From positions 62,001-126,000 of the IMG/VR virus record IMGVR_UViG_3300046660_000219: a DNA stretch of 64,000 nucleotides. One strand, given 5' to 3'. Origin of the DNA: a virus. Below the pieces are notes generated by a model that did not search any database, was not told the origin of the DNA, and saw only the letters and a program-made list of their open reading frames with translations. Numbering within the stretch: the stretch's first letter is position 1; each line of letters starts with the position of its first letter. Both the position numbers and the translations under genes were made by a program. Below, one piece after another: positions 1 through 64,000 of the stretch.

Positions 1-689
1 CCAGCCCGGTGACTGACAAGTCGCTCAGTGGTTCCATCGCTAATGGCCTTGGTGCTAGCTTCACGCCTACTCTTATTCTGGGTGTTCCTGTAAACCCATT
101 GGCGCGCTCTGTTGCGATCATTGGCGACAGTATTCCCACGGGTACGGGCGACACGGCTGACGCCAGTACTGGCGCTATCGGTTATATCGAACGCGGCCTG
201 ACCATGGCTGTACCTGCGTCTAAGTTTACTCGCGGTTCCGATCGCTTGAGTTATTGGGCGGTGCGTCGCTATTGCCGCATGTCTTTGATCACGAAGTATT
301 TTACGGACGTGATCATCGAACTCGGTGTTAACGACTACCAATTGACGTTGTCTACCGCTTCGCAAATGCAGACCAACTTTATGGCTCTGCGTGATGAATT
401 GCTTAGCGCCGGTATACGTGTTTGGGCGTGTACCGTTACGCCCGTTACCACGGGTACGGCTGGAGCCCAAACGCCAAGCACTTATGTGGCTGTACAGCAA
501 GCCTATAACACTTGGTTACGCGCTGGTGTGGCTGGTGTAAGCGGGCTTATCGATGCTGCGCTTATAGCTGAAGGCGGTCTCAATACGGGTGTATGGGTGC
601 AAGCTTATTTCGGTGATGGTACTCACCCTAATCAAGCTGGTTCTATTGCTATGTCGGCTGCACTTAACCCGGCTATGTTTGGATACTAA
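1..689 (+). CDS. SGNH/GDSL hydrolase, 5' end cut by window edge
   Basis: The reading frame is open to the left edge (frame from base 3), so the GTG at 9 is probably not the real start and this is the C-terminal part of a longer protein. About 226 residues are visible. They carry the SGNH blocks: a GDS nucleophile block (IIGDSIPTG, near residue 38), a GVND block (near residue 105), and a final block with the catalytic histidine (GDGTHPNQAG). The family hydrolyses esters, commonly acetyl groups on polysaccharides. In a phage structural region the likely job is deacetylation of host surface glycan by a tail fibre or spike. A hairpin terminator follows 18 bases after the stop. A second SGNH enzyme lies at 21281-22516. 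Fold and family are clear; the substrate is inference. Confidence 0.8.
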   Translation, partial: SPVTDKSLSGSIANGLGASFTPTLILGVPVNPLARSVAIIGDSIPTGTGDTADASTGAIGYIERGLTMAVPASKFTRGSDRLSYWAVRRYCRMSLITKYFTDVIIELGVNDYQLTLSTASQMQTNFMALRDELLSAGIRVWACTVTPVTTGTAGAQTPSTYVAVQQAYNTWLRAGVAGVSGLIDAALIAEGGLNTGVWVQAYFGDGTHPNQAGSIAMSAALNPAMFGY

Positions 690-706
690 ACGCTAACTTT
701 GGATTT

Positions 707-740
707 AAGCCCGTCAGGCCTCGTGCTTGGCGGGCTTTTT
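707..740 (+). terminator. Rho-independent terminator after SGNH gene
   Basis: Stem AAGCCCG/CGGGCTT followed directly by a T run. It closes the upstream transcript. The 120 bases from here to the next start contain no gene that I can see. Confidence 0.8.
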
Positions 741-862
741 AGTGCCTATACCGTAAGCTATAACGCAATTATGCCGAAAAGCTAACCGTATAAGTCTAAT
801 TCAATATAGCAAAGAACGCTAGCGGTATAGCTAGCCCGGTTAAACTCGCAAGGAGGCGGCTA

Positions 863-2746
863 ATGCCTAAGCCGAATAGCCTGCGTGGGAACGTGAACGC
901 GGCCAATGGTCCCGCAGGCGCGCCGATGATCATTGGCGTCGCTTCGGGGGCTCGACCGCGAACCATTTCCACCGCCACCTATCAAGACGCAGTGGAAAAT
1001 CCTACTATTTCCCTGCGCACCAACCATTTCGGTATCGGCCAAGAGGTCGCTTCTCCGGTGGATGGTACGCCACTAACCCGCGTCGAAGAGCCGCAAGACG
1101 TCTCGGCCGCCGACCTTTTCGCCACTACGGCGAAAGTCGGTAGCTGTGAATTCTGCGCTACCGATCTTTACGCTGACAAACAAGTCGCGTCGCTGATCGA
1201 CGGCCATCAAGGCCACTGTGTGATGTGCGGTCACGGCGTCGCGTTCAAGGCGGAAACCAATCCGGTTACTGCTGAAACCCCTGCCGCCAATGTTGAAGCT
1301 ATCGAAACGGTACCCGGTGTTGCTCTCGCGAGCGATAACACTAACCGTTTCGCTTTCGACGACATGACCTTCGTTAACGAAGAGGGCGGCGAACCTAACC
1401 AAGAGGAAGCTGCCATGACGGATCGCGATAAGGACCGCGACGCTATCGTTTCGGCTCTTCGGCCGACTGTGATCGCATCCGATGCGAAGACCATGGACGG
1501 CGAGCCGGAAGGCGACGAAGACGAAGACGACACCGAAGAAGAGGACGAAGAACCGGAAGGCGAATCGTCTGAAGGTGGCGAAGAGAACACCGATGACGCT
1601 GCTGGCGATGCTTTCGCTGACGACGTTGAGAACGATGAAGAATCGGAAGGTGACGACGAAGGCGAAGACGACGATGACGAGGAAGAAAACGACGAGGAAG
1701 CTAATGCTAACCTCGACGCTCCTCCGGTTGTTGAACCTGTAGAACCTAGCGTTGACACGCCGCCTGCTGAAGTGGCTACCACGGAAGAGGCTCCGGCTCC
1801 TGTCGTGCCTACGGAAGTCATTGCGCAGCCTCCCGAGGCTGTTGCGGAACCTGTTACCGTTGTTGCTAACACGGAAGAACAGACGCCACCGGTTGAAGAG
1901 GCTCCTACGCCTACGCCGGATGCTACTGTTACGGCTGCTGACGTCGCCATCGATGATTATCAAGCCGTTGACATCAATACCGTTGATCTGACGAGCGCGG
2001 TTATTGTTCCCGCTAGCGAAACCGCTGCTTACGTCATGATCGGCGCGGCTCCGGCGCTGTATTTGGACAAGGTGCAAGCCTCTGTTCAGGTTCAAAATCT
2101 CTGGCACAAGACCGACAGTCTGCGTCATGCCCTTACGGCTGCTATGCAGACCAGTACCGATCGTCAAGCGACCCTAGCGTCGTTCGGCGGTGAAGTTGTT
2201 ACCATTTCGACGTCGATGCGTGACTACGCCAAGCAAAAGCTGGACGGTTTTACCGCCAAGGCTGAAGCTGAAGTCGCCTCGATGTCGCAAGACTACGCTA
2301 CCCGCTTTGATCGCGCTATCGCGGTTGCGGCTATGGGTACCGTGAAGCGGTCGTTTGGTGGTGGCGTTGATCCGCTTACTACCAATTTGGTCGCTGTTCT
2401 AGAGAACAACGGCGTTCGTCAGCCGCAAGCCCTGGTGCTTGCTGCCATGCGTGACGCTATGCCCGCTCTCCTTAAGGTTATTACCGACAAGGCTAGCGAG
2501 CTGGTTCTCGCCTCCGACGATGTTCTGTCCAACACCGCAGAAATGGTTGGAAACGCGGCGTTCCCCGTCGAGCTTCCTGAACCTGCTCCTATCGTCGAGC
2601 AACCGACTACCGTTACTCCGGAAGTGGCTAAGCCGCTCGCGGTGAAACCTAACCCGGTTGCTGTCATCGAAACGGCCCGCGTGCGTGAAGTGGCTTCGCC
2701 CGAACGCGTTAAAATGCTGGTCTCCTCTCTCGGTACCCGGCGCTAG
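863..2746 (+). CDS. Acidic Zn-finger protein, possible prohead core/scaffold
   Basis: The protein is 627 residues and starts after a strong AGGAGG site. Residues about 93-122 hold two CxxC pairs (CEFC and CVMC), which suggest one zinc-binding knuckle. Residues about 210-290 are almost purely Glu/Asp with Gly and Ser, followed by a Pro/Val/Thr/Glu-rich linker to about residue 370. The C-terminal 250 residues look folded and helical. It lies two genes upstream of the major capsid protein, where tailed phages commonly encode scaffold or core proteins, and the acidic, low-complexity composition suits such a role. I recognise no specific family, so scaffold is inference from position and composition. 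Long open frames on the opposite strand here are artefacts of the acidic repeats. Confidence 0.55.
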   Translation: MPKPNSLRGNVNAANGPAGAPMIIGVASGARPRTISTATYQDAVENPTISLRTNHFGIGQEVASPVDGTPLTRVEEPQDVSAADLFATTAKVGSCEFCATDLYADKQVASLIDGHQGHCVMCGHGVAFKAETNPVTAETPAANVEAIETVPGVALASDNTNRFAFDDMTFVNEEGGEPNQEEAAMTDRDKDRDAIVSALRPTVIASDAKTMDGEPEGDEDEDDTEEEDEEPEGESSEGGEENTDDAAGDAFADDVENDEESEGDDEGEDDDDEEENDEEANANLDAPPVVEPVEPSVDTPPAEVATTEEAPAPVVPTEVIAQPPEAVAEPVTVVANTEEQTPPVEEAPTPTPDATVTAADVAIDDYQAVDINTVDLTSAVIVPASETAAYVMIGAAPALYLDKVQASVQVQNLWHKTDSLRHALTAAMQTSTDRQATLASFGGEVVTISTSMRDYAKQKLDGFTAKAEAEVASMSQDYATRFDRAIAVAAMGTVKRSFGGGVDPLTTNLVAVLENNGVRQPQALVLAAMRDAMPALLKVITDKASELVLASDDVLSNTAEMVGNAAFPVELPEPAPIVEQPTTVTPEVAKPLAVKPNPVAVIETARVREVASPERVKMLVSSLGTRR

Positions 2747-2809
2747 GACACGGTAGGAAATAACCTACCGTTCCGCCCGTAACCCAACCTCTCGAAGGAA
2801 AACAGTACC

Positions 2810-3535
2810 ATGATCGACTTCGCGAATTCGAAGATCGTCCGTCGTGCGATGGAAAATGTCGCGCTCGCCACCACTGGTCTTGAAGAGGGCGTCGCTCTCC
2901 TGGGTCTGATGGAAGACGGCGAATATGTCGTCAAGCTGTCGGACGGCACTACTAATCTGTCGTTCGCTGGCTTCGCCCAATCGGAACGTCAAACGCCTAC
3001 CCTTCTGCCGGTTTGCCGTCAATACAAGGCGCTTAACCTGACCGGCGGCGGCGTTGGTTTCGTCCTGCCGCGTGCGAACGTCGGCGGCGTCGTGGTTCGC
3101 TACACCGATGGTAATGGTACCAAGCTGACGCTTGGCTCCAGCACCCCGTCGGCTGGCGAATACTACATCAGCGGCACTACTGTTACGGTTAACGTTGCTG
3201 ATCTAAACAAGCTCATCCAAATGACTTGGATGTTCTCGCCGACTCAGGCTGACATCCTGGCTGGCGTTGGTGGTGACAACACCCCGACGACTGTCGGTAC
3301 CCTTGTTGGTCAATATCGCACCACCAACGTGATCAAGGAAGCCGATGACCTGCGCATCAGCAACTTCGATCCGGCCATCGATTGGGACGCCTGGGTTCCG
3401 GCTACCGGTCTGAAGGTTGCTGCTAACGGTATCGTCACCACTGCGGCTGGTACCGGTGTCGCTATCACTGGCGCTCGCGTTGTCCACGCTCCGGACACCG
3501 ACAGCGAATACCTGGGCATTGCGTTCCGCGTCTAA
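2810..3535 (+). CDS. Probable capsid decoration or accessory head protein
   Basis: The protein is 241 residues, with an AAGGAA site ahead of the ATG. It is rich in Gly, Thr and Val with alternating hydrophobic residues that predict mostly beta structure, and it has no signal peptide or membrane segment. It sits directly upstream of the major capsid gene, separated from it by a perfect 11-bp hairpin, which suggests separately adjusted expression. Codon use is even and biased toward GC-ending codons, like the capsid gene, as expected for highly expressed virion genes. I recognise no family. Decoration or cement protein is the best guess from size, composition and position. Confidence 0.4.
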   Translation: MIDFANSKIVRRAMENVALATTGLEEGVALLGLMEDGEYVVKLSDGTTNLSFAGFAQSERQTPTLLPVCRQYKALNLTGGGVGFVLPRANVGGVVVRYTDGNGTKLTLGSSTPSAGEYYISGTTVTVNVADLNKLIQMTWMFSPTQADILAGVGGDNTPTTVGTLVGQYRTTNVIKEADDLRISNFDPAIDWDAWVPATGLKVAANGIVTTAAGTGVAITGARVVHAPDTDSEYLGIAFRV

Positions 3536-3549
3536 GCCCACGGCCACAT

Positions 3550-3596
3550 CGACGGGAATGGTAGTAACAGCCTAGGCTAACATATCATTCCCGTCG
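3550..3596 (+). terminator. Hairpin between head genes (attenuator-like)
   Basis: A perfect 11-bp stem, CGACGGGAATG with CATTCCCGTCG, closes a 25-base loop. No T run follows, so it may be an RNA stability element or partial terminator that sets the ratio of the flanking genes rather than a full stop. Confidence 0.5.
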
Positions 3597-3651
3597 CTCT
3601 CCGGTTTCTCCACTATGGCCGTGTGGCCGTACGCAAAGAAAGTGTATCGAA

Positions 3652-4731
3652 ATGATCCCCCAACTCCTGAATCCCAAGGCGAAGCACATCGCTGTCGCTA
3701 GCGTCGGTGGTTCGCGTCTGTTCAACGAACAAGGCGAACTGAACGCTACCACTAAGAAGGATGCGCTGATCCGCATTCTGGCCACGCTGGAACAACTCGG
3801 CGAAGGCAATATCACTACCGACGCGCAAGAAGAGTCGGCTACCCTTACGCCTGCTGAAAAGCGTGAAATCCTGACTGCTGCCTACCACGACGCCAGTGGT
3901 GAAGCGTGGCGCGAAATCGGCGCGCAAATCGCCGGCCGCCTGACGGAAACCAACAACCGTGAAGGCTTCGCCCGTCGTTTCATGATCAAGGGCGATCTGC
4001 AACAAGGCAACCGTCCGCGTTTCGAAGTTGACGTGAAAAACGTTACGGCCGTTAAGGCTGTCGGTACTGCGCAAGTGCACCCGATCTTCGTCCGTGACAA
4101 GTACATCGAAGTCGACGAAATCCAATTCGTCGCCAACCCGTACATCACGGAAAACGACCTGAACCAAGGTTCGGCTGACCAACTGGACAAGGCTTACCTT
4201 AACGCGCTGGAGCAAATCCAGCGCCAAGAGGATATCCTTTTCCGTTATCAACTGCTGGCCGCCGCCGGTGCGTTGAACGCTAACCCGCAACTATATATGA
4301 CGGGCGCGTTCTCTTCGGCCTATCTGACCGAAATGCACGAAACGCTAGGCTCGTGGGGTCTGACCGCCGCGTCGCTGCTGATGACGACCGACATCATCGG
4401 CGACATCATCGGCCAATCGGGCTTCACCGATTGGTTCGATCCGGTGTCCAAGTACGAGATGATCCAAACCGGCAAGATCGCTACCGTTCTTGGTATGGAT
4501 CTCGTCTCGGATGGCTATCGTCACAAGAAGATGCGCGTGCTTACGCGCGGTGAAGTCTTCGCGCTGGCGTCGCCGGAACAACTGGGCGGCTATACCGATC
4601 GTGGTCCGGTGCAATCGGCCCCGACCGGCCCGCAGCACACCCAAACCATCGGTAAGGGTTGGATCATGCACGAGTCGTACTCGTCGGTCCTGGCCAACGC
4701 CGCCGCCGTGGTTTCGGCTCGCAAGATCTAA
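3652..4731 (+). CDS. Major capsid protein
   Basis: The protein is 359 residues. Size, position, highly biased codon use and composition fit an HK97-fold major capsid protein of a large myovirus. Features consistent with that fold are a long N-terminal helical arm (residues 1-90), a central Glu/Arg-rich region with an FEVDV strand, a long helix near residues 160-210 (with QIQRQEDILFRYQLL), and a C-terminal beta-rich domain ending SARKI. The start lacks a strong SD: only AAAGAAAG lies about 10 bases upstream, so another translational enhancer may act. Stable stem-loops flank it on both sides (3550-3596 and 4739-4937), as often seen for very abundant phage mRNAs. The family call is by recognition, not alignment. 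Confidence 0.75.
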   Translation: MIPQLLNPKAKHIAVASVGGSRLFNEQGELNATTKKDALIRILATLEQLGEGNITTDAQEESATLTPAEKREILTAAYHDASGEAWREIGAQIAGRLTETNNREGFARRFMIKGDLQQGNRPRFEVDVKNVTAVKAVGTAQVHPIFVRDKYIEVDEIQFVANPYITENDLNQGSADQLDKAYLNALEQIQRQEDILFRYQLLAAAGALNANPQLYMTGAFSSAYLTEMHETLGSWGLTAASLLMTTDIIGDIIGQSGFTDWFDPVSKYEMIQTGKIATVLGMDLVSDGYRHKKMRVLTRGEVFALASPEQLGGYTDRGPVQSAPTGPQHTQTIGKGWIMHESYSSVLANAAAVVSARKI

Positions 4732-4738
4732 CTGCAAC

Positions 4739-4893
4739 GGAGACGGTGGGGAGTTTACTTTTTCACCGTCTCCAACAGCTAGAACATACAGTTTTCTCGC
4801 TACGTATTAGAGACACTTCGGCCCGGTAACGGGGTCTCACTACGAATGCGAAACCGCTTACTACGTGTGTCCTTCTCGGACTTGGTCACACGT
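4739..4893 (+). other. Structured 3' region of capsid mRNA (three stem-loops)
   Basis: Three consecutive inverted repeats lie between the capsid stop and the terminator: GGAGACGGTG/CACCGTCTCC (4739-4773, perfect 10 bp), GAGAC/GTCTC (4810-4838) and ACGTGTG/CACACGT (4863-4893). None has a T run. There is no gene and no tRNA fold. It may be a stabilising 3' UTR or a small RNA released from the capsid transcript. Confidence 0.5.
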
Positions 4894-4903
4894 TAGCCAA
4901 TGA

Positions 4904-4937
4904 AAGGGTGGGTGATTCGTCTCACCCACCCTTTTTT
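4904..4937 (+). terminator. Strong rho-independent terminator after capsid gene
   Basis: A perfect 12-bp stem (AAGGGTGGGTGA with TCACCCACCCTT) and a four-base-class loop, running into a T6 tract. It isolates the capsid transcript from the connector and tail genes. Confidence 0.92.
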
Positions 4938-4956
4938 GTTGTCTAGGAACTCCCGC

Positions 4957-5646
4957 ATGGTTAGTTCGGCTAACATCGATAGTCTGCGCGAAATCTCCAC
5001 TATCGAAGCCGCTCTTGGCTACGGCGCTAACGCGCTTGGGCGTATTCCGCGCTATCGTCGTAATCGTCCGCCAGTAGTGTCGCTGCTACGTCCTACTGAT
5101 ACGTACACAATGGAAGCTGAGCTGCGTAAAATCAATAACGGCAACATTCCTGATACCTTTATTCTATCCACGTATGGCGGTATGTTGCCACCCCCAGCCG
5201 CACGCTCTAATACGCATGCCGCACGACAAGGTCGCCCTGTTGGTTTTGGCGATAAAGGACAGAACTTCAAGGCCCGTGAAACTGACGTACAAATCACACT
5301 GAATAGTACGCTGTTCTCCAACAATCTTGCGACCATCTACAACTACAACGTCATGGTGTTAGAGTACAATGTCGTTGTCGGTGTGATGAACTTGGACGCC
5401 ATGGCTATTCCGGTATCTGTTACTATTTCTGAACAGATGCAAACTATCTTACCGATCCCGGGCATAGCTAGTTCAGTCTTTCTCGATCAACTATTTAGCC
5501 TGTCGTTCACCGCAACGATCGATACGCGAGCTGTAACACTGGAGCGCACGCCGCTGCTGCGCACCGTGGAGTTCGCGACGCAACTCAACGACGTGATCGA
5601 TATCAGCGTCAAAACAATAACCAATGACACCGAGTGGGGGCTATAA
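4957..5646 (+). CDS. Hypothetical virion protein (neck/connector candidate)
   Basis: The protein is 229 residues. The start at 4957 is chosen because it follows TAGGAA at good spacing; the upstream in-frame ATG at 4900 would place the terminator hairpin inside the gene. The first 100 residues are polar and include a Pro-rich PPPAARS stretch. The second half is predicted beta-rich with repeated Val/Ile/Thr alternation. It lies between capsid and sheath, where myoviruses encode head-completion and tail-terminator proteins. The stop overlaps the next start (TAATG), so the two are translationally coupled. No family recognised. Confidence 0.5.
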   Translation: MVSSANIDSLREISTIEAALGYGANALGRIPRYRRNRPPVVSLLRPTDTYTMEAELRKINNGNIPDTFILSTYGGMLPPPAARSNTHAARQGRPVGFGDKGQNFKARETDVQITLNSTLFSNNLATIYNYNVMVLEYNVVVGVMNLDAMAIPVSVTISEQMQTILPIPGIASSVFLDQLFSLSFTATIDTRAVTLERTPLLRTVEFATQLNDVIDISVKTITNDTEWGL

Positions 5647-6116
5647 TGGTAGCACGTGTAACTAGCACCCTTGGTTTTGACGTCCGTTTGTACTCTGCGT
5701 CCTCGTCCATACGTCGCTCTGTTGTCGAAACCCGCGTCGGCTACAACGTCGCGAACGGCTACAATAAATGCGAAAACGTACTGTCGACAGACTCGCAGTT
5801 GATCACGGTCGATGTGTCCAAGCTACTGTATATCCAAGCAAAACAGCCGTTCACTATCACGGTGACGCGCGGTCCTAAGTTGCAGGAATATGTGTACCTG
5901 ACACGTCCTGACGGTACCTTTTTGACGCGCCTGGACGGAACGTATTTCATACGGCTAATCGAGCCTATCGTTACTGATGTGGAAGTGACCTCGTACACTG
6001 AGACGCATTCGTCGTTGTGCTTGATCACGCCATCCGCCGGCGAAGGGGAGACTATAACGGTAGTAGTTTCCCGCGCCTCCAATGTTGATACCCCTATCGT
6101 CGTGGTGTCAGCCTAA
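5646..6116 (+). CDS. Small virion protein with LTRPDG repeat module
   Basis: The protein is 156 residues, and the ATG overlaps the upstream stop as TAATG, with a GTGGGGG site in front. The body is all-beta in character (V/T/I-rich). Residues 84-104 are two octapeptide units of the LTRPDGT/LTRLDGT type closed by a YFIRL cap. The same module recurs in the genes at 19396 and 20580, which are otherwise unrelated. Position between capsid and sheath suggests a connector or head-tail joining component. Function unknown; the repeat may be an assembly or adhesion element. Confidence 0.6.
   Translation: MVARVTSTLGFDVRLYSASSSIRRSVVETRVGYNVANGYNKCENVLSTDSQLITVDVSKLLYIQAKQPFTITVTRGPKLQEYVYLTRPDGTFLTRLDGTYFIRLIEPIVTDVEVTSYTETHSSLCLITPSAGEGETITVVVSRASNVDTPIVVVSA
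5895..5957 (+). repeat. LTRPDG peptide module, copy in small virion protein
   Basis: Encodes two consecutive 8-residue units (YLTRPDGT, FLTRLDGT) followed by the YFIRL cap. It matches the modules at 20281-20532 and 21183-21251 at protein level. Confidence 0.85.
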
Positions 6117-6145
6117 CCCGAGCTTTGCTCCTACTGGAGATGTCA

Positions 6146-6481
6146 ATGTCTTCGAACTGCAAGGTTACCAATAAGCTCGCCACCGCGTTGATCCTTAACA
6201 ACGCCGAAGGTGACACCATCCAACTTCCGCCGAGCCGCGACGCGCATAATGTCCCGCGCTCCTACATCCACTTCCAAGCGCCTAGTATCGCTGTCGCTGA
6301 TATCGAAGGTTACGATTACAGCATTGGACGGTTCGCCGATGATGCTAAAGCGGAACCCGTAGTGGTTGAAGCGCAAGACGAAGTTCTGGAACCGGCCGCT
6401 CCGCCTGCCACGACGCAACCTGTGTCTAATGGTAACAGTGGTGGTCAGCGCCCGAACTCCAACAATCCCCGTAACCCGTAA
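6146..6481 (+). CDS. Hypothetical small virion-region protein
   Basis: The protein is 111 residues. ATG 6146 is chosen because GGAG sits seven bases ahead; an ATG two codons upstream would be too close. The first 70 residues look like a compact beta domain (CKVTNKLATALILNN, then an IHFQAPSIAVADI strand). The last 40 residues are Pro/Ala/Gln/Asn-rich and probably disordered. It lies 15 bases before the tail sheath gene and is likely co-expressed with it. No family recognised; a head-tail accessory role is possible. Confidence 0.5.
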   Translation: MSSNCKVTNKLATALILNNAEGDTIQLPPSRDAHNVPRSYIHFQAPSIAVADIEGYDYSIGRFADDAKAEPVVVEAQDEVLEPAAPPATTQPVSNGNSGGQRPNSNNPRNP

Positions 6482-6496
6482 GGAAAGTAAGCGACC

Positions 6497-8731
6497 ATGG
6501 CCGATAACCTTGGCGTTACGGTTGAGCGCGACGACGAGAGCGGTTTCATCACTGCTGACGGTGCTACCGTTACGGTGGTGGGCTTCTACTCGACGCGCGG
6601 TTCGACCAAGCCCTACTACACTTCCGACCCTGGCGCGTGGACCGCTGAATACGGCAACCCCGACGCTTCTATTTCTTACGCCGGTTACAGTGTGCGCAAG
6701 CCGCTAGAGCAAGGCGACGGTGTCTGGAATCTGCGCATTACGGATAGCGCTACCTATGGCGGTGCGTTCGTTACCGCTGGTACGACGTCCGTGTCTAAGC
6801 TCCCGTTCCTGGCGGCTGGTTGGCCGTACTCGATTGACGATGTTGATACGGCTATCAATCCGACCCGTCCGCTGCTTATCCAGCTCAAGTTCTCAGCGGC
6901 CCTGATTACGGCCAACTCGTTCACGTGTACCCTTGTTGGTGAGAGCGCTCAGGTGTCTACGACGCCGGTAGTATTCGCCACTGACAGCGATACGACGATG
7001 GGCGCTATCGTTGCTGCCATTCAATCGAGCATGGACGCGACGTTCGGTGCTGGCGGTACGGTTTCGGCCGGCGAAACGACGCTTATTCGTACCATTAACG
7101 TGATCCCTCCGGCCGGTAAGACGATCTCGATCACGGGTGCGGCTGTCACGCTTGGTGCTTCGCAAGCTACCGTTACTCAAGGTAGCCCGTTACTGATCTT
7201 CCAACATGCCAACCCTGGTTCGACTTCGGACGAACTCGGCTACTTTTTGTCCAACCCGGACTTGGGGCAGCGCGAAGTCGTTACCTTGACGTTCCCGTCC
7301 GCGCTTAGCACGGGACACGGTACTCTTGTTACCGTTAATGGTGCGGCTACGTCGTCGATCGTCTACGCGACGTCCAGCGATGCTACTATGCAGGCCATCG
7401 CTGACGCTGTCGCAGCGCTAGCCACGGTCAAATCGGCTACGGTTACCAAGGTAGCGTCTGGTGCAAGCAACGACCGCACCATTACCATTATCTTGAAGAC
7501 GGCTACAGCTACGGCTGCTACTGTTAGCACGACGCAAGCTGGTGGCGCTCCGGTTCCGGTGATCAAGTCCACCAAGCCCGGCGTTGATCCGGATGGTAGC
7601 TTTACGCTGGCGATTTTCGACCGCCGTAACCCGGCTGTCACGGTCGATAGCTGGCGCGTCAATCTCACCGAACGCTTGGACGGTGACGGCGTGCAACAGC
7701 ACATCGAAGAAGTGATCAATAAGGGTGATGCTAAATCGCGCCTGTTGCGGGTGATTTCGCTGGCTCCAAAGGATGGTTCGGTTCGTATTCCGTTCGATCC
7801 GGACACTGGCGTGATCATGACGCAGATTGCGTACCTTTCTGCCGGCAATAACGGTGTCATCCCTTCGGCCGCCAAAATGGCTGACGCTATGTTGGTCTTC
7901 CAAGATCCTTACCGTTATCCGGCTGATCTGATGATCAGTGCTGGTTACACGTCCATTGCCTATCAGCAAGCGTTGAAGAACATCGCTAAGCTGCGTGGTG
8001 ACGGTACGTTCGCCATCCTGGACATTCCGAGCACGCAACAGTCGTTCGACAACCTGATTAACTACCGTTTGTCCACGCTAGCTATCGACGATTCGTCGGC
8101 TGGCGCGTACTACCCCGACGTGGAAATGCAAGATCCGGTTACGCAGCGCAAGCTGTTTGTGCCGCCGTCTGGCCATATCGCGGCGGTGTTTGGTGTTAAC
8201 GACCGCGTGCGTGGCTTCGGTAAGGCTCCGGCCGGTCGTAAGGTTGGTGTGGTCGATACCACGGCGCTGCGTTATGAATATACGCAGGCGCAAGTAACGC
8301 TTCTGGCGGAGAACTACCAGCTTAATGGTATTCTCAAGAAGGGCGTTTCGTGGTGTGTGTGGGGTGATTTCACCCTACAAGTCATGAAGTCTGCGTTACA
8401 GTTTACGGGCATCAGCCGTCTGGTTGGTAAGCTTGAATTCGCCATCGCCGACATGCTTGACTTCGACACGTTCGATCCGTTCAATGACGCGCAAGCGTTC
8501 TCGATGCGTGAGAAGATCAACCGCTTCCTGGCGCCGTACATCAAATCGGAAGACCTTCGCGGTTACACGGTCAATACTGGATCTACCGCCGGCAATACGG
8601 CGGCTCTGGAGGACCAAGGCGCACGCATCGTGGAAATGAAACTCAATCCGACGCGATCGACCCGCAAGATCAAACTGCGATCGATCATTACGGCGGCTGG
8701 GGTTGAAACTACCGTTACGGAAGTCGCCTAG
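6497..8731 (+). CDS. Tail sheath protein (gp18-like)
   Basis: The protein is 744 residues and starts after AAGGAAAG. It forms the contractile sheath that drives the tail tube through the host envelope. The C-terminal third has the typical sheath layout: a KSALQFTGISRLVGK helix, an FDTFDPFNDAQ turn, and a final beta domain (IVEMKLNPTRSTRKIKL) that links neighbouring subunits. The N-terminus (VTVVGFYSTRGST) matches the sheath N-terminal arm. The middle 300 residues are Thr/Ala/Val-rich surface domains and appear to contain two similar beta modules (near residues 130-250 and 255-365). Length is close to the T4-like range. The tube gene follows directly after a strong terminator. Confidence 0.88.
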   Translation: MADNLGVTVERDDESGFITADGATVTVVGFYSTRGSTKPYYTSDPGAWTAEYGNPDASISYAGYSVRKPLEQGDGVWNLRITDSATYGGAFVTAGTTSVSKLPFLAAGWPYSIDDVDTAINPTRPLLIQLKFSAALITANSFTCTLVGESAQVSTTPVVFATDSDTTMGAIVAAIQSSMDATFGAGGTVSAGETTLIRTINVIPPAGKTISITGAAVTLGASQATVTQGSPLLIFQHANPGSTSDELGYFLSNPDLGQREVVTLTFPSALSTGHGTLVTVNGAATSSIVYATSSDATMQAIADAVAALATVKSATVTKVASGASNDRTITIILKTATATAATVSTTQAGGAPVPVIKSTKPGVDPDGSFTLAIFDRRNPAVTVDSWRVNLTERLDGDGVQQHIEEVINKGDAKSRLLRVISLAPKDGSVRIPFDPDTGVIMTQIAYLSAGNNGVIPSAAKMADAMLVFQDPYRYPADLMISAGYTSIAYQQALKNIAKLRGDGTFAILDIPSTQQSFDNLINYRLSTLAIDDSSAGAYYPDVEMQDPVTQRKLFVPPSGHIAAVFGVNDRVRGFGKAPAGRKVGVVDTTALRYEYTQAQVTLLAENYQLNGILKKGVSWCVWGDFTLQVMKSALQFTGISRLVGKLEFAIADMLDFDTFDPFNDAQAFSMREKINRFLAPYIKSEDLRGYTVNTGSTAGNTAALEDQGARIVEMKLNPTRSTRKIKLRSIITAAGVETTVTEVA

Positions 8732-8740
8732 CACCCTTGA

Positions 8741-8775
8741 GGAGCTGTTACCATTTAGGTGGTAACAGCTCCTTT
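8741..8775 (+). terminator. Terminator after sheath gene
   Basis: A perfect 13-bp stem (GGAGCTGTTACCA/TGGTAACAGCTCC) followed by TTTCT. It probably lowers read-through so that sheath and tube messages can be set separately. Confidence 0.85.
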
Positions 8776-8805
8776 CTCCAACCTAGTTAGAAGGAGATCG
8801 TCACC

Positions 8806-9348
8806 ATGGGTGTTAAAGCCACCTTTGACGACGTCGATGCACGCCCTGGAGTTATTCAGGCCAACGCATATCGCTACATGTTCGATCGCATTCCCGGTTC
8901 TCCGGAAATCGACATCAACGCCGTGTCCCTAGACTGTCTGGCCTCGACGTGGCCGGGTCGTTCGGTCGGTAAGATCGATCTGAATTTCGCTGGCGGCCAT
9001 ACTATTTCCTACCCTGGAGATCAGGCCTTCACGCGTACTGCTGCTGCCCGGTTCATCGAGCGCAGCGGATTCGAAACCTTTACGTGGCTGCACAAGTGGC
9101 ATGAGCAGATCAAGGGTACGAAGTCCGGCAATGCCGCGACCTACCGTAAACTTGGTCTGGTCGCTGTTAGTCAGCTCGAAATGTATGACGAGACGGGCGC
9201 GGTTGCTAACTCGTGCCGACTGATCAACACGTGGCCGTCCGAGCTGAGCGAAATCAGCCCTGATTCCGACACGCGCGACTCGGCGGTCATCTGGCAAGTT
9301 ACCTTTAGCTTCGACATCGTCGAATACGATAAGTCGCCTGCCCGATAA
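8806..9348 (+). CDS. Tail tube protein (gp19-like)
   Basis: The protein is 180 residues, preceded by a near-ideal AAGGAG. The order sheath then a ~180-residue beta-rich protein is the standard tube position. Internal features fit the tube fold: a YRYMFDRIPGSPEID opening, an STWPGRSVGK loop, then a helix (FETFTWLHKWHEQI) and a closing strand pair (VIWQVTFSFDIVEYD). The WPGR loop is repeated in the next gene, pointing to tube paralogues. Flanking terminators suggest a dedicated abundant message. Confidence 0.8.
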   Translation: MGVKATFDDVDARPGVIQANAYRYMFDRIPGSPEIDINAVSLDCLASTWPGRSVGKIDLNFAGGHTISYPGDQAFTRTAAARFIERSGFETFTWLHKWHEQIKGTKSGNAATYRKLGLVAVSQLEMYDETGAVANSCRLINTWPSELSEISPDSDTRDSAVIWQVTFSFDIVEYDKSPAR

Positions 9349-9371
9349 AGGTAATTTATATATCGGAAATG

Positions 9372-9404
9372 AAAGCCATGCGGCCAGTGGTCGTGTGGCT
9401 TTTT
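9372..9404 (+). terminator. Terminator after tube gene
   Basis: A 14-bp stem with two G-U wobbles around a 3-base loop, beginning AAAGCCA and ending TGGCTTTTT. The T run marks it as rho-independent. Confidence 0.82.
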
Positions 9405-9433
9405 CCGTATTTCGGCGCGTTCTGGAGACACCT

Positions 9434-10219
9434 ATGTTCAAGCCGACTTTCGACGACGCTGATCAGTTTGATCCGGTGCTGGCGACTAGCTACGCGGTAG
9501 CTTTTCCCGATTTCCCTCTGTTGGGCTATCTAGCTGCTGACGCCGACCTACCCGGTTGGACGGTTGATCGCGTACGCGCTGAACTGTTTGGCCGTTCGCG
9601 AGAGTGGCCGGGGCGTTGTGTTTCGTCACATACGCTAACCATGACCATGCTATACGACGACCGTAGTCGTGCTTTCCGTTCTCTTTACAGTATGCTGCAA
9701 TCGGTCGTTGATAATAGTACTGGTAACCGCAGTGGCCAGCTATTCACGATCATTGTAGAGCAGTACGACAGCATGGGTTTGCTGGTACAACAGCGCTTGT
9801 TCGATGGGTGTTGGGTTGCAGATTTACGCGGTTATCAGGTATCGGCTAGTTCACGCGACACGGCGGTCATGATCCCGGTGGAATTTGGCTATACGCAGCA
9901 GTTCGTAACCTTTGGCGGAAAAGCTATATCCGCGCCACTGATTCCGACCAACGCCACTACTCTTTTGGGTTCTGATCCGCGTGACTTGCTGGAGACCTTC
10001 TCGCAATCGCTCCTCAACGTGCCTGACTCAATCGTCGATATTCTGCGTACAGGCTCTCAAGCTGTCGCTTATGGTAAGGCTATCCTAGGCGCTGCTAATC
10101 AGCTTAGCAGCGTAGCCAAAAACGTCGTGCAGCAAGCCAAGACAAATCCGATAGCCGCTGCAAAAAGTGCGTCGTCGTTGATCAAGCAAACCAAGTCTAC
10201 ACTCAAGTCCTTCTTCTAA
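9434..10219 (+). CDS. Tail tube-like protein with helical C-terminus
   Basis: The protein is 261 residues; ATG 9434 follows TGGAGACACCT. Residues 1-165 resemble the tube protein upstream, sharing the W/Y-rich opening, the REWPGRCVSSHTLTM loop-strand and a final strand before PVEFGYTQQF. Residues 200-261 form an Ala/Ser/Lys-rich helical tail (AAAKSASSLIKQTKSTLKS). Paralogous tube-fold proteins usually cap the tube or start it on the baseplate, so an initiator or terminator of the tube is likely. The helical tail could touch the tape measure. Assignment rests on similarity by eye to 8806-9348 and on position. Confidence 0.6.
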   Translation: MFKPTFDDADQFDPVLATSYAVAFPDFPLLGYLAADADLPGWTVDRVRAELFGRSREWPGRCVSSHTLTMTMLYDDRSRAFRSLYSMLQSVVDNSTGNRSGQLFTIIVEQYDSMGLLVQQRLFDGCWVADLRGYQVSASSRDTAVMIPVEFGYTQQFVTFGGKAISAPLIPTNATTLLGSDPRDLLETFSQSLLNVPDSIVDILRTGSQAVAYGKAILGAANQLSSVAKNVVQQAKTNPIAAAKSASSLIKQTKSTLKSFF

Positions 10220-10237
10220 GCAGAAAGGGTATGGGAT

Positions 10238-10792
10238 ATGGCTATCTCGACCTATTTCAATCCCCTTGATCTCTACGCCTTGGCCGATCCTATGCCGTCC
10301 TGGCGGTGGAAGGCGAGGATCATTCCTAACGCATCGGAGGCTGCACAAAAAGTAGACTGGACTCGATTGATCTTCGAAGAAGTCAATCTGCCAAACGGTG
10401 ACAACATCCCCGCCAAGTCTACTTTCGTCAACGGCCACAACGTCTACTTCCCGGATTTTAGCGACGTGCCCTCTGTGAGTGTCACCATTTACGAGGACGA
10501 AAATGGTAGCGCTATTCGAGAATTACAGACGTGGCGCTCACTGGTCAAACGTCGCGTTGGTGCGTACAGTGTTTATGGTCTACCGTTCGAATATAAGCAA
10601 ACTATGCTTATCGATCTCTACGGCTTCGCGGACAACAAGAACCCTGTGCTGTCCAGTCAGGTTGTTGACTTGTGGCCTACCGATCCTGGCACGTGGCGGC
10701 TAGGTTACGACGCGTCTAATCGCCTGTTTCACCAGATTACCATGCAGTGCGATAGCATTATAACCGCTAATCGGGCTGGTGGTCCCGGCTAA
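10238..10792 (+). CDS. Tail tube-like baseplate protein
   Basis: The protein is 184 residues, with AAAGGG ahead of the ATG. It begins ISTYFNPLDLYALADPMPSWRWKARI, like the start of tube-fold proteins, and has the paired strands SVSVTIYEDENGSAIRELQTW and FHQITMQCDSI expected for that fold. It follows the two other tube-like genes with small gaps and precedes the hub assembly gene, so it may be a tube initiator such as a gp48/gp54 counterpart. Family by resemblance only. Confidence 0.55.
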   Translation: MAISTYFNPLDLYALADPMPSWRWKARIIPNASEAAQKVDWTRLIFEEVNLPNGDNIPAKSTFVNGHNVYFPDFSDVPSVSVTIYEDENGSAIRELQTWRSLVKRRVGAYSVYGLPFEYKQTMLIDLYGFADNKNPVLSSQVVDLWPTDPGTWRLGYDASNRLFHQITMQCDSIITANRAGGPG

Positions 10793-10838
10793 TTTATATG
10801 TAGCGCTGAAGGCGCTACTACTGTTTAAGGGACAAACT

Positions 10839-11942
10839 ATGAGCATCGATCAACCTAATGAGGGCGAAGACATTGTACTGCGTACGCGTACCATTACGCC
10901 ACCGCGCAGGAACCAACACGACGTTACCAGTACGCGTCCGGTAATCGCGGACTTGCCGGAAGATCCTGGCGAGCCGTCACTTGGTGTCGTTATGCCAAAG
11001 GGCGACGACATGGAGTTGGCGCATCCGCAATCGCAACTCGGCCCTGGCTGGCAAGTTATTGGTCTGCCATCAAAAGGTAAGGCTGGTTATCCCGGTGCTC
11101 TGCACATCCGTCGATTTGGTCTGCCTGATCAAGCGCGCTTAACGGCGGCGCGCAACAGCAAGAGCGTTGAGCTTTTGGTGGTTGCTATCGGCGCTACGAT
11201 CGACGTCGATCCTAAGAAACTCACTGTCTCTGATTTCGAACACGTGATGTACTGGCATCGTCAGTTCAGCTTCCCTGCCAACCTGCCGTACAAGATCACG
11301 TGGCGGTCGCGTTATGGTAAGCAAAATGTCACCGACATGTCGAAGACGAAGCTTACCATTACTGACATCGATGAGAATCCTGACTACGACACAGAAACGT
11401 TCAAGGCGCTGTACGACATGGGCTTTGATTTCCCTCGTGTCGGCGCGATGGTCTGGGAAGACAATCACCCAGATCTGACTGAAGAACAACGTGCTATCTT
11501 TGAACAGGCGTCTAACTTCGCGGGCGCGGCCGATCGCTTCAGCATTGAAGCTCGCATGGCCGCCATCAATCCCGAGAAGAGCGAGCCCGATCCTGAGCTG
11601 TTTACCATTTATTACAGCAACATCGGTGAATGGCTAGCCATGTCACGGCATGGAGTACAAGAAACCATTTCGTTGCGCTGCTCACAGTTCGATCCGGCTA
11701 CCGCTCTAGACGATCTGGCGGCCACGCTGCATCGCGCTGGAGCTGATTTGGAGCTTACGGCTTACGACGATGAAACCTCGACCTTCCTGCGTGGTGTCAT
11801 TGAAGAGATGGCGGCTATCCGCACGGCTGTGTCAGAGGAGAAAGAGGTGGTGGCTGTCGAGGAACGTATTACCGTTCCTATCGACATCCACATGTTCTTT
11901 CCCCGTATTGACCGAGTGGCAGCTCCTAAAAATGGTACGTGA
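10839..11942 (+). CDS. Baseplate hub assembly protein, gp26-like
   Basis: The protein is 367 residues; ATG 10839 is chosen for its AAGGGA site. The N-terminal 80 residues are polar and Pro-rich. Residues 75-250 contain a segment (IGLPSKGKAGYPGALHIRRFGLPDQARL, read in two parts about residues 77-104) that resembles the conserved LPS(R/K)G opening of T4 gp26 hub-assembly proteins. Downstream is a helical acidic region, and the sequence ends with a beta-like IDIHMFFPR. In T4-like phages these proteins, with a small partner, chaperone the tape measure or hub and are not always in the virion. A 43-residue frame overlaps its end and could be that partner. Confidence 0.55.
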   Translation: MSIDQPNEGEDIVLRTRTITPPRRNQHDVTSTRPVIADLPEDPGEPSLGVVMPKGDDMELAHPQSQLGPGWQVIGLPSKGKAGYPGALHIRRFGLPDQARLTAARNSKSVELLVVAIGATIDVDPKKLTVSDFEHVMYWHRQFSFPANLPYKITWRSRYGKQNVTDMSKTKLTITDIDENPDYDTETFKALYDMGFDFPRVGAMVWEDNHPDLTEEQRAIFEQASNFAGAADRFSIEARMAAINPEKSEPDPELFTIYYSNIGEWLAMSRHGVQETISLRCSQFDPATALDDLAATLHRAGADLELTAYDDETSTFLRGVIEEMAAIRTAVSEEKEVVAVEERITVPIDIHMFFPRIDRVAAPKNGT

Positions 11943-12063
11943 GATACCGGTGACGGGCGTGACCATGGACATCAACAGTGTGCCCATGGTCTACATCATC
12001 GATGCGTACCAACAGGAACAGCGTAGGCGTACCCAGTCTGAGCTGGAGTCTGCTGTTCGGTAG
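11935..12063 (+). CDS. Small overlapping protein, possible tape-measure chaperone partner
   Basis: A 43-residue frame whose ATG lies inside the last codons of the upstream gene (8-base overlap) and which ends 19 bases before the tape-measure-like gene. It is hydrophobic at its centre (VPMVYIIDAYQQEQRRR) and basic and helical at its end. Many long-tailed phages encode a two-part chaperone just ahead of the tape measure, here matching by position. I see no classic slippery heptamer, so coupled reinitiation is more likely than frameshifting. An internal ATG at 11965 is an alternative start. Confidence 0.45.
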   Translation, partial: VREIPVTGVTMDINSVPMVYIIDAYQQEQRRRTQSELESAVR

Positions 12064-12082
12064 TGTTTCGTGAGGTGAAGTA

Positions 12083-14326
12083 ATGGCCCTGGTAGCTTCA
12101 GGCACGTACGGTCCGCCTAAGCCGCAATATAGATACGCTACGAAGATTTCGGGCTTCCATTCGGAACGGCTTATGGGCGGCCGCTCTCCCGGTAGCGCTA
12201 TGGATCGTCTGGCGCAACGTACCGTTACTAAACCTCTGCCTAGTAAAGATCCACGCGCCGCTAACCCGGTAGATCCTAGGGTGATGTCTGCGATTTCGCA
12301 GATGGCTAAGAATGGTACACGAGCCAACGATAGCGCCAAGGAGGCGGTGACGCAAGATCGTCTGCAATTCCTGACCAGTGAGCGTCGCGCCGATCGCGAA
12401 CGTCTCACTAACACGATGACTAATCGTAAGGTTCTGGAACTCCTTGATCGGATCAACGACAGTATCAAGACCAGTGCTGGTCGCAACAGTGGCGGTCTAC
12501 TGGACTCCGCGCTGGATTTGATCGGTATTGGTGGTCGTGGTCGAGGCAAATATCGCAATCGGGCCGGGCGCTTCATTAAACGTCCCGGTACCTTTTTTGG
12601 TCGTGTTGGCGCTAAGCTAGGTTTACGCGGCGCTGCCACAGAAGCTGAAGCCGTGGCCGGTACTGTCGCTCGCACTGGACGGGCTGGTGGCCTGTTAGGC
12701 AAGCTCTTCGGCGGCGTAGCCGGGCGTGGTGCACTCAAAGTTCTCGGCTTTGGTGGTCGCCTCGCTGGTAAGCTAGCATTACCGGTCGCGGCTGGTTTGG
12801 CTCTAGCTGACGGCGTGAATGGCGTGCGCCACTCGGATGAACTGTTAGGTCGCAAATCTACCAATTTGGACAAGATCGGCGTAGGCGTAACTGAAGCCGT
12901 CAACGGCGCGCTGTTTGGCTTGCCTGATCTGATCAGTAAAAAGGTATTCGGTGTCGGGTTCTCGCGCGGCATCAACGCCTTGCTTTCTGACATTGGCGGC
13001 AACACTCGCAAAGCTATTGCTTTCGGTGCAGCAGGAATGAGTAAACTCTTCAGTTCTGCTTCTCAATCCATCGTGCAATGGTTCAGCAACGTACAGGGCT
13101 CAGTTGACGCCATAATAGACGCGGTAAACCGGCGTGACTGGGGCAAGGTTCCTGGCCTTATCGGTAAGGTTCTGAAATACACCACACCCCTCGGAATAGC
13201 GATCACGGCTGGTAAAGCGGCGGTCAACGAGGTGGAAAAGGTCGCACCGGGAACCAAGGAAGCGGTGCGTACGGTTGCTACCAATGTCGCTACCGCAGCC
13301 GGTAACGCCGCATCGAATGTCGCTGGCTGGTTTGGCCTTGGCAGCACCTCGCGCAAGTACGAGAGCGGACGGGGTGGTGCTGGTACCGTTTCTTCCGGTC
13401 GTGGTGATCCGGGTGGTGCTAGTTACGGCACGTATCAGTTGGCCAGCAAGACCGGAACACTGGCGTCATTCCTTAAGTCTAGTGGCTATGACAAACAGTT
13501 CATGGGTTTAAAAGCTGGCACTAAAGAGTTCAATGATAAATGGAAAGAGATTGCCCGCACCGATCCTAAGTTCGGTGAAGCGCAGCATGACTTCATCAAG
13601 CGCACGCACTACGACCCGGCCGCCCGTTATGCTCAGTCGTTGGGTTTCGACATCAACGATAAAGGTATAGCGGACGCCATTTGGAGTGCTTCGGTACAGC
13701 ACGGCGGCGTCAAAACGATCCTGCGTAAAGCGGCTGCGTCCCCTGGCTGGAACAGCCTCGACAACAAAGGTAAAATCAAGCGTCTATACGAAGTCCGCAC
13801 TGAGTACGCCCGCAACATCTTGGTTAAGAACGGTGCGTCATCAGAGCAAATCTCTAGTGTGCAGAAACGCTATACTAGAGAAGTGAACGACGCTCTTGCC
13901 TTGTCGTCGGACCCTGGCTCTGTGCAACTAGCTGGCGGCAAGCCAGTAGGCCAAGCAATCGCGGTCTCGCAAACCATGGCGCAAGCGAAAGCTACGCCGG
14001 GATCGGTAGCTACTACGCAAGCAACGATTACGGCTGATGCGAACAAGGTTAGTGCGCTAGGTACACAACGTGGTTCGCGTACTGTTTCTACCGAAGCGTT
14101 AATGCCGCCTATGCCGCCACCGAAGAAACCGGAGCCCCCGCCTCCGCCGGTGATCGTGCAACAGGTTGCGCCTGACAAAGGTAGAAACAACGCTGCTAAG
14201 GTGGCTACAAATGCCGCTGCTCCGCAGCCTTCTACGAGCGGGCAATTGCCACCTTTAGCGTCTATCCCGACCGTACCTAGTCTTGAACTACTGGCCATTG
14301 CGTCTCTAGCCTACCATCCTGCGTAA
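12083..14326 (+). CDS. Tape-measure/hub protein with lysozyme-like domain
   Basis: The protein is 747 residues, after GAGGTGA. Residues 1-130 are polar. Residues 150-270 are Gly/Arg/Leu/Ala-rich with hydrophobic helices typical of a tape measure's membrane-active part, and helices continue to about 420. Residues about 422-555 form an enzyme-like domain with ESGRGG, DPGGASYGTYQLAS and later AIWSASVQHGG, resembling a family of phage virion muramidases whose YGTYQ motif recurs in tail-associated lysozymes. The C-terminus is Pro/Ala/Thr-rich. Likely role: set tail length or plug the hub, then cut peptidoglycan locally during entry. It could instead be a hub lysozyme distinct from a tape measure encoded elsewhere. 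Confidence 0.6.
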   Translation: MALVASGTYGPPKPQYRYATKISGFHSERLMGGRSPGSAMDRLAQRTVTKPLPSKDPRAANPVDPRVMSAISQMAKNGTRANDSAKEAVTQDRLQFLTSERRADRERLTNTMTNRKVLELLDRINDSIKTSAGRNSGGLLDSALDLIGIGGRGRGKYRNRAGRFIKRPGTFFGRVGAKLGLRGAATEAEAVAGTVARTGRAGGLLGKLFGGVAGRGALKVLGFGGRLAGKLALPVAAGLALADGVNGVRHSDELLGRKSTNLDKIGVGVTEAVNGALFGLPDLISKKVFGVGFSRGINALLSDIGGNTRKAIAFGAAGMSKLFSSASQSIVQWFSNVQGSVDAIIDAVNRRDWGKVPGLIGKVLKYTTPLGIAITAGKAAVNEVEKVAPGTKEAVRTVATNVATAAGNAASNVAGWFGLGSTSRKYESGRGGAGTVSSGRGDPGGASYGTYQLASKTGTLASFLKSSGYDKQFMGLKAGTKEFNDKWKEIARTDPKFGEAQHDFIKRTHYDPAARYAQSLGFDINDKGIADAIWSASVQHGGVKTILRKAAASPGWNSLDNKGKIKRLYEVRTEYARNILVKNGASSEQISSVQKRYTREVNDALALSSDPGSVQLAGGKPVGQAIAVSQTMAQAKATPGSVATTQATITADANKVSALGTQRGSRTVSTEALMPPMPPPKKPEPPPPPVIVQQVAPDKGRNNAAKVATNAAAPQPSTSGQLPPLASIPTVPSLELLAIASLAYHPA

Positions 14327-14337
14327 AAGGTAATCCA

Positions 14338-15093
14338 ATGGTTGATACACCGCAGTCGCCTAGCATTTATCAGTACATGCTCTCCGTGCCTAACAAGGTT
14401 TCGGTGATTGGCAACTTGCCCCAAGAGTGGGCTCTTGGTGTGACGGCCAATTGGGAAGGAAATAGTACCGGCACGACGATAGGCGAGATCGCGCAATCGC
14501 GATTTGGTTCTGTAGGCGCTGCTGTAACAGCGGCGTCCGGTACGTCTTCGGTGGGGTCTGACCTGTTGGCTAATCGCCAATGGGCCGGTACCTCACCGAT
14601 TACCTTTAATCTGTTGGCTGAATTCAACGCTGTAGAAGACGCGGCCAAGGATGTGATGTCGCCTATCTTGCGCCTGATGTCCCTGTGCATGCCGACGCAA
14701 TTGGTAGCGCTAGAGGCTGGCAAGTTCAGTCTCGGCAACATCTACGGCGCGCCATACTTCGACACGGCGGCTAGCGGACAGCTCGGCGGGCGTTCGCAGA
14801 TAGAATTGCACTTGGGTTCGCTATTTGTGTTCGAAGACGTGGTGGTGGAAAACGTCACGCCTACCTATACGACGCGAAACACAGAGACCGGTTTACCTAT
14901 CCACGCGCAAGTGGAAATTCAAGTTGGTACGCGCCACCTGTTCACTTTTGAAGACCTTCTAGCATCCATCGTAAATCCCGCGATCATCGATGCTGATCCG
15001 TACCTTTCTTCCGCAAAATCTGCTGGCTCTGGTTCAAGGGCGGGGTTCGGTATCTCAGGGGCGAAAGAGACCAAGCCTGTCAGTAACGGTTAG
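14338..15093 (+). CDS. Baseplate tube-cap protein (gp48/54-like)
   Basis: The protein is 251 residues, with AAAAGG before the ATG. It begins with a Val/Pro-rich strand, then an NRQWAGTSPITFNLLAEFNA strand-loop and a long helix (DAAKDVMSPILRLMSLCMP), a pattern seen in baseplate proteins that join hub to tube. A closing beta region (IHAQVEIQVGTRHLFTFEDLL) suits a tube-like fold. Position between tape measure and gp53-like genes supports a tube initiator at the baseplate. Subtype (gp48 or gp54) is not determined. Confidence 0.6.
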   Translation: MVDTPQSPSIYQYMLSVPNKVSVIGNLPQEWALGVTANWEGNSTGTTIGEIAQSRFGSVGAAVTAASGTSSVGSDLLANRQWAGTSPITFNLLAEFNAVEDAAKDVMSPILRLMSLCMPTQLVALEAGKFSLGNIYGAPYFDTAASGQLGGRSQIELHLGSLFVFEDVVVENVTPTYTTRNTETGLPIHAQVEIQVGTRHLFTFEDLLASIVNPAIIDADPYLSSAKSAGSGSRAGFGISGAKETKPVSNG

Positions 15094-15110
15094 TGTTTAA
15101 GGAGTATGGC

Positions 15111-15482
15111 ATGGCTGTTCTAACGCAACAGGACATTGCGTCCACGACGACTACGCAAGCTAACGCCTGCCGGGTCGCGGTCTTCCCAGAAATTGTATAT
15201 GAAGACGGTGAGCTGGTGCTGGATTTCATGGACAGTACTACTATTAGACTGATCCACGATTTACCAGTACTAACCGCCATTGAGTGGCGCAAGGGTCTAT
15301 CGCTACCGGCCGTCTCCCTCGACTTCTACAACACCATTTCGTGGGCATGGATTCTGCTGCTATACAACGGTTTCACGCATCCGTCCAACATCCCAGCCGG
15401 GGCTACCGTAAACCTGCCTGACGTGACGTCGCTGCGTAAGCGTGCCCGTCGAGATAAGAACGGTAGTGTCGTGACGATCTAG
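15111..15482 (+). CDS. Baseplate wedge protein gp53-like (LysM-like)
   Basis: The protein is 123 residues; ATG 15111 is used because AAGGAG stands 7-8 bases ahead. The C-terminal half reads as a LysM-type segment: SWAWILLLYNGFTHPSNIPAG followed by ATVNLPDVTSL, the pattern found in gp53 wedge proteins and small LysM tail proteins. The N-terminal half has paired acidic strands. In T4 the gp53 protein links wedges around the hub. The gene lies between the tube-cap and hub genes, as expected. Confidence 0.68.
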   Translation: MAVLTQQDIASTTTTQANACRVAVFPEIVYEDGELVLDFMDSTTIRLIHDLPVLTAIEWRKGLSLPAVSLDFYNTISWAWILLLYNGFTHPSNIPAGATVNLPDVTSLRKRARRDKNGSVVTI

Positions 15483-15492
15483 GAGGCCGTCT

Positions 15493-16662
15493 ATGGCCAA
15501 CATTGAAGGCAAGGCTCACGTCTACATCAGCTTTGATGGTCGCGACCCTAACGTCACGTCGCCGCAAGGGGTTGAATACCTCTGGGCCATCGAAAATAGT
15601 ATGTTGATCGCCCCGGTCTTGATGCTATCGCTCTACGACGATGGTGTGATCACTAACCCGTCACCCGGTGATGGTTCGCTGATTGAAGTGCAGCTCGGTA
15701 AGCAAGCAGACCGACTCAACAGTTATCGTTTCCGCATGATTGGCGCGCCGTACGCTGCGCTCGCCGCTAACGGTAAAACAGTAATCCGCTACAACGCGGT
15801 TTTCGACTCCCCTCGCTTGTTTCACGAGACGGCTAACTTCGCACTCAAGGCTTCTAGTAGTGACGTCGTCAGCGCCGTTGCTAGCGAGTTAGGCCTGACT
15901 GCGGACGTTGACTCGTCGATTAGCGATAAAATGATATGGCATAGCGGCATTGGTCGCTGGAGCGCTTTCCTTGAGCGTGTAGCTTCGCGTGGCTGGTTTG
16001 GGGATGACAGCGCCGCTACCAATGCCGCTATTGGCCTAGACGGTGTGCTGCGCTACTACAGTCTTGCCCGTCTAGCTAAGGCTCCTGTAGCACATACCTT
16101 TTATCATATGACGCCGCTGCCCGAAGCCGGCTCTACGGAAGCGGAAAACGCGCATCTGGTCTACGCTCTGGATCGCGACGATAGTGTTGCGTTGACCACG
16201 GCGCAAACTGGATACACCGCCACTACCCGTTACTTCGATCGCAGCGGCGCTATCGTGACACACGACAGCGTCAACGTTACTCGCCAAACCAATCAACTGA
16301 ACATGAGTGCGGAACTGCGCGACGCTATCGATATTGGTACGCAGCGCATCCGTCCGTCAGCGTCGCCGAACACTCATGAGAACTGGGATCGTGCGTTGTA
16401 TCAAAACACGCGCTATCGCTCCACATACAACGCTGCAATCAACGTGCTACTGCTAGATACCACGCAGGATCTTACCCTTTATACACCTTGTGCGCTGCGC
16501 TCGACGTTCTTCGCTACCGGTGCGCAAGACGACGCGTTACGCGCCGTACGTGGCCTAGTCAAAGCGCGCTCGGTTGGTATCTGGAACATGAACTACATGG
16601 AAAAGGTATCGATTGGGGTGCAAGGCCTCGATGCTAACGATCCGACCAGTGCACAGATGTAA
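15493..16662 (+). CDS. Baseplate hub protein (gp27/gpD-like)
   Basis: The protein is 389 residues, after AGGAGG. The order hub, OB-fold spike, gp25-like wedge, gp6-like wedge is conserved in contractile systems and fixes the role. Sequence fits: beta-barrel strands in the first 130 residues, then an SSDVVSAVASELGL helix followed by a WSAFLERVASRGW module as in hub proteins of the gp27/VgrG/gpD group, and later strands. It would form the trimeric base on which the spike sits. Confidence 0.75.
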   Translation: MANIEGKAHVYISFDGRDPNVTSPQGVEYLWAIENSMLIAPVLMLSLYDDGVITNPSPGDGSLIEVQLGKQADRLNSYRFRMIGAPYAALAANGKTVIRYNAVFDSPRLFHETANFALKASSSDVVSAVASELGLTADVDSSISDKMIWHSGIGRWSAFLERVASRGWFGDDSAATNAAIGLDGVLRYYSLARLAKAPVAHTFYHMTPLPEAGSTEAENAHLVYALDRDDSVALTTAQTGYTATTRYFDRSGAIVTHDSVNVTRQTNQLNMSAELRDAIDIGTQRIRPSASPNTHENWDRALYQNTRYRSTYNAAINVLLLDTTQDLTLYTPCALRSTFFATGAQDDALRAVRGLVKARSVGIWNMNYMEKVSIGVQGLDANDPTSAQM

Positions 16663-16674
16663 GGATAACCACCC

Positions 16675-17307
16675 ATGCAGGACTTCGAAGGGCAACGTTC
16701 TGCGCTGCGTACACCACCGATCAACTTCGTTGAAGGCGTAGTTGTTCAGGGTGATGAAGACTTGAGCCCGATCTACGCTAAGGTGCGTTTGCCTGGTTAC
16801 CACACCAAGGTAGACGACGCTGATTTGCCTGTATACCGTTTGTTGTTACCCGTCTTCGGAACAGGTCACAATGTAACAAATGGCTCGCAAATCTTCGCCA
16901 AATTAGCGCCCGGCACTCGTGTTGAGGTGCTGTTGCGAGATGAGACCGGTTACGTTGGCTCGATCTTTGGTGTTTACCCCAACGAGTCTAACGCCGCGCG
17001 CCCTGATGGGCTTGTGCACGGTTGGCGTGATAGTATTGGTAACGCGGTAGAGTTCTACGCTGACGGGCGCACAGTGTTTCAGGACAAAGCTGGAGTGAAG
17101 GTCGAGACGGACGGCGCTGGCAAGATTACTATTAACGCTACAGCGTTCGAGTTGAACACTCAGACCACGACGATCAACACCGTAAACTATGTGCTCAACT
17201 CGGAGACCATGGTGTGCGATGACACTAGCGCACCAGAAGCTCCTGAATTGACTCCGCGTGAAGTCGAACCTCCGCCGGAAACTTCCGATCTGAAGGATAA
17301 ATGGTAG
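16675..17307 (+). CDS. Baseplate spike protein with OB fold (gp5/gpV-like)
   Basis: The protein is 210 residues, after TAAGGA. An INFVEGVVVQGDED strand, YAKVRLPGYH, and a VRVLLRDETGYV-type segment (VEVLLRDETGYVGSI) form an OB-fold. The last half has repeated short strands (VKVETDGAGKITINA, TTTINTVNYVLN) typical of a trimeric beta-helix spike. The C-terminus is Pro/Glu-rich. It has no lysozyme domain, unlike T4 gp5; that activity may sit in the protein at 12083-14326. The end lacks the His-containing metal-binding tip usual in gpV-like spikes. Confidence 0.75.
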   Translation: MQDFEGQRSALRTPPINFVEGVVVQGDEDLSPIYAKVRLPGYHTKVDDADLPVYRLLLPVFGTGHNVTNGSQIFAKLAPGTRVEVLLRDETGYVGSIFGVYPNESNAARPDGLVHGWRDSIGNAVEFYADGRTVFQDKAGVKVETDGAGKITINATAFELNTQTTTINTVNYVLNSETMVCDDTSAPEAPELTPREVEPPPETSDLKDKW

Positions 17308-17760
17308 ATGGCCGACATTCCCTTCGTCATCGCGCCGCGCTCTGACAGCATGCCGTCCGATGCGCAACTAGGTCGCGTGTACACGCTTACCTATGTTGAT
17401 GTTAATGCGTCGTTGTCGTCTACCAATCCCGCCAAGTTGCTGTTAACGGATGTTGACGCAATCGAAGAGCAAATGCTCAACGTCGTACTGACGCCACTAA
17501 GTTCTGATGAGTTTGAGCCTCTATATGGTACGCAAGTGCCGTTGCTGCTGTTTGATCCGGTAACCAACACCACGGCGCGCGCTCTTCGTTCTACTATTAT
17601 CAATGGCCTCAAGCGCTGGATGGGCAATCGAATCAGTGACCTGTCTGTGTTTGTCGTGGCTAATGACGATCTACAAAGCTACACCGCGACTTTCACCTAC
17701 TTCGTTCCAGGTCTTAGTCGTTCACGTGTTGGCTTCCGTGCTCTGCTTATTAAAAGGTAA
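17308..17760 (+). CDS. Baseplate wedge protein gp25-like
   Basis: The protein is 150 residues and starts one base after the spike stop, using AAGGAT inside the spike gene's end. The core motif of the family is visible: STIINGLKRWMGNRISDL helix, then SVFVVANDDLQSYTATFTYFV strands (RI, a D/N turn, and paired strands). The first 70 residues are an extension relative to minimal gp25. It anchors sheath to wedge and is followed 6 bases later by its usual partner gp6. Confidence 0.8.
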   Translation: MADIPFVIAPRSDSMPSDAQLGRVYTLTYVDVNASLSSTNPAKLLLTDVDAIEEQMLNVVLTPLSSDEFEPLYGTQVPLLLFDPVTNTTARALRSTIINGLKRWMGNRISDLSVFVVANDDLQSYTATFTYFVPGLSRSRVGFRALLIKR

Positions 17761-17766
17761 CAGTCC

Positions 17767-19377
17767 ATGACCACTGCTTCTGAGAAGCTTAGCACGTTGG
17801 TTGATGCGTTGATCGCCACAGCCACCAACGCGGGCGTCACCTTTACCGACACGCAACGTACTGCGCTGTATGACTCGGCGGCGTCCTGGTTGGACGGTCA
17901 AGATACTGTTTCTATCCAGTTGGCCGCCAACAAGCCGGAGTTTCAGCAACTCCTCATGCAAATGCAGTACGCACTGGAGACCAGCGATTCTTGGCGCGAC
18001 GCCAATACTGCGTCCACCGGACGTACCTTTTTGCGTTTTATGGCCGCTTCCATCAAGTGGGCTGGGTTTGCAGCGGAGCGTACGGCGCAAGAGCGCTTCC
18101 CGTACACCGCTCGTATGCCTAGCGCCATCCTGGCAAGCACTATGTCGCTTGGCGTGCGCATCACGCGCCGTGTTCCGGCTAACGTCACTGGCACGATCAT
18201 CCGCAACGGTACGGGCTTCCTACAGATCCCAAAATACACCGCCTTCGTGATCAATGATCAGCGGTTCTTCAATCGCGACATTATCATTTTTCCTGATGGT
18301 GATGCATCAGCGGTTTCTATTACTCTTTATCAAGGTACGATCTTCAAGGACAACTACACGGCTTCCGGCGCTACGTTCTCGCGTTATGAGCTGGGCTCTG
18401 GTGACTGGTCACTGTCTGAGGATGATGTAGCATTGACGGTTGACGGCGTTGAGTGGAAGCGCACTACAAACGGTATGTACACTGTCGCACCAACAGACCG
18501 TACCTTCGCTGAGCGTACGCTGCCTAATGGTAACATTGAGACGCAGACGGGTTCCGGTACGTATGGTGTGCTTCCCAGCACTGGTGCGGTTCTGGAATTC
18601 ACCTATGTCTCTACGCTGGGAGCGCAAGCCTCCAACAACGCTACCGATTTGCCAATCAATTGCGCGGACATTGGCGGTGTCACCGGTGTGACCACTAGTG
18701 TGATCACGGGCGGTATCGATCCGGAGACGCCTACCTTTTACAAGAACAACGGCCCGGCTATCGCCGCTCGCCGCGAGCGTGCAGTGCGGCGCTCTGACTA
18801 TGAGGCTACGGCCTTGGAGTACAAGGGCGGCGTAAAGATACTAGATGCGCGGTTCCTTGGTCAGCAAGAAGTCGATCCTACCCGCAAGGCGCTCACCAAT
18901 ATTGTACAGGTAGCGCTACTGACGCCAAACTCGCTAACAGGTCCACCGGTTAGCGCGTCGCAGTGGGCCAACTTCCAACGCTACATCGTGCAAAATGGTA
19001 TCGATCGCGTCACTTTGGTGCGGGTTGATCCTACAGCCGTAGACATCAGCTTCGACCTAGACGTCGGCGTGATCCCTGAGAGCAATCTAGAGACGATCGA
19101 GAGCGCCTTGATAACTCTTTACCGTTCTTTTTACGGCCCTCGCTATGGCGCTCTAGGTCGCGCGTTCTACAGTCAAGACTTGATGTCGTTGATCCGTGAC
19201 AAAGACTTCTTTGACCAGACCATTGCTGCCCAAATCAACTACGTCAAACCCATTGGTGCAACACCTGACGCCGTGGAAATCGATCGTCTTGAATGGCTGC
19301 GTCTGCAAAGCCTCAACCTGAATGTCTTCTACACTAACCGCGACTACTCCAGCCGCGAAACCGGGCTGTCTGGGTAG
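17767..19377 (+). CDS. Baseplate wedge protein gp6/J-like
   Basis: The protein is 536 residues, with an AAAAGG site that overlaps the previous stop. Identity follows from order (spike, gp25, gp6) and features: an N-terminal helical region with FLRFMAASIKWAGFAAERTAQERF, the ARMPSAILASTMSLGVRITRR entry to a beta domain, a central RAVRRSDYEA helix, and the RVDPTAVDISFDLDVGVIPESNLETI segment typical of baseplate J C-termini. It dimerises to form the inner baseplate ring. Length matches the family. Confidence 0.82.
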   Translation: MTTASEKLSTLVDALIATATNAGVTFTDTQRTALYDSAASWLDGQDTVSIQLAANKPEFQQLLMQMQYALETSDSWRDANTASTGRTFLRFMAASIKWAGFAAERTAQERFPYTARMPSAILASTMSLGVRITRRVPANVTGTIIRNGTGFLQIPKYTAFVINDQRFFNRDIIIFPDGDASAVSITLYQGTIFKDNYTASGATFSRYELGSGDWSLSEDDVALTVDGVEWKRTTNGMYTVAPTDRTFAERTLPNGNIETQTGSGTYGVLPSTGAVLEFTYVSTLGAQASNNATDLPINCADIGGVTGVTTSVITGGIDPETPTFYKNNGPAIAARRERAVRRSDYEATALEYKGGVKILDARFLGQQEVDPTRKALTNIVQVALLTPNSLTGPPVSASQWANFQRYIVQNGIDRVTLVRVDPTAVDISFDLDVGVIPESNLETIESALITLYRSFYGPRYGALGRAFYSQDLMSLIRDKDFFDQTIAAQINYVKPIGATPDAVEIDRLEWLRLQSLNLNVFYTNRDYSSRETGLSG

Positions 19378-19395
19378 CAAGAAAGGTAACGCCAC

Positions 19396-20535
19396 ATGTT
19401 TGACGTGGTTTCAACGCTCAATGAGCGTTTGGCGGAATCTGATTTTTGGCTACACGCAGCGCAAGTGTTCGAGGATACTCTTAACCGGCAGGTGGCCGAT
19501 CCGTTGGCTGAAGCGGCTCGCGCCAACCTGTCTCAGCGCTACCTGCGCGGCGACATAGTTGATCCGCGCACCTTCCCGTTGCTACAACCTGTCGATCCGA
19601 CTGAAGGTAAAACTATAGATCAGTTGATCGCCGAGCGTGTGCGAGAGGCTACCGTTTATGTGGTGTTCTCTCTACCCGCCGGCCACGCGGATCTTACGCC
19701 AACTACAAATGCTATCCTGTACCTGACCATCGACGGGATCATGTATTGGACGCCGATCGATCGCTACACATCGCGCCCTCTGCTGATTCAAGAAGCACGC
19801 TATCAAGGTCTTGATTACTTCTCTGATACTATTTCTACGGCTGATTACGGACGGTTGGTTGACACCATCGGCCAATACATGGCTGAGTCAGGTAGCAACA
19901 AAGCGTTCAGCAAATATCTGGGATTCCTAAAAGATATTCGTCTGCTGGTAGATCAGTTGTGGACGCCGGAAGACGACAACGAGTTCTTCACAGAATTGCG
20001 ATCACTAGACTACAGCATGGATACCATTCTAACCGGTGGTACGTGGTATCCAACATCGCACGTGGACTTGCTGTACGACGTGCTGCGCGACACGAACCTC
20101 AACGATTTGAAGAGCCTGTTCTTCCTGCTAGCGCCGATCAACTTGGTGCTGCACCGTCTTGTTCCTACTATTTTTGCCGACATCCAGATAGCCTTCATTG
20201 GCGGTAGTATGCTCACGATCTTTGATCGGGGCGATTTGGATATTGATACCATTATCAGCGAAGGGGAGTCCTCATTCGTGTACCTTACGCGCCCTGACGG
20301 TACATTCTTGACCAGACCTGACGGTACCTTCTTGATAAGGCTTGTTGGTACTCCGCCTGGAGAAGACGAAGGTGACATTTTCCTTACTCGTCCGGACGGC
20401 TACCTGCTGACGCGTCCTGATGGTACGTATCTCATTCGTGACGTGGAAGGCACTACCACGGAAACGCTGTTGACGCGTCCCGATGGTGCTTTCCTGCTTC
20501 TGCCTAACGGTAGCTACATCATCCGAGATGAATAG
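19396..20535 (+). CDS. Baseplate wedge-associated protein with LTRPDG repeats
   Basis: The protein is 379 residues, with AAAGG ahead of the ATG. Residues 1-290 are helical and acidic, with no recognised family; by position it replaces gp7 or a gpI-like connector from baseplate to fibres. Residues about 295-379 hold three modules of the LTRPDG type: two octapeptides and a FLIRL cap, then two and a YLIRD cap, then one and an altered LLLPNGSYIIRD end, spaced by acidic linkers (GEDEGD, EGTTTET). The repeats lie at the exposed C-terminus. Confidence 0.62.
   Translation: MFDVVSTLNERLAESDFWLHAAQVFEDTLNRQVADPLAEAARANLSQRYLRGDIVDPRTFPLLQPVDPTEGKTIDQLIAERVREATVYVVFSLPAGHADLTPTTNAILYLTIDGIMYWTPIDRYTSRPLLIQEARYQGLDYFSDTISTADYGRLVDTIGQYMAESGSNKAFSKYLGFLKDIRLLVDQLWTPEDDNEFFTELRSLDYSMDTILTGGTWYPTSHVDLLYDVLRDTNLNDLKSLFFLLAPINLVLHRLVPTIFADIQIAFIGGSMLTIFDRGDLDIDTIISEGESSFVYLTRPDGTFLTRPDGTFLIRLVGTPPGEDEGDIFLTRPDGYLLTRPDGTYLIRDVEGTTTETLLTRPDGAFLLLPNGSYIIRDE
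20281..20532 (+). repeat. LTRPDG peptide modules, three copies
   Basis: Three modules of about 21 residues at the C-terminus of the 19396-20535 protein. Each is built from (Y/F/L)LTRPDG(T/Y/A) octapeptides closed by a hydrophobic I/L-R-D/L cap. Codon choices differ between copies, so protein sequence is conserved more than DNA. Confidence 0.88.
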
Positions 20536-20579
20536 CGATCGCTTATTTTTTAATCAACCTGTTTGTCTAGGAGGCTACC

Positions 20580-21254
20580 TTGGCTGATCCTTCCATTCCT
20601 ACCGTTTTTGATCTAAGCGCTGAAGTTGGCCAGACGCAGCTCGCCATCATTGAGCTTCAGATCACCGGCAAACTCGCTTACGGTGAAACCCTAACCGCCA
20701 ATGTCGGTGCGTGGTCTAACACCCCTGTGACCATGTCGTATCAATGGTACCGCAACGCCGTCGCCATCTCCGGTGCAACGCGTTCGACTCACCTTGTCCG
20801 CCACACCGATGTCAATACGACCATCTCGTGCATTGCGACCGTGGTTAATGCCACGCAAACGCAGTCGGCCACGTCAAACCTGCTCACCACGTCTATTGGC
20901 AGCGCGCAGGCTCCCGCCAATACGGTCCAACCTGTGCTAACCGGTACGGCGGTCTCTGGTAATACTCTTTCTGTCACTGATGGTACGTGGCTCTACAATC
21001 CCACGAACTACTATTACCGTTGGTATCGCAATAACGTGTTGATCGCTGGCGCGTCGGCTAACACCTATGTCGTTACTGACTCAGAAGTGGCTACGCTAAT
21101 CACCTGTATAGTTATGGCGAAGAACGCTGTCGGCTATACGGAAATCACTAGTAACGCTGTTGGCCCAGTGGAAGAAGCCGGGACCTTCTTGACGCGACCG
21201 GATGGTGTGTTCCTGACGCGTCTCGACGGCACGTTCTTGTTGCGCGCGGCATAA
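20580..21254 (+). CDS. Ig-like domain virion protein with LTRPDG module
   Basis: The protein is 224 residues and starts at TTG 20580 directly after AGGAGG; no ATG fits. Two tandem Ig-like domains of about 80 residues are plain: each has a GTW-type strand, a YQWYRN or YRWYRN core, an AGA loop and an I(S/T)C pair of strands (residues about 25-105 and 115-195). Such domains decorate phage tails and capsids and bind cell surface sugar weakly. The C-terminus (residues 201-224) carries an LTRPDG module with an FLLRA end, the same as in the gene immediately upstream. Confidence 0.78.
   Translation: MADPSIPTVFDLSAEVGQTQLAIIELQITGKLAYGETLTANVGAWSNTPVTMSYQWYRNAVAISGATRSTHLVRHTDVNTTISCIATVVNATQTQSATSNLLTTSIGSAQAPANTVQPVLTGTAVSGNTLSVTDGTWLYNPTNYYYRWYRNNVLIAGASANTYVVTDSEVATLITCIVMAKNAVGYTEITSNAVGPVEEAGTFLTRPDGVFLTRLDGTFLLRAA
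21183..21251 (+). repeat. LTRPDG peptide module, copy at end of Ig-like protein
   Basis: Two octapeptides (FLTRPDGV, FLTRLDGT) and an FLLRA cap form the last 23 residues of the 20580-21254 protein. Confidence 0.85.
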
Positions 21255-21280
21255 CTACAAAGTCGTAAGGAAATAGTAAC

Positions 21281-22516
21281 ATGGTAACTGCGGTCCTTGC
21301 TTCTACGGACATTGCTACGGCTGGTGGTGCGCTAGCTACAGACGTTGCCGCGACCGGACGTGTTATTTCGCAAAGTGGGCGCACTGGGTGGCTGTATGGT
21401 CACGCTAGCGCGTTTGATATCGTGTATCGGGATGTGCTCCCGGCTAACGCCATCTACCCTGGTTCGACGCTAACCTTAGCAGGACTGATCTCTAAGTACT
21501 CTCCATACAATGGTGGTCACGGTATTAGGATAAGCTTAGCGCAAGGCGCTAACAAAATTACCATTGGTCAAAATGATATCGCAGCTACACTGGGCTCGTA
21601 CTCTTTTGAACATACGATCCATTTCAGCTATGATCGCAAATGGGCGTGGTCCGACGTTCTTACCATTAATATCTTCAACATCGCGTCTATCAGCGGTGCT
21701 TCAACTACTGATCAGACCGTGGCTGGTCGCATTCTGACTCCGCAACAAGCCATTGCTAATGGTTCTCCAGCCAGCAAGTCACCGCGCCAAAAATCTAACT
21801 CAAGTGCGTTTGCTTCGTATAGTGCACCACCCACGGTCGAGACGATTCTAATCGATTTCGCGCAACCTGTTATACTTACAGTTGAACTGAAAGGTGTAGC
21901 TAACGATAGCTTTGAACTTCTCAACTTCCGTGCAGTAAACTTCGCCCCGTCTGCTACCGGTGCGTCGAAGGCGTATAAAGCTACTCTTTGTGCGGGCGAT
22001 AGTCTCACGGAAGGTACTGGGTCCACCACGGGCAACGATTGGGTTAACGCTCTCGCAAAAATGACCTCTCGGCAAGGTCGTACCTTTCTAGGTGATGGTC
22101 TTGGTGGGCAGTTGATAACCTCAATTGCCGATCGTGTTATAGCCGATCAGGTGGCAGGCAAATACTGGGATCTACTGTTGTGGGCCGGCATCAATGATGT
22201 TCAGACGGACCAAGCGGCGTGGTGGAGCGTTGTTACTACGCAAATAGATCGGATCAAGGCCTTTCGTGCACCCGGTACGAAGATGTTGATCATGAACTAT
22301 CACAACAGTACGGCATGGACGGGTGGGCAGCAATCTGCTGCTGCCTACGTCAACGCGCAACTGTTGTCCAAGTATGGTGCGGACGTGGTGGATTTGGCGA
22401 CGCTGATCAATGGTAATGCTGGTTACTATTCCGACGCTATTCACTTGAACGACTCCGGTTACGCTGTGGTCGCTACCGCCGTCGATGCTAAAATGACGGC
22501 ACGTAGCTTCACCTAA
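21281..22516 (+). CDS. Tail SGNH/GDSL hydrolase (esterase) protein
   Basis: The protein is 411 residues, with AAGGAA before the ATG. Residues 1-225 are a beta-rich domain with a lectin-like or adapter character. Residues 230-411 are an SGNH hydrolase: AGDSLTEGTG (nucleophile Ser), LLLWAGINDVQ (block III Gly and Asn), and SDAIHLNDSGY (Asp and His of the catalytic set). It probably removes ester groups from host surface glycans at the fibre tip. It shares the catalytic domain class, but not obvious sequence, with the protein at the left edge. Confidence 0.82.
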   Translation: MVTAVLASTDIATAGGALATDVAATGRVISQSGRTGWLYGHASAFDIVYRDVLPANAIYPGSTLTLAGLISKYSPYNGGHGIRISLAQGANKITIGQNDIAATLGSYSFEHTIHFSYDRKWAWSDVLTINIFNIASISGASTTDQTVAGRILTPQQAIANGSPASKSPRQKSNSSAFASYSAPPTVETILIDFAQPVILTVELKGVANDSFELLNFRAVNFAPSATGASKAYKATLCAGDSLTEGTGSTTGNDWVNALAKMTSRQGRTFLGDGLGGQLITSIADRVIADQVAGKYWDLLLWAGINDVQTDQAAWWSVVTTQIDRIKAFRAPGTKMLIMNYHNSTAWTGGQQSAAAYVNAQLLSKYGADVVDLATLINGNAGYYSDAIHLNDSGYAVVATAVDAKMTARSFT

Positions 22517-22537
22517 ACCAAACTACTATTTATACAT

Positions 22538-22588
22538 CAGTGATCGTGTCCGCTAATTTACTGTGTGACCAAACGGGCACGATCACTG
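22538..22588 (+). terminator. Hairpin after SGNH gene
   Basis: A perfect 11-bp stem, CAGTGATCGTG/CACGATCACTG, with a long loop and no T run. It separates the hydrolase from the fibre block; termination strength is uncertain. Confidence 0.5.
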
Positions 22589-22631
22589 TAGAAACAAATA
22601 GTACCGTAGGGTGGTAAAGGGACGTCAAATC

Positions 22632-23306
22632 ATGCTTGTGTACATGCCCACGGTCGGTAAGGATAAGCTGGCCGCGTCACTAGACGACCCCGTCGCTCCT
22701 AAGATTATCCTGAACAGCTTTCAGGTCGGCGAAGACATCGGTTTCACGCCTAACCTGTCTATGGGCGCACCTGAGCCGCTTGCCATCTACACGGGAGGCG
22801 CGGACAAAATGGCCGCGTGGTACGTGTCGCCGTACTTCCTGGCTATCCGTATCTTTTTGCCACACGCCGTCGGACCTTTTGACGTCGGCAATATCATGAT
22901 CTTCGACGACACCGGAACACCGATCGTTGGAGGCATTGCGCGTACCGTTTACAAGAAGTACATCACGATAAGTGATATGCGCGCGGGCAACCACCTTGTG
23001 TTGACCTTGGGTCTGCGTAGTGCTTCGCAGCGCGATCTGTCGAGTTCTATACTGCTAGATAATGTTGGCGACGCGCTCGCAACCATTTCGTCTGTAGAGA
23101 CGGAACTACTGCTGAAGCCCGCCCCGTCGTCGCGTATTGGTATCGCCAACATCGACGCGCACACCAATGACGGCAAACCCGTCGCTGCTTACAAGATTCC
23201 GAGCGCAACCGGCCCCGATATTTGGATGGGTATGGCTCTGTATGACATTGCCGAAGTCGCTAGCAATACTGTTAGTGGTGGGACAATGGGTGATGGCTAT
23301 GCTTAA
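22632..23306 (+). CDS. Tail fibre-associated protein, paralogue of next gene
   Basis: The protein is 224 residues; ATG 22632 follows AAAGGGAC. The layout matches fibre base proteins that start with a short helix, then SFQVGEDIGFTP, a tip-like VGPFDVGNIMIFDDTGTPI segment, and a D-rich VLTLGLRSASQ strand. The next gene has the same order (STFHIGTAVDFYP, IGSFSVGNIMVFAN, VLVIRTTINI), so the two are diverged duplicates. Both probably join long fibres to the baseplate. No closer family identified. Confidence 0.55.
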   Translation: MLVYMPTVGKDKLAASLDDPVAPKIILNSFQVGEDIGFTPNLSMGAPEPLAIYTGGADKMAAWYVSPYFLAIRIFLPHAVGPFDVGNIMIFDDTGTPIVGGIARTVYKKYITISDMRAGNHLVLTLGLRSASQRDLSSSILLDNVGDALATISSVETELLLKPAPSSRIGIANIDAHTNDGKPVAAYKIPSATGPDIWMGMALYDIAEVASNTVSGGTMGDGYA

Positions 23307-23320
23307 CGAGGCGAATAGAT

Positions 23321-24142
23321 ATGAGTAACATTACCCAAATCGAGACGCGCCTCAACGAGGAAGCTGGTCTTAACTTTCTACGCGCCGCGATAGTCAATGA
23401 GACGCCGATTTCGGTGTCAACGTTTCACATTGGTACGGCGGTAGATTTTTACCCTGATCCAACGGCTTCCGAAGTTTCCGGCACGCTGGTCTACACGGGC
23501 AACGCCAATCAAATTTCTACGTCGCAGGACGCGGACAACAATCTGATTTATACCATTACCTTGAACGAAAACATCGGATCGTTCTCGGTTGGAAACATCA
23601 TGGTCTTCGCTAACGTTGCCGGTGATGGCGGGGCGGGTTTTCCGCTATGGCAAACGGTACTACCATACGCAACTCAAAAACTTGCTACGGTTGGTGAAGA
23701 TCTGGGTAACGTGTTGGTCATTCGCACGACGATCAATATCGTTGATGGTTCGGCGTTAACTACCATTACTATCAACCCAGTCAACGAATTGTACGGGATT
23801 ATCCCGTCCGTGGCGACTGAGGTAGATCTACCTGCACCTAGCCCTTCTGCCAATCCTCAGTACATTATCCAAAACGTTACTGGCTCTGGCGTTCCTGCCA
23901 TCGCAACCCTACGTGCATCGGATAATCTGTGGTATGCCAACGGTTTCCTGCAACGCCTAGATGATCACCGTCTAGGTTGGATTAGTGGCGGCTGGTACGG
24001 TGATGGCTACTACGTGATCCGCAACGTCTCTACAGTTTTTGGTGGATTTTTCGAAACCGCTAATGGTAGTTTCACCGGTTCATATAACGGCGGCGACAAC
24101 TGGGCTGTGGCTACGAACACGCTCGACGGAGGTATTTGGTAA
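23321..24142 (+). CDS. Tail fibre-associated protein, paralogue of previous gene
   Basis: The protein is 273 residues, after GAGGCG. It shares with its neighbour the FHIGTAVDF...IGSFSVGNIMVF...TTINI pattern and adds about 70 residues at the end, rich in Gly, Asn and Tyr (WYGDGYYVIRN, NGGDNWAV), a composition common at fibre tips. The stop overlaps the next start (TAATG). Confidence 0.55.
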   Translation: MSNITQIETRLNEEAGLNFLRAAIVNETPISVSTFHIGTAVDFYPDPTASEVSGTLVYTGNANQISTSQDADNNLIYTITLNENIGSFSVGNIMVFANVAGDGGAGFPLWQTVLPYATQKLATVGEDLGNVLVIRTTINIVDGSALTTITINPVNELYGIIPSVATEVDLPAPSPSANPQYIIQNVTGSGVPAIATLRASDNLWYANGFLQRLDDHRLGWISGGWYGDGYYVIRNVSTVFGGFFETANGSFTGSYNGGDNWAVATNTLDGGIW

Positions 24143-24816
24143 TGCGCACCACTTTCCGTATTGGTACGGGCTCCGCGCCTAGCACAGAGCACCTAGAGCC
24201 AGGTGAAGGTGTGTTCGATCCAAACCTTCGGCGTTTTGGTATCGGCATTGGTGGACAAACACCGGCTTGGTATCCAGCCATTGACATCAATGGCCATCTG
24301 TCCTTGCTCTCTGGTCAGCGCATAACGGCGCAAGACAATGACAGTAGCATCGCGCTAGGATCGTCAGGTCCCGTGGTCGCGTACAAAGGCTACAACATCA
24401 CCACCTTTGTTGGTGTTGACGCTTCGGTGAACGGCGTTAGCATTGCTAACGCGATCACTTCTGAAGCTCCTACAATTTCGGCTGTTGGTAGTGACACCAA
24501 CATCGAGCTGCGCCTAGCATCACAAGGTAGCTCTGGCGTTGCCCTGGCGACAGCTACCAACAAGGTTCAAGCCAAAGCCGTCCACAATGCGGCGGCTGTC
24601 AATTATGTTACCTTTAAAGGTAGCGCCGCCAATACCGCTGTCACGCTCAGTGCCGACGGCGCTAGCAGCACGATCGATCTAAAGCTTGAGCCCAAAGGTC
24701 CTGGCTACGTGCAGCTTGCTTCAGCGTTCAGCGCGTCGGCTGACGCTGCTGTTACAGGTTACATCCGCATCAAAGACGCAAGCGGCACTATCCGCAAATT
24801 GGCCATCATCTCGTAA
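24142..24816 (+). CDS. Tail fibre protein with N-terminal attachment motif
   Basis: The protein is 224 residues; the ATG overlaps the upstream stop. The N-terminus (FRIGTGSAPSTEHLEPGEGVF, then LRRFGIGIGG) matches the adapter motif that opens many phage fibre proteins, also seen at the next gene's start as LIRRGASTAMPTLDLGEIAY. The rest has repeating short strands rich in Ala, Ser, Val (SSIALGSSGPV, NIELRLASQGSSG, TIDLKLEPKG), typical of trimeric beta shafts. It probably forms a short fibre. Confidence 0.58.
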   Translation: MRTTFRIGTGSAPSTEHLEPGEGVFDPNLRRFGIGIGGQTPAWYPAIDINGHLSLLSGQRITAQDNDSSIALGSSGPVVAYKGYNITTFVGVDASVNGVSIANAITSEAPTISAVGSDTNIELRLASQGSSGVALATATNKVQAKAVHNAAAVNYVTFKGSAANTAVTLSADGASSTIDLKLEPKGPGYVQLASAFSASADAAVTGYIRIKDASGTIRKLAIIS

Positions 24817-24840
24817 CGCCCGCTAAGGGAGCATAATAGT

Positions 24841-27800
24841 ATGACCGACAAAATCCTTATCCGTCGCGGTGCGTCTACGGCCATGCCTACGCTTGATCTC
24901 GGCGAGATCGCGTACCAATCCGACACCAAGGCGGGCGTTATTGGGGATAACACCCCCGAAGGCGCTAAGTTCGTCACTGAGAAATCTACCGGTACCTTTG
25001 ATTTCACGCTATCGCAGCGTTGGAAGTTGCCGCGAGTTCACGCACTGGCTGGTGCTGTGGCCACACCGACCATTACCTTTCCTAACGGCACTAATGTCTA
25101 CGACACGGGCTTCTATGGTCCCGCCGCTGGGCAGATTGGTGTGTCGCTAAGTGGGGTGTCTGTTGCTACCTTTGCTAGCGACAAATTCACGTTTGCTAAG
25201 CGTCTCGTGTTCACCAACACGGACGGTCTGAAGCTACCGGCCGGTACGAATATACAACGCACCGGTACGCCGGGGATTGGTGAAATCCGCCTCAACACGT
25301 CGGTCGGTACCGGCGTGGTGGAATTCTACAATTCGGCTGGCGCCTGGGTTACCCTTTCTATCGCCAGTGGCGTTTACTTCAACAACTACGGCCTCTCTAC
25401 GGGTAGTTCGACGGCGATTAGTGTTACGACCGACGATGGCGCGACCACCTTGACTGATGGGATGCACGCCTACGTCAAGATGCACACGTCGTTGAACGCT
25501 GGGGCTACGCTAAACAAAAACGGTACGGGTGACATCGCGATTCAGCATAACAGTGGTGATGCTATCGCTAACGGCGACGTTGAGCAAGGTATCGTCGCGC
25601 ACTTCGTCTACGACTTGGCGTTGAATGTTTGGCGTTTTCTCAATCCTGCTACTGTTAGTGGCGGGGGCGGTGGTAACGATACATCGTCGGGTGGTGTCGT
25701 TACGGCGTTTTCGACTATGGTTGCGGGTGAAAATCTGGCGGCCAAAGACGTCGTTACGATGTGGCCGGATGGTAAGCTGCGCTACGCTATTTCTAGGACA
25801 AATGACACCTACAACGACTATCGTTTGCGCCCCGTGCTTCTGAACAGCACGGCGTACAATAGTTTCGGTACTATTAGTGAAACCGGTGCCAGCTATACCA
25901 CGCGCATTGACAGTTCGCTTGAAGTTGCGCAGCGCGGTGATCGCTTCGCTACAGCTATCGGTGCGTATGTCGTGACTGCCGTAATCACATCCAACCTACG
26001 AGTTGGTTATGTTGTTACGCAATCCAATGGCGCGCCTGTATCTAGTGCGGAAATCACTACACAAGCGTTCTCCGCCGCATCGACCACCAAGCGCTCCGCA
26101 CCACAAGTGGTACGTCTTGGCACGAACCGTTTCTGTATCGTTTGGTGGGGGCCTAGCGGTTCAGCGGACACCGGAACTAATACCGTTCACTTTGCTGTCT
26201 ATTCGGTCAGCTCTACCGGCGTCGTTGCTCAGATTACTGCACCGACTTTGATCACTACTGTTGCTACCGGTATGCACGATTACGACATCGTGCGTCTGTC
26301 GGACGGCTCAGTGGCGGTGGCTTGGGTCGTCGGTGAAGACGGCGGTGGACCTACTGTTTATGCTTTGGGTTCCGCCGTCATAGGTCTCGCTGGAACTATC
26401 AGTTTTGCGGCGGCTACGCATACACGTACAGGAACTAACGCAGCCAAAGACGAAGCTTTAGTACAGCCGTGGCAGTTCCAAAAATCTATACAACTCTGCG
26501 CGTTTGGTGATGGTTCATTCGTTGTTGGGTTGGCCTCCTCGCTATATACGCTGGGTACTTCAGTCTCCTTCCAATTACACCGTATTAGTAGCGGCAACTC
26601 ATATCTGGGTCGTCAATCTTACAATGACGTCACTGATGGGACCGATACCTTTACAAATTCGGCCAACTTCCACCTGCATTCGCTTCCTAACGGTGATGTT
26701 GGCTTTGTCCACTGTATCACTCAAACCACCACTGGCAGTGGTGGTCCGGCTGGGCAGCGTGTTGGTGTAATGGCGGCGGACGGTACGCTACGGTTTACGC
26801 TGCTTCAGGACGTAAGTACGGTGTTTTATATCACTGGCGGCGGTACCACGTTTGGTCACGAAGGTGGCTGTGTTCGTATCTATCCGCTCGCTGACAACAG
26901 CGTTGTACTGATCAAATATCGACGCATGAATAGCGTTGGTGGTATTCCTGGTTCTACGCTGGAAATCAATTCGTATCTAATCCCATTAGTTAGCGGGACT
27001 TATGGTGCGGGGGTTAACAGACCCTACATTATGCCAGCTTACAGTTACACTACCTTAAATGCGGATAGTTTGCGCTTCAGCCTGGAGATTCCTTCGACGG
27101 CTGATGGCCTATTCACAGTTGTCAGCGGTGTTGACACGTTGGCCAGCCCGTCTACACCTGCGCGTCAGGATGTGTTGCTGCGTTTCGATCCAAATAACGC
27201 TACACTAACGCGATATACGATTCTGACTGAGAATGGTAGTCGCTATACTAACACTATGCTACTTGATGCGACGCATCCCGAGTATAGTGACGCTGGTATT
27301 CACATGTCTATCGCATATCAGATGGATGTCACTGCAGGTGCGCAGGCCGCTCGCGCAGCGACACGACTTAAGGTAGCTTCGTTAGCCTCGCAAATCACTC
27401 GACGCGTGCCTATTGGTGTTACGTCGTCATCGGCGCTAGCTAACAATAACGTTGTGACTCAGATCAGCGGTTATGTAGAGACTCGTCTCACGTTTGCGCC
27501 GGGCTTAGCAGCGGATGGTCGTCTAGGTGTAAATGGTATGCCTGGGCAGAAAATCTCAGTGCTCGGTAACAAGGCGCTGTTGATTGGTTACACAGATGCG
27601 ACCAGCTCTACACCGATCCTCAACAATGTCTTGCTATCGGTTACCTCCGGTATATCCGCTTCGTATACCGTGCCTCTCGGTTTTTACTTTAAATTCCAAC
27701 CACGTGGTTTTGGTAGCAGCAGTAGCAGCACGCCGGTTTTCGTATATATAAATGGTTCACCGTTATCGATAGCCACCACCCCCGGCGGTGTCGATGAAAC

Positions 27801-27906
27801 CGACGACAACACGACATACGCCGCCGCTGGAGATGTGATTACCGTTAGCACGAACTATGGTGGTATTGCTCTCATTACCCTCATGGGTTTCCTAATAGCT
27901 GCTTAA
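24841..27906 (+). CDS. Large tail fibre protein
   Basis: The protein is 1021 residues, after AAGGGAG. Residues 1-45 are the fibre attachment motif (RRGAST, LDLGEIAYQSDT, GVIGD). Residues 45-280 are shaft-like beta repeats with a Gly5 linker near residue 278. Residues 285-860 look like a large beta-propeller or beta-helix with repeated S-D-G and V-V strand patterns (VRLSDGSVAVAWV, SLPNGDVGFVHCI, YPLADNSVVLIKY), in which the spacing of about 80 residues suggests propeller blades. The C-terminal 130 residues form a Gly/Ser/Thr-rich receptor-binding tip. No chaperone-cleavage site is evident. A likely host-range determinant. Confidence 0.65.
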   Translation: MTDKILIRRGASTAMPTLDLGEIAYQSDTKAGVIGDNTPEGAKFVTEKSTGTFDFTLSQRWKLPRVHALAGAVATPTITFPNGTNVYDTGFYGPAAGQIGVSLSGVSVATFASDKFTFAKRLVFTNTDGLKLPAGTNIQRTGTPGIGEIRLNTSVGTGVVEFYNSAGAWVTLSIASGVYFNNYGLSTGSSTAISVTTDDGATTLTDGMHAYVKMHTSLNAGATLNKNGTGDIAIQHNSGDAIANGDVEQGIVAHFVYDLALNVWRFLNPATVSGGGGGNDTSSGGVVTAFSTMVAGENLAAKDVVTMWPDGKLRYAISRTNDTYNDYRLRPVLLNSTAYNSFGTISETGASYTTRIDSSLEVAQRGDRFATAIGAYVVTAVITSNLRVGYVVTQSNGAPVSSAEITTQAFSAASTTKRSAPQVVRLGTNRFCIVWWGPSGSADTGTNTVHFAVYSVSSTGVVAQITAPTLITTVATGMHDYDIVRLSDGSVAVAWVVGEDGGGPTVYALGSAVIGLAGTISFAAATHTRTGTNAAKDEALVQPWQFQKSIQLCAFGDGSFVVGLASSLYTLGTSVSFQLHRISSGNSYLGRQSYNDVTDGTDTFTNSANFHLHSLPNGDVGFVHCITQTTTGSGGPAGQRVGVMAADGTLRFTLLQDVSTVFYITGGGTTFGHEGGCVRIYPLADNSVVLIKYRRMNSVGGIPGSTLEINSYLIPLVSGTYGAGVNRPYIMPAYSYTTLNADSLRFSLEIPSTADGLFTVVSGVDTLASPSTPARQDVLLRFDPNNATLTRYTILTENGSRYTNTMLLDATHPEYSDAGIHMSIAYQMDVTAGAQAARAATRLKVASLASQITRRVPIGVTSSSALANNNVVTQISGYVETRLTFAPGLAADGRLGVNGMPGQKISVLGNKALLIGYTDATSSTPILNNVLLSVTSGISASYTVPLGFYFKFQPRGFGSSSSSTPVFVYINGSPLSIATTPGGVDETDDNTTYAAAGDVITVSTNYGGIALITLMGFLIAA

Positions 27907-27945
27907 GCGTCATTAACACTTCTCAGTCTATAAGGAATCACAGTT

Positions 27946-28464
27946 ATGACGGTACGTTACATTTCAGTGTTCAACGACATCGTGATTGGTGTTATCACAC
28001 TAGAGCAATATGATGAAGTTGACGAAAGTGTAAAATTCAAGTGGACACCAACTGATCGCACTGACATTCGCTTTGGTTGGTTGCGTAAAGGTAATGATTT
28101 TGTCGCACCGGTTATCGACGAGACAACGGGTGAAGCCGCTAGTGACGACTACTTCACTAAGGTAGACAAGAACATTTTCTACATGCTGTTCACGCCGCAA
28201 GAAGAGGCAGCTATCCGCACGATCGCCAAGACTAATCCCTTGATTGACGTGTTGGTCAACCGTCTCGACAAAGCGGAAAACGTTAACTTGACACTACCGA
28301 CCGTGCAGCAAAGTCTACAATTATTGCAGACCACGCCCGGCACGTTACTGACAGCGCAGCGCGTTGCTCATATAAAGGAACGGAAGTTCCCGACCAACGA
28401 TGAGCTTATGGCCTCTGAGGTAGCACGTCTGCAATGGTTGGAAGATCATCCGCCGGAAGAATAA
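27946..28464 (+). CDS. Tail fibre-associated small protein
   Basis: The protein is 172 residues, after AAGGAA. It has an Asp/Trp-rich N-terminal half, a MLFTPQEEAAIRTIAKTNPLI helix and a LLTAQRVAHI helix, a layout shared with small proteins encoded after phage fibre genes (fibre assembly or tip). It lies directly after the large fibre gene, and a perfect 13-bp hairpin follows. Fibre chaperone is inference from position and helical pattern. Confidence 0.5.
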   Translation: MTVRYISVFNDIVIGVITLEQYDEVDESVKFKWTPTDRTDIRFGWLRKGNDFVAPVIDETTGEAASDDYFTKVDKNIFYMLFTPQEEAAIRTIAKTNPLIDVLVNRLDKAENVNLTLPTVQQSLQLLQTTPGTLLTAQRVAHIKERKFPTNDELMASEVARLQWLEDHPPEE

Positions 28465-28467
28465 ATA

Positions 28468-28504
28468 GCAGGAGAGGTCGTGGATACGCTGCGACCTCTC
28501 CTGC
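28468..28504 (+). terminator. Hairpin after fibre genes
   Basis: A perfect 13-bp stem (GCAGGAGAGGTCG/CGACCTCTCCTGC) around an 11-base loop, with no T run. It separates the fibre genes from the lysis genes. Confidence 0.6.
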
Positions 28505-28520
28505 CAACGAAAGCGCATCA

Positions 28521-28772
28521 ATGGAAAAGGTAAGTGTAGGAATTACTGTTCGCCAAGCCTTGAATGACGGTTATGCGCGCAAGAGTGACGGCGGTATTGA
28601 AGTTTCTTCTGTTCCTGCCATGCAGTTCTACCTACAAGAACAACAAAGGGTAATTCAAGAACAAGCTGATCAAATACTGTTGCTTCGCGCTCAACTAGCG
28701 CACGCATTGTCGGTTGCGGATTCTGTCATGGTGACAGTTACTAAGGCGACCATTATTCACGAAGAAGAGTAG
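28521..28772 (+). CDS. Small coiled-coil protein before endolysin
   Basis: The protein is 83 residues; ATG 28521 is chosen since nothing upstream has a better site (weak GAAAG ahead). A helix of about 35 residues (FYLQEQQRVIQEQADQILLLRAQLAHALS) is a clear coiled coil, with no membrane segment. It ends 12 bases ahead of the endolysin start, so co-expression is likely. A role in lysis timing or a virion part is possible; no family recognised. Confidence 0.5.
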   Translation: MEKVSVGITVRQALNDGYARKSDGGIEVSSVPAMQFYLQEQQRVIQEQADQILLLRAQLAHALSVADSVMVTVTKATIIHEEE

Positions 28773-28784
28773 GGGGCTATCGCC

Positions 28785-29729
28785 ATGTTCACTGAACAGC
28801 AACGCACGACTATCCAGTCGATCATTCAGATTTTTGAGACTGGCGGCTTATCTAAAAAAGGGTATGGCATCATCACCAACCTGCGTGATGATCGCGGCGG
28901 TCTTACCTATGGTAAGCATCAAGCCTCGCTCAATTCCGGTTCGCTCTTTGGGATGCTGAAAGGGTATAGCGAGAACCCGCAAGCCCAGTACGGGCGCGCT
29001 TTCCTGCCTTATCTGCAACGACTAGCCAACGCTGACGCTTCGCTGTCTACCGACCAAGCATTCATGCAACTGTTACGCAACGCCGGTATCGATCCTATCA
29101 TGGCGTACGAGCAAGATAAGTTCTTTGCACAACGGTATTTTCAACCGGCCGAAGCTTGGTTGGCGTCGCGTGGCTACGTGCACGCGCTGACGTTGGCTAT
29201 CGTTTACGACAGCTTCATTCACGGGTCGTTCAAGCGGATCAACGCGAATATTCCGCTAGGTTCCGAGAACATGTGGGCTTACAATTACGTCAACGCTCGA
29301 CGTAATTGGCTAGCCAATTCGCGCAACCCCTTGCTGCGAAACTGCGTCTATCGACCCGATACCTTTAGCTCGATGATCAAAGCCAATCGCTGGGATCTTG
29401 AGCTGCCGCTGACGATCCGTGGCGTTACGATCCGTGCTGGGCTAGATACGGTAGCACCAGTACCTAACCCGTCTGTTCTTTTCAACAACGTTTCAGCGCA
29501 ACCGCTGTTGCGGCAAGGCATGCGCGATCCCGCGCCCGGCGGCGACGTCAGCTATCTACAAGACTTGCTGAACAAGAACGGTTATCCGATCCATATCGAT
29601 GGTGACTACGGTCAACGTACCTTTATGGCGGTCACCGCTTTCCAAGGCTCGCATGGTCTCACGGCTGATGGTATTGTTGGGCCGCGCACTTGGGATGTCC
29701 TTGACGACATCCTCCCGCGACATGCATAA
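28785..29729 (+). CDS. Endolysin, chitosanase-like with peptidoglycan-binding domain
   Basis: The protein is 314 residues, after AGGGGG. Residues 1-210 match phage endolysins of the chitosanase-like lysozyme superfamily: IFETGG (catalytic Glu near residue 18), a DDRGGLTYGKHQASLNSG stretch, and the Tyr/Arg-rich core. Residues about 240-314 are a peptidoglycan-binding type 1 domain (VSYLQDLLNKNGY, DGDYGQRTFMAVTAFQ, ADGIVGPRTWDVL). The enzyme cuts the glycan strands of the wall at lysis. There is no signal peptide, so it needs a holin, and one is encoded next. Confidence 0.85.
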   Translation: MFTEQQRTTIQSIIQIFETGGLSKKGYGIITNLRDDRGGLTYGKHQASLNSGSLFGMLKGYSENPQAQYGRAFLPYLQRLANADASLSTDQAFMQLLRNAGIDPIMAYEQDKFFAQRYFQPAEAWLASRGYVHALTLAIVYDSFIHGSFKRINANIPLGSENMWAYNYVNARRNWLANSRNPLLRNCVYRPDTFSSMIKANRWDLELPLTIRGVTIRAGLDTVAPVPNPSVLFNNVSAQPLLRQGMRDPAPGGDVSYLQDLLNKNGYPIHIDGDYGQRTFMAVTAFQGSHGLTADGIVGPRTWDVLDDILPRHA

Positions 29730-29794
29730 CAGTAGAGATAACAACTTTTGCCCCGTTGGGCACCCTAAGCACAGGTCAGAAGTTACAGGCTCGC

Positions 29795-29828
29795 TAGACG
29801 TACGCAAACACTCATTTGCGTACGTCTA
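29795..29828 (+). other. Perfect 14-bp inverted repeat between lysis genes
   Basis: TAGACGTACGCAAA and its exact complement flank a 6-base loop. There is no T run. It may be a weak terminator, an RNA stabiliser or a protein-binding palindrome. It lies about 40 bases before the holin start. Confidence 0.55.
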
Positions 29829-29870
29829 CGGCTAAAACAACTCACATATTTTCGAAGTAGGGGTGGGCCT

Positions 29871-30503
29871 ATGGCCGAAGCTGCAATCCGTGAAGTGCTA
29901 GATCGTGATAGCAATGGCGACGGTGTGCCGGATATTTTCGACAAGCTTTTGAGTACGGACGCGTTTGGTCAGGGAAAAGATAACTGGCGCAACCGCCGCA
30001 TCCTATTCGTGGTCTTCATCATCGTCATGATGCTTATTGTTTTTTCGATCGGCATGGCCTGGGTTATTTGTGCGTTAGCTGGTATCAAGTTGGACAACAA
30101 CACGGCTGATCTTGGCGCAGCCATTTTCTGGGGTGCTAGCATTAATGCTACGGGCGCACTTGGCACTTACGCCGGGGTGGCGACCTGGGATCATGCGTCG
30201 CAGCGCCGAGCCATGACCACGGCGGCCGACAAGCTAAGCACCAGGGCCTCTCAACCAGCGCCCGGCGCTGGGTACCCGCCGCCAAACAATCCTACCCCGT
30301 ACGGGCCGGAAAATGGCCCGTACGTAGATCCTTATCCCGGTGGTGCACCCTACCAGTTCAACACGGCGGCTCCCGTGAGCCCGACGTACCCGCCGCCGTC
30401 CACGTCGGCCGCTCCGCGCGATGTCATACAGCCACCGTTGCCTGGACTACCTGTGCCTCCTACAGTTACAGGTGTTGCCGGTGATCCGCCCGGCGGGTTC
30501 TAG
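29871..30503 (+). CDS. Probable holin with EF-hand-like calcium motif
   Basis: The protein is 210 residues, after GGGGTGGG. Residues 8-22 hold a DRDSNGDGVPD calcium-binding-type loop. Two membrane segments follow (about 44-71 and 78-106), and then a Pro/Gly/Tyr-rich tail of about 100 residues. Two membrane spans, small size and a place right after the endolysin suggest a holin, although the Pro-rich tail is unusual. Alternatively it may be a superinfection-exclusion membrane protein. The gene ends before the bidirectional terminator at 30535. Confidence 0.5.
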   Translation: MAEAAIREVLDRDSNGDGVPDIFDKLLSTDAFGQGKDNWRNRRILFVVFIIVMMLIVFSIGMAWVICALAGIKLDNNTADLGAAIFWGASINATGALGTYAGVATWDHASQRRAMTTAADKLSTRASQPAPGAGYPPPNNPTPYGPENGPYVDPYPGGAPYQFNTAAPVSPTYPPPSTSAAPRDVIQPPLPGLPVPPTVTGVAGDPPGGF

Positions 30504-30534
30504 TTACTATTATTTGTCAATGTACCGACCAAAG

Positions 30535-30570
30535 AAAAAAGGCCCCAGCGGGAAATCGCTGGGGCCTTTT
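30535..30570. terminator. Bidirectional terminator between converging arms
   Basis: A perfect 10-bp stem (GGCCCCAGCG/CGCTGGGGCC) flanked by an A run on the left and TTTT on the right, so it works on both strands. It separates the rightward virion genes from the leftward early-type genes. Confidence 0.93.
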
Positions 30571-30590
30571 GTCGTTTCGACGTCTGTATG

Positions 30591-31262
30591 TTAGACGCGC
30601 GGATTCAGACTCTTGCAGTGAGAAATACTAGTGTCTGTGAGCGCAGCGAACTCGCGGATCATTTCGTGAGTGTCACCAGTTGTCGTTTCCATCTCCACGA
30701 TCAGGTAGCTACCTGCACCGTGAAGCTCCGACCGCAGCGAGACGTTCTTGTACGTGTACGGCATGTTTATACCTTTACCGTAACCAACGGACACGTCTGT
30801 ATCCGGTTCTTTCATTTTAGCCTTATTGTCGTACATCCATTGCTCAAAACGATGCGCAACATGCAGCACGGCCATAGCGTGTGTTTTATTTCGCAGACAA
30901 TCACGGTAGCCCAAAATGCCCGTCACGGTATGGTTGTCGCGTGCACGGAAAAGGAAGATCGGCTCGTCTAGTGGGATTACATCACCGCTAGCACGATTGA
31001 CAACACGACCCCTCTCGAAACGGTATTTGGTATCTTGTTGCGCTACCGCAGCTTCACGCTCTTCCGCGTCTCTTCGGTTATTGGCCGTGTCGTACCCAGC
31101 CATGATCGCGTTGGCGAACCAACCTTGTACTGTTTCGCGATCATTCCAGCCACCGTTACCCAAGATTTGATAGAAGGCATCGGTCCATTTCACGGCGTCG
31201 ATACCGACAGCTTGGGCAAAGTCGCCGGCTGTCATCGAGCGGTAGTCAGTTTGGTTCTTCAT
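30591..31262 (-). CDS. Hypothetical protein with PIFLFRARD motif
   Basis: The protein is 223 residues; the start follows AAAGGTAAGAGAAC. Three parts are visible: an N-terminal helical region (FAQAVGIDAVKWTDAFYQIL), a middle segment DEPIFLFRARDNHTVTGILGY which resembles a motif found in several phage proteins of unknown function, and a C-terminal part (ALHVAHRFEQW, then beta strands). It is the last gene of the leftward arm. No function can be assigned. Confidence 0.5.
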   Translation of the reverse strand: MKNQTDYRSMTAGDFAQAVGIDAVKWTDAFYQILGNGGWNDRETVQGWFANAIMAGYDTANNRRDAEEREAAVAQQDTKYRFERGRVVNRASGDVIPLDEPIFLFRARDNHTVTGILGYRDCLRNKTHAMAVLHVAHRFEQWMYDNKAKMKEPDTDVSVGYGKGINMPYTYKNVSLRSELHGAGSYLIVEMETTTGDTHEMIREFAALTDTSISHCKSLNPRV

Positions 31263-31268
31263 GTTCTC

Positions 31269-31712
31269 TTACCTTTGTGTTAGCGTCGCCTTCATGGCGC
31301 GATCGTACAGAACGACGTTGACCGTCGCGGCTAGGTTCATACAGCCGTTGGTAGGGATAAACACCCGATGCACACAGCGATCCATGTGGCGCTTACCTAG
31401 CGTCCCGTCCTCTGGACCGAAAATGTAGAACGCGTGCTCCGGATGCGCGAACGCAAACAACGACGTTGCATCAGCCACCAAATCTACTGCAACAGGAATA
31501 GTACCGACAGGATGAGCGGTGAACAAATCATCGACCATAACTGTAGGCACGCGTCTGTACGCGTGCTCAGTGTCCGTGGCATTGTTAGCGACCTCGCCGT
31601 GTGCTCGCGATTTCTCGATGGCCACTATATCGGCGTCGTAACATCCGGCAGCGCGCAACACACTACCAATATTCTCACGAGACTTTGGACGCACTAGGCC
31701 GATTGCAATCAT
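31269..31712 (-). CDS. SPOUT-type RNA 2'-O-methyltransferase
   Basis: The protein is 147 residues and starts at ATG 31712, whose ATGA overlaps the upstream stop. All three SpoU/TrmH motifs are present: NIGSVLRAAG (motif 1), FYIFGPEDGTLG (motif 2), and IPTNGCMNLAATVN (motif 3, usual SLN replaced by NLA). Length is that of a minimal SPOUT domain that dimerises over the cofactor knot. It would methylate a tRNA or rRNA ribose. A phage may use it to protect its own or host tRNAs from defence nucleases, though this is inference. The motif 3 change may affect substrate choice. Confidence 0.75.
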   Translation of the reverse strand: MIAIGLVRPKSRENIGSVLRAAGCYDADIVAIEKSRAHGEVANNATDTEHAYRRVPTVMVDDLFTAHPVGTIPVAVDLVADATSLFAFAHPEHAFYIFGPEDGTLGKRHMDRCVHRVFIPTNGCMNLAATVNVVLYDRAMKATLTQR

Positions 31713-31969
31713 GGTGCTCTCGTCTCCGCATGATCCGTCAAATCTACTTCGCGTAGGTGCTCCAGACGGTTCCAATCCCGCCGCAATTTCACCAATTGCT
31801 TGTGGATGCGTGCGTACTGTTTCTTGGCTTTAAGTGTACTGGCATGTGGCAAGGTCGCGTGCAAAGCTTCCGCCGCTCTCCGCATGGACACTTGCGCCTG
31901 TTTGTACTCCTCTAAGAAGATGTTGCTGGGCAGCTCTCCGGCCTCTTTGACGTTGCAGACGATGCACAT
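31709..31969 (-). CDS. Small CxxC helical protein
   Basis: The protein is 86 residues, starting MCIVCNV with one CxxC pair and then all helix (EYKQAQVSMRRAAEALHA, KQYARIHKQLVKLRRDWNRL). It overlaps the methyltransferase start by ATGA and begins 6 bases after the upstream stop, so the three are in one operon. A longer frame to 32080 exists but would overlap the upstream gene. Function unknown. Confidence 0.5.
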   Translation of the reverse strand: MCIVCNVKEAGELPSNIFLEEYKQAQVSMRRAAEALHATLPHASTLKAKKQYARIHKQLVKLRRDWNRLEHLREVDLTDHAETRAP

Positions 31970-31974
31970 TACCT

Positions 31975-32664
31975 TTATCTTTTCTTTCCGTTGAAGATGC
32001 GCTGAAGCGCAGTTGCTATGTTGGGATAGACCTTGTCCCACCACGTCGTGCGTTTTGCGCTGTAGCGAAGCGCCAACCAACGCCGTATTGCTTCATGATG
32101 CTGATGTCTGCGCCAGCGTCCCCATGGTCCGAAATAGGTATAACTTTGGTTCAAGCCGGGCTCATACATATAAGGTGTGCCATAACGCATAGCAAAGGTG
32201 CCGTGACGTTGCAAAGCGCGGACGTGCTCGGTAGTTAAAACGCCTGACGGCATTGCTGGCTCTCCAAAATACTTACGGTATAATTCGTTCTCCATTTCGA
32301 TCATACGTTTGCCTAAAATCTTGGTCACGAAGTCAGCCATTTCATCAGAGATGGCGTCGCCGTAGATGTTAGGCGCTGACCAATAGTAACGTATGTCTTC
32401 TATGGGTGTTATGGTTTCTCTTACTTCTCGATACAGTGTATCAATTCGATTTGAAAGTCCTGCTGGTGCTGAAATAGTAAAAAGCTTGTTCTTTTGCTGT
32501 TCGGTAAGCAGACGACGAAATGCACCCTGTCTTTGTACCTTTTCCCAAACAGTTGGGTGATGCTGTAGACTCAACTGAGAGAAGCCTTCTAGGCTTTTGA
32601 CGTAGGCTTCCTGCGCTAGATGCTCATCTACAGAGCGCGTCGGCGGCTTCGTGTCGTCGGTCAT
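31975..32664 (-). CDS. Hypothetical protein
   Basis: The protein is 229 residues, helical, Arg/His/Trp-rich toward the end (RWRRHQHHEAIRRWLALRY, KRTTWWDKVYPNI). It has no signal, no membrane span and no family that I recognise. Its position within the accessory operon and its weak conservation pattern (many aromatic and basic residues) hint at nucleic-acid or protein binding, but that is a guess. Confidence 0.5.
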   Translation of the reverse strand: MTDDTKPPTRSVDEHLAQEAYVKSLEGFSQLSLQHHPTVWEKVQRQGAFRRLLTEQQKNKLFTISAPAGLSNRIDTLYREVRETITPIEDIRYYWSAPNIYGDAISDEMADFVTKILGKRMIEMENELYRKYFGEPAMPSGVLTTEHVRALQRHGTFAMRYGTPYMYEPGLNQSYTYFGPWGRWRRHQHHEAIRRWLALRYSAKRTTWWDKVYPNIATALQRIFNGKKR

Positions 32665-32694
32665 GCGATCCTCGTAATGGTAATAGAGATCTAC

Positions 32695-33078
32695 TCAGCT
32701 TGGCCAGTAGCGTGGCTCAAGCGTGATCACTAGCAAACAACTCTTGAACGGTGACCACCCTCTTTCAGCAATTATCTTGTTGCTGTCGGCCGACGAATAG
32801 CCCGCACTTTTGTCTAGAGACCATGTGACATGAAAAACACTACCATCAGGTCGTTTCGTCGTGCCACCTATCCGGAGGATTAGCGCCTCCACACCCTTGT
32901 CGTCTGAAGCATAACCGCAAATGGTACCAGATAGCTCCGCTGGTAGCGGATGTTCTGGTCCTACTCCGAAGGTATGTGTGACGTGGTGTCCACGCACGTC
33001 CGGAAATTTCGGGATGTGCATGTGCCGACGTAGTGCAGACATCTCAACTTCGTTGAGTGCCCAGCCTGTGTAACCCAT
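32695..33078 (-). CDS. 2H-phosphoesterase-like protein
   Basis: The protein is 127 residues. Two HxT motifs (HVT at residues 32-34 and HVT at 83-85) stand about 50 residues apart, each on a strand (HHVTHTFGVG, VFHVTWSLD), followed by a YSSADSNKII segment that resembles the 'x-SN-xx' part of 2H ligase/phosphodiesterases. The pairing of two HxT motifs defines the 2H superfamily, which opens cyclic phosphates. Phage members include RNA-repair enzymes and Acb1-type anti-CBASS nucleases. The substrate here is not known. Confidence 0.52.
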   Translation of the reverse strand: MGYTGWALNEVEMSALRRHMHIPKFPDVRGHHVTHTFGVGPEHPLPAELSGTICGYASDDKGVEALILRIGGTTKRPDGSVFHVTWSLDKSAGYSSADSNKIIAERGWSPFKSCLLVITLEPRYWPS

Positions 33079-33102
33079 GTGATCACCCCCGTAAAATAGT
33101 AA

Positions 33103-33130
33103 ACGGGGTGCCCCGCTAAGGACACCCCGT
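33103..33130 (-). terminator. Hairpin terminator in accessory operon
   Basis: Perfect 8-bp stem ACGGGGTG/CACCCCGT. On the - strand it is followed by TTTACT. It lies between the membrane protein gene and the 2H-like gene. Confidence 0.7.
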
Positions 33131-33138
33131 CGAATTGT

Positions 33139-33966
33139 TTAGCTGAAGTAGCCGTGCTGGGCCAGATAGACGATGACGCAAACGACAGCCGCCACAGCAA
33201 ACAGTACTGCACCGACACGCGCCGCGCTGTTCGTTTGCTTCTTAAGAACACTAGATTCGTCTCGAACCAGCAGTCTATAGTCTTCGGACGGTACCTTTTC
33301 TTTCAGTGCGGCATACGACGTGCCGTGTACGGTCGATCCAGCTTCTTGCGTGGTGTTAATAGTAGATGCCTCACAGAGGGGCGTCGGCTCTACGGGTGGA
33401 TGGTACAGGTTTGTGAAGAAATCCAACAAAGTAGTGAATTCCATCTCTAGAGTAAGCTGGAAAGCGGCTTTGAACTTGTGGAAATCCCAATCTCCCGGCC
33501 GATCCGCTTGTGTCAATCGTACCATTGCCGCGAACGCGTCGTACAGTTCTTCTGTTTGTTCCGCTAGGTATGAGCGTTGGTTTTTCAACCACAATAGAGC
33601 ATCGACCAATGAAATATTAGCAGCATGGTAACCAGTGGACTGAAGAATAGAGTCGATCAACAGATAGTTACGATCGTTACTCTTACGCTCGCCAACCATG
33701 CGCAGCGTCGTGGTGGCGGATTGCTTGTCGAGTTTTTCGAGCAGCGTAGTATTGCCAGCCAGCGTGAGATATTCTCTCGCCAGACTGAGCGTTTGCATGT
33801 CAGCGTTGTTTTCTTGCTTACGCACCAAACTGCGCCGCGCCCACGCGAAGGTGATGATGAGAATCACCCGCTCCAGTGAAGAGAACTGCACCTTGCGGCG
33901 CGTCTCGTTTTCCGTGTACGTACCTACATTGATTAGCAGGCTATTGAAAAGATCCGGGTTAGCCAT
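33139..33966 (-). CDS. Tail-anchored membrane protein, hypothetical
   Basis: The protein is 275 residues; ATG 33966 follows AGGAAA. Residues 1-240 are soluble and helical. A single membrane span lies at the end (about 250-272, VGAVLFAVAAVVCVIVYL), giving a C-terminal anchor with the body in the cytoplasm. Such topology suits a host-takeover or exclusion role at the inner membrane. No family recognised. Confidence 0.55.
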   Translation of the reverse strand: MANPDLFNSLLINVGTYTENETRRKVQFSSLERVILIITFAWARRSLVRKQENNADMQTLSLAREYLTLAGNTTLLEKLDKQSATTTLRMVGERKSNDRNYLLIDSILQSTGYHAANISLVDALLWLKNQRSYLAEQTEELYDAFAAMVRLTQADRPGDWDFHKFKAAFQLTLEMEFTTLLDFFTNLYHPPVEPTPLCEASTINTTQEAGSTVHGTSYAALKEKVPSEDYRLLVRDESSVLKKQTNSAARVGAVLFAVAAVVCVIVYLAQHGYFS

Positions 33967-34029
33967 GTTAGTGTTTCCTGTTTTTGCGTGGTTTCCTGCC
34001 ACGACGTTGATGCGTTGTAAGCTTACTGT

Positions 34030-34737
34030 TTATACGATGACTTCGATTATCTCGATCGGTCCGCCACCAGCGTCGCGATCAAAGACGCCAATGCACAGGC
34101 GATCATACAGATACGCGCCTACGTCGAGGCCTGTAGAGTGCTTGCGCAGGTTCGGCTCTTCGTGAATGGTATGGCCGTAGACGATGTGCTTACCGAAGTC
34201 ATGATCGACCTCAAGGAATTCGTCGCGGATCCACATCAGATCCCAGGCACTCTGACCAGACACACCCGGCCGACTGCGATTAGGATTCATGCCTGCGTGT
34301 ACAAAGGTATGGTGTTCGAAGTCGGCGGCTTCCGGTAGATTGTAAATCCACTCTTGGTGTGAAGCAGGGACCGCCCTACGTACCTTTTCATTGAAGAACG
34401 CACTGTTCGCAGGCAACAGATCCTCTTCTGTGAGGCCGTACGAAATTAGCGTCTCCTTGCCGCCCCAAGTCAGCCAATGCTCTGTACGCAGCTTCTCGAT
34501 ACCACGGAACGCTGCCATCAAGCACCACTCGTGGTTCCCCATGATGGCGTGGGCGCGCTCGTTACCTTTAGTGAAGTTGACCAACCGTTCGATCACTTCC
34601 TTGGAGTGCGGACCACGGTCAATGTAGTCACCCAGGAAAACGATCTCCCCATCCATGTGCTCAACGCGCTCTAGCGCGGCGTTCAGGATGTCAAGCCTGC
34701 CGTGGATATCCGGGATGGCGATGATGCGGTTAGTCAT
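34030..34737 (-). CDS. Metallophosphatase (PPP family, lambda phosphatase-like)
   Basis: The protein is 235 residues, after AGGAAA. The PPP signature is complete: PDIHG near residue 8, GDYIDRG near 36, GNHE near 67, HAG near 150 and YGHT near 195. Size and layout match lambda phage phosphatase and bacterial PrpA/PrpB. It binds two metal ions and removes phosphate from Ser/Thr or other phosphoesters. Possible roles include undoing host kinases or nucleotide metabolism during takeover. Active-site residues all look intact. Confidence 0.88.
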   Translation of the reverse strand: MTNRIIAIPDIHGRLDILNAALERVEHMDGEIVFLGDYIDRGPHSKEVIERLVNFTKGNERAHAIMGNHEWCLMAAFRGIEKLRTEHWLTWGGKETLISYGLTEEDLLPANSAFFNEKVRRAVPASHQEWIYNLPEAADFEHHTFVHAGMNPNRSRPGVSGQSAWDLMWIRDEFLEVDHDFGKHIVYGHTIHEEPNLRKHSTGLDVGAYLYDRLCIGVFDRDAGGGPIEIIEVIV

Positions 34738-34753
34738 TGTACTATTTCCTGTG

Positions 34754-34894
34754 TCAGTGTGGTAGCAAGCTCCCGGCCACTATGGGGTCGCTGAAGAAAA
34801 CGTAGATGAGATAGACAAAGGCGGCTGCGTCCAGCACTAGAAACAGCTTGAATGGCAACGGCCAATCGTTTGCTTTCTTGCGTCTTGTCTTCAT
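34754..34894 (-). CDS. Small membrane protein (46 residues)
   Basis: The frame starts at ATG 34894 with an AGGA site nine bases ahead, and its ATGA overlaps the stop of the upstream gene, which strongly supports translation. The protein has a basic start (MKTRRKKANDWP) and one membrane span (about 17-35, LFLVLDAAAFVYLIYVFF). Function unknown; small phage membrane proteins often modulate host envelope processes. Confidence 0.7.
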   Translation of the reverse strand: MKTRRKKANDWPLPFKLFLVLDAAAFVYLIYVFFSDPIVAGSLLPH

Positions 34895-35274
34895 GGCGCG
34901 ACGTCCTGTTGTGTGTGCGGCTTTTCGCAATCTTGCACACCAAGCTGCATGACCAAATTGATGATCAATTCAGCGGCTGCATTGTGATTCGACTGCGCAG
35001 CACGCAGAATGGTTTTGATTTGGAACATGAATTCCAGGCGAGCGGCTGGCGTGAAGGCAGCAATTGGACGCGGCGTGTAATCGGTTGTAACAGGGAAACT
35101 GGTTCGCTTCGCGTATAATTGTACTATTTCGATGAGGCGATCAATGCGCTCATTAAGCTCGTATCGCCCCTTGCGGTCAAATGATCCCTCCCCACATGAA
35201 CCACTACTATTATCTTTCAAGCTACGCAGCCAGCGCATGTCTTCTTGCGGAGTCGCCGTGGTAAGAGCAACCAT
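34891..35274 (-). CDS. Hypothetical protein
   Basis: The protein is 127 residues. The middle is helical (LNERIDRLIEIVQLYAKR), followed by a second helical part (AAELIINLVMQLGV). No membrane span or known motif. The stop overlaps the small membrane gene. Confidence 0.5.
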   Translation of the reverse strand: MVALTTATPQEDMRWLRSLKDNSSGSCGEGSFDRKGRYELNERIDRLIEIVQLYAKRTSFPVTTDYTPRPIAAFTPAARLEFMFQIKTILRAAQSNHNAAAELIINLVMQLGVQDCEKPHTQQDVAP

Positions 35275-35286
35275 GGTGGTTCTTCC

Positions 35287-35928
35287 CTAAGTCAGCTTGA
35301 CGTTATAGTCGTTGAACACGTCCATGAGATCGCGAGCAAATCTGGCTTGGCTCTCCACGTCGAGATTGTCGCGCAGCAAGACTACGCCGCTTGCGTTATG
35401 TGCGTCTCCAATCTCGATCGCTTCTCGGCACAGCGCGGTGAAATCGAAGGCGTCCAAAAAGAAGCCCTCATCAGCGGCTCTGTCAGCACCTACCTTTTCT
35501 AACTGGCGCACCAAGCGTACGAAATGCGAGTACGGGACGGCTTCACCGTCTACCGCTAGCTGGACACTAATGGTACGTTCAGCCGGGCGTCGCCGCGCCT
35601 CGACATGATAATCGCGCACGACCACATCAATTCGTCCTGGTTTAACCGTGGGCGTATTGGTCGCGCTAATCAGGCGCTCCGCAGCTTGCTTGGCTAGTAC
35701 GTCGCTCACGTATTCAGAGAACCGTCCAGCTTTGATTCGCAAGTTAGTTGGGACGCTTTTGACGAAGCTGTCGTAGTAGCCCTGCATGGCCAGACGGGTA
35801 TCAATACCATTGCCTGGGTGTAGTGCGTCAAACAACTGCCATAGTGCAGATGAAAGGGTAACGTGCACTACCTGATCGTTGATCGTGAAGCGACGAAATG
35901 CAGGACTTGAAATCACACCAACGCCCAT
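35287..35928 (-). CDS. Hypothetical protein
   Basis: The protein is 213 residues; alternating strands and helices (RIDVVVRDYHVEARRR, SVQLAVDGEAVPYSHFVRLV) indicate a mixed fold. No signal or membrane span. No recognised family. Neighbours are small accessory genes in the same direction. Confidence 0.5.
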   Translation of the reverse strand: MGVGVISSPAFRRFTINDQVVHVTLSSALWQLFDALHPGNGIDTRLAMQGYYDSFVKSVPTNLRIKAGRFSEYVSDVLAKQAAERLISATNTPTVKPGRIDVVVRDYHVEARRRPAERTISVQLAVDGEAVPYSHFVRLVRQLEKVGADRAADEGFFLDAFDFTALCREAIEIGDAHNASGVVLLRDNLDVESQARFARDLMDVFNDYNVKLT

Positions 35929-35945
35929 GGCTCTTTCCCCTTGAG

Positions 35946-36236
35946 TTATTCCGCGATGCGCCGTACGGCGAACAGGCGGTATTCGTGAAAGTCGATTTGG
36001 TATTGCGCCTCGCCGACCGTAACCAGAAGGCGTCGCAAGTTAGTGATAGTCAAATCGTTCGTGTACTTGCGATCCTTAAGACGACGCTGAATCTGTCGAG
36101 TTACTTCACGACGATGCGGCGTACCTTTATCCAGTGACGGATGATTGTTGGTGGCCTTACGTAGGCGATGCATAGCGTCACTGACCGCGTCGTCGATGGT
36201 GTTGGTAGCGATACGGTCGTCAAGCATGTGTTCCAT
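35946..36236 (-). CDS. Hypothetical basic protein
   Basis: The protein is 96 residues, helical and basic (PHRREVTRQIQRRLKDRK), with a strand pair at the end (YQIDFHEYRLFAV). It could bind nucleic acid, but that is not certain. A second ATG three codons downstream is possible. Confidence 0.45.
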   Translation of the reverse strand: MEHMLDDRIATNTIDDAVSDAMHRLRKATNNHPSLDKGTPHRREVTRQIQRRLKDRKYTNDLTITNLRRLLVTVGEAQYQIDFHEYRLFAVRRIAE

Positions 36237-36255
36237 AGTCTCGTCTTTACCTTTC

Positions 36256-36612
36256 TTAGCTGCGCTCGTCTTGTAGCAGCTTGATCAAGTTCTTGATGTC
36301 GGCCTTGAGTTCTTCTTGCTCTTGATGCGTGAACTCGTTTGCATCCTTGATGCCGCGAGAACAGATCTGCCCGATGATCAATGGCAGGATTAATAGTAGT
36401 GTGACGTGCATCAACACCACGCCAATAATTCTGCCTGGCAGTGTCACCGGGTACATGTCACCATAGCCAACAATGGTGGCTGTTACGCAGGCCCACCACA
36501 GGCTGTCGAGAAAAGGTTTTCCCTCGAAGTGCGCGAACATGGCTGCGCTAACGATCAGAAGCACGAGGTAGTAGAATAGTAACTCTTTGATGGTGTCGAA
36601 GTACTTGTGCAT
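36256..36612 (-). CDS. Phage-encoded potassium channel pore (KcsA-like)
   Basis: The protein is 118 residues: a first membrane span (about 11-28), pore helix (36-46) with the selectivity filter TATIVGYGD (44-52), and an MYPVTLPGR turn as in KcsA, then a second span (about 60-82) and a charged C-terminal helix (96-118). It is a minimal two-span K+ channel subunit that would assemble as a tetramer. The threonine usually next to the VGYGD core is isoleucine here. Insertion in the host membrane could depolarise it. It may act in entry, host takeover or lysis. Phage-borne channels of this type are rarely described; the best-known viral ones are algal-virus Kcv proteins. Confidence 0.85.
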
Positions 36613-36624
36613 TGGTTGTGCTCT

Positions 36625-37038
36625 CTACTTCAGGAACCACTCGAACCAACGGGTGCGTGGCCTGCTGATCTGCTTAGCCACTTCTGAAGCTTTGAGCGTC
36701 TTACCAATACCGTAGGGCGCGATACACGCGTCACCAATGGCCTTGGCTAGCGCTGTGGCTGGGTGGCCTGCGCACATGGTATGGCTCGATAGAATAGATG
36801 CGACATGATCGCCCGAGCACACGATAACGATACGTGCTGCCGCGTTAGTTGGTTCCCAACGATCGACGACCTTGTGTTGTTTAACCAAGGCACGCACGTC
36901 CACTACCATTTCACCGAACTCATCACCCTCCGGAGCTTGTAGCGTCATATAGTCGCCTGTGCTCTCGATGACAGTCCAGCCTAGAGCAATCCGCTCTAGT
37001 ATTTCGGTGGCGTGATATTCAGCATACTCGGCGTTCAT
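36625..37038 (-). CDS. Hypothetical protein
   Basis: The protein is 137 residues, after GGAGG. Mixed strands and helices with VIVCSGDHVASIL and a conserved-looking CAGHP; no membrane span. It lies 12 bases before the channel gene and may be co-translated. No family recognised. Confidence 0.5.
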   Translation of the reverse strand: MNAEYAEYHATEILERIALGWTVIESTGDYMTLQAPEGDEFGEMVVDVRALVKQHKVVDRWEPTNAAARIVIVCSGDHVASILSSHTMCAGHPATALAKAIGDACIAPYGIGKTLKASEVAKQISRPRTRWFEWFLK

Positions 37039-37041
37039 GCT

Positions 37042-37377
37042 TTAATCCTCCGCCTTGGGTGCGCTGCCCCAAATCACCGACATCTTCATACCGTTTTGCA
37101 GCACGTGCACGGAGGGCCGACCTGGATTTGCACGTGCTTTCGCTATCATTTGAGCGACGTCGTTTTGCTCTGCACGCTTGTTGAAGTACGTCAGAACGCC
37201 GCTAGTAAAGAAGCCGCTAAGCATCAACCCGATTGCTACCCAGCTTTTCCACGTGCGCCCGCCATCAGCTCCTACAATGTAGGAGGCTAACACCCACGTG
37301 TATACGTCTAAACGTGTAGAGTACGACTGTACCAACCACCGGGAAATCTTTCCGCAGATGCTAGTTACTTTTTTCAT
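37042..37377 (-). CDS. Small membrane protein
   Basis: The protein is 111 residues, after GAGGGGT, with ATGA overlap to the upstream gene. Two hydrophobic stretches (about 27-37 and 45-63, with WVAIGLMLSGFFTSGVLTYF the stronger) suggest one or two membrane spans, followed by a soluble tail. It sits two genes upstream of the potassium channel and could be a partner; function unknown. Confidence 0.5.
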   Translation of the reverse strand: MKKVTSICGKISRWLVQSYSTRLDVYTWVLASYIVGADGGRTWKSWVAIGLMLSGFFTSGVLTYFNKRAEQNDVAQMIAKARANPGRPSVHVLQNGMKMSVIWGSAPKAED

Positions 37378-37652
37378 GGTGTAGTACCCCTCATAGTATT
37401 TGTTTCGTGTGATGGTAGCGCCAAGTTCTTTTGAATGGCCTCGGCGATATGCTCGACAGTGTAGCCACGACGCATAGCGTTGGCGATAGCCGTACCCAGC
37501 TCTCTACCTTTGTTGTCGATGCGCGCCTTTTTGTCTCTCCCTTCGTAGCCCGCTCGTATGGCTACGCCCATGACACGGCCACGGCGCACGCGAACCGTGA
37601 TCACGTCATCTTCGTTCATCACGTTGTTCAGTATCACGGTTCCTGGCGTCAT
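37374..37652 (-). CDS. Hypothetical protein
   Basis: The protein is 92 residues, after GGAGAATAGG. Strand-rich start (VITVRVRRGRVMGVAIRAGY) and a helical end (RELGTAIANAMRRGYTVEHIAEAI). The end resembles small nucleic acid or ligand-binding helices but no family is recognised. Its stop overlaps the next start. Confidence 0.48.
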   Translation of the reverse strand: MTPGTVILNNVMNEDDVITVRVRRGRVMGVAIRAGYEGRDKKARIDNKGRELGTAIANAMRRGYTVEHIAEAIQKNLALPSHETNTMRGTTP

Positions 37653-37664
37653 CTACCTATTCTC

Positions 37665-38069
37665 CTAGAACAGCCCGAAACGCTTCTTCGGTTTCGGCTG
37701 CGGTTTGGTGTCCGAAACAGTAGGCTGCGTGGTAGGGGTGGGGGCGTTGACTTTATCGAGACAGTCATTCGTGACCTTGGCTCGATTTTGCCACTTGTCC
37801 TCACGACGTTTGAACGTCGAATGGTTGGCCAGGATAGCACGAAGGTCTTCCGCCGTCACCCCCGCCACAATATCCCCGACCTTGCCCGCTAGATCGGTCG
37901 GCAGGGCCTTGAACGTCCATAAGGACAGGGGTTCGACAGGCGGAGCCTCGACATGCTGACACATGGCCACGTTGAGAACCAACGGCGGCGCAGTGGGCGG
38001 GCGATTCGTCCCACACGCGGCGAGTGACGCCGATACGAAACATAGGCCTACTAAATTAGGGATGCGCAT
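37665..38069 (-). CDS. Probable outer-membrane spanin subunit (Rz1-like lipoprotein)
   Basis: The protein is 134 residues; ATG 38069 follows a TAAAGGTATACGTC leader. A lipoprotein signal peptide ends in the lipobox LAAC with the lipid-bearing Cys at residue 19. The mature part is Pro/Thr-rich with two further Cys. Rz1-like outer-membrane lipoproteins are Pro-rich, which fits. The i-spanin gene is immediately upstream, separated only by a 48-residue Zn-ribbon gene. Together they would join inner and outer membranes after wall digestion and break the envelope, which implies a Gram-negative host. Confidence 0.62.
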   Translation of the reverse strand: MRIPNLVGLCFVSASLAACGTNRPPTAPPLVLNVAMCQHVEAPPVEPLSLWTFKALPTDLAGKVGDIVAGVTAEDLRAILANHSTFKRREDKWQNRAKVTNDCLDKVNAPTPTTQPTVSDTKPQPKPKKRFGLF

Positions 38070-38080
38070 GACGTATACCT

Positions 38081-38227
38081 TTATGGGTGAGGATATTCTG
38101 TGCAGAGTGAATAGGTATGACCGCACTTGTCGCACATACGATGTTCCATGTAGTACGAGGGCCAGCTAATCACTCGGTGATACTTGCTGTGAAACAGGCG
38201 ACACCATATGCGCGCCCAGATATTCAT
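38081..38227 (-). CDS. Small zinc-ribbon protein (48 residues)
   Basis: ATG 38227 overlaps the i-spanin stop as ATGA, and the TAA lies 11 bases before the o-spanin start, so it fits snugly between the two spanin genes. A CDKCGHTYSLC core near the end holds three Cys and a His, suggesting one zinc site. The first half is aromatic and basic (WARIWCRLFHSKYHRV). Too short for most gene callers. Function unknown. Confidence 0.68.
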   Translation of the reverse strand: MNIWARIWCRLFHSKYHRVISWPSYYMEHRMCDKCGHTYSLCTEYPHP

Positions 38228-38655
38228 CGTGGTGCCACAGCGGGTTGCGGAATGGTAGGCGTAGCAGCGTTGGCGTCGTAGAACGACGTGTTGATAGAGT
38301 CGATCAACCAGTTGGCCGTCGTCAGATCGCGCTCACGCACTACCTTTTCAATGATCTTACCACGATCGATGTAGCGAATATCCGTCTTGCTGTCGGCCGA
38401 TGCTAGGTTAGCGTTTTGGTCCAAGAGAGACTTATTGGCCTTCTCTAGTGTTTTGGCTCCGGCCTCCGCGCCGTCTGCCCGCTTCTTCTCGTCGTTGGCG
38501 CGATGCTGCTCTTCGTCGCGCTGTTTCTTCAGGTTCGAAACCTCTTTGACGTGGTTGAGTTGCGTGATCGAGAAACCTGCCGCACCTAAGCTGCCGCCGA
38601 CCAGAAGTAGAGCCGACAAGCCGATGATGATGTATTCTTTGATACCTAATACCAT
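38224..38655 (-). CDS. Probable inner-membrane spanin subunit (Rz-like)
   Basis: The protein is 143 residues; ATG 38655 is chosen so that the N-terminal membrane segment (about 8-29, YIIIGLSALLLVGGSLGAAG) is intact. It is followed by a long Glu/Lys/Arg-rich coiled coil (35-100), as in lambda Rz, and a C-terminal part with NWLIDSINTSFYDA, the kind of segment that meets the o-spanin. No catalytic motif. Position, topology and composition together support i-spanin. Confidence 0.65.
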   Translation of the reverse strand: MVLGIKEYIIIGLSALLLVGGSLGAAGFSITQLNHVKEVSNLKKQRDEEQHRANDEKKRADGAEAGAKTLEKANKSLLDQNANLASADSKTDIRYIDRGKIIEKVVRERDLTTANWLIDSINTSFYDANAATPTIPQPAVAPR

Positions 38656-38665
38656 TTCACTCTCC

Positions 38666-38893
38666 CTAGGCTTGGTGGTTGGCGCGCTGGAGGACCGTGC
38701 GGTGATCAGTGTTGACGCGAGCGTTCGAATCCGCGATCCGTTCCTCGCCACCGATTTCATTCAGAACAATGGTACCATCGGGTTCATACATGCGGAACAC
38801 GTCACCGGCTTCTATCTGCCCGAATTGAGCATCAACGAAGCTACCATTTTTATCTTTTATCTGCACTCGGCGCAGGTTTTCGGGAGTTACCAT
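38666..38893 (-). CDS. Small hypothetical protein
   Basis: The protein is 75 residues. ATG 38893 is chosen because of AAGGA at good spacing; ATG 38911 (after GAGG) is an alternative. A strand-rich fold (RVQIKDKNGSFVDAQFG, DVFRMYEPDGTIV). Preceded by a terminator, so it probably starts a new transcript with the spanins. Confidence 0.5.
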   Translation of the reverse strand: MVTPENLRRVQIKDKNGSFVDAQFGQIEAGDVFRMYEPDGTIVLNEIGGEERIADSNARVNTDHRTVLQRANHQA

Positions 38894-38950
38894 GGTGTCT
38901 AATCCTTGCATCTGAGACAACCTCGCGATTGTCAGGTTCAGATACAAATT

Positions 38951-38982
38951 AAGGGCGTGGAACAATCAAGTTCCACGCCCTT
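38951..38982 (-). terminator. Terminator upstream of spanin group
   Basis: Perfect 13-bp stem AAGGGCGTGGAAC/GTTCCACGCCCTT with a 6-base loop. On the - strand it ends in CTTAATT. It splits the accessory operon ahead of the spanin genes. Confidence 0.78.
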
Positions 38983-39027
38983 CGTAGTACGGTCTCAGTA
39001 TAGGGCTGCCCCGGTACCCTGGTCATG

Positions 39028-39285
39028 TCATCCCCCAACCGCCCTAAGTAGTGGCCGGGTAACAACGATCCCCTCACGATAAAGGGTAAGGCCTAGAGCT
39101 AGTTTGGCCGCCTCATTACGTGAGGGTTGACCAATGCCCGTTACTAGGACGATGACCTTTGGATTGAGGGTCGTATAGACGTCCATGATCGTACCGGGCG
39201 GCACGACTTCGGCGAGTGTCCTTCGCCTTCGATCAATAAAGGTATCAACCTCCTGATCACCAATGTGATAAGCGGAGAACCGCAT
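39028..39285 (-). CDS. Small hypothetical protein
   Basis: The protein is 85 residues; ATG 39285 lies after GGAAGGAG, three bases after the upstream stop. Basic patch (RRRRTL) and strand-rich end. No family recognised. Confidence 0.5.
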   Translation of the reverse strand: MRFSAYHIGDQEVDTFIDRRRRTLAEVVPPGTIMDVYTTLNPKVIVLVTGIGQPSRNEAAKLALGLTLYREGIVVTRPLLRAVGG

Positions 39286-39287
39286 GT

Positions 39288-39632
39288 TCACTCCTTCCAG
39301 TTATCAGCTTGTTCGTTGACCCAGTACAAGCGCCTACGCGGGTTGTCGGGCGTTGGTTCTGGTGTCTCCCACTCGCTAATGACCTTTCCGTCTTTTTCCA
39401 GACGCATAAGGGTAGGGTAGAGAATACTTGCACCCATAGCGCAGCTCTGGGATAGCTCTGTGCCTGACTGCCTAGGGTTATCCATGAGCGATGCCAGCAC
39501 ACGGTCATCGTGCCGACTACGACGCTCCAGCAAAGTTGTGACCGCGTTTTTTGATCGCGTGTTCTTTAGTACCATTATAAGAATGGCCGCAAGTAACAAC
39601 AGACCAAGCCCATCCAGAATAAGTATTGTCAT
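39288..39632 (-). CDS. PadR-like winged-helix protein with N-terminal membrane anchor
   Basis: The protein is 114 residues. Residues 3-22 form one membrane span (LILDGLGLLLLAAILIMVL). Residues 40-105 match a PadR-type winged helix: VLASLMDNPRQSGTELSQ (helix-turn), SILYPTLMRLEKDGKVI (recognition helix and wing) and RRRLYWV. PadR proteins bind DNA as dimers. A membrane-tethered version would be unusual and could couple DNA or another protein to the membrane. No C-terminal dimer domain remains, so it may not act as a classical repressor. Confidence 0.65.
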   Translation of the reverse strand: MTILILDGLGLLLLAAILIMVLKNTRSKNAVTTLLERRSRHDDRVLASLMDNPRQSGTELSQSCAMGASILYPTLMRLEKDGKVISEWETPEPTPDNPRRRLYWVNEQADNWKE

Positions 39633-40063
39633 TTTGCGCCCTCTGGTTCTTCCGTGTCACGTAGTTCTAGCATCGCTAGAATTGAATCCTCCCACCACAG
39701 GTCTTCAGAGAACAGACGATGCGGCAATCGCGTGCAGGAGATTTGCCCGCTTGCCAACGCGATAGTACGCCCCTCTTCTCTATCGACGAAGCGTCCGTGA
39801 CTGGTCACAAAACCTTGCTCGCCACCACCCGTTTCAACGTTACCCGTGATGCGGCCAGCAGCCGAGATGATGTTGCCATGACGGTTTGGTCTATCTACCA
39901 TTAATGTAACAGGTGCAAGACCTTCCCACAACGTGACTTGAATGGCCGCCGCAACAATGCACTCGACATGCTGTTCAATCACAGCCTTACACTTATAATG
40001 CTCTGCCGCCGAAAGAATGTGCGGATAGGGTGGCTGAGATGTCGTAACGTTCTGTGTAGTCAT
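39629..40063 (-). CDS. Hypothetical protein with phage GFVTSHGRFVDR domain
   Basis: The protein is 144 residues; ATG 40063 follows AGGAAG. The segment GEQGFVTSHGRFVDREEGRTIALASGQI belongs to a small domain often seen in phage proteins of unknown role. N-terminal part is helical with Cys (YKCKAVIEQHVECIVAAAI). The start overlaps the upstream gene by about 70 bases. Confidence 0.5.
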   Translation of the reverse strand: MTTQNVTTSQPPYPHILSAAEHYKCKAVIEQHVECIVAAAIQVTLWEGLAPVTLMVDRPNRHGNIISAAGRITGNVETGGGEQGFVTSHGRFVDREEGRTIALASGQISCTRLPHRLFSEDLWWEDSILAMLELRDTEEPEGAK

Positions 40064-40262
40064 GGTCTTCCTCGTCCAGTGCGGCGTAGTAGCGCCGCAC
40101 GGTCTTGCTGATCTGCCGCTTGATCCACCGGCGCGCCTTATGGCCGCAATAGCCTTCGTAGGCATAGCCGTACGACGCCGCCTTGTGGATTGGGTAGACG
40201 TTCTGCGACCGGCCCTTAGACTGGTAGCGCCGGCCGTTGCGCTTGTAGTTGACTTCGGTCAT
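39993..40262 (-). CDS. Small basic protein
   Basis: The protein is 89 residues, after GGAGACACAC. Tyr/Arg/Lys-rich (RNGRRYQSKGRSQN, KARRWIKRQISKTVRRYYA), likely RNA or DNA binding. Its end overlaps the next gene's start by 71 bases in another frame, a fairly long overlap for these genes. Confidence 0.5.
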   Translation of the reverse strand: MTEVNYKRNGRRYQSKGRSQNVYPIHKAASYGYAYEGYCGHKARRWIKRQISKTVRRYYAALDEEDHDYTERYDISATLSAHSFGGRAL

Positions 40263-40332
40263 GTGTGTCTCCACGGCTAGCGGAAATGCTAGCTGAGAGG
40301 CTGTGCATGACATGTTGCGGTTTGCGTACCAT

Positions 40333-41079
40333 TTATTCCATCCGTAACCACGACAGGAACGAGTCCCACGTCTTGTGCCAGAAGCCCTTGGGTTTAGGCT
40401 GCGCTGGCAGCGTCCATTCGACCGTCAACAATTGCGAAGGTAGCGCAGCAGCCCCGTTGTAGGTGACGTACGCACGTGTGCCGAATAGATCCACAGTGTT
40501 TACTATATCCGATCGACGGGCTGCCATACTGGCTAGCGACGTGACGTGCATCGCATGTGGTATCCACAACGTGATTGGCTCATCAGGCTTGTCAACGTCA
40601 ACAACGAATAACCGCAATGGGAATTGCTCGCTACCGTTTTCATTGTCTTCCGCGCGCACTACTTCAAGCACGCAATTATCTCGTGCGCTATCTCGAATAT
40701 GTTTTATCAACAAAAGCGGACGTTCGCCTTCTTTGTAACCTAGATCGCGATGATACTGTTGCATCACAGCCATCGAGTCTTGCCTGACACGACTGTAGCG
40801 ACTGATCTGTACAAGCAACTTGTCACGTCCGCCACGTTCAGGACCACCCGGCACTGTGCGCAGTTGTATTCTACCTTTTTGTGATAAACGCTGTACCGCG
40901 ATGTGCAGCAAGCCGACACTAGGTTCTTTACCGTCCTTCGCGGCTAACGCATGGCGCAAATCGGTAGTGGCGATCCATATGCCCGGCGTGCGTAGCAGAA
41001 CTGACATTAGCCGCTCATCGAAGGTCTGTTTCGCTACCGGAGATTTCACCGGAATGTCAAAGGCGTCGCTTTCGTGCAT
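40333..41079 (-). CDS. Hypothetical protein with winged-helix-like N-terminus
   Basis: The protein is 248 residues, after GAGGAAAATAGT. Residues 20-80 resemble a winged helix (VLLRTPGIWIATTDLRHAL, LLHIAVQRLSQKGRIQL). The rest is mixed beta and alpha with RSDIVNTVDLFGTRAYV and a Pro/Trp-rich tail (PKPKGFWHKTWDSFLSWL). It could be a regulator or host-factor binder. No firm family. Confidence 0.5.
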   Translation of the reverse strand: MHESDAFDIPVKSPVAKQTFDERLMSVLLRTPGIWIATTDLRHALAAKDGKEPSVGLLHIAVQRLSQKGRIQLRTVPGGPERGGRDKLLVQISRYSRVRQDSMAVMQQYHRDLGYKEGERPLLLIKHIRDSARDNCVLEVVRAEDNENGSEQFPLRLFVVDVDKPDEPITLWIPHAMHVTSLASMAARRSDIVNTVDLFGTRAYVTYNGAAALPSQLLTVEWTLPAQPKPKGFWHKTWDSFLSWLRME

Positions 41080-41164
41080 ACTATTTTCCTCTCAGCACTG
41101 TCCGTAGATGCATCGTTCAGTCAACAGTGTACCACAAACGGCAATAGCCGCCAAATGGCGGCCA

Positions 41165-41596
41165 CTACACGTCGTTTTCCGGTGCTTTAGCGGCCTTGTG
41201 TAGGCTCCAATCCTTGCGGATACGTAAGGAACCTTCACGGGCCTTCCACATCTGTTTTTGCATACGGTCAATCTTATTGCGCGCCAGCGCGATCTGACGC
41301 TCGTAGTCACGCGCCTGCGCCTGCATGGCTCTAGAAATAGTAGCGTGCCATGGCTGACGGGTTTTGCCGTACGTAGAGAACTCCACGCGCTCCCCGAAGA
41401 ACTCTGCGACGTATACGCTGTGGCCAGTTAACCGGCTGCGCCCATCATCGTAGTATTTCGGTACCGGAGTGCTCTCATTTTTCAGATAGCGTACTGTGCC
41501 TTGGGCGTCCAAGTACACACGCTTGGCCATGACCACGCGACCCTCTTGTATGAAGTTCTCGTGGTAGCGGTAGACCAGTTGTCCTACATGGAACAT
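41165..41596 (-). CDS. Hypothetical protein
   Basis: The protein is 143 residues from ATG 41596; the site ahead is weak, and a GTG upstream is possible. A beta-rich first half (FHVGQLVYRYHENF, RVVMAKRVYLDAQGTVRYL) and a coiled-coil second half (YERQIALARNKIDRMQKQMW). No family recognised. Confidence 0.45.
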   Translation of the reverse strand: MFHVGQLVYRYHENFIQEGRVVMAKRVYLDAQGTVRYLKNESTPVPKYYDDGRSRLTGHSVYVAEFFGERVEFSTYGKTRQPWHATISRAMQAQARDYERQIALARNKIDRMQKQMWKAREGSLRIRKDWSLHKAAKAPENDV

Positions 41597-41658
41597 CGAC
41601 GTTGTACGTGGTTGAGTAGGTATAGGCAAACCGTACCTCACAAACAGGTAGCGTACCT

Positions 41659-42000
41659 TTATATCACTAGCACATGCTGTTGCAGTTGCATGCGCGATAG
41701 GTCCAACATGGATCGTATCCACATACGGCGATCTAATGCGCGTCTGCGCATTTCCGCGCGCCGCAACATTGGATTGGTAGGCAGTGCTGGCTTGTACGTA
41801 AAAGTCACCGTCAAGATATCGCCTTTATTCAGTGGCGGATCTACTATTACAGAACCTGTGCTGCCGTACAATACCTTAAATGGTGTAGTACCATTCCATT
41901 TTTCATTACGAACAACCCCAGGATGGTACAAACGCTCGGCGTAACGCTCAGCATGCGCACGCTCGTAAATGGAACGCACTACGTCGCTAATTCGGCGCAT
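41659..42000 (-). CDS. Hypothetical protein
   Basis: The protein is 113 residues; ATG 42000 follows AAAAAGG. Basic helical ends and a beta middle (GSVIVDPPLNKGDILTVTFTYK). It overlaps the upstream gene by 14 bases. Unknown function. Confidence 0.5.
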   Translation of the reverse strand: MRRISDVVRSIYERAHAERYAERLYHPGVVRNEKWNGTTPFKVLYGSTGSVIVDPPLNKGDILTVTFTYKPALPTNPMLRRAEMRRRALDRRMWIRSMLDLSRMQLQQHVLVI

Positions 42001-42232
42001 CTGTGATACCTTTTTCGTCAACCATCGGCGGAATCATGGGGCCGATAACATAATCAGCCGCGTCCTCGTACGTACTAAGGTCGCTCTCCACGACAGGTAC
42101 GTCGAAACCGACGAAGTACCACACCGGCTCCGCGTGCGTGTGACCGTTCATTTCCACGCCGTAGTACGCCACGAACCATTCCGGTCTTTGCCAAGCCGGT
42201 ACCTTTATCCAATAGTAACCATACGGTCTCAT
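41987..42232 (-). CDS. Hypothetical aromatic protein
   Basis: The protein is 81 residues, Trp/Tyr/Pro-rich (YGYYWIKVPAWQRPEWFV, EPVWYFVGFDV). Start overlaps the upstream stop (ATGA) and it has no SD of its own, so it depends on coupling. Unknown function. Confidence 0.5.
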   Translation of the reverse strand: MRPYGYYWIKVPAWQRPEWFVAYYGVEMNGHTHAEPVWYFVGFDVPVVESDLSTYEDAADYVIGPMIPPMVDEKGITDAPN

Positions 42233-42465
42233 TTTGCTATACCCAACGCTGTTTGAATGATCAGTTGTTGCTCACGACGTCCGCGCTCGTAAGCTTCTTG
42301 CATTAATTGCGCGATGCGCTCTGCGGAGAGCGGCACGTTCGGGTGCATTGACTGCTGTTGATCGACTGGATTAACCCAGCCCTGATCATTATGCAGGCGG
42401 CGGTATAGGACACCGTCCTTTTCGTAGTATTTCGTGTGACCTGGGCCGCGTGGTACGTCAGACAT
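42229..42465 (-). CDS. Small hypothetical protein
   Basis: The protein is 78 residues, polar with a helical end (AERIAQLMQEAYERGRREQQLII). Stop and start overlap with the neighbours. Unknown function. Confidence 0.5.
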   Translation of the reverse strand: MSDVPRGPGHTKYYEKDGVLYRRLHNDQGWVNPVDQQQSMHPNVPLSAERIAQLMQEAYERGRREQQLIIQTALGIAK

Positions 42466-42904
42466 TGGTAAGCGTGCTCCTCTTTTTGGTCCTCACTGTT
42501 ACCGCACAATAAATCGATGCGATGACGATCGTCAGGCATTCCAACGTGTAATTCACGTCAACGATCACAAAATACAGCAAGTGTGAAAACAGCTCTAGGG
42601 CTCGTGCCAAACTCACCAGCATTTCTAACAAAAACAAATAGTACAGTACGCTGAGCCACATCGCGCGATGGTCGATGTTCAGCAGATACACCGCCACGTA
42701 GCAGATACCCGGCACCATAAGGTACTGTTCTAAATCATTCAGCTCATGGTAATTGGCTATGATCACGTTGGACACTAGACAGTTAGTAAGCATAAGTACA
42801 CCAGCTAACTGTAATCGCTTGTCTTTGGTGAGCAGGTAAGCACTGGCGATGGCAAACAGAGCCATCGCCAGGAAGCCCGCTATTATGAGGACTTCGCTAG
42901 TCAC
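42458..42904 (-). CDS. Four-span membrane protein
   Basis: The protein is 148 residues and begins at GTG 42904, with AAAGG eight bases ahead and the upstream stop three bases before. Four hydrophobic spans (about 5-24, 32-50, 62-85, 88-108, with another toward 120-135) indicate an inner-membrane protein of at least four spans. No enzymatic motif. It may have an exclusion or envelope role. Confidence 0.58.
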   Translation of the reverse strand: MTSEVLIIAGFLAMALFAIASAYLLTKDKRLQLAGVLMLTNCLVSNVIIANYHELNDLEQYLMVPGICYVAVYLLNIDHRAMWLSVLYYLFLLEMLVSLARALELFSHLLYFVIVDVNYTLECLTIVIASIYCAVTVRTKKRSTLTNV

Positions 42905-42907
42905 CGA

Positions 42908-43147
42908 CTAGCCTTTCGTGTCGCCGTCGTCTGGCGTAGGAGTGCCGCCAAACGTAGTCACGTCACCCGACTGACCAGCTTCGGTCGCCAGATGGTGCTT
43001 AAGGGTACGCGCCGAGGCGTGCGTACGCCTGTAGAGTGACAGACCTTCCTGATCACCCGTAGCGATCAAGTGCGCCTTTAACAAAGCGGCGTCAGCGCTG
43101 ACGCGACCAACTAGTGCGCGTTGTTCGTCAACCGTTAGAATAGTCAT
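42908..43147 (-). CDS. Small hypothetical protein
   Basis: The protein is 79 residues, with AGGGA ahead. Helical with an acidic, Gly/Thr-rich end (GGTPTPDDGDTKG). Unknown function. Confidence 0.48.
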   Translation of the reverse strand: MTILTVDEQRALVGRVSADAALLKAHLIATGDQEGLSLYRRTHASARTLKHHLATEAGQSGDVTTFGGTPTPDDGDTKG

Positions 43148-43251
43148 TATAGGTAGTCCCTCTTAAACGTGCCACAGAGTGGAGCACTGCACTCCGAAAG
43201 ACCCACGCCGTAGCATGGGCTAGTCGTAAAGCAGTACGTACCTTTATTATG

Positions 43252-43590
43252 TTATAGCAGATTGGCCTTTACTAGATCAGCCATACTTAGAAGGCGGTTG
43301 CGTAGGTGTTCAGGTGGTACGTGCTCCGGCGGAATCTCCACACCGTTTACCTCACCGCCAGGATTAATCCCCCGCTGATTACAGTCGCTTAGTGCGCCGA
43401 GAAATGATCCGGCTTGAACGATCGCAACGCCCAAGAACTGCGTACCTTTTGGAAGGTCTGGATCGGCAAACGACAGCCAATGCCATGGGCTGTCCTGTCC
43501 CGAGGGTCGCATAGCCATCATATCTTCGAGCGAGTCGAATTTAATTGTATCGCCGTCAATGACGGTAGTCGAAGGTTTATTATCGGCCAT
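43252..43590 (-). CDS. Hypothetical protein
   Basis: The protein is 112 residues; ATG 43590 follows TAAAGGTAATAGC. Acidic first half (GDTIKFDSLEDMM) and a helical end. No recognised family. Confidence 0.5.
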   Translation of the reverse strand: MADNKPSTTVIDGDTIKFDSLEDMMAMRPSGQDSPWHWLSFADPDLPKGTQFLGVAIVQAGSFLGALSDCNQRGINPGGEVNGVEIPPEHVPPEHLRNRLLSMADLVKANLL

Positions 43591-43600
43591 GCTATTACCT

Positions 43601-44020
43601 TTACGGCAAATACGGGTTGCGAATACCCCGAATGTTGTGATCGAACCAGTGACGCGCACGTGTCCCCACGCGCACAAAAGCGTAGCCGATAGTCGGTAGG
43701 ATTTGCTTCCATTTGATACGGAGCTTACGGCGCATCGTAGTGACATCCGTAACCATGCGCACTGGCCCGCCGTCGATCGACGCGGCGGTGACTGGGTAGG
43801 CGTAGTGGTTAGCAGACCACATGAACGCTAGAAACGCCTTGGCGCGCTCATCCGGCGAAAGGGTAGAGGCTTTATCACCCCACGTTCCGCCCGACATGTT
43901 GACCATGCCTTGTTCGATCCGCGTGCGTATCCAAACACGAAGCTCTTCGACATGCGGTCCTTCTGAGTCTACGGGAACGCCAAGACGCTCCATGTACGTG
44001 TTGACACGTTGTTCGGTCAT
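43601..44020 (-). CDS. Hypothetical protein
   Basis: The protein is 139 residues, with an AAAGGTAACGAC leader nearly identical to that of the gene at 53546. Mixed helix and strand (WIRTRIEQGMVNM, KAFLAFMWSANHYAY), with a basic Arg/Trp-rich end. Six bases separate it from the NADAR gene upstream, so they are co-expressed. Confidence 0.5.
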   Translation of the reverse strand: MTEQRVNTYMERLGVPVDSEGPHVEELRVWIRTRIEQGMVNMSGGTWGDKASTLSPDERAKAFLAFMWSANHYAYPVTAASIDGGPVRMVTDVTTMRRKLRIKWKQILPTIGYAFVRVGTRARHWFDHNIRGIRNPYLP

Positions 44021-44025
44021 TGTCG

Positions 44026-44484
44026 TTACCTTTGCTTAGCAGCTCTCTTGATGTGGTAAAGACCGCGCAGCTCCATCAAGAGCAAGCCTAGCACGTTATG
44101 ACCTTCACCAACAGGACATTGCCCCCAGAACTTGTCGCCCCAAGAATTGCCTTCGACGAGATAGGCGTCACCGGTCGCCATTAACTGTACATATAGCTTC
44201 GGGTGCGTGTCGAATTTACGACGCAGGATGCGCCGCATCATCTCTACCTTTACGTCCTCCCAATCTTCGCGTAACGTGACACGACGCCCCATGTGCTTAG
44301 CCGCACTGGGCGTATTAGCGTTCGCGATGGCTTCCCGTTCTTTCTGGCTACGCGTCTTCATCGCCTGAAAACTGTGTTCGGTAGTCGGGTACTCGATACC
44401 CGCGAACATATGTGGCGCGTCGTAGAAGTTACTTAGGAAATAGTAGTTTCCTTCGAAGAACTCGATGCGGGTAGGTGTTGGCAT
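44026..44484 (-). CDS. NADAR/YbiA-like ADP-ribose N-glycosidase
   Basis: The protein is 152 residues. The family signature is nearly complete: FLSNFYDAP near residue 16, EYPTTEHSFQAMK near 31-43, an AKHMGRRVTLREDWE segment (62-75) and NSWGDKFWG near 113-121. NADAR enzymes remove ADP-ribose from guanine or related sites, and they pair with DarT-type toxins in host defence. A phage copy could undo ADP-ribosylation of its DNA. It could alternatively act in nucleotide metabolism, since YbiA-like proteins also exist in riboflavin-related clusters. Intact active-site-like residues suggest a working enzyme. Confidence 0.82.
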   Translation of the reverse strand: MPTPTRIEFFEGNYYFLSNFYDAPHMFAGIEYPTTEHSFQAMKTRSQKEREAIANANTPSAAKHMGRRVTLREDWEDVKVEMMRRILRRKFDTHPKLYVQLMATGDAYLVEGNSWGDKFWGQCPVGEGHNVLGLLLMELRGLYHIKRAAKQR

Positions 44485-44518
44485 TGTTTAAGACTTTCTG
44501 AAGGGATCGGCTTCTACG

Positions 44519-44545
44519 AAGCCCGTACATTTTACATACGGGCTT
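44519..44545 (-). terminator. Hairpin upstream of NADAR gene
   Basis: Perfect 9-bp stem AAGCCCGTA/TACGGGCTT; no T run on the - strand. It may be an RNA-processing or attenuation element. Confidence 0.5.
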
Positions 44546-44559
44546 GCTAGAAAACGATA

Positions 44560-44838
44560 TTAGCTAGGCTTAATTGGGTGCGTATCTCGCAAACCCTGCC
44601 AGTATTCTCGGACTTGCTTCTTGTACTCTTTAATAGTGTTGCTCTTCGCCTCATTAGTTTTTGCCTCGTTCAGTTTGCGTTTTCGTTCTTCTTCGCGATC
44701 TTGCCAAGCATAAGTATGACATCGCCCCTTATGTTTGGCCGTCTTACGCAGAAATGATTGTTTAGCCAGACGTTCACGACCATCTGTATCACGATGTCGG
44801 CGTAAGGGTAGTGGTTGTAATGATTTCCAATCGATCAT
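44560..44838 (-). CDS. Basic helical protein
   Basis: The protein is 92 residues, after AAAGGTAAATA, and overlaps the upstream stop as TAATG. Very basic and helical (RKTAKHKGRCHTYAW, EERKRKLNEAKTNEAK). Unknown function; nucleic-acid binding is plausible. Confidence 0.48.
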   Translation of the reverse strand: MIDWKSLQPLPLRRHRDTDGRERLAKQSFLRKTAKHKGRCHTYAWQDREEERKRKLNEAKTNEAKSNTIKEYKKQVREYWQGLRDTHPIKPS

Positions 44839-45047
44839 TATTTACCTTTCTTATGACGATTACGGAACGCCACGCGGAAAGCCTTCCGCAGATAGGCAGC
44901 CTCACCCTCCCAGTCTACGCCGTCTTTGCGCAGACGTTTTACAGCACGATGCACGCGCTCGGTGGGTAAGTCGAAATGCACAGCAACCGCACTGATCAGG
45001 CGGCGGGGTTCTGCGATCCTGTGCGGTAGCAGTTGATAGGTGATCAT
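44838..45047 (-). CDS. Small basic protein near tRNA cluster
   Basis: The protein is 69 residues from ATG 45047. A GGGATAAAGGT leader precedes it. Helical, with an HTH-like middle (ISAVAVHFDLPTERVHRAVKRL) and a basic end (RVAFRNRHKKGK). It may bind DNA. It lies just below the tRNA-cluster hairpin. Confidence 0.5.
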   Translation of the reverse strand: MITYQLLPHRIAEPRRLISAVAVHFDLPTERVHRAVKRLRKDGVDWEGEAAYLRKAFRVAFRNRHKKGK

Positions 45048-45081
45048 ACCTTTATCCCAATTTGGTGTGTGCTTAACGCAC

Positions 45082-45113
45082 GAGAGCCGAAGATCGTGGG
45101 ATCTTCGGCTCTC
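45082..45113 (-). terminator. Hairpin at end of tRNA cluster
   Basis: Perfect 14-bp stem GAGAGCCGAAGATC/GATCTTCGGCTCTC with a 4-base loop; no T run. It lies 6 bases past the tRNA-Leu 3' end and may mark the 3' end of the tRNA precursor or guide its processing. Confidence 0.6.
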
Positions 45114-45118
45114 TAGTG

Positions 45119-45202
45119 TGGTGCGGATGAGAGGACTCGAACCTCCACGTCTCTCAACATTGGTACCTAAAACCAACGCGTCTACCATTTCGCCACATCC
45201 GC
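45119..45202 (-). tRNA. tRNA-Leu (anticodon UAG)
   Basis: 84 bases with encoded CCA. Acceptor GCGGATG/CATCCGC; anticodon stem TTGGT/ACCAA with loop TTTAGGT; long variable arm as in Leu; T loop TTCGAGT. Reads CUA codons. Confidence 0.95.
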
Positions 45203-45282
45203 TAGGATAGATACAGCCGGAAACTGAATAGCCCCACTCACCAGACGCTAGGCGACTAGCTAGCTGTACCTATCTTAGAGGA

Positions 45283-45341
45283 TGGTAGACCCTACTGGAC
45301 TCGAACCAGTAACCGGTGCAAGTCCCTCTCTCATCGTAATG
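45283..45341 (-). tRNA. 3' half of interrupted tRNA
   Basis: Contains a T arm (ACTGG TTCGAGT CCAGT), an acceptor 3' strand AGGGTCT, discriminator A and encoded CCA, but no 5' half next to it. The matching 5' half (acceptor GGACCCT) lies at 46043-46075. The two can pair along the acceptor with one G-U at the end. The stop codon of the HNH gene lies inside this half. Confidence 0.6.
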
Positions 45342-45894
45342 CTTTTGGATCGAGACCATAATTACGTGCCCATTTGCGAACAGCGTTGTCACTAACTTTG
45401 TATTTACGTCCCAGTGCTGACCACGACGTAGTTCGTAGCAATCTAACCAATTCGCGCTTACTAGGACGACTAGCGCGGCGGGTGGCAAACTTGCAGCAAG
45501 CAGTAGAACAATAGTAGTCTTGCGTGATAAACAACGGGAAGTCACAGATCGCGCAGCGACGAATAGTAATCAACTTGGTTGATGAACGCTGATTACATTC
45601 AGAATTTATCAGCCGCTTGCCGCGCAAAGGTGCACCGCGATCCAACCACGCATGAATTTGCTTATGTGTAGATACACTGCACACCAGTAGGTTTTCAGGT
45701 GCGTTGTTAGCGCGTCTAAGGTCCAAATGATGCACTTCTTCTGAACGTCGCAGAGGACGTTCAATTTTACGTTCAGCTACTAACAAGTGCTCATAGACCC
45801 AACCTTTATAACCACCTTGTAGCGCGCGTGGATGGTCAGGCATAAAAACAAGTATGTAGCCCAGTTCTATTTGCTTGCGCTTAAGTTTCTTCAT
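45331..45894 (-). CDS. HNH homing-type endonuclease in tRNA cluster
   Basis: The protein is 187 residues, with CGGAGG nine bases ahead of the ATG. It has an HNH core (EVHHLDLRRANNAPENLLV, then STHKQIHAWL), a Cys4-like zinc knuckle (CAIC, CSTAC), and a C-terminal helix-turn-helix (WSALGRKYKVSDNAVRKWARNYGL) as in phage intron-encoded and free-standing HNH enzymes. It sits between two tRNA halves and its stop codon overlaps the 3' half. A hairpin over its own start may block translation until late or until processed. It nicks or cuts DNA to copy itself. Confidence 0.85.
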   Translation of the reverse strand: MKKLKRKQIELGYILVFMPDHPRALQGGYKGWVYEHLLVAERKIERPLRRSEEVHHLDLRRANNAPENLLVCSVSTHKQIHAWLDRGAPLRGKRLINSECNQRSSTKLITIRRCAICDFPLFITQDYYCSTACCKFATRRASRPSKRELVRLLRTTSWSALGRKYKVSDNAVRKWARNYGLDPKALR

Positions 45895-45896
45895 AA

Positions 45897-45934
45897 CTCG
45901 AACCTCCGTTGCTAAATAAATTAGCAGGTTCGAG
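45897..45934 (-). promoter_or_regulatory. Hairpin sequestering HNH ribosome binding site
   Basis: CTCGAACCT and AGGTTCGAG (9 bp) plus GCTAA/TTAGC (5 bp) pair across a 5-base bulge and a short loop. The GGAGG of the HNH gene partly falls in the stem. This resembles the RNA hairpins that silence translation of homing endonucleases in T4-like phages. Confidence 0.65.
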
Positions 45935-45939
45935 TTTGC

Positions 45940-46018
45940 TGGTACACCGGGTGGGATTCGAACCCACGAAATAAGTCCGTTATGAGCGGACGGCCTTAAA
46001 CCACTTGGCGACCGGTGC
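45940..46018 (-). tRNA. tRNA-Met-type (anticodon CAU)
   Basis: 79 bases with encoded CCA. Anticodon stem GTCCG/CGGAC with loop CTCATAA; T loop TTCGAAT. The first acceptor pair is G-U (GCACCGG/CCGGTGT). CAU could serve Met or, if modified, Ile AUA. It lies within the interval between the two tRNA halves. Confidence 0.88.
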
Positions 46019-46042
46019 CTTTAGCAAGAGCTTAGTTATAGG

Positions 46043-46075
46043 AGCGATCGGCTCTAACCATTGAGCTAAGGGTCC
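46043..46075 (-). tRNA. 5' half of interrupted tRNA
   Basis: Acceptor GGACCCT, D arm TAGCTC-AATGGTTA-GAGC, and the 5' strand of an anticodon stem (GATCG) ending near CT, after which the sequence no longer folds as tRNA. Pairs with the 3' half at 45283-45341. If joined at the proposed boundary the anticodon loop would read CTCATTA, with anticodon CAU, but the variable arm would be unusually long. Confidence 0.5.
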
Positions 46076-46099
46076 GCCTAGAGTTTGGATTTAGTTAGT

Positions 46100-46190
46100 T
46101 GGTACCGGGGAAGGGACTCGAACCCTCAAGGCCATTACTAGCCCAACGGTTTTTAAGACCGTCGCGTATCACCATTTCCGCCACCCCGGC
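46100..46190 (-). tRNA. tRNA-Leu (anticodon UAA)
   Basis: 91 bases with encoded CCA. Anticodon stem ACGGT/ACCGT with loop CTTAAAA; long variable arm; T loop TTCGAGT. First acceptor pair G-U. Reads UUA and UUG. Confidence 0.94.
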
Positions 46191-46422
46191 ACATTACTAA
46201 CACACCCCAAAGCTTCCGAAAGATACACAAAACGTCCAGCCGGTGCAGCGACTCTCGCCCTTTTAATCGGGCTCTCAGAATCATCTACACCTTAAGATCA
46301 TTCCATCTAAAACTGTACGCACACCTTTCAACTCACTTATTTAGCGCGAGTGTTAATAGGTGTCAGGCCGCGTATCCTGTTTGTGTACCTGTCGCAAACT
46401 TTGGCCTTTAAAGTAGGTGGCG
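46191..46422. other. 232-base gap between tRNA genes
   Basis: No gene or standard tRNA. It contains an imperfect inverted repeat around GCCC-TTTTAATC-GGGC near 46258-46275 and a GCACCGG string similar to the flank of the orphan tRNA 3' half, so it may hold a degraded tRNA. Confidence 0.35.
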
Positions 46423-46496
46423 CGAACCCTGTTGGATTTGAACCAACAACCCCGCACTTAGAAGGCGCGTGCTCTATCCTGGTGAGCTAAGGGTTC
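46423..46496 (-). tRNA. tRNA-Arg (anticodon UCU)
   Basis: 74 bases. Acceptor GAACCCT/AGGGTTC, D arm TAGCTC...GAGC, anticodon stem CGCGC/GTGCG with loop CTTCTAA, T loop TTCAAAT. Discriminator G; CCA is not directly encoded. Reads AGA and AGG. Confidence 0.94.
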
Positions 46497-46516
46497 TCAC
46501 CTTGTATGTGCGAGCC

Positions 46517-46556
46517 GCCGAACACTCTGGGCGGTGGGGTGCTTTGAGTGTTCGGC
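46517..46556 (-). terminator. Hairpin between terminase and tRNA cluster
   Basis: Perfect 11-bp stem GCCGAACACTC/GAGTGTTCGGC with an 18-base loop; no T run. Bases 46557-46753 hold no gene that I can support. Confidence 0.5.
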
Positions 46557-46753
46557 TAGCTCTAACCGCCTTACATAAACACAGGCAGGCGGCTTTTCGG
46601 AGGCAATGCCTCTCATCAAAACGGCGTTTAGGCGGGTGCTCATACCGTTTCGAAGATCACCCGGTATTCGCCGTGAGCTTGCAACACGACTACTGAGCGG
46701 GTGAGCCCGTAGAATAAGCACCATAGACAAACAAGTCAAGATCCCTGTCTAGA

Positions 46754-49174
46754 CTAGGCCGCCGCACGACGAACCATGCCTAGAGACCCGCCGCCCTGGC
46801 TGGACGAGGAAGAGCCACCAGTGCCGTATGAGCGCTTCGCACCCATGGCATTACTGACTACGCCAGTGCTACCTTCGCGCCCTCTAGCGACTACACCTAG
46901 GATAGCTCTACGTGTTCCTTGTGAGTACGTCGCGAAGTGTTCGGCAAGTTCCGGGTCCGTAGTGATGTGCCAACCAAGAACGATAGCGCGGAACAAATCA
47001 TCAGTTGCGCCTTCTGGCTTGCTTACCGTTACGCCGGGCAAGTCCTGCACACCGACAAGCTGATAAAGCAAGTGCGCAATCGGCTTGCCAGCAAAAGGTA
47101 TAGGATAGCCCGGTTGTCGCGCCAGTCGCATCGCTTCTTTGGGCTTCACCTCAAGCGCGGGTAGGCGCATGAAGTTGTCGTAGATCGCTGACTGTCGAAA
47201 TTGTTCAAACTCCGGATATTTCAACGAATGGGTAAGAGGTGTGATACCTTCCTCTTCTTCCATTTGTTGTAATAGTTGGATCGATTGCCAACGGTCGGCG
47301 CACAACACAGAGGCGCTGTAGTGTTGGATTAGTGGCTGTACGACGTTGCGGATAATCGACGGGAAGTGGGCCGGAGCATCTTTCGACAAGATCAACTCGG
47401 CGGCGAACCGCACACGCGCTTTGTTACCTTTTTCACCACACTTCTCGACGACAGCCACCGCGAAGCTGTTGTTCACAGAGCCCGCGTCGATGAACACACC
47501 ACAGGGTCCACCGTTGTACTCGCGATGGAACTTTACCTTTCCGGTGGTTTGTAACCCGCCCGATTTGTTTTTGAACACGCGGGTTTCTAGTGTCGCGTCG
47601 TTACCGGTTTTGCCATGGAAAGTGTTCTTGAGCGCTGACAGCATCAGGAATGGCGAACCAGACACCGGCGGAATGGCTGCGTAGTCGCGTGCAGCGGTAA
47701 CTGGGTTCTTGCGGTAGGCTTCGACGATGATCGGGCTGTCTCGCGAAATAGTAGGATTGATCTCCCACGTAGCCGCACGGTAACCGTACATGGTCTTGGA
47801 GCCACGCGATTGCTCGTGCAGCTTCATGATCATATCTTTTTGCGACGCCGGGCTCGAAATATTGTAGAAGTAGCCCATTGGGATGTTATTGTTCCCGGCG
47901 ATCAAGGCCTTGTACGCCGCGTCACGTACCGTGGTTAGTGAGCGCTCTAGCGAGATGTACACTTCTTCCGCATCCATGCGGTCGTAAGCCTTACCGCCTT
48001 TGGTTAGGCCCATGTTCATGTGGCCGATTTCGTCCACCGCCGCCGAGACACGCGTACGACCACGTGACGTCTTCTTGTTAGGTCCGCTAGGTGTGTACAG
48101 AAGGTTGCGGTGACGGTACCGCAAATAGGTATCTTTGAGATTGTACAGCTCGACGCCAATTCGTCTACCGGTCTGGTCCAACATCGCGTGGTACTGTTGA
48201 AACCACGGGAAGTCATTCAGCATATTGGTAAGCGGGTCCCAGAGGTTTTCTTTGGCCTGGGCGAACGTTAGAGCGACAAAGGTAGCTTGTAGTTGTTGTG
48301 ACCCGGCGATGTTAAACATCGCTTGCGGGTTCTGCGACTTGAGCAGGCGGTGCAAGTCGTATGTGACTTGCAGCATGACTTGGAAGGTCTTCGACGCCCG
48401 CTGGCCCGCCAGACCAGCCAGTTCATTGTATGGATTGAACGTCTCTTCCGCGACTAGTTCTGACTTCGTCGTGTGACAACGCGGGCAGACGCCAAACTCC
48501 AAAAAGGTAACGCGATCTTGAAAGTCTTCAATGCTTGCGTCAACCGGAACATTGGCCCACCATTTGCGATCGGTGCACTTTGGGTTAGGGCACCATTCGT
48601 TGAACAGTCGCGTCGGGTGTTCGATCTGCTTAGCCCACGGCGTGAATGACGGCGTGCGCGCGAACGCCGTATCAGTCACCCACGTGAAATAGTTAGGCGC
48701 AGTAGGAATGTCGCGATCGTCAATGCGCGAGTCTTGCGCAACGACACCTGACGATTGCAGCACTTGCTCGATCATTCGCTCAAGCGCACGCTCCTTGGAG
48801 CGTGCCTGTCCCGGTGTCCACTCCATACCCTTTCGCATGAGCATATCAGTGGCGACAGGTTTAGTGCGGGGCGGTACGTCGTGCCCGAAGCTTTCAACCT
48901 CCGTAACAGTAAGCAATCGCTTGGAGTAACTGGTGCACAGATAGTTGTAGTTCTTGGCCGGATCTAGACACTGCGAGAACTTACTACAGCCCATGCACGA
49001 GTTGTGTTTACTGGCAACCAGTCTTTGGCCTAGCTTACCTTTTTCTACCTTAGATTGTACCTCGGGCTCGTGTTTCGGCGCGGGGCGCACAGGCCGCACA
49101 GGCTTAGTCATTTTTGGCGCAGGCTTACTAGACTTGAGCGTCGGGCGTTTCTTTACAGAGAACAGCGAAGCCAT
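46754..49174 (-). CDS. Terminase large subunit with N-terminal zinc region
   Basis: The protein is 806 residues. Residues 60-80 have four Cys in a C-x2-C-x5-C-x10-C pattern and residues 195-233 have two further CxnC pairs, so two zinc knuckles precede the motor. The P-loop is degenerate (GLAGQRASKT, 254-263) and is matched by a VSAAVDEIG Walker B (376-384). The nuclease domain keeps acidic residues at FIDAGS, VLCADRW and ATDDLFRA. It would cut and pump DNA into the head. Length exceeds T4 gp17 (610), because of the zinc part. The gene order is atypical for T4-like phages, since capsid genes are 45 kb away. Confidence 0.75.
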   Translation of the reverse strand: MASLFSVKKRPTLKSSKPAPKMTKPVRPVRPAPKHEPEVQSKVEKGKLGQRLVASKHNSCMGCSKFSQCLDPAKNYNYLCTSYSKRLLTVTEVESFGHDVPPRTKPVATDMLMRKGMEWTPGQARSKERALERMIEQVLQSSGVVAQDSRIDDRDIPTAPNYFTWVTDTAFARTPSFTPWAKQIEHPTRLFNEWCPNPKCTDRKWWANVPVDASIEDFQDRVTFLEFGVCPRCHTTKSELVAEETFNPYNELAGLAGQRASKTFQVMLQVTYDLHRLLKSQNPQAMFNIAGSQQLQATFVALTFAQAKENLWDPLTNMLNDFPWFQQYHAMLDQTGRRIGVELYNLKDTYLRYRHRNLLYTPSGPNKKTSRGRTRVSAAVDEIGHMNMGLTKGGKAYDRMDAEEVYISLERSLTTVRDAAYKALIAGNNNIPMGYFYNISSPASQKDMIMKLHEQSRGSKTMYGYRAATWEINPTISRDSPIIVEAYRKNPVTAARDYAAIPPVSGSPFLMLSALKNTFHGKTGNDATLETRVFKNKSGGLQTTGKVKFHREYNGGPCGVFIDAGSVNNSFAVAVVEKCGEKGNKARVRFAAELILSKDAPAHFPSIIRNVVQPLIQHYSASVLCADRWQSIQLLQQMEEEEGITPLTHSLKYPEFEQFRQSAIYDNFMRLPALEVKPKEAMRLARQPGYPIPFAGKPIAHLLYQLVGVQDLPGVTVSKPEGATDDLFRAIVLGWHITTDPELAEHFATYSQGTRRAILGVVARGREGSTGVVSNAMGAKRSYGTGGSSSSSQGGGSLGMVRRAAA

Positions 49175-49195
49175 GGAAAGCTTACCTTGAAATGG

Positions 49196-49846
49196 TTACG
49201 ACTTGGTCAGGTAGTTAAGTGTATTCATCAACTGGGTACGTTCGTCATCTTCCGGCGTACGCTTATTGCGCTTGTTTGGATCTACGTCGCCACCAAACTT
49301 TCGCGCCAAGAACGCATCGACGATTTTTGCCCGCAACGCAGAGTCGTCAATCATCTCGCGCACGTTACTCACAAACAGCGCGATATCCATCAGCATCGTT
49401 ACACTTTTTGTGACCGATTGATGCGCCCGATTATCGAGTTGAATGCTCGGCAGCGCAGCGTCTTCAAACTGTGCATTGGCTTCTTCGATGGCTTCAACCA
49501 AAGCAAGTGCACGCAAGGTCAGATCGACGTAACGATCGGCATACTTTTTCGTGACACCTTGCTTGCGCAAAATGTATGGCATGCCGGGATCAGCATAGAG
49601 GCGCTGTTCCATTTGAATTCGACGGTGACGCGCCAAGATTGCCTCCGGACCGTTAGGCTCGGAGGCAATCTTCCGGCTAGCGTGCAAAGAGCGTAGCGCT
49701 GCCTTGTAGTCTACCTTTTCACTGATAGACTTGACGGGCTTCGCGTTGCTCTGGAACGGTTCTGTAAGCTTCGACACGTTCACAGTGACGCCGCGTGCTT
49801 TCGGCGACGGCTTCGCGACTGATACGTCGCGCCTGCGCTTGCTCAT
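49196..49846 (-). CDS. Hypothetical protein upstream of terminase
   Basis: The protein is 216 residues; ATG 49846 has AAAAGG nine bases ahead. It is basic at the start (KRRRDVSVAKPSPKARG) and helical afterwards (RYVDLTLRALALVEAIEEANAQF). Its first 128 bases overlap the end of the helicase gene in another frame. Position directly upstream of the large terminase makes a small-terminase role possible, but no helix-turn-helix is clear. Confidence 0.5.
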   Translation of the reverse strand: MSKRRRDVSVAKPSPKARGVTVNVSKLTEPFQSNAKPVKSISEKVDYKAALRSLHASRKIASEPNGPEAILARHRRIQMEQRLYADPGMPYILRKQGVTKKYADRYVDLTLRALALVEAIEEANAQFEDAALPSIQLDNRAHQSVTKSVTMLMDIALFVSNVREMIDDSALRAKIVDAFLARKFGGDVDPNKRNKRTPEDDERTQLMNTLNYLTKS

Positions 49847-52616
49847 TCTTATCAACCTTTTCACGCGATCCGATATTGTACTTGGTCTTCAAGGCTTCGA
49901 ATTGCTCGTGCGACAAACGCACAGCTCCGTTGCCTTTAGACTTACGCGCCGGGCTGACCAAAGCCAACCAAACAGATAGGTCTCTCTTGTAACGATGATC
50001 ACTTACTGTTTCGGCTACAGGCACGCCGCGCCAGCGGTTAGTCAGGGTGACCATGTGCTCTAGTTGCGCGTCACTCAAATAGGTAAGCTTGTTTTCAGCC
50101 GGCCATTCCATGCGAACCAGTCGGCCGTGATCGCCCTTAGCGAAGCGTAATACGCGACGATTACCGTCTTCTAGACGACGCTGATCTAGCTTCCATCGCC
50201 GATTTACCGGCTTGGCGAAGTTAGGCAGGTTGACGCCCTGACGATCTTCGAATAGCACCGCATTGGTTTCCCACGAATTGGTAGCCGCTGACGGATCAAC
50301 GACGTCCGAGATTTGCTGAGTGCCGTCGTGTTCTTCCGAGTAGCGTTTGACCAACGATAGATCTTGGATACGTAGCTTCTCGCGCTTGCCTTTGGCTTCC
50401 ATTACTTTTTTGATGGCAGCTTGTACGAAGGCAATACGTTTTTGATGCGCAGCACGCTCGCTAGGCGTAGCGCGTCGCTTGAACGATTTGTCACGCTCGT
50501 TGTTAAGCACGCTCGCCAGTTCCGGAGCCTTTTGCGAATCCACGGTGCTACGCAGCCCAGCCAACGAGCTTTGCATTTTGATGATGTCTTCGGCAAGCAC
50601 GTCAAAACCGTAAGTAGTCTCTGCCTTGATCGTATCATACAGTTTCAACACAGCCTTGGCTTGCTCCGCCATTTGCTCGCGGTTCAGCCCAGCAACCTTA
50701 TTTTCCACCAGGGCGTCGAGCGCTTGGCGGCGCGCGAACGCCCCCTTACCGTATTTAGTGCGCTGTTCATTGACAGCGGCTTGAGCCAAGGCCAATTCCG
50801 ATACAGAGTTGGCGACCACATCTTGTGTTCTCTTGGCTTTGGTGTGGTCGGTATCCCACGGCGCATCGTCTGACGCGGAGACATCGACCGAATGAACTCC
50901 TCCCGCGAATCCGCCTCCAGTAACCGCGACGCTCGTCCCCTTCGGCCGATCAGGGTCTTCCATTGATCGTCTACCATTAGGGCCATTTACGTTGACCTCT
51001 TTGTAACGAGCTTGCGGATCTTTGTAGGCTTCCATATCAGCGATTGCGTTGTTGACCATCTCTTCGATAGTCTTATCGCGCAAGTCCACATCGATGATCT
51101 TGGAGAACTTTGGAACGACCTCCATCACGAACTTGAAGCGACGGCCACCGCGCGCCTTGTCCACGTGGATACATAGGTAGGTGCGACCATCATAAACAAG
51201 GGTAGACCACGCCCAAACCAAGTCAGCATGATCCTTCATCGCCGTAGCGTACTTGAGTTCCGGCCGACCTTCGGTGAAGCGCATTTGCGCCGCCAGAACG
51301 ACAGTGCGACCCGAGACATTGGCATACACTTTCGCATCACGCGTAAGACCGTCCAGGGCTTGCCATTGCGCGGTATTACCCTCGCCACGCGCGCCAGCCA
51401 ACAGGCCGATATAGTCAACGTAGAGAACTTCCGCGTCGATCGACTCGGCGTGCGCGACAATCCAATCCCACGTCACACTTTGCGCCGGGGAAATCAGGGT
51501 CCAGTTGGCCCAGATCTCCTTTACGGTTTCGACGATGCGTGCGACGTTCTTCTCTAGGTTAGCCGCTCGCGTGTTCTCTACAATTTCTCGTAGGACGTCG
51601 ATGCTAGCGAGATTGGCAAAGAAGCGCTGATAGCACTGGTCTTCGTCCATCTCCAAAGAGTAGAACGCTACGCGCTTACCTTCAGCCGCTTGATTAATGG
51701 CGTGCTGAAGCATCATCACGGATTTATAGTTACTGGTGTCCGCACCGAACATGATCAGTGACTTGGGCTTAGACCCGCCGTTCACTCGATCGTAGGCTTT
51801 CATGCCCGTGGCATTGAGAACTTCTTGTCGCGACATCACCCGCATGGCGACGCTGAACAGATCTGTGTTTTCTGGGCCGGAGTCCGACGCGCCGCCGCTA
51901 ACAGAAATAGTACTAGAGTCGAAGCCCTGCGACAGGTTGGCGGCTTCACGTTGGAAGGTAGACAACGCCGTGTCTACATCCATACCGTCTTGACGCACCA
52001 TGTCACCGACGCGGTTCAACGCTTCGTACAGTTTCCGCTTCTTGGCGTAGTCATCCATGGTGCGGAACAGCGCGCGATACTGCTGATCCTTGCGGCACGG
52101 CTTGATGTGGTGCGCAACAATAGTAGCACTGATACGCTCACGCGACGCAACGCTGATAGACGGCTCGTTGAGCAACGTCTGGAAATCAGGAATAGTACCT
52201 GTGCGTTGATGTAGGAACTTGACGCGCTTAAAAGCGATTTTCACTTCCTGCGTGTGGAAGTGCTGTTCAGTCAAGTTACCCAGCATGGCAACGCTGGACG
52301 TCGTACTTTGACAGATCGACATCAGCGCCTTGATTTCAAGGGCGACGTTCTCACCCTTGGTGTCACGCGACGTGATGACTACTGTTTCTTCTTCGGGGAT
52401 AGCCGCACCCGCGCCGTCTTCTTCGAGAATGGTATCGCGAGCGATCTTACGCTTAGGACGGGCGACGTCGCGTTGCAGCGTACGCCGGCGCTTATCCCTA
52501 CGGTTTTCGTCCACTTCTCGGCGCAAACGGCTCTTACCCGCGCGCGGCTGCGTCGTATCGCGCCGCTTGATAGGCTTTTCGTCGTTGCTGTTTAGTTGGG
52601 CGTTAGCTAGCTTCAT
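49719..52616 (-). CDS. DnaB-type replicative helicase with long C-terminal extension
   Basis: The protein is 965 residues. Residues 1-75 are basic. Residues 90-235 resemble the N-terminal primase-interacting part of DnaB. Residues 265-500 are the RecA-like motor: SLIMFGADTSNYKSVMML holds a degenerate P-loop (291-299, Tyr where Gly is usual), AFYSLEMDEDQ matches motif H1a and EVLYVDYIGLLAG is the Walker B. Residues 500-965 are an extension with coiled coils and basic ends and no known fold. It unwinds DNA at the fork. The extension may bind primase, polymerase or other fork proteins. Confidence 0.72.
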   Translation of the reverse strand: MKLANAQLNSNDEKPIKRRDTTQPRAGKSRLRREVDENRRDKRRRTLQRDVARPKRKIARDTILEEDGAGAAIPEEETVVITSRDTKGENVALEIKALMSICQSTTSSVAMLGNLTEQHFHTQEVKIAFKRVKFLHQRTGTIPDFQTLLNEPSISVASRERISATIVAHHIKPCRKDQQYRALFRTMDDYAKKRKLYEALNRVGDMVRQDGMDVDTALSTFQREAANLSQGFDSSTISVSGGASDSGPENTDLFSVAMRVMSRQEVLNATGMKAYDRVNGGSKPKSLIMFGADTSNYKSVMMLQHAINQAAEGKRVAFYSLEMDEDQCYQRFFANLASIDVLREIVENTRAANLEKNVARIVETVKEIWANWTLISPAQSVTWDWIVAHAESIDAEVLYVDYIGLLAGARGEGNTAQWQALDGLTRDAKVYANVSGRTVVLAAQMRFTEGRPELKYATAMKDHADLVWAWSTLVYDGRTYLCIHVDKARGGRRFKFVMEVVPKFSKIIDVDLRDKTIEEMVNNAIADMEAYKDPQARYKEVNVNGPNGRRSMEDPDRPKGTSVAVTGGGFAGGVHSVDVSASDDAPWDTDHTKAKRTQDVVANSVSELALAQAAVNEQRTKYGKGAFARRQALDALVENKVAGLNREQMAEQAKAVLKLYDTIKAETTYGFDVLAEDIIKMQSSLAGLRSTVDSQKAPELASVLNNERDKSFKRRATPSERAAHQKRIAFVQAAIKKVMEAKGKREKLRIQDLSLVKRYSEEHDGTQQISDVVDPSAATNSWETNAVLFEDRQGVNLPNFAKPVNRRWKLDQRRLEDGNRRVLRFAKGDHGRLVRMEWPAENKLTYLSDAQLEHMVTLTNRWRGVPVAETVSDHRYKRDLSVWLALVSPARKSKGNGAVRLSHEQFEALKTKYNIGSREKVDKNEQAQARRISREAVAESTRRHCERVEAYRTVPEQREARQVYQ

Positions 52617-52653
52617 ACGCGGTTACCCCTGTAGAGATAAATTAGACCGCAAA

Positions 52654-52686
52654 AGGCCCCGTGCCGGGTTAGCAGCGACGGGGCCT
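52654..52686 (-). terminator. Terminator upstream of DnaB gene
   Basis: 9-bp stem AGGCCCCGT/ACGGGGCCT followed on the - strand by CCTTTTGC. It ends the upstream Xre-like gene transcript. Confidence 0.75.
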
Positions 52687-52778
52687 CGTGGTTAGCGGCT
52701 ATAGGCGGTATTTCGTCTAAGACGGTACAAAGTACAGGTCGGAAGTTGAGGACTAAATGGAATATGTCTAGAGCCTAT

Positions 52779-53171
52779 TTAATCGCTTCTAGCTTGGTTT
52801 TTACGCACCATTTTTACTGTGTAATCTAGCTTCAACTTGGCGTCCAGCAGATCCATAAACCTACAACCACTAGATAAAAGGTATACTAAGATAGACATGC
52901 TAGAGAATAATGGATTACGCGTCCGCACATAATCACTAACTGGTGAGGTCGTAAGTGAATTAGCAACGACCTCCCGCGCACACCGTGTTAGATGATCGAA
53001 TAATTCGATACGCTCCCAGGTATCTCGCGACAGATTCGGAAGCTCCTTATCGCGGATCTCGTAGTACGTAGAGCGCGACATGCCGCCCAGAAGCTTTAGT
53101 CGCTCTGGTACTGACAGTTTCCATTCATTCGCAGCGCGAACGAAGGTTGAAAAGGTTACCGCAGGGCTCAT
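52779..53171 (-). CDS. Xre/MbcA/ParS-type antitoxin-like protein (orphan)
   Basis: The protein is 130 residues. It has an N-terminal helix-turn-helix-like part (VPERLKLLGGMSRSTYYEIRD), then LSRDTWERIELFDHL and a RTRNPLFSSMSILVYLLSSG segment, then LLDAKLKLD. These match the order of the Xre/MbcA/ParS antitoxin family, which binds RES- or MbcT-type toxins. No toxin gene is adjacent. Phage copies might block a host toxin or act as transcription regulators. Call based on motif order, not alignment. Confidence 0.6.
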   Translation of the reverse strand: MSPAVTFSTFVRAANEWKLSVPERLKLLGGMSRSTYYEIRDKELPNLSRDTWERIELFDHLTRCAREVVANSLTTSPVSDYVRTRNPLFSSMSILVYLLSSGCRFMDLLDAKLKLDYTVKMVRKNQARSD

Positions 53172-53177
53172 CTACCA

Positions 53178-53546
53178 TTACTCACGACGTACGCGGGGCT
53201 CGACAGGATCAGACACGAAAACAAAGGTGGAGTACAGGAAACAGTCACCCGTGTAAGGTTCATCGTGAATGGTACACACGCGCAAGTGTGGACCTAGCTT
53301 CGGAAAGTCGTTGTTCACGTCACCGGTGAATTTGACAATGGTATCAACTCGTGGCCCTTGCAGCGGATCATGTGCAACCCGCTTGTCTTCCGCCCACGGT
53401 CCTTCGATGTAAAAGCGAAGCAAAGTACCCGGCGCTAGATGCTGTACAGCGTCCGAGGTCAAGCGAACACCGAAACGTTTAGCGGGTGGAATGTGATGCC
53501 ACGCCGATACGTGGTTGTGCGGAATTATCGGATATACGTCTTGCAT
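53178..53546 (-). CDS. Hypothetical protein
   Basis: The protein is 122 residues; ATG 53546 follows AAAGGTAACGAC. Strand-rich (TLLRFYIEGPW, DTIVKFTGDVNND, CFLYSTFVFVSD), with several His and Pro. No family recognised. Confidence 0.5.
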   Translation of the reverse strand: MQDVYPIIPHNHVSAWHHIPPAKRFGVRLTSDAVQHLAPGTLLRFYIEGPWAEDKRVAHDPLQGPRVDTIVKFTGDVNNDFPKLGPHLRVCTIHDEPYTGDCFLYSTFVFVSDPVEPRVRRE

Positions 53547-53556
53547 GTCGTTACCT

Positions 53557-55182
53557 TTATTTACCGTCACGGGCCTCACGTTTCAGCTTAGAGCCAAACG
53601 CGCCAAGGTAATCGTGACATGAGGGATCGATTTTGTAGACGCAATTCTTGGGACCAAGCTTGACGTCGGAGCGCGGCATGATCTCGCTTCGTAGCAGACC
53701 CTCAACCATGTTGGTATTGAACGGTAGATCATCCGCCATGATGATCACTTCCGGCTGTCGCTTACCATTTACTGGTGTAGATGCACGATAGGATAGTTGC
53801 GAGAACAACGGCCCGCCGTTCTCGCCACGAGCTGACATCGGGATCGGACAAAGCACCGCGCTAGGCCGTGCAACGTCGATCCCTTGCTTGATGATCGAAC
53901 GCATGCAAACCAACACTTGGATCGGTGAGTCGTCCTTATCAAACTCTTTTAGAACCTCGTCACGCTTCTTGGTCTTACCGTAGAACGGGATGGCAATGAT
54001 CTCCGATCCCGTACCATTCTTGAGCATGCGATTGCGCGCAACCAAGTTAATGCGGGCTACGACGTCGTCGATGTGTGCAACCTGATCTAACGGTACGATT
54101 ATCGCCGAGTGACCAGCGTCGAGCAGCGTGTAGACGAGCCGGGTAATTTGGCGATTACGATCAGCGTCGTTAGCCATCAACTTGCTAATCGCGTGCCACG
54201 CCTTGACCCGCATATTACCATAAAGGCCAGTCTTGTGAATCTTGATCAGTGGCTTGAGTCCGACGTTCTTGGTCTTAACCACCACTGGACCAAGGATGGT
54301 ATCAGCTAAACGGTAGCGGCCATCCTTGCGGCGCGGCGTAGCGCTCAAACCTAGACGGTACGGCATGTCTAACCGAGACAGAAAACGACTGTACGCGTCC
54401 GCCCCGGCCATATGGCATTCGTCTACGATGAGTAGACCGTATTTACCTTTTACGAAACGAACGACGTTGTCCGCGCCATCTTCACGGATCATCTTCTGGT
54501 ACGCCAACAGCGCGACATCGTGTGGCTTCAGGAAGTCGCTCATCTTGTCGATGATGATGATGCGCTCCGGTTTGGCGTCGGTCATGCGTACGCGCCGCTC
54601 GCCGCCAATGTACGTCTCACGAAACTGTTTGAGTAGATCGATACGATCGGTAACGATCAACGTGCGTAAACCAACGTGGCAACTGATCGCTGCGGCCATT
54701 ACCGTTTTGCCGCTACGCGCGCTGGCCCATATCACCCCCATGAGATGATCTAACCATTTGTCCACCACGGCGATCTGATCGACACGGGTTGTACCATCTG
54801 GCGCGGGGCTGCCGTCGTACAGATCGCGGATCAATTTGAGTGGTCGTTTAAGGGTACGACCAGCGAAATCTCGATCATCGCGTAAACGCAAATCAACGTC
54901 CAGACGACGTTCTATTTCTGCCTTGGCTCCCAAGGGGAACGACAGGTGTGTGATACGGCCACGCTTGTCCTTTATTTTTTTAGCCAAGAAGGCACGACCG
55001 TTGTAGTTCTCACAAGTCTCGCAGTCTACGACCGGCCGCTTCTTGACCAGCGGGCACTTCATACAGTTATAGTCGTTGAAACTATCTACCGAAAAGCCAT
55101 CCACGATGTCTTTAGGATCAAAACCGTCGAATTCCGTAACCGGAATGACAATTTTGTCTCGCATAACGCCGCGCACACGCAT
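53557..55182 (-). CDS. SF2 helicase with N-terminal zinc motif (UvsW-like)
   Basis: The protein is 541 residues. Residues 40-57 have two CxxC pairs (CMKC and CETC). The SF2 motifs are complete: P-loop ASARSGKT (153-160), LIVDECH box (252-258), SATP (280-283), and the RecA-like second domain with QVLVCMRSIIKQGIDV (motif V). UvsW and RecG-like enzymes remodel branched DNA during recombination-dependent replication, which fits the neighbouring RecA gene. Start at ATG 55182 has a weak site. Confidence 0.82.
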   Translation of the reverse strand: MRVRGVMRDKIVIPVTEFDGFDPKDIVDGFSVDSFNDYNCMKCPLVKKRPVVDCETCENYNGRAFLAKKIKDKRGRITHLSFPLGAKAEIERRLDVDLRLRDDRDFAGRTLKRPLKLIRDLYDGSPAPDGTTRVDQIAVVDKWLDHLMGVIWASARSGKTVMAAAISCHVGLRTLIVTDRIDLLKQFRETYIGGERRVRMTDAKPERIIIIDKMSDFLKPHDVALLAYQKMIREDGADNVVRFVKGKYGLLIVDECHMAGADAYSRFLSRLDMPYRLGLSATPRRKDGRYRLADTILGPVVVKTKNVGLKPLIKIHKTGLYGNMRVKAWHAISKLMANDADRNRQITRLVYTLLDAGHSAIIVPLDQVAHIDDVVARINLVARNRMLKNGTGSEIIAIPFYGKTKKRDEVLKEFDKDDSPIQVLVCMRSIIKQGIDVARPSAVLCPIPMSARGENGGPLFSQLSYRASTPVNGKRQPEVIIMADDLPFNTNMVEGLLRSEIMPRSDVKLGPKNCVYKIDPSCHDYLGAFGSKLKREARDGK

Positions 55183-55192
55183 CAGGCACTAC

Positions 55193-55396
55193 TCATTTGA
55201 ACAAGAAAAGATGGGAAGTCGTTAGGACCTTGGCGGCGCGCTCTTCGTTAGCTCGAATTTCAGCACGAGCTTCTTCAGAAACACGGCCCGTCCATGCCGG
55301 GCACAACTCCTTTAAATTATAACTTCTGGTGTTAGGTGATACACCGCCAATATTTAGCACTCGCCACCCGTCTTCTACCTTTTTCTCGTCCGACAT
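55193..55396 (-). CDS. Small hypothetical protein
   Basis: The protein is 67 residues, polar, with a helical middle (SEEARAEIRANEERAAKVL). No known family. Ten bases separate it from the SF2 helicase gene. Confidence 0.48.
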   Translation of the reverse strand: MSDEKKVEDGWRVLNIGGVSPNTRSYNLKELCPAWTGRVSEEARAEIRANEERAAKVLTTSHLFLFK

Positions 55397-55408
55397 GTGA
55401 TGCTCCGG

Positions 55409-56092
55409 TTAGACTTGTCGGGCGCGAGGTCCCAGCACGAGGTTGGCAGTCTTGATCAGGCGATCGTAAGTGAAAGCGCCCTGGTCGATGTCTTTGATGA
55501 CGTCGTTGGCGATGTCGATGAACCGTTCGGCGGCCTTGGTGGCTTCGACTGCTTTGTCAAAGTGCGATTCGATCGCCGCATCGACGTTAGTCAGAGCACC
55601 GTACAGTTTCTTGAACTCCGCCGCGTGCTGTGACTTGAGGTGACGACGCAACAGAGACAGACCATCAGTCAGTGCTGCTGAACCTTCCTTCACCTTCATT
55701 ACCATTTCCGTGATGTTGGAGCGCTCACGGAAATCCCGGATTTGCGATTCAGTGACCGGGCGCATCTGGCCGTCGTTCAGGTTCTCGTATGATAGTTTAC
55801 TGTTTCGGATGATGCGCTTGCGTTGGATGTCGAACACTCGCTGCATCTGCTCCTGATACCCTTCTCCAACCAAGCGCTCAACTTGACGCGAGAAATCCAG
55901 GCAGCGTGGGTCACGCATCCAAGCATGTATAGGCTCGGGTAGGTTCTCGACTAACGACTTACGGGAGGTTAAATCCAGAGCGCGCCGCTCATCATCGCGC
56001 TTGTTCGGTCGCACGGGCCGTTGTTTGCGCTCTACAGGTAGAGCCCTGCCGTTACTCTTACTAAGAACAGGTTTAATGGATACTTTAGCCAT
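55409..56092 (-). CDS. Hypothetical helical protein
   Basis: The protein is 227 residues, basic at the start (ERKQRPVRPNKRDDERR) and helical throughout (HLKSQHAAEFKKLYGAL, AERFIDIANDVIKDI). Start overlaps the upstream stop (TAATG). It sits between clamp-like and helicase genes and may be a fork accessory factor. Confidence 0.5.
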   Translation of the reverse strand: MAKVSIKPVLSKSNGRALPVERKQRPVRPNKRDDERRALDLTSRKSLVENLPEPIHAWMRDPRCLDFSRQVERLVGEGYQEQMQRVFDIQRKRIIRNSKLSYENLNDGQMRPVTESQIRDFRERSNITEMVMKVKEGSAALTDGLSLLRRHLKSQHAAEFKKLYGALTNVDAAIESHFDKAVEATKAAERFIDIANDVIKDIDQGAFTYDRLIKTANLVLGPRARQV

Positions 56093-56502
56093 TAACGGTT
56101 ACTCCGTTTGTCAACCCGGATCGCCACCAAGGCGTTGCGGGAGTCGAACTCGTAAAGGATAAGATCGGGAAGGGCACGCATGAGCGGGCGTGCTAATCCT
56201 ACGTCCAGACCTTTGCGCGCACTTTCTGTAGAAATAGTAGCAGTTGTAGCGGTGATTTCGCACGTCATACCAAGCGGGTAGTAGACCACCAGACCAACTT
56301 GTGTCGAACCGGACATGACAGCTGTTAAAGTAAAAGGTACTGCCTTGGAGACGTACGCTGTTTCCGTCAGTGACATCTTGGCGCGGAACGGCTGGCGCGT
56401 GCGGAACAGTAACGCGCGCTCCTTTATCCGATGTTGCTGTAGATCGAAGAACGAGGCTGGCGCGATTTGCTCCAGTAGGACGAAATGCTCTGGTGCTAGC
56501 AT
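56092..56502 (-). CDS. Hypothetical protein
   Basis: The protein is 136 residues, strand-rich middle (FTLTAVMSGSTQVGLVVYYPLGMTCEIT) and Arg-rich ends. Coupled to both neighbours. It lies six bases below the clamp-like gene. Unknown function. Confidence 0.5.
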   Translation of the reverse strand: MLAPEHFVLLEQIAPASFFDLQQHRIKERALLFRTRQPFRAKMSLTETAYVSKAVPFTLTAVMSGSTQVGLVVYYPLGMTCEITATTATISTESARKGLDVGLARPLMRALPDLILYEFDSRNALVAIRVDKRSNR

Positions 56503-56507
56503 CGCGC

Positions 56508-57605
56508 CTACTCCCGAACCGAGTCGCCAGCAACCATGACGACCGTGGCAAGCTTCTCGTAGGTTTTGTCTTTACCTTTACCTACTTCATCCGTGATATC
56601 GATGCGCAGATTGTCGGCGTTGTGCGTGATCTTGGCTACGGCGTGTTTGCTCAGCGAAATACCTTTTAACGCCGTCGCGAACATCTTGGTGTGTAGCAGA
56701 ACGTCTCCGTCGTGTTCGGTCGTGGCTTGGATCGTCTCACTGAACACACCGTTGACGTTGCTAACAGTAACCGACAGTGCGCTGTTGTTGGGGGCTTGTG
56801 GGTTCTTCTTGTAGCGCAAGCGCAGCGACGTGGTCTCTTCCGGCATGAGTTTTGTTACAGCCGTAACGACGTCACGCAAATCGGTAGCCTGCACTGAGAA
56901 TGAGTTGCCGGTAATGGCGCGAGTGTTGTCAAGCAACTCACTCAGCACTGGGAAGTCTACCGGCGGCATAGCCATGCTAACGGTCACGGGAATCTTGGTA
57001 ACCGCCGTCGCCTGGAACTCACCAGTAATACTAAACATATCGTCATTTGAACGCAGGCGGATGTTCATCAAACCCTTTGTCGCCGGGAGCATCTTGGCCG
57101 GGAACGTACCACGCTCACTGACCTCTTGTCCGTAGATAAAGGTATTGACGTAATCACTGATTAGACCAACCACCCCACCAGACTTGCGACGGCTGAACGC
57201 CACCCACACATCCGCACCAAACGCATCGGTAGTGTTGACGTTCAGGAAATCCGGCGGTACCAGCCCGTCACCCGGCAACGCCTTCACACCAGCCGCCAAC
57301 TCACTGTCTAATACATCGCACGGCAGTTGTACTTTCCACCGTGGCCCGTAAACACTAAACAGTGACCCGTCCACAGCCATCATCGCATCGTCACGTAGAG
57401 CGTTCTTCAGTGGTTGTGTTTGAACGGAAACGGTACCACGATGAGGCCACAGAGTGTCTAGGTTTTCCATAGTCATTAGCGCCTTGACGTGAGTCACACC
57501 GTCCGTGCAACTCACTTCAAGTTTATCACCGCCGCGCCGGATGAACGTGACGATCTCCGGCTTGGTTAAGTCTGTCATGTACTTGAACAGCTTCGTCAGT
57601 TTCAT
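56508..57605 (-). CDS. Possible sliding clamp (DnaN-like)
   Basis: The protein is 365 residues, which is the length of bacterial beta clamps. It shows three roughly equal beta/alpha parts and lies next to the polymerase, 18 bases apart. No specific motif proves it. The N-terminus (LTKLFKYMTDLTK) and the spread of strands fit a clamp. A clamp would tether the polymerase. The alternative is another polymerase-associated beta protein. Confidence 0.42.
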   Translation of the reverse strand: MKLTKLFKYMTDLTKPEIVTFIRRGGDKLEVSCTDGVTHVKALMTMENLDTLWPHRGTVSVQTQPLKNALRDDAMMAVDGSLFSVYGPRWKVQLPCDVLDSELAAGVKALPGDGLVPPDFLNVNTTDAFGADVWVAFSRRKSGGVVGLISDYVNTFIYGQEVSERGTFPAKMLPATKGLMNIRLRSNDDMFSITGEFQATAVTKIPVTVSMAMPPVDFPVLSELLDNTRAITGNSFSVQATDLRDVVTAVTKLMPEETTSLRLRYKKNPQAPNNSALSVTVSNVNGVFSETIQATTEHDGDVLLHTKMFATALKGISLSKHAVAKITHNADNLRIDITDEVGKGKDKTYEKLATVVMVAGDSVRE

Positions 57606-57623
57606 ACTATTTGTCCCTTGTGG

Positions 57624-60600
57624 TTAGGCGGCCCGACGAACATGGCGACGACGATTGCTAGGGCGTTTGGTGCGGCGTGCGTCACGTTGTGCCGTGTCAC
57701 GATTAGGCCGCTCGACTTGCTGTTCAGTACGATTTCCAGTCGAACGGTTAGTGGCGTTGGTTTCTAGATCACGCCAATCCGGCATACGTAGTTGTGCAAT
57801 ATCAGACGCGCGCAGCAGCATCCTAGTAGAGGGTTTCGGCAGTTCCCCCTTGTCTCTGGCTACCTTTCTGTCGTCCAAATCGCGTTGCAGTTCAGTCTTA
57901 CGCAGACGCCACATGATGTCGATGTTGTGTAGCAAGTCCTTGCGATCTTTTGGGGTGTCGCACAATGGTAGAAGATGCTCACGCCACGACTGTACCGAAC
58001 CATCAAGCGTCGTCATCTCTGCCATGTTCTTACCGACCTCTTGTTCGATCTCAAAATCGACGTTGAGGTCTAGCCCGTAGTTGTTGAAGTAACGCGCAAT
58101 GGCTGAAGTCGCTGCGTGCTCGGCGAGATACGACGTCAGCGGAGCAAGAATGGTAGGTGTCTCTTGCTCTTGGCTGTCGTGCACCGCATTCATCGTACCG
58201 ATGTGCTGGCACAGAGGCGCAATGATTCGGTGATCCTTGGCTAGCTCACGTTCGAAGTTAAACAACATGCGCTCGAAACGGTTGATGGCGATGTAACCGA
58301 CTTGCGACAGCGGGCCTTGGATTAGGCTGTTTGGACCGCGCCGATCCATGGCCTTGTGTACCCTTTTGGCCGCATGCCGATAACCATCAAGGTGACGCCG
58401 CCCGCCAAAGATATTGACCGCGTAGAAGTTATCCATACCGTCTTTGTGGACTTTAGCGATCCACGCAGCCCCGGTGGGGAATTTCTTGAAGAACAGTTGT
58501 TGCAGGGCTTCGGCTTCTTCGACCGTGATCCCCAATTCCTGTGCTAGCGACGGTCCCGCGCGTCCATAAATAGTACCGAAGATGACACCCTTGATCTGGT
58601 GACGTAGTGGGTCGCTTTTATCTACCTTTTTTTGGAAAAACAGCTCGACGTTCTGAATGTGAATATCTGCTTCGGCTTTCCATTTTGCCATCGCAGCTTC
58701 ACGCATGTTAGCGCCAGCAACGCGGAACTCCTTGTGCAGTTGGATGGAGTTATGGAAGCGCTCGGCTAGCACCATATCGTTAGGGATGATCGCGTAGCCG
58801 CGAACTTCGTTGGCGTTGAAATCCTGTTTGATGATAATCTTACCATATTCGGCCGAGAACTGACGCTTGACCAACTTGGCGAGCTTACCACGTTGTGGAA
58901 TGTTCTGAAGGTTCGGTTCTGACGAAGACGATCGACCCGTCAGAACGTTAATGAACCCGTAGCTAGAACGAATACGCTTGGTCGCAATAGCATCCGGATT
59001 ACGCGTCATAATCTTGGCGAACGCGTCAACGAAGCCGGTCTTTACCTTTTTGGCTTCGTTGTAGGCCATGAAGTCAGCGACTTCTTGCACCATCGAGTTG
59101 GCCTTAAGGAAGGCCTTGCCGACAGAGGGCTTGCCACTCTTGGTAATGACGCTGGCCTGAAGGCCAAGAACGTCGAAAAACAGTATGGATTGAGCATCCT
59201 GTTTGTCGATGTCGAAGACTTGCGCCGTACCTGTAGACCACAGCGTTTTGGTAGGTGCGCCGCGTTTGCGCAGCAGGATTTGGTTGGCGCGTTGTGCTGC
59301 TTCTGACGCTTGCAGCTTTTGCTTGTTCTCGCGTAGCGCCGTACGCAGAGGTCCGTCACCTAGACGTAGTGATAAAAGGTACGGAATATCAACAGGGATA
59401 CCGCGCTTTTCCATCGATGCGAATACGTGCGGCATTTCGCCCGCGTGGATCACGTATCGTTCGAAATCAGTATACCCCGTGTCGCGCGCCCGTTGCAACT
59501 GCAACTCGTGGATCCACCACGGCGTGAACACGTCGAGCACACCGTACGGAGCGATGCGCTCTAGCGGCTGCGACGCCATCGTTGAACGCTGGTCCTTGGC
59601 CAGCATGTCTTCGGGGCGCGTATAACCGTGGTCGCGTTCGAGGCGTTCAAGCGCCCAGGCCGACAGACCGGTTGCGCTGTAGAACTTACGGTTTTCGTTG
59701 TGCGCCCACGCACCAACCGCAACGTCGTACATCCTAAATGGTAGATGGCGACAACCGATGACGCTACGTAGAATGATGCACTCGTACTTCAGGTGCGCGC
59801 CGATAACCTTGCCTTTGAAGTTCTCAAAGAAGTCCTTGAGCATAGCGCGAATTTCGTCGCGCTCCTTCTCTAGCCACGGAGACTCAAAGTGCACAAAGGG
59901 TAGAAAGTACGCCTTGCTGCGCGAGACAGCAATCTGCACCGAGATCAGGTTGTTGACGATGCGGTTCAGGTTGTCGCCTTCGGTGTCGAGTGCGATGGTT
60001 TTGACCTTGGCAAGGGCCGCGAACATCTCGCGTACCTTGGGCATGGTATCTACCATTACAAATGATGTTTCCGGCGGTACGATGGTGTATCGGTTCTTGC
60101 CGCGTCGCAGCGTACGCGCGTGCTCGACGACCTCACCTAGCAGCGACGACGTAGTTTCGTCATTAACGGTAAAGTGCGTGGCGCACGTCGTCCAAATAGA
60201 CTTGATACCTTTGAACTCAAACATGCGGCCGATCATCGGCTTATCGCGATGTAGAGCTTGCGCACCCAAGAACAGGATGCGCTCAGGTTTAATGGAATCA
60301 ATCCACTTCTCAAGGCGACGATCAAACGCGGCTAGCGCTACCGCGCGCTGCGTCGGCGTAAGGCTCTTGACCCGGTGGATTGGATAACCAATAGCTACTG
60401 TTTCCCAATCGTCATAGCCGGCCAGATCAAGCATGCGATCGACAGTTTGCGATGGCGTGTTGATTGGTTGGCCCCAATCGTTGAGATCAGCCTTGTATGT
60501 GTGTAGTTCGTTCTTGCTGATGTCGTGATTGGTTACAAAACCATAGACGATTAACAGACGCTTGTGTTCGCCTCTCGCGAAGGTGCGCAACTCGACCGGT

Positions 60601-60722
60601 GGGAAATTGTAGATTTCTCCGGCACCAGTCGGCGGAAAATAATCTCGGCCAAATAACCGGACACGGCGGGAGTTGGTGACGTTGTTATCGTCCTGATCGT
60701 TGCTCAAGATCGCCGTTTGCAT
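57624..60722 (-). CDS. Family A DNA polymerase with UDG-like N-terminal domain
   Basis: The protein is 1032 residues. Residues 50-205 resemble a family 4/5 uracil-DNA glycosylase fold (RLLIVYGFV, DWETVAIGYPI, PERILFLGAQAL), but catalytic residues look missing. Residues 240-420 are the 3'-5' exonuclease (DTEG 246-249, GAHLKYE 308-314, Y-D at 393-397). The palm has motif A QDFNANEVR (633-641), B RHQIKGVIFGTIYG (707-720), and C AVHDSQ (846-851). A basic Arg/Asn/Thr-rich tail of about 100 residues ends the chain. A similar UDG-polymerase fusion is known from phage SPO1, which has modified DNA. This is the replicative polymerase. Confidence 0.85.
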   Translation of the reverse strand: MQTAILSNDQDDNNVTNSRRVRLFGRDYFPPTGAGEIYNFPPVELRTFARGEHKRLLIVYGFVTNHDISKNELHTYKADLNDWGQPINTPSQTVDRMLDLAGYDDWETVAIGYPIHRVKSLTPTQRAVALAAFDRRLEKWIDSIKPERILFLGAQALHRDKPMIGRMFEFKGIKSIWTTCATHFTVNDETTSSLLGEVVEHARTLRRGKNRYTIVPPETSFVMVDTMPKVREMFAALAKVKTIALDTEGDNLNRIVNNLISVQIAVSRSKAYFLPFVHFESPWLEKERDEIRAMLKDFFENFKGKVIGAHLKYECIILRSVIGCRHLPFRMYDVAVGAWAHNENRKFYSATGLSAWALERLERDHGYTRPEDMLAKDQRSTMASQPLERIAPYGVLDVFTPWWIHELQLQRARDTGYTDFERYVIHAGEMPHVFASMEKRGIPVDIPYLLSLRLGDGPLRTALRENKQKLQASEAAQRANQILLRKRGAPTKTLWSTGTAQVFDIDKQDAQSILFFDVLGLQASVITKSGKPSVGKAFLKANSMVQEVADFMAYNEAKKVKTGFVDAFAKIMTRNPDAIATKRIRSSYGFINVLTGRSSSSEPNLQNIPQRGKLAKLVKRQFSAEYGKIIIKQDFNANEVRGYAIIPNDMVLAERFHNSIQLHKEFRVAGANMREAAMAKWKAEADIHIQNVELFFQKKVDKSDPLRHQIKGVIFGTIYGRAGPSLAQELGITVEEAEALQQLFFKKFPTGAAWIAKVHKDGMDNFYAVNIFGGRRHLDGYRHAAKRVHKAMDRRGPNSLIQGPLSQVGYIAINRFERMLFNFERELAKDHRIIAPLCQHIGTMNAVHDSQEQETPTILAPLTSYLAEHAATSAIARYFNNYGLDLNVDFEIEQEVGKNMAEMTTLDGSVQSWREHLLPLCDTPKDRKDLLHNIDIMWRLRKTELQRDLDDRKVARDKGELPKPSTRMLLRASDIAQLRMPDWRDLETNATNRSTGNRTEQQVERPNRDTAQRDARRTKRPSNRRRHVRRAA

Positions 60723-60781
60723 AGGACAGCACGCCCCGAAACTGTAGTGGTTATGTGGGTCCGTTGTGGACCAGACGCAAA

Positions 60782-60816
60782 GAAGGCCCCGCTACATTTT
60801 CAGCAACGGGGCCTTC
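60782..60816 (-). terminator. Terminator between acidic protein gene and polymerase gene
   Basis: Perfect 10-bp stem GAAGGCCCCG/CGGGGCCTTC, followed on the - strand by CTTTGCG. It separates the upstream gene from the polymerase. Confidence 0.78.
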
Positions 60817-60843
60817 GTAGTTACTCGCGAGTGCTAGAAAAGA

Positions 60844-61314
60844 CTAGCGACGACCACGCTTGGCCGGAGCCTTAGCAGCAGGCTTCGCGGCCGGCTTCTT
60901 AGCAGCCGGCTTTTTAGCGGGTTTAGCCGGAGCTGCACGACCGCGACCACGCGCCGGAGGAGCCTCATCCTCGTCTTCGTCGTCAGCATCGTAGTCTTCT
61001 TCATCGTCTTCCACGTCATCATCGTCGTCGTAGTCTTCTTCATCGCGCGGAGCAGCGCGACGACCACGACCACGCGCGGGCGGCTCGTCTTCTTCCTCTT
61101 CCTCTTCGTCGTCATACTCGCTGTCTTCCGCATCGTCAGCGTCGTCTTCATACCCTTCTTCATCGGCATCGTCGAGGCTGTCAGGACCTTCTTCATTGAA
61201 GCGATCGACAACCTGAGAAACGATAGTCAGATCATTCTCGGAAAGGGTTTCTAGACCAGCAATGATCGAAGCGATCAGGGCTTCGGTCGGCGACAGTTTC
61301 TTAGCTTTAGCCAT
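60844..61314 (-). CDS. Acidic protein with histone H1-like basic tail
   Basis: The protein is 156 residues; ATG 61314 follows AAGGGAC (a longer frame exists but has no site). Residues 1-45 are helical (LSPTEALIASIIAGLETLSE). Residues 50-110 alternate Glu/Asp blocks and GRGRR patches. Residues 115-156 are Ala/Lys/Pro repeats (PAKKPAAKKPAAK) ending KRGRR, like histone H1 tails. It probably binds DNA with an acidic domain that modulates binding. It may act in DNA condensation or host chromosome takeover. Confidence 0.6.
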   Translation of the reverse strand: MAKAKKLSPTEALIASIIAGLETLSENDLTIVSQVVDRFNEEGPDSLDDADEEGYEDDADDAEDSEYDDEEEEEEDEPPARGRGRRAAPRDEEDYDDDDDVEDDEEDYDADDEDEDEAPPARGRGRAAPAKPAKKPAAKKPAAKPAAKAPAKRGRR

Positions 61315-61416
61315 TAGTATAGTCCCTTGTTGACTACTTGTTGTAGTCTGTTGCGAAGAGGGTTGATCACAGTACCCGAAGGTCAAAATCAAGTCAAGAC
61401 CCTGGGGTACCGAGAT

Positions 61417-62967
61417 TTATTCGTCGGATAGATCGTCTGAAGTCTGCCCAACCTTCTTTTGGCGAGCAGCAGCCATCAGTTCTATCGTTTCTCGACGTTG
61501 TAGTTGCGAGAAGGCTTCCGCGCGCATACGAGGAATACGATCGAAACCATTTTCCTTGAGCGCTTTGGCGTACTTACCGCCAAATTTCTCAGCCAGCACG
61601 AAGGTTTTGAACTGCATCCACGTCATCAGTTCAAGGTGCTTGTGTTTAGGCAGCGTTACCTTAAATTTGAGGTGTCGCTTACCTTCAACTTGACCCGTAA
61701 CAACGAGGTAGCGCCACAGATCGAAGACTGGATCAATGCCACGGCCAAGACCGTCAGGATCGCCCGTCCAGATACGGCACCAATCTTTCAGAAACGGCTG
61801 ACCCGCCTTGTTCTTGACGTTGGTCAGGCCTTTGAAAGAATAGTAGTCATTACCACCGAGCGGATTAGGCTCGATGTTCAACGCACTACTTACCTTATCT
61901 TTCGCGAAGCTACCGGGAGCCCCGTCAACAGCACGTGTCCTAATCCATGTACGCTGCACAGATGATAGCTTGAGGACGTTGCCGCACGCTTCATATTCCG
62001 TGGGGCCGTGGGTGACACCCGGCTTGTCACGCAATGAATTAGCACTCACCAGCACCACGCCTTTACGACGGAAGCGACCGGCCACTAACGGTAGCATTTC
62101 TGCTAGCTTACGCGCCTTCTCCGACATACCTCCGCTGGAACCCAACTCACGCTCGTCAGCAGCGTCAGTGATCAACGCTGGCCACGAGTCCAAAGCCAAG
62201 CACAACTGCGGTTTGGTGTCTTCCGTCAAAAAGATAGCGTAGTCACGGTTAGACAACTTGGCGTCGGGCTTCACGCCACCTTTGCTCATGCCTTCAATTA
62301 GAGCTAGATGGTTCTTGTTACTCTTATCAAACCGGAGAACGAACGATTGAGCTACATCGTCCCAGATTTTGTCAGGCAACACCCGCATGGTGGCGCGCAG
62401 GAAGTTGAAATAGTTCTCCAGGATATTTTGGTCGTGGTAACGCAGACGCGACATGAGGGCGGCGTCGAAATCCTTCCCCATGGATTGCATCATTAGTTCG
62501 TGAGCAAGACTGTTCTCCGCGTCGTTGATACCGCTGCGGATGTTCTGCATGAGGGCTTCACCCAACGTGTGAGTGATAGTGGTCGTCTTGCCCGAACCTT
62601 CTGGCCCTACCATTTGGCAGATACCCAAAGGAACCCAACCGCCGCCGTGCAGGATGTCGATCATCAACGAGCCTGACGAGATACGGTCGAGAGTATGGAC
62701 GCCACCAACCATTTCGTACTTCTTGGCGGCGGTGTCGAATTCGAGATCCAACAAGTAGGCTAGATCATACTCGTTAGCGATGACAATAGAACTACCCTTG
62801 CCTGCCTTGGCGCTCACGTCATGCGCAACGACAGCGGGTAGATTACTACCCTTGTTAGCACGTCCGCGTGCGGTCTTGACCGGCGCAGCACGAGCCTTTG
62901 TAGGAGCCGGCTTGACCGGCTTAGCGGGTGCGGCCTTTTGGACCGCTTTGGTGGCTCTGCTAACCAT
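61417..62967 (-). CDS. RecA/UvsX-like recombinase
   Basis: The protein is 516 residues. Residues 1-50 are Ala/Lys/Pro-rich and disordered. The core holds GPEGSGKTT (121-129), CLALDSW (Walker B), SSGGMSEKARKLAE (RecA signature region), VVLVSANSL and GGDALKFS-like parts (EACGNVLKLSS). It forms filaments on ssDNA and drives strand exchange, feeding recombination-dependent replication with the SF2 helicase and SSB-like gene next to it. The C-terminal 130 residues are longer than in RecA. Confidence 0.88.
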   Translation of the reverse strand: MVSRATKAVQKAAPAKPVKPAPTKARAAPVKTARGRANKGSNLPAVVAHDVSAKAGKGSSIVIANEYDLAYLLDLEFDTAAKKYEMVGGVHTLDRISSGSLMIDILHGGGWVPLGICQMVGPEGSGKTTTITHTLGEALMQNIRSGINDAENSLAHELMMQSMGKDFDAALMSRLRYHDQNILENYFNFLRATMRVLPDKIWDDVAQSFVLRFDKSNKNHLALIEGMSKGGVKPDAKLSNRDYAIFLTEDTKPQLCLALDSWPALITDAADERELGSSGGMSEKARKLAEMLPLVAGRFRRKGVVLVSANSLRDKPGVTHGPTEYEACGNVLKLSSVQRTWIRTRAVDGAPGSFAKDKVSSALNIEPNPLGGNDYYSFKGLTNVKNKAGQPFLKDWCRIWTGDPDGLGRGIDPVFDLWRYLVVTGQVEGKRHLKFKVTLPKHKHLELMTWMQFKTFVLAEKFGGKYAKALKENGFDRIPRMRAEAFSQLQRRETIELMAAARQKKVGQTSDDLSDE

Positions 62968-62999
62968 GCACTATGATCCCCGAAAACAGTAAGAAGTAC

Positions 63000-63022
63000 C
63001 CGGAGGGCGTTGCGCCCTCCGG
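63000..63022 (-). terminator. Terminator between SSB-like and RecA-like genes
   Basis: Perfect 10-bp stem CCGGAGGGCG/CGCCCTCCGG with a 3-base loop. No T run on the - strand. Confidence 0.6.
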
Positions 63023-63040
63023 GCGGCGTCACTCACTCAA

Positions 63041-64000
63041 TTAGCGAGGGCGGCGCTTCTTCTGTTCCTCGCGACCAGCCGGACGCGTGATCGGTCGGCG
63101 CTCTTCACGCTCTTCGCGTTCAGGGCGGCGCGCGGGCGGGCGGCGTTCCACACGAGCCGCTACTTTTTCCGGAGGACGCTTGATCGGACGGCGAGCCTCC
63201 TCGCGCACAGGGCGCGTACGACGCGGAATAGTGTCCTCGTCAGTATCGGTATCATTATCGTCATCATCACGACGGCGACGTGCCGTACGCGAAGGGATGG
63301 CGTCGTCATCCGCGTCCGTGTCTTCGTCGTCTTCCGCATCGCGACCACGAATGGAGAACGATTCCTTCTTGGCGCGCTTCGGACGATCGTCGTCTTCGTC
63401 ACTACCTTTACCGAACTTGGCAACGTACGCCTTGTTCTTGGCCAGGGAGTCAGCGTATTCCGACAGGTCCAGATCGTCGAATTCTTTTGCGTTCGGATCG
63501 ATGATCGCGATCAGTTCACGAGCCCGCTTAGCCGCTGCTTTTTCCGAAGGAATAAGGGTAGTCAGCTTCCCTAGATCGTAAGTCAGGAATTGATCTTCAC
63601 CACCCTTGATGCTGAGCTTGCGCCAGAGCTTTTCAGCACGTTGGATAGTCCACATACCAGCAGGAGTACTGGCCTTCGGGTTCTTAGCGACGTCAACTGC
63701 ACGACCAAATACCGGATCGTACAGTTCCTTGATTTCGCCACGTTCGTTCTTGTTACCCTTTGTTAGAGTAGCCAGTGTCTCAGCCGCCATTGGCGGGAAA
63801 GCCCAAACGCGGCACGGCGTCCACGAAGCAGAGGCCATGTCTTTGAAACCGGTGCGTTGTTCTGCACGCGTCATCGGCGGCAGGCGACGCGGTTGCGAGT
63901 TCATCAACTGTTCATCGATGACGTTGCAGTAGAACGTGGCGCGGGCCGTATGGTTGATGTCGCAGAACGGGCAACGAGCCCCCTGGATAAGGGTATTCTC
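63041..64000 (-). CDS. ssDNA-binding protein, 5' end cut by window edge
   Basis: The frame is open to the right edge (320 codons visible), so the in-frame TTG near 63907 is not the start. Close to the edge is a CPFC pair with nearby His and Cys (RCPFCDINHTARATFYCNVID), resembling the zinc-bearing part of phage gp32-like proteins. The middle is mixed, and the last 120 residues are Asp/Glu/Arg-rich, as seen in SSB tails that bind replication partners, but here unusually rich in Arg/Pro. It lies next to the recombinase. Call is by motif and context. Confidence 0.65.
   Translation of the reverse strand, partial: ENTLIQGARCPFCDINHTARATFYCNVIDEQLMNSQPRRLPPMTRAEQRTGFKDMASASWTPCRVWAFPPMAAETLATLTKGNKNERGEIKELYDPVFGRAVDVAKNPKASTPAGMWTIQRAEKLWRKLSIKGGEDQFLTYDLGKLTTLIPSEKAAAKRARELIAIIDPNAKEFDDLDLSEYADSLAKNKAYVAKFGKGSDEDDDRPKRAKKESFSIRGRDAEDDEDTDADDDAIPSRTARRRRDDDDNDTDTDEDTIPRRTRPVREEARRPIKRPPEKVAARVERRPPARRPEREEREERRPITRPAGREEQKKRRPR

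Follow-up and report, generated by a model that had tools for sequence, protein, structure and literature searches.

Introduction

In KcsA, the hydroxyl group of Thr75 lines ion site S4, and to our knowledge a threonine side chain at this site is kept by almost every other potassium channel. Engineered KcsA variants carrying T75C, T75G or T75A lose the S4 ion, the conductance of T75X mutants is 3- to 17-fold lower, and no conduction was obtained for T75A in one force field (PMC11251424). Selectivity reports for mutants at the S4 position conflict across channels: Shaker T442A and Kv1.5 T480A remain selective for K+, whereas NaK2K T63A and MthK T59A are not selective (PMC11251424). The equivalent filter position of KCNQ1, T312, also lines S4, and T312I is listed as a long-QT mutation (PMC7212895).

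Phage K+ channels were reported in 2018, using a definition of viral K+ channels based on G(Y/F)GD and two transmembrane helices, without Thr/Ser at S4 (PMC6163359). That report included Myrna, Phabba, ME3, ventosus and BillNye, all of which carry members of the phrog_14690 family studied here, so that the view taken in a preliminary description of the present locus, that such channels are rarely discussed in phages, needs correction. In addition, a type of operon has been described in which a K+ channel is combined with glutathionylspermidine (GSP) synthase, DUF350 and DUF1190 genes (PMC11237479). Here, we describe a phage-encoded member of phrog_14690 that carries isoleucine at S4.

Identification of the channel gene

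The window analyzed is a stretch of 64,000 nucleotides, corresponding to positions 62,001 to 126,000 of IMG/VR record IMGVR_UViG_3300046660_000219; coordinates below refer to this window. The complete record, that of a tailed phage, measures 205,908 bp and contains a terminase, a major head protein and a tail sheath, supporting the presumed phage origin. The channel gene was located on the minus strand, running from 36612 to 36256 with an ATG start codon and a TAA stop codon, and encodes 118 amino acids (118 protein letters not shown). The plus strand is interrupted by stop codons over the same interval. The coordinates 36256-36612 proposed earlier were thereby borne out, with the gene reading on the minus strand.

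A Shine-Dalgarno-like motif, GAGAG, is present 8 nt upstream of the ATG. The start codon lies 12 bp from the stop of the upstream gene (36625..37038, minus strand, 137 aa), and a gap of approximately 20 bp separates the channel gene from the next start, that of the downstream gene (35946..36236, minus strand, 96 aa). Both flanking genes belong to the same tightly packed strand block, and searching their products against Pfam and PHROG yielded no match for either.

Fold and family assignment

The protein matched Pfam Ion_trans_2 with E=1.2e-12 and 48 bits (curated cut-off 22.5) and the phrog_14690 profile with E=8.3e-36 over residues 2-115, nearly its whole length. Using phmmer, solved KcsA constructs were matched with an E-value of about 5e-10 and Lmo2059 (4h33) with E=9.4e-12. 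Because of these concurring matches, the channel assignment is not due to chance.

A single-chain AlphaFold2 model, computed from an input alignment of 54 sequences, reached a pLDDT of 92.5. In it, a pore helix and a filter loop are flanked by two transmembrane helices, all encoded on the minus strand: TM1 (residues 8-30, 36523..36591), the pore helix (residues 34-45, 36478..36513) with a tryptophan pair at 39-40, the selectivity filter I-V-G-Y-G-D (residues 47-52, 36457..36474) with the GYGD signature at 49-52, and TM2 (residues 58-87, 36352..36441) with Pro77, which is kept in 51 of 53 homologues. The C-terminal part (residues 94-117, 36262..36333) combines the ten-residue FTHxEQExxK motif with a cytoplasmic helix, modeled at residues 96-117; FTHQEQE at 94-100 fits the [FW][TS]--EQ motif that, together with a helix, marks phrog_14690. 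Both TATIVGYGD and MYPVT were read in the pore (14 protein letters not shown). The 118-residue protein with two membrane spans around a pore, as outlined in the preliminary description, was thus seen in the translation as well as in the model.

The best PDB match of the model was KcsA (1k4c; 1.5 Å over 85 columns, TM-scores 0.61 and 0.69). Among viral structures, a phage protein annotated 'Potassium channel domain' matched best, followed by giant- and algal-virus channels with weak E-values. A holin identity was rejected on the basis of the fold, holin matches being of low probability. Taken together, the Pfam and PHROG matches and the model support a K+-channel pore fold, and the phage gene belongs to phrog_14690, whose proteins are of the two-helix K+-channel type. 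The likeness to KcsA stressed earlier stands as far as the fold is concerned; however, the nearest kin are a phage and bacterial two-helix family with its own C-terminal motif. Of the E71-D80 pair located behind the filter of KcsA, only the aspartate is kept (Asp52), and the E71 position is taken by Val43.

Residue 47 of the selectivity filter

The stretch from L38 to D52 aligns with L66 to D80 of KcsA at an offset of 28, and it does so without gaps, as it does against 53 homologues; Ile47 therefore occupies the position of KcsA T75. Its codon is ATT, at 36472-36474. Among 62 distinct family members, the S4 residue is threonine in 58 and serine in the other four, and the isoleucine in place of the usual threonine at the innermost ion site, pointed out from the initial reading of the DNA, was confirmed. 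Near-invariant positions of the family are E30, W39, W40, T44, residue 47, GYGD at 49-52, P55, G60, P77 and F94-T95-H96-x-E98-Q99-E100. The window protein agrees with 17 of these 18 columns, residue 47 being the sole departure, and since the other columns are kept, the reading frame does not resemble a gene in decay. A pseudogene was ruled out on the same count.

Further occurrences of the isoleucine filter were sought with the codon pattern T-x-x-I-[VIM]-G-Y-G-D-x-x-P. In IMG/VR, five stretches matched, none of which was a channel by translation, and 385 alphaproteobacterial genomes gave no match. The threonine version of the pattern matched at least 120 stretches in IMG/VR, not all of which were checked, and gave 17 matches in 41 of the alphaproteobacterial genomes. 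No nucleotide relatives were present in the phage collection, a single-sequence protein scan for close relatives returned one match, at 39%, and a scan with the protein of jumbo phage L018 revealed no second isoleucine copy. As pattern and homologue scans may omit records near the window's own, close kin bearing isoleucine could exist. Ile47 is known from one metagenomic contig, and as far as these searches reach, the isoleucine filter is new, as is the family member itself.

Distribution and phylogeny of the family

Among isolate phages, relatives were found in those infecting Pseudomonas, Acinetobacter, Aeromonas, Streptomyces and Mycobacterium; further relatives are encoded at 27 IMG/VR loci and, as cellular genes, in Alphaproteobacteria, Actinobacteria, Betaproteobacteria and others. 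The family is kept with intact filters across unrelated phages and bacteria, which removes the objection that the channel might lack homologues. In a maximum-likelihood tree, nine changes between virus and cell labels were counted, at least four of which are forced by well-supported branches; the present gene adds to a phage channel family with repeated virus-cell transfer. The window protein was placed nearest to that of L018, and otherwise without further resolution among alphaproteobacterial sequences. Its end branch (0.58; median 0.33) was not flagged as long.

Genome context

Both the terminase and the head protein of the record have counterparts with 33-37% identity in large phages that infect Rhizobium and Pseudomonas putida. 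These phages, the nearest isolates by the two proteins, are absent from the matches of the channel family, and for this reason the channel is regarded as an accessory gene. The earlier description of its surroundings, an accessory block that includes further membrane proteins, is fair: the same strand block encodes a hydrophobic multi-span protein (42458-42904), an Rz-like protein (38224-38760, minus strand; weak phrog_2466 match, E=0.005), a lipobox protein (37665-38135, minus strand) and one more protein that has a hydrophobic span (37042-37377). The Rz-like and lipobox proteins may form a spanin pair upstream of the channel. Among the neighbours of the channel, no gene points to a function. 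No synteny was seen with the closest jumbo phage, L018, where the channel adjoins tail-fibre-like genes.

Elsewhere in the window, an endolysin (28785-29729, plus strand) carries a peptidoglycan-binding domain in addition to a chitosanase-type domain of glycosyl hydrolase family 46. The accessory block also encodes a SpoU-type RNA methylase domain protein (31269-31775, minus strand; Pfam E=1.3e-14), and a NinI-like serine/threonine phosphatase or calcineurin-like phosphoesterase is encoded at 34030-34737 (minus strand).

Channel family members adjoin genes for GSP-synthase-like ATP-grasp, DUF350 and DUF1190 proteins in other phages and bacteria (loci L028, L037, L006 and L068). At L028:3679-6336, in a phage of 307,821 bp, DUF350, a DUF1190-like lipoprotein, a GSP_synth ATP-grasp protein and a K+ channel are encoded consecutively on one strand; DUF350 and the GSP synthase were confirmed by Pfam, and the lipoprotein was assigned as DUF1190-like by us, without a Pfam match. 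More broadly, 62 IMG/VR loci (L250-L311) encode a GSP-synthase-like ATP-grasp protein, and many of them contain channel-like, DUF350 or DUF1190-like reading frames within 4 kb.

Discussion

We infer that the product forms a tetrameric pore in the host membrane which passes K+ weakly or in an altered manner and adjusts the host during infection, a reading to which we give an even chance. The likeliest arrangement would be four copies in the inner membrane of the host, grouped about the GYGD filter, with their C-terminal helices facing the cytoplasm and probably forming a bundle. At S4, the ring of four threonine hydroxyls would be replaced by four hydrophobic isoleucine side chains. As a result of this replacement, weak passage of K+, or a change in selectivity or gating, is the most likely behaviour of the pore, through which the phage may adjust the K+ content or the membrane potential of its host. 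A weak or altered pore would also be expected from the KcsA T75X and KCNQ1 T312I data and, because KcsA T75A was non-conducting in one force field, the pore may even be silent. Whether the isoleucine was set by selection is more doubtful. In that case, the phage would possess a tuned pore (a non-selective leak, a near-silent channel or a poison subunit) of a kind used by no described K+ channel family; we consider this possible, at well under even odds.

Alternatively, isoleucine at S4 could simply be tolerated, and the protein would then provide a conventional K+ leak as in other phage K+ channels. GYGD, both tryptophans and the remaining pore are intact, and the retained selectivity of Shaker T442A and Kv1.5 T480A (PMC11251424) is in line with such tolerance. 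Against it, threonine or serine is kept in all 62 of the homologues, and the pattern searches recovered threonine filters (17 matches in 41 genomes) but not a single isoleucine channel in IMG/VR or in the 385 genomes, so that a normal channel appears unlikely.

The Ile protein could also be non-conducting, co-assemble with a related two-helix channel of the host and silence it. Alphaproteobacteria such as Sphingomonas prati have homologues that are 45-52% identical, assembly-type features are all conserved while a single filter residue is changed, and the substitution at the equivalent site of KCNQ1 is a listed disease mutation (PMC7212895). Nevertheless, mixed tetramers may require an identity above 50%, and the change is absent from every other phage homologue; silencing of a host channel is accordingly rated as improbable.

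Similarly low expectations apply to a role in lysis, in which the channel, encoded a few genes from the spanin-like pair, would help to collapse the proton motive force or to time lysis. The Rz-like and lipobox genes do lie upstream on the same strand, and the window encodes an endolysin, though on the opposite strand. However, the Rz match is weak, and in the surroundings of the family members examined no link with lysis genes emerged.

Finally, an assembly or consensus error, or a minor strain variant (ACT to ATT) in a phage population encoding TVGYG, would agree with the single contig, with the one transition that separates the two codons and with the failure of protein scans to find a second copy, but it is very improbable, as the remaining reading frame is intact and highly conserved and the per-base frequency of consensus errors in assembled phage contigs is low, making a hit on exactly codon 47 unlikely.

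Comparison with described channels

The window protein shares with KcsA of Streptomyces lividans the tryptophan pair and the TAT-VGYGD-YPVT layout, in addition to the best PDB fold match, and differs from it by isoleucine for T75, valine for E71 and another C-terminal motif. With the algal-virus channels (Kcv, Kesv, TeV-1) it has the small, virus-encoded two-helix K+-channel fold in common, although the E-values of the fold matches are weak (0.07 and above). It is neither Kcv-like in sequence nor minimal in size, as it has an extra cytoplasmic helix; the shortest algal-virus channels (81-85 aa) leave no room for a helix of this type.

Phage and bacterial members of the channel family occur in clusters like the operons of PMC11237479, and for some members, the family thereby points to a defined bacterial context of a GSP-synthase-like ligase, DUF350 and DUF1190. 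In the phage record described here, searches for PF03738 (GSP_synth), PF03994 (DUF350) and PF06693 (DUF1190) gave no match.

Bacterial relatives (for example in Caenispirillum, Sphingomonas prati and Undibacterium) are up to 52% identical and share the FTH-EQE C-terminal motif, but are cellular genes with threonine at S4, a few of which adjoin GSP-synthase or DUF350 genes. The phage channels of phrog_14690 (Myrna gp260, Phabba, ME3 ME3_147, ventosus, phiK7A1, LAh_8 and BillNye/Wakanda) resemble the window protein in length, in the two helices, in the GYGD filter and in the C-terminal T--EQE motif, at 26-38% identity. All those read carry threonine or serine at S4, whereas the window protein carries isoleucine. 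A filter change of a kind usually made by hand in laboratories thus occurs here naturally. Since it is disputed how the S4 threonine contributes to conduction and selectivity, a natural isoleucine protein that is otherwise normally conserved provides a ready test case.
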